Under the pieces are notes generated by a model. That model was not told where the DNA came from. It made no database searches and saw only the letters and a list, made by a program, of their open reading frames with translations. Both the position numbers and the translations under genes were made by a program. Source: Bacteroidia bacterium (GTDB lineage: Bacteria > Bacteroidota > Bacteroidia > Bacteroidales > UBA12481). Taken from it: a stretch of 5,377 nucleotides of DNA. Positions 1-5,377 of this stretch are shown one piece after another. The stretch is from NCBI GenBank assembly GCA_026391235.1, contig JAPLDV010000761.1, positions 1-5,377 of the forward strand. The letters are read 5' to 3'. Numbering within the stretch: position 1 is the first letter of the stretch; each line of letters starts with the position of its first letter.

Positions 1-102
1 GCCAGGCAGGCAGAGTTTAAAGAACTCTTGAAAAAGGTTAAAATGGATGATAATCCTCTGGTGATGATTGTAAAAAAGAAGCAGATCCCCAATATCAAAT
101 AG
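1..102 (+). CDS. C-terminal end of a probable 6-bladed beta-propeller protein (partial)
   Basis: The frame is open from the first base and ends at TAG (100-102), giving 33 residues; the rest of the gene lies to the left of the window. The visible tail is a charged helix-like stretch (FKELLKKVKM) followed by DDNPLVMIVKKK. This matches in pattern the end of the complete propeller lipoprotein at 682-1878, where a helix is followed by TQDRPVLWFAKIK, so I infer another member of the Bacteroidota 6-bladed beta-propeller family. The assignment rests on this short tail only. The gene is read toward the minus-strand operon (convergent), with about 225 nt between the two stop codons. The fragment could also be the end of an unrelated exported protein; the full gene would settle it. 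Confidence 0.5.
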   Translation, partial: ARQAEFKELLKKVKMDDNPLVMIVKKKQIPNIK

Positions 103-201
103 CAAATCACAAAAGACGATGCCCATAAATCCTTTGAAAGATTCATGGGCACCCTTAAAGAAGACGATAATCCGGTAATCGTGGTGGTTACTTTAAAATA
201 G
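103..201 (+). pseudogene. Relic or duplicated C-terminal segment of a beta-propeller-like gene, after an in-frame stop
   Basis: Directly after the TAG at 100-102 the same frame stays open for 32 codons to a second TAG (199-201). Its translation ends FERFMGTLKEDDNPVIVVVTLK in two blocks (helix FERFMGTLK, then EDDNPVIVVVTLK), parallel to FKELLKKVK plus MDDNPLVMIVKKK in the preceding 33 codons. The two DDNP segments are also similar at DNA level (GATGATAATCC and GACGATAATCC). There is no plausible start for a separate gene; the only ATG in this frame is at residue 15. I read it as the leftover 3' end of a second propeller paralog, or as a tandem duplication of the gene end in which the first copy now supplies the stop. 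Stop-codon readthrough is possible but has no other support. Confidence 0.4.
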
Positions 202-230
202 GTTTATCAGTCCCGCCGGCATATTCCAAC

Positions 231-302
231 GGGAGGAGCCGCGGCTCCTCCCCTACGAAACCATTTGCAATGATCCGTAGGGGAGGACCCGTGGGTCCTC
301 CC
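231..302. repeat. BIME-like pair of inverted GTAG-headed palindromes
   Basis: Two 26-nt units face each other across a 20-nt spacer (257-276). Each is GTAG followed by a 22-nt palindrome. The right unit (277-302, plus strand) has arms GGGAGGACCC and GGGTCCTCCC around GT. The left unit (231-256, minus strand) has arms GGGAGGAGCC and GGCTCCTCCC around a GC centre. The units differ by a paired change in the two arms (AGCC/GGCT against ACCC/GGGT), so base pairing is kept. The inner arms can also pair with each other across the spacer (CCTCCCCTACG with CGTAGGGGAGG). A GTAG tetranucleotide plus hairpin, in head-to-head pairs, is the organisation of REP/BIME elements mobilised by RAYT (TnpA-REP) transposases. 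It sits between convergent genes, where it could end transcription or stabilise 3' ends, though there is no T-run. Confidence 0.75.
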
Positions 303-328
303 GCATGGCTCAGCCCGTTACTCGATGC

Positions 329-667
329 TTAGTCCTCGCACCTCACATCATCAGCATCAAAGTTGCACCACGCCGCCTTTATCGTTGTCGGCTTGCAACA
401 GTCAATGATGGAAAGGTTGGTGCTGAAACCGAGGTTCCAGATAAAGCCATTCTTCGTACTCACTCCAAGGTCGGTACTGAGGTTCAGTCCGGTGGAGACC
501 AATACATGGGTCCGTATTGCCAGTTCCTGCCAGCCCAAACCGGTTCCGGAAGTGGAAGATGTGGTATCCTTTGCACCGTCTTTCACGGGATCATCTCCGT
601 AAACTATCCCGGTTACCAACAATCCTGTAATCAGGATGATAATTGTTATTTGATTTTTTGTTTTCAT
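329..667 (-). CDS. Small exported Cys-rich protein, CC-X9-C-X8-C tail (second copy)
   Basis: A 112-residue protein of no family I recognise. Residues 1-24 form a signal peptide: MKTK, a hydrophobic stretch from about 7 to 23 (ITIIILITGLLVTGIVY), and a likely cut near YG|DDP. The mature part starts with an acidic, Ser/Thr/Gly-rich linker (about 25-45), then a segment of alternating hydrophobic and polar residues (about 49-88) suggesting beta strands. The tail carries all four cysteines: C90, C91, C101 and C110. The same CC-X9-C arrangement occurs at residues 89, 90 and 100 of the small protein at 2505-2837. It is the last gene of the minus-strand operon, starting 14 nt after the propeller lipoprotein stop. 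The single extended frame, signal peptide and operon spacing support a real gene. Paired disulfides in the periplasm or outside the cell are inferred. Confidence 0.75.
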   Translation of the reverse strand: MKTKNQITIIILITGLLVTGIVYGDDPVKDGAKDTTSSTSGTGLGWQELAIRTHVLVSTGLNLSTDLGVSTKNGFIWNLGFSTNLSIIDCCKPTTIKAAWCNFDADDVRCED

Positions 668-681
668 TTTTCAATAAGTTT

Positions 682-1878
682 TTAGAAAGATTTTGTTAAC
701 CATTCCTGTTTAATTTTTGCAAACCACAGAACCGGACGGTCCTGTGTTAATGCCGACTCCACCAGGGAGTCTAATTCGTGATAATACTCCTGCGTTTTCG
801 GATCTTTTTTCCGACTAGCCATTGACTCCTTCAGAGCCAGCAGTAACGTCATGTCATACATGCCAATCAGCTCACCTTGATCACTTATCGCAATAGGATA
901 GAGTAAAGGAATCTTATCAGCCTTATTGGTTATTTGGCTCGAAAAGATGCCTTTTCTTGTTTTCAGATCAGCCATGGCAAATTCCAGATGGTGATCCAGA
1001 AATATTCTAAAAAGCCTGATCGAACCAAAGGCAAGCAATTGATCTTTTCCATAGACATATTTTCCGGGATCAGCCTCATTGTACCTTGGGGAATTAAAAC
1101 ATATCCTGCGCAAATCTTCAGGATATTTTAGTTTGCCCCAATCGAGGAAGACATCCGGTGAAACTTCTCCCTTCTTGCTTATTCTAAAGATCGTGTCGGA
1201 TTGGCTTAGGAGCAGTGCCCCTTTTTCAAATTCCTCCAGATGACGTTGATAGGTTAATGACCAATAAACGGAAGTGTCGCCTGAAACCAATGCCTGGCCC
1301 CTGCATTTCCCATCTTCGCCCAGAAGGAAAATCCCTGCACTAAGACTATCAACGCCGTCTCTGGAAGGAGTGGTATTATATCCTGCTATCAGATCTTCAC
1401 CCACCCCGGTCATATCCATAGCCGGCCAGCGTAATCTGAATTCACGGAGCATTTGCCCATCAAAATTGTATACCATAAGCTTAGCCGGCAAGAAGGATTG
1501 CAGCCAGAGTTCCCTTTTTGCCGGTTTCACCCACATGGCTTCCAATTCCTTATATTCACCCGGTCCCCGGCCAACACGCTGTATCCGGTATCTGAACTTG
1601 CCGGTGGTATCGAAACAAAAAACCGCTTCAAGCCTTTTGTCGAGCATAAAAATGTTGTCACCGGTAACTAACATTTTATCGATATCGATGAAGGCAGATT
1701 CCGGGTGATTCTGCAATGTGACATAATGCACCCCCCCGATGAATTGCTCCATATCGATGGCATCGGCGCGCTCAAATGGAACCCTGATAGCCGATTCGGT
1801 TCCGGTGCTCTTTGGCCGGCAAGCGGTAAACACGATCATGCAAACCGCCAGGCCGGTATAAATTTTAATCCTCATCAT
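682..1878 (-). CDS. 6-bladed beta-propeller lipoprotein
   Basis: A 398-residue protein with a lipoprotein signal: MMRIK, a hydrophobic core, then VFTAC with the likely lipidated cysteine at residue 20. It is therefore expected on the outer side of the inner membrane or at the outer membrane. From about residue 50 the sequence follows the Bacteroidota 6-bladed beta-propeller pattern: a strand with the LDKRLEAVFCFDTTGKF blade motif (about 79-95), then the family signature GRGPGEY (103-109), further blade strands, and a C-terminal TQDRPVLWFAKIK tail. The length is normal for the family. The role of these proteins is poorly known; many are encoded beside small exported peptides, and ligand or peptide binding is only an inference. 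The gene starts 6 nt after the thioredoxin-like gene; a second ATG directly follows the first, so the true start may be 1875. A small Cys-rich protein gene follows by 14 nt. Confidence 0.85.
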   Translation of the reverse strand: MMRIKIYTGLAVCMIVFTACRPKSTGTESAIRVPFERADAIDMEQFIGGVHYVTLQNHPESAFIDIDKMLVTGDNIFMLDKRLEAVFCFDTTGKFRYRIQRVGRGPGEYKELEAMWVKPAKRELWLQSFLPAKLMVYNFDGQMLREFRLRWPAMDMTGVGEDLIAGYNTTPSRDGVDSLSAGIFLLGEDGKCRGQALVSGDTSVYWSLTYQRHLEEFEKGALLLSQSDTIFRISKKGEVSPDVFLDWGKLKYPEDLRRICFNSPRYNEADPGKYVYGKDQLLAFGSIRLFRIFLDHHLEFAMADLKTRKGIFSSQITNKADKIPLLYPIAISDQGELIGMYDMTLLLALKESMASRKKDPKTQEYYHELDSLVESALTQDRPVLWFAKIKQEWLTKSF

Positions 1879-1884
1879 AATTAA

Positions 1885-2508
1885 TTAATTAAAGTATCTC
1901 TTTTCGATCAGGTTAAGGTACTCTTTTGTCTGGACTTCCAAAGAGGGGTAGGGTGTAAAAGCCAGGTTTGCCAAGTGTTCCGGCCCGGTTATGAAAAAGT
2001 AGGGGATCGCTAATGAATCCATTGGCAATTTCAGACCTTTATCCTGAATCTGCAAAAACTCAACTCCGGTCAGGATTTTCTGCCGGTGATTCCATTGTTC
2101 CCGCGTTGGCCCATTTACCGAGAACAGAATCAGGATGTTATTCCGGTAAACCTCCGGGATCTCATTCTTTACCGTGAATAGCAATTGGTCTACGCAAGTT
2201 GAGCAATGCCGGTCCGACAGAACGAGAACAAGCTTCTTCGACCGGCCGATAAAATTATTCAGATCCGCAACGCTGCCTTTTTCAGGCTGTACCAGTATTC
2301 CCTGAGGTAGGGGGTGATCATTGGATTTCATAGTGAACTCCCAGCCTCTGTTCATCAGGTACAACTCCCGGTTCGCCTGGATAAACCGGTTCCGGTTATC
2401 GTTCATCTTTTGACTGTATTCCTTGTTGTTTTGATCAAACCTCCAGATCCAGGCGAGGTTGATAATCAGGAGCACTAAGATTGAGAGCAGCCAGAATCTT
2501 GCTTTCAT
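1885..2508 (-). CDS. Membrane-anchored thioredoxin-fold (TlpA/redoxin-like) protein
   Basis: A 207-residue protein. Residues 5-22 (FWLLSILVLLIINLAWIW) form one membrane span after a short positive N-terminus, so the rest should be periplasmic. A charged helical linker (about 25-60, Asn/Arg/Gln-rich, possibly coiled coil) leads to a thioredoxin-like domain: strand KLVLVLS (92-98), then RHCSTCVDQLL with the CSTC redox pair at 102-105, and the expected cis-proline region at IPYFFITG (P169). This suggests a thiol-disulfide oxidoreductase or reductase; the direction is not decidable from sequence. I chose ATG 2508 over the upstream ATG at 2523. It overlaps the stop of the preceding Cys-rich protein as ATGA (2505-2508), a typical translational coupling, and it gives a normal membrane anchor. 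Co-expression with two four-cysteine exported proteins suggests they are its substrates, which is inference. Confidence 0.85.
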   Translation of the reverse strand: MKARFWLLSILVLLIINLAWIWRFDQNNKEYSQKMNDNRNRFIQANRELYLMNRGWEFTMKSNDHPLPQGILVQPEKGSVADLNNFIGRSKKLVLVLSDRHCSTCVDQLLFTVKNEIPEVYRNNILILFSVNGPTREQWNHRQKILTGVEFLQIQDKGLKLPMDSLAIPYFFITGPEHLANLAFTPYPSLEVQTKEYLNLIEKRYFN

Positions 2509-2837
2509 GATACAGCCCCGCAAATTTTCAATCCTTTACAACCATCCATGGCGCGATAGGTTTTTTTGCAGCAGGGGACAAAACTGTATTCGATCACTGT
2601 TATGCGGTAAATCGGGACACCAACCCAGCCAGCATACTCGTAGTGTTCCCCGGTTTTTACTTTTTCCTGCGAGGGCATGTACCCTACCAGAACACCATCG
2701 GGGGGGTCAGTTGTTCCGGTCATGTTTGTACTATTACCGTCTTCTGTTGCCACGGCACTTATCCCGATCAGATTGCCCATCAGGATGGCAAGAATGGCCA
2801 GCATAAATCCCAGCCGCTTCCACTTAAATGTTTTCAT
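2505..2837 (-). CDS. Small exported Cys-rich protein, CC-X9-C-X5-C tail (first copy)
   Basis: A 110-residue protein that I cannot place in a named family. It has a clear signal peptide: MKTFKWKR, a hydrophobic core at about 9-26, and a signal peptidase I-like AVA|TED site after residue 30. The mature part begins with a Thr/Asn/Gly/Pro linker (31-50) and continues with an aromatic, strand-like middle (YEYAGWVGVPIYRITVIEY, 66-84). It ends in a cysteine cluster C89, C90, C100, C106. The operon's last protein (329-667) has CC at 90-91 and Cys at 101, the same X9 spacing, though the remaining sequence is dissimilar. This is the first gene of the minus-strand operon and its stop overlaps the start of the thioredoxin-like gene. 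No NVEALA motif and no double-glycine leader is visible. A disulfide-bonded secreted peptide is inferred. Confidence 0.75.
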   Translation of the reverse strand: MKTFKWKRLGFMLAILAILMGNLIGISAVATEDGNSTNMTGTTDPPDGVLVGYMPSQEKVKTGEHYEYAGWVGVPIYRITVIEYSFVPCCKKTYRAMDGCKGLKICGAVS

Positions 2838-2850
2838 TATGTTTTTGATT

Positions 2851-2858
2851 TAAATTTG
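2851..2858 (+). promoter_or_regulatory. Possible Bacteroidota -7 promoter box for moeA-moaA-moaC
   Basis: TAAATTTG matches the Bacteroidota -7 consensus TAnnTTTG exactly. The expected TTTG-like -33 element about 20 nt upstream is poor (only an AATGTTTT stretch near 2827-2834), so the call is tentative. Transcription would begin around 2865, leaving a leader of about 90-105 nt. Confidence 0.35.
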
Positions 2859-2897
2859 AATACACCATATATAGATGGCAATCATGGACTCCAGTGG

Positions 2898-2919
2898 AAA
2901 AAAAAGATCATTTTTTTTT
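2898..2919. repeat. A8 and T9 homopolymer tracts around GATCA
   Basis: Eight A (2898-2905), GATCA, then nine T (2911-2919) form an AT-only inverted repeat directly before an in-frame ATG (2921). It may bend DNA or act as an UP-like element for either operon. With only A-T pairs it is not a convincing terminator. If translation began at GTG 2894, the tracts would lie in the moeA reading frame and be prone to slippage. Confidence 0.5.
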
Positions 2920-2953
2920 CATGGAACAGAAAAAAGTAAAAAAGATACCTTTG

Positions 2954-4162
2954 ATGCCTAATTCTTATGTTATGATTACTTTCGAGGAAGCTCTTAAAAT
3001 ATCATTAGATCAGGCTTTTACATTCGGAGTTGAATCGATTTCCTTTGAAGAAGCTGCAGGACGGGTACTCGCAGAAATCATAATATCTGATATGGATATT
3101 CCTCCTTTTGATAAAAGCGCAATGGATGGATATGCCTGTCGCCGGCAGGATCTTGCACATACTATGGAGGTTATTGAGGTTATCCGTGCAGGTATACCGC
3201 CGGAAAAGTCAATCAGCGAAGGAACCTGTTCCCAAATCATGACCGGTGCAATTATTCCCGTTGGTGCAGATACCGTCGTTAAGGTTGAGGATTGCATCAA
3301 AATAGAGGCTGATGCACCCGAACCAAACGGAATCCGGTTTGTTGGAGAAAAAACTGCCGCAAATATTTGTTATCGCGGCGAGGATCTGAAAGCAGGTGAG
3401 GTGGTTCTAGAGGCAGGTACCCTGCTGTATACCCGCCATGTGCCGATCCTGGCTACAGTGGGCAGGGTTTTTATTAATGTGTTCCGGATGCCTTCAATCG
3501 GGGTGCTTTCAACCGGCACAGAACTCGTTGAGCCTGGCGAAACTCCGGGCGTATCACAGATCAGGAATACCAATGCATATCAGATTATTGCCCAGTTGGC
3601 GAAAATGGGAATCGATGCTGACTATTACGGAATAGCAGGCGACAATGAGGCTGTCACCCGCAGCATGATCTCGGAGGCACTCATAAACAATGATATACTA
3701 GTCCTTAGCGGCGGTATCTCGATGGGTGAATTCGATTTTGTACCCGCAGTCCTGCAAAGTATTGGTATCGATGTTGCTTACAAACAGGTTGCTATACAGC
3801 CCGGTAAACCTACTCTCTTCGGCACAGGGCAAAATAAGTTTGTTTTTGGCTTGCCTGGCAACCCGGTCTCTTCCTATTTTATACTGGAACTTCTGGTTAA
3901 GCCCTTTATATATAAGTGCATGGGTCACAACTGGAATCCCCCGGTCTTCCGGTTGAGGGCAGCAAAGCGTATGACCAGGAAAAATAATAATCGTCTGGCC
4001 TGGATGCCAGTCAGGATCGATCAGGAAGGATTGGTTCACCAGATCGAATACCACGGATCGGCACATATATTTTCACTCCGGGATGCAGATGGAATCATAC
4101 CGGTACCAATCGGAAAAGCTATAATTGAAGAAGGGGAATTTGTGGATGTCCGACCGCTTTGA
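2954..4162 (+). CDS. moeA: Molybdopterin molybdenumtransferase MoeA
   Basis: MoeA inserts molybdate into adenylated molybdopterin, the last step to active molybdenum cofactor, in the cytoplasm. From the ATG chosen here (402 aa; E. coli MoeA is 411) the family landmarks appear in order: PPFDKSAMDGYA (50-61), IMTGA (95-99), YRGEDLKAG (140-148), STGTEL (186-191), GDN (229-231), LSGGISMGEFDF (251-262), AIQPGKPTLFG (280-290) and FGLPGNPVSSY (298-308), then the C-terminal beta domain. The start is uncertain: ATG 2921 and GTG 2894 add charged or Phe-rich residues not expected in the family, while ATG 2972 (MITFEEAL) is the shortest form compatible with the family. I prefer 2954 because an A-rich stretch lies just upstream, as is usual for Bacteroidota starts. 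In the KPGKP region, Q278 and Q282 stand where E. coli MoeA has lysines. The gene overlaps moaA by 17 nt and heads the operon. Confidence 0.93.
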   Translation: MPNSYVMITFEEALKISLDQAFTFGVESISFEEAAGRVLAEIIISDMDIPPFDKSAMDGYACRRQDLAHTMEVIEVIRAGIPPEKSISEGTCSQIMTGAIIPVGADTVVKVEDCIKIEADAPEPNGIRFVGEKTAANICYRGEDLKAGEVVLEAGTLLYTRHVPILATVGRVFINVFRMPSIGVLSTGTELVEPGETPGVSQIRNTNAYQIIAQLAKMGIDADYYGIAGDNEAVTRSMISEALINNDILVLSGGISMGEFDFVPAVLQSIGIDVAYKQVAIQPGKPTLFGTGQNKFVFGLPGNPVSSYFILELLVKPFIYKCMGHNWNPPVFRLRAAKRMTRKNNNRLAWMPVRIDQEGLVHQIEYHGSAHIFSLRDADGIIPVPIGKAIIEEGEFVDVRPL

Positions 4163-4946
4163 TCGAAATATCAATTACTTAAGGATATCGGTTACCGACC
4201 GGTGTAATCTCCGCTGTACTTATTGCATGCCGGCTGAAGGGGTGCGACTCATTCGCCATGAGGATATCTTACGTTACGATGAGATCGTCGAAGTGGTAAA
4301 AATTGCCGTGGATTTCGGTATTGCAAAGGTCCGCATTACAGGAGGTGAACCGCTCGTCAGGAAAGGTGTGGTCAGTTTGATTGAAATGATTGCAGCCATT
4401 CCTGAGATCCGCGATCTTTCAATGACTACAAATGGTATTCTCCTGGAAAAATATGCCATCGAACTTAAGTCTGCCGGATTGCAGCGCGTTAATATCAGCC
4501 TTGATACCATGAATCCGCTTCGTTATCAGGAGATTACCAGATTTGGAGATATAAATCATGTTATCAGGGGAATAGATGCGGCCATTGCCGCCGGATTGGC
4601 ACCGGTTAAAATAAACTGTGTGATCAGGAATACTCCGGATGAGCCAGATTCCCGGATGGTTAGGGAATATTGCATTAGAAAGGGGTTGGAAGTAAGGTAT
4701 ATTCATGAAATGGACCTGGATAGAGGCTATTTCCGTGGGGTGATTGGCGGTGATGGCGGGAACTGTTCTTCCTGCAACCGGCTCCGGCTAACCAGTAACG
4801 GCATGATCAGACCCTGCCTGTTCAGCAACTCAGGCTTTTCGGTCCGGGAACTGGGCCCCCGGGCAGCCATAGAACGTGCCCTTGATAATAAGCCCGAATG
4901 CGGTAGTTTCAATACAACCGGAGAATTCTATAACTTAGGGGGATAA
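4146..4946 (+). CDS. moaA: GTP 3',8-cyclase MoaA, short form
   Basis: A radical SAM enzyme that converts GTP to (8S)-3',8-cyclo-7,8-dihydroguanosine triphosphate, the first step of molybdenum cofactor synthesis; its product is used by MoaC. Visible motifs: the N-terminal SAM-cluster site C20-X3-C24-X2-C27 (DRCNLRCTYC), KVRITGGEP (61-69), NISLDT (116-121), VRYIHEMD (183-190, with the conserved Arg), the second cluster site C207-X2-C210-X13-C224 with CNRLRLTSNG, and the C-terminal Gly-Gly (265-266) needed for catalysis in studied MoaA. Length is 266 against about 320-340 usually. The missing part is about 50 residues between VRYIHEMD and the second cluster site; the rest is intact, so I expect an active enzyme. 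ATG 4146 lies inside the end of moeA (17-nt overlap, GAAGAAGGGG upstream). TTG 4125 would add seven residues and is less likely. Confidence 0.92.
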   Translation: MSDRFDRNINYLRISVTDRCNLRCTYCMPAEGVRLIRHEDILRYDEIVEVVKIAVDFGIAKVRITGGEPLVRKGVVSLIEMIAAIPEIRDLSMTTNGILLEKYAIELKSAGLQRVNISLDTMNPLRYQEITRFGDINHVIRGIDAAIAAGLAPVKINCVIRNTPDEPDSRMVREYCIRKGLEVRYIHEMDLDRGYFRGVIGGDGGNCSSCNRLRLTSNGMIRPCLFSNSGFSVRELGPRAAIERALDNKPECGSFNTTGEFYNLGG

Positions 4947-4957
4947 TGAAATATTAT

Positions 4958-4979
4958 GTAGGGACGCATATTTGCGTCC
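4958..4979 (+). repeat. GTAG-headed palindrome (REP-like) after moaA
   Basis: GTAGG is followed by arms GGACGCA (4962-4968) and TGCGTCC (4973-4979) around a TATT loop. The GTAGGG head is shared with both units of the 231-302 element, but the palindrome differs, so it looks like another family of the same kind of RAYT-type repeat. It sits 12 nt after the moaA stop inside the mo operon and, lacking a T-run, probably marks or stabilises mRNA rather than ending it. Confidence 0.6.
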
Positions 4980-4981
4980 GC

Positions 4982-5012
4982 AAGGCTTAAGGCTCAAGGC
5001 TTAAGGCTTAAG
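4982..5012. repeat. 7-bp tandem repeat, four copies
   Basis: Four consecutive units read AAGGCTT, AAGGCTC, AAGGCTT, AAGGCTT, followed by a partial AAG. One base differs among the four. The array starts 3 nt after the REP-like palindrome. Copy number could vary between strains; it lies outside any gene, 52 nt upstream of the moaC start. Confidence 0.8.
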
Positions 5013-5063
5013 TAAGTGATAAGAATAAAGTGAATTAAGGAAAGCCAAGTAGATTAGGATCGT

Positions 5064-5377
5064 ATGAACCATATCAGCCACAAAGACTTCACTAACCCCG
5101 GGCTTCAGCCCGGAGGTCATTCTCCAGATGATCCTCAGCACCAGGATCTTCCATCTCCCAGTCTTCCATCTCCCAGTCTTCTTTCTCATCTGGATTCCGA
5201 AGGACGTGCCCGCATGGTCGATGTGGGCTCAAAGCCCGATCAGCTCCGGATGGCTAAAGCTGAGGGCCGGATCATCCTTCAGCCTGATACCATTCTTTTG
5301 ATCCGCGAAAATCTCGTGAAAAAGGGCGATGTTCTAACCGTAGCCGAGATTGCGGGAATCCAGGCAGCAAAAAGCAC
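5064..5377 (+). CDS. moaC: Cyclic pyranopterin monophosphate synthase MoaC, partial at 3' end, with N-terminal extension
   Basis: MoaC turns the MoaA product into cyclic pyranopterin monophosphate. From residue 40 the sequence follows the family start: LSHLDSEGRARMVDVGSK, aligned with LTHINAAGEAHMVDVSAK of E. coli MoaC, then KKGDVLTVAEIAGIQAAKS at 86-104, where the window ends. About 57 further residues are expected, including catalytic Asp/Lys. Before residue 40 lies an extension of about 36 residues that is Pro, Ser, His and Asp rich and not part of the family; it is encoded by a GC hairpin and a 15-bp tandem repeat. The start must be ATG 5064: an in-frame TAG stands at 5055-5057, and the next in-frame ATG (5214) would remove conserved residues. 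No clear ribosome site is present. It is third in the operon, 117 nt after moaA. Confidence 0.88.
   Translation, partial: MNHISHKDFTNPGLQPGGHSPDDPQHQDLPSPSLPSPSLLSHLDSEGRARMVDVGSKPDQLRMAKAEGRIILQPDTILLIRENLVKKGDVLTVAEIAGIQAAKS
5095..5117. repeat. GC-rich hairpin repeat inside moaC start region
   Basis: Arms CCGGGCT (5098-5104) and AGCCCGG (5107-5113) surround TC; the stem extends by ACC/GGT if A5114 is bulged out. The CCCGGGCTTCAGCCCGG type of palindrome is a typical intergenic repeat form, but here it is translated as NPGLQPGG (residues 11-18 of the predicted MoaC). Confidence 0.6.
5147..5176. repeat. 15-bp tandem repeat, two full copies, in frame in moaC
   Basis: TCTTCCATCTCCCAG occurs twice without a gap (5147-5161 and 5162-5176), followed by a partial TCTTC. 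Because the unit is five codons it keeps frame and encodes the repeated PSPSL of the predicted MoaC extension. It looks like a non-coding mini-satellite taken into the reading frame. Confidence 0.8.

Follow-up and report, generated by a model that had tools for sequence, protein, structure and literature searches.

A conserved Bacteroidales operon joins two exported cysteine-tail proteins with a thioredoxin-like protein and a beta-propeller lipoprotein

Introduction

Maturation of methylamine dehydrogenase depends on MauD and MauE, which mature MauA, a protein with twelve cysteines, and the propeller MauB. This system resembles the gene cassette described here, in which a thioredoxin-like protein, a propeller and a small exported cysteine-rich protein are likewise brought together and MauE is present in some sister loci. 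The operon in our window, which is the whole 5,377-nucleotide stretch of Bacteroidia DNA that was analysed, differs from it in having no MauE, fewer cysteines, a different propeller family and no known enzyme. ResA/TlpA-type oxidoreductases share with the thioredoxin-like protein of the window an N-terminal hydrophobic anchor and a thioredoxin-type domain with a CxxC motif, whereas the window protein matches nothing in Pfam at E up to 1 and its neighbours are peptides and a propeller. According to passages of the decRiPPter report, candidate RiPP clusters of Streptomyces hold short cysteine-rich precursors, with at least 8 cysteines, beside mauE and mauD homologues (PMC7794033). The placement of such a precursor next to Mau-type genes recalls the cassette; these clusters differ in phylum, in the cysteine number of their precursors and in that the same passages describe no propeller (PMC7794033). 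NHLRC2 likewise has a thioredoxin-like domain adjoining a six-bladed NHL propeller; as presented in passages of its report, it is a single fused protein with a CCINC motif near the domain interface and no exported peptide, and its gene neighbourhood shows no conservation across 7 bacterial genomes (PMC6107167).

Among the open-access papers searched, none contained NVEALA or DUF5128 as words, and none of those listed, judged by title, abstract start or passages, dealt directly with such a module. A six-bladed propeller and a DUF1573 protein appear among iron-regulated genes in one study, whose passages say nothing further on the module (PMC10434189). The combination of peptide, thioredoxin-like protein and propeller is apparently undescribed. 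Here we describe an operon whose first and last genes, P1 and P4, encode small exported proteins flanking the other two, and place it within a wider class of loci.

Results and discussion

Layout of the operon

The four genes are tightly packed head to tail on one strand (Table 1); by ORF coordinates, the first two genes, for P1 and the thioredoxin-like protein, share 4 nt, and the next gaps are 6 and 14 nt. The operon itself contains no exporter gene. The initial annotation had described two proteins of 110 and 112 aa with all their cysteines in the tail, and an ORF check agrees on both frames, their strand and all eight cysteine positions, neither window protein having a cysteine elsewhere. 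It had also placed a thiol protein and a propeller lipoprotein between them. The former is indeed thioredoxin-like, with an HCSTC site behind its hydrophobic anchor, and the latter is a PF17170 six-bladed propeller (E 8.6e-21; 74.9 bits against a cut-off of 22.9) with a lipobox recognised by eye. The CxxC is invariant in all 18 aligned members of the thioredoxin-like family, whose profile matches ResA structures (E 2.6e-5, profile positions 70-201); against NCBIfam the window protein gave only a chance-level match to another family. Its sequence suggests a ResA/TlpA-like protein, having the CxxC in a thioredoxin-type domain while matching no curated family model. A divergent moeA/moaA-like pair, named by eye, also adjoins P1 in L001-L005 and L049-L052. 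A link to molybdenum cofactor was considered and set aside, as the pair is missing beside the operon in L006.

Table 1. Features of the operon and its flanks, in window positions
Feature	Position	Strand	Basis
P1, 110-aa exported protein, tail CC-X9-C-X5-C	2505..2837	-	ORF; 41 database sequences including itself; AF2 pLDDT 77
P1 cysteine tail, codons 89-106	2520..2573	-	C89, C90, C100, C106 invariant in 41/41
Thioredoxin-like (ResA/TlpA-like) protein, membrane-anchored, 207 aa	1885..2508	-	CxxC alignment; profile match to ResA structures
CxxC motif C102-S-T-C105 of the thioredoxin-like protein	2194..2205	-	Two family alignments (narrow A3, broad A6)
Six-bladed beta-propeller lipoprotein, 398 aa, PF17170 (DUF5128), lipobox Cys20	682..1878	-	Pfam; Cys20 invariant in 7/7; lipobox by eye
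P4, 112-aa exported protein, tail CC-X9-C-X8-C	329..667	-	ORF; homologues; AF2 pLDDT 65
P4 cysteine tail, codons 90-110	338..400	-	C90, C91, C101, C110 invariant in 13/13
56-bp gap, operon to first listed start of divergent moeA-like gene	2838..2893	.	ORF coordinates
G+C-rich inverted repeats I1-I3, directly downstream of P4	224..303	.	Repeat search

Conservation of the operon

The order P1, thioredoxin-like protein, propeller, P4 is kept in all seven relatives whose locus is not cut by a contig end (L001-L006 and L051), and in these as in the window a small exported cysteine protein, a CxxC thioredoxin-like protein and a PF17170 propeller are adjacent on one strand. The recurrence of such proteins beside thioredoxin-like and propeller genes, raised as a question by the initial annotation, is thus found in every complete relative. 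In the data examined, homologues lacking the cysteines, a consistent absence from thioredoxin and propeller neighbourhoods, and unrelated predicted folds, each of which would have told against the initial reading, did not occur. Of the GTDB family's 12 genomes, 10 carry P1, including the six with L001-L006. Across the phylum, among the best candidates (at most 12 per genome), it was found in one of 395 genomes, G001 itself. The narrow thioredoxin profile A3 matches 1 of 198 genomes, and the broad profile A6 at least 19 of 395, G001 included, among the best seven or fewer candidates per genome.

P1 and P4 as a pair

Both proteins follow one plan, in which a signal-peptide-like start (assigned by eye) is joined by a variable linker to a predicted long beta-hairpin and then a four-cysteine tail, C89-C90-X9-C100-X5-C106 in P1 and C90-C91-X9-C101-X8-C110 in P4. 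The C-terminal end of the signal-peptide-like start is unusually conserved (GNLIGISALA in P1, VTGIVYGDDP in P4). The tail cysteines are invariant in both families, the window proteins being counted among the sequences (Table 1). In a post hoc test of the region after the signal peptide, CC-X9-C arose in both proteins in 1e-5 of 200,000 shuffles; a common CC-Xn-C gap of any n, also tested post hoc over 200,000 trials, arose in 2.2e-4. Given this invariance and these frequencies, the tail pattern is not due to chance.

Beyond the tail, P1 and P4 have little sequence similarity, as had been noted (hhalign probability 1.3%). Profiles of the mature proteins are not significantly similar, with 31 of 300 column shuffles scoring as high. 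A full-length profile comparison (p 0.0014) was rejected as sequence proof of paralogy, since it includes the signal peptides and the mature part fails. P1 and P4 do have a common conservation profile, and their AF2 models place structure elements in the same order, with pLDDT 77 for P1 and low confidence for P4 (five models, mean pLDDT from 65 down to 42); neither model matched a solved fold in the PDB at E 0.001 or better. Thus, of the suggestion that P1 and P4 are a diverged pair under structural constraint, the same operon, architecture, cysteine framework and predicted element order stand, whereas similarity of the mature profiles does not. Common descent, argued from the cysteine framework, the conservation profile and low-to-medium-confidence models, is not fully supported. 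Because several sister cassettes hold two or three peptides per locus, P1 and P4 are probably a diverged duplicate. The opposite reading, in which their likeness arose by convergence and the neighbourhood is conserved synteny, would accord with the mature profiles and with the synteny that L001-L004 show over much of their 20-kb surroundings; the common conservation profile and predicted element order, together with recurrence of the gene trio at non-syntenic loci, make it very improbable.

The gene trio in related genomes and across the phylum

Among 79 other PF17170 regions from six related genomes, a small exported cysteine-rich protein is present in 13 of the 14 with a thioredoxin-like neighbour and in 2 of the 65 without (Fisher p 5.4e-12, the test treating loci as independent, which the propeller tree shows they are not entirely). 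The peptide filter was a crude signal-peptide rule made for this analysis. The sample derives from 80 PF17170 regions without the operon copies of G002-G006, from which L064, the G001 operon, was removed; five PF17170 matches lie outside the counts (G002:C154, G004:C88, G004:C180, G005:C60 and G005:C73). The exceptions to the trio rule, namely the 2 of 65 regions with a peptide and no thioredoxin-like neighbour and the 1 of 14 with the neighbour and no peptide, count against a cassette reading. One of the former, L098, looks spurious by eye, its peptide being 50 aa long and 1.6 kb from the propeller. In a tree of 118 propellers, the thioredoxin label changes 20 times, against a mean of 26.7 and a minimum of 21 in 500 shuffles. 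With 20 changes, the pairing is not the inheritance of a single clade, though it is still more clustered than chance.

Across the phylum, the trio is found again at loci that are not syntenic, sometimes together with genes for MauE, DUF1573, RND or signal peptidase proteins, and the Pfam family NVEALA falls within this wider class. Under the same filter, a small exported peptide occurs in 10 of 11 regions with both a thioredoxin match and a propeller, and in 1 of 8 thioredoxin matches without a propeller. The propeller of L169 is detected at E 1e-4 and not at 1e-5. L165, the sole phylum-wide region without a peptide, has stops in its thioredoxin frame.

The signature of this wider class is the gene trio and not CC-X9-C. 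Among 29 other cassette peptides, chosen by hand and without that of L164 and a second L168 candidate, CC occurs in 9 (13.1 expected from shuffles) and CC-X8-10-C in 4 (3.1 expected, p 0.39), and CC-X9-C was discarded as a hallmark. Of 24 other four-cysteine cassette peptides, 4, spread over 3 loci, have the looser frame of CC followed by gaps of 7-10 and 5-8; shuffles give a mean of 0.05 and none of 5000 reaches 4, the ranges having been chosen after seeing L167, L184 and L187. The 29 sister peptides have 4-8 cysteines in many frameworks, a spread more in keeping with folded disulfide proteins than with a single redox centre. P1 and P4 as redox carriers or thiol sensors, partners of the thioredoxin-like protein instead of its folding clients, would suit an operon that combines vicinal CC pairs with a CxxC protein, but we give this reading little credence.

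MauE-like genes are found in five sister regions (L162, L167, L168, L170 and L177), and the two of their products run against Pfam match PF07291 (E 3e-25 and 1e-21). A profile built from the five proteins has no match in the window, L001-L006 or L049-L052. The sister genes, the joint presence in both systems of a thioredoxin-like protein, a propeller and a cysteine-rich exported protein, and the invariant tryptophans (W46 and W100 in P4, W71 in P1) would fit a methylamine-dehydrogenase-like assembly, in which the cysteine-tail protein is a small propeller-docking subunit matured by the thioredoxin-like protein, plus MauE elsewhere. This is improbable, given the lack of a MauE match at window-type loci, four cysteines in P1 and P4 against twelve in MauA, PF17170 propellers, several different peptides at some loci and no enzyme signature seen.

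Several sister loci (L171, L162 and L184) carry two or three peptides each, similar in the leader and divergent in the core, and a signal peptidase S26 is present at L164 and L182. Of 43 cassette or NVEALA regions, 8 contain RND transporters, against 1 of 71 others (p 0.0017; L064, L106, L086 and L098 left out); with 8 of 43, these are no universal partner. These features, and the MauE/MauD genes adjoining precursors with at least 8 cysteines in passages on Streptomyces candidate RiPP clusters (PMC7794033), could point to secreted bioactive peptides of bacteriocin or signal type, which would be cleaved, oxidised and exported while the propeller serves in immunity or as a receptor. We consider this unlikely for P1 and P4: both are well conserved within their family and not hypervariable (P1 sequences are 47-80% identical to that of the window), and their operon has neither signal peptidase nor peptide exporter. 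The convergent RND/adaptor genes of L001-L005 probably go back to a single event; apart from them, inspection by eye of the ORFs in the window and in L001-L006 revealed no RiPP modifying enzyme or dedicated peptide exporter.

Proposed role

Membership of P1 and P4 in the module is well supported, and a biochemical role may be proposed. P1 and P4 would leave the cytoplasm via Sec, and the thioredoxin-like protein, as a dedicated ResA/MauD-like enzyme, may form, isomerise or reduce their tail disulfides in the periplasm. The propeller lipoprotein would then bind folded P1 and P4, perhaps displaying them or passing them on. Given the wider family of peptide, thioredoxin-like protein and propeller, the initial proposal of a cassette for exporting, folding or displaying disulfide-bonded peptides is the best reading, its biochemical part being what we infer. 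With a probability of roughly 0.55, the operon represents, in one lineage, a Bacteroidota cassette that serves exported miniproteins with disulfide bonds and in which enzyme and propeller act as proposed.

Relation to the NVEALA family

NVEALA proteins (PF14055) resemble P1 and P4 in being small exported cysteine-containing proteins beside PF17170 propellers and a thioredoxin-like partner, and two NVEALA loci hold a tail-only frame of the P1/P4 type, CC-X8-C-X6-C (L184) and CC-X7-C-X5-C (L187). In contrast, P1 and P4 lack the NVEALA motif and match no Pfam family at E up to 1, PF14055 included, and the thioredoxin partner of NVEALA is a lipoprotein fused to DUF1573. Among 20 NVEALA regions, drawn from 14 of the 16 genomes with matches, 17 have a propeller and 14 a match to the thioredoxin-DUF1573 lipoprotein, 8 of these over nearly full length; nine proteins went into the profile, of which eight lie within the counted regions. 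The thioredoxin part of the lipoprotein aligns to the window-type thioredoxin family (hhalign E 1.5e-5). The window therefore has both partner kinds seen around NVEALA, a neighbourhood that is not part of the Pfam definition. NVEALA scored above the cut-off in none of the genomes G001-G006, and in the phylum sample reached E 0.001 in 2 of 198 genomes without passing the cut-off in any.

The operon ties families of unassigned function, PF17170/DUF5128, NVEALA, DUF1573 and the nameless P1 and P4, into one testable module. Since NVEALA matches occur in 16 of 40 genomes of one sampled family, with up to 13 per genome, the module may shape what NVEALA-bearing bacteria secrete or display. It is tempting to go further, though we do so only tentatively and think the broader picture rather doubtful: PF17170 propellers, NVEALA-type peptides, ResA/MauD-like or thioredoxin-DUF1573 proteins, MauE, dedicated signal peptidases and RND pumps might form one phylum-wide Bacteroidota secretion system making diverse disulfide-locked periplasmic peptides, released or displayed, in which P1 and P4 would be the constant pair of a single Bacteroidales family. 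At L164, the NVEALA peptide has only 2 cysteines, and the peptide filter counts another, 6-cysteine ORF there.

The operon and its distribution

Four tightly packed open reading frames encode two small exported proteins with four-cysteine tails, P1 and P4, on either side of a CxxC thioredoxin-like protein and a six-bladed propeller lipoprotein (Table). The P1 gene shares 4 nt with the thioredoxin-like gene, and the two remaining junctions have spacers of 6 and 14 nt. The propeller is the sole Pfam match among the four proteins (PF17170, E 8.6e-21). Besides this genetic linkage, the operon proteins carry export-type starts, a hydrophobic anchor on the CxxC protein and a lipobox on the propeller. 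A pattern-based scan for P1 in a collection of genome contigs yielded six loci, from genomes G001-G006 (G001 being the query genome), and the order P1, thioredoxin-like, propeller, P4 holds in 6/6. The named relatives are metagenome-assembled genomes of uncultured Bacteroidetes, Bacteroidales and Porphyromonadaceae. With the six genomes G001-G006 included, P1 is present in 10 of the 12 genomes of their GTDB family; of the four further loci fetched, L051 is complete and the other three are cut by the end of a contig. Beyond the family P1 is rare, occurring in 1/395 phylum genomes, namely G001 itself, with at most 12 candidates scored per genome. The four genes of the operon travel together.

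Coordinates of the operon, its flanking features and features of related loci
Feature	Position	Strand	Length	Remark
Four-gene operon	2837 down to 329	minus		tightly packed ORFs
P1		minus	110 aa	first gene
Thioredoxin-like protein		minus	207 aa	second gene
Propeller lipoprotein		minus	398 aa	third gene
P4		minus	112 aa	fourth gene
Inverted repeats I1-I3	224-303			intergenic gap; G+C-rich; repeat search
MoaA-like radical SAM protein	4125-4946		~273 aa	similarly short in relatives
Palindrome GGACGCATATTTGCGTCC	near 4963			intergenic gap 4963-5008; by eye
moaC-like gene	5064-5375			by eye
NVEALA peptide	L164:9737-9967			PF14055, Pfam E 6.8e-13
Signal peptidase I (S26)	L164:4293-5180			near NVEALA cassette
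Signal peptidase I (S26)	L182:7830-8732			near NVEALA cassette
Peptide and RND gene row	L184:1-5706	one strand		
Transglutaminase-like lipoprotein	L183:154-2112			Transglut_core, E 5.7e-5
DUF4221 lipoprotein	L188:259-1407			E 8.6e-47
Interrupted thioredoxin-like frame	L165 (G292:C39:236150-236596)			two in-frame TAG

Cysteine tails of P1 and P4

The cysteine positions that the initial annotation assigned to P1 (CC-X9-C-X5-C) and P4 (CC-X9-C-X8-C) match the ORF translations exactly. Databases yielded 41 sequences for P1, itself included, and eight for P4. The four tail cysteines are invariant in 41/41 P1 and 13/13 P4 sequences and the distantly related locus L051 keeps them, with the tails CCKFTGSMMDGC and CCKFTGDVNSWC. 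When the regions after the signal peptide were shuffled 200,000 times, CC-X9-C arose in both proteins at a frequency of 1e-5. These sequence comparisons indicate that the tails are real and under constraint. In alignments of 41 (P1) and 13 (P4) rows, conservation is highest at the signal-peptide end (0.86 and 0.93) and in the cysteine tail (0.86 and 0.79), with the first ten residues of P4 equal to its tail at 0.79; the linker behind the signal peptide is less conserved, at 0.53 in both. The same computation gave 0.60 and 0.44 for the propeller signal peptide, from 7 rows only. The proposal that P1 and P4 are a diverged pair gains from this shared profile and from a common order of elements predicted by AlphaFold2 (a helix and a short strand, then two long strands and another short one close to the third cysteine; pLDDT 77 for P1, and 65 at best and 42 at worst among five models for P4). 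However, a profile comparison of the mature parts found no significant similarity, and common descent is therefore likely but unproven.

A wider peptide, thioredoxin and propeller cassette

An HMM built on the thioredoxin-like family of the window matched 42 ORFs in 137 sequences, copies included, and the CxxC is invariant in 18/18 aligned members. PF17170 matches number 7 to 33 per genome in G001-G006; 80 regions were fetched, which take in these matches except for five of them and, in addition, the operon copies of G002-G006; omission of the G001 operon left 79 for the association count. Peptides were called mechanically, by a signal-peptide-like start, 50-130 aa, at least four cysteines after the start, and a same-strand position within 3 kb of the propeller or thioredoxin-like gene with little overlap with long ORFs. 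Such a peptide lies at 13/14 regions with a thioredoxin-like neighbour versus 2/65 without (Fisher p 5.4e-12). On a quick FastTree of 118 very divergent propellers the thioredoxin label switches 20 times, reading as many origins or losses of the pairing; since 500 shuffles gave a mean of 26.7 and a minimum of 21, the propeller regions are not fully independent.

Across the phylum, a broad thioredoxin profile matched at least 19/395 genomes, G001 among them, and 19 regions were fetched from the other 18. A propeller adjoins the match in 11/19, and 10 of these 11 have a small exported peptide. Among the eight regions without a propeller, seven carry WCxPC, the motif of ordinary TlpA-type proteins, and one has a peptide-filter match. 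In five loci (L171, L167, L170, L177 and L168) the peptides combine a common long leader (GDISLLGxxxxLFxxTYA type) with quite different cysteine-rich cores, a leader-core layout. At L165, the thioredoxin-like frame near a propeller is decayed or recoded.

The L164 peptide is an NVEALA protein, and we therefore fetched 20 NVEALA-gene regions in the family of that genome. HMM searches found the propeller in 17/20 and a CxxC thioredoxin-like plus DUF1573 lipoprotein in 14/20 (8 over nearly full length, 6 partial), the thioredoxin part of which aligns with the window family (hhalign probability 80, E 1.5e-5). A search with this lipoprotein across the 80 PF17170 regions from G001-G006 and the 8 regions lacking a propeller matched only the DUF1573 protein of L086. 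As NVEALA ends in an A-x-A-like site, dedicated signal-peptidase cleavage of these peptides is conceivable. The transglutaminase-like lipoprotein of L183 adjoins an NVEALA cassette, and similar-looking proteins occur in other NVEALA regions. The L188 region yielded no PF17170 propeller; its DUF4221 lipoprotein, which adjoins the NVEALA peptide, is a possible stand-in.

CC-X9-C does not mark the wider class: neither CC nor CC-X8-10-C exceeded its frequency in shuffles among 29 other cassette peptides. Some cysteine frameworks do recur across lineages, both found after looking: [13-15, 6, 4] in L086 and L162, and [CC, 7-10, 5-8] in L167, the L184 twins and L187, close to [CC, 9, 5] of P1 and [CC, 9, 8] of P4.

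Proposed function

The operon represents a clade-specific version of this wider cassette, of which no description was found in the open-access literature searched. P1 and P4 would be exported through Sec and cleaved at the conserved signal-peptide end, their disulfides formed or shuffled by the thioredoxin-like protein, and the peptides captured by the propeller. The initial guess of a cassette that exports, folds or displays disulfide-bonded peptides was probably substantially on target. That P1 and P4 are instead redox carriers is very unlikely. The thioredoxin-like domain of NHLRC2 forms one cleft with its six-bladed propeller (PMC6107167).

Sister cassettes have extra parts, including DUF1573 at L086, signal peptidase S26 at L164 and L182, RND transporters, and MauE-like genes in five regions, of which the two checked against Pfam are PF07291. 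An assembly resembling that of methylamine dehydrogenase is distinctly improbable. The nearest published idea found is in the decRiPPter study, where Streptomyces precursors with at least eight cysteines adjoin mauE and mauD homologues, which its authors suggest modify them (PMC7794033). Secretion of bioactive peptides with RND systems as pumps is unlikely, despite RND transporters in 8/43 cassette or NVEALA regions versus 1/71 others (p 0.0017; regions not fully independent). In L184, twin NVEALA-type peptides, a propeller, an HlyD/CusB-type adaptor and an RND transporter stand in a row.

Flanking features

Short repeats, both palindromic and tandem, lie in the 224-303 and 4963-5008 gaps; a repeat search found CAAGGCTTAAGGCT twice among them, and they are REP-like or terminator-like. 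MoaA is usually longer than the protein encoded here. In the moaC-like gene, a 15-nt tandem repeat codes for an N-terminal extension of low complexity, LPSPSLPSPSLL; the counterpart in the relative L049 bears a different repeat-like extension.
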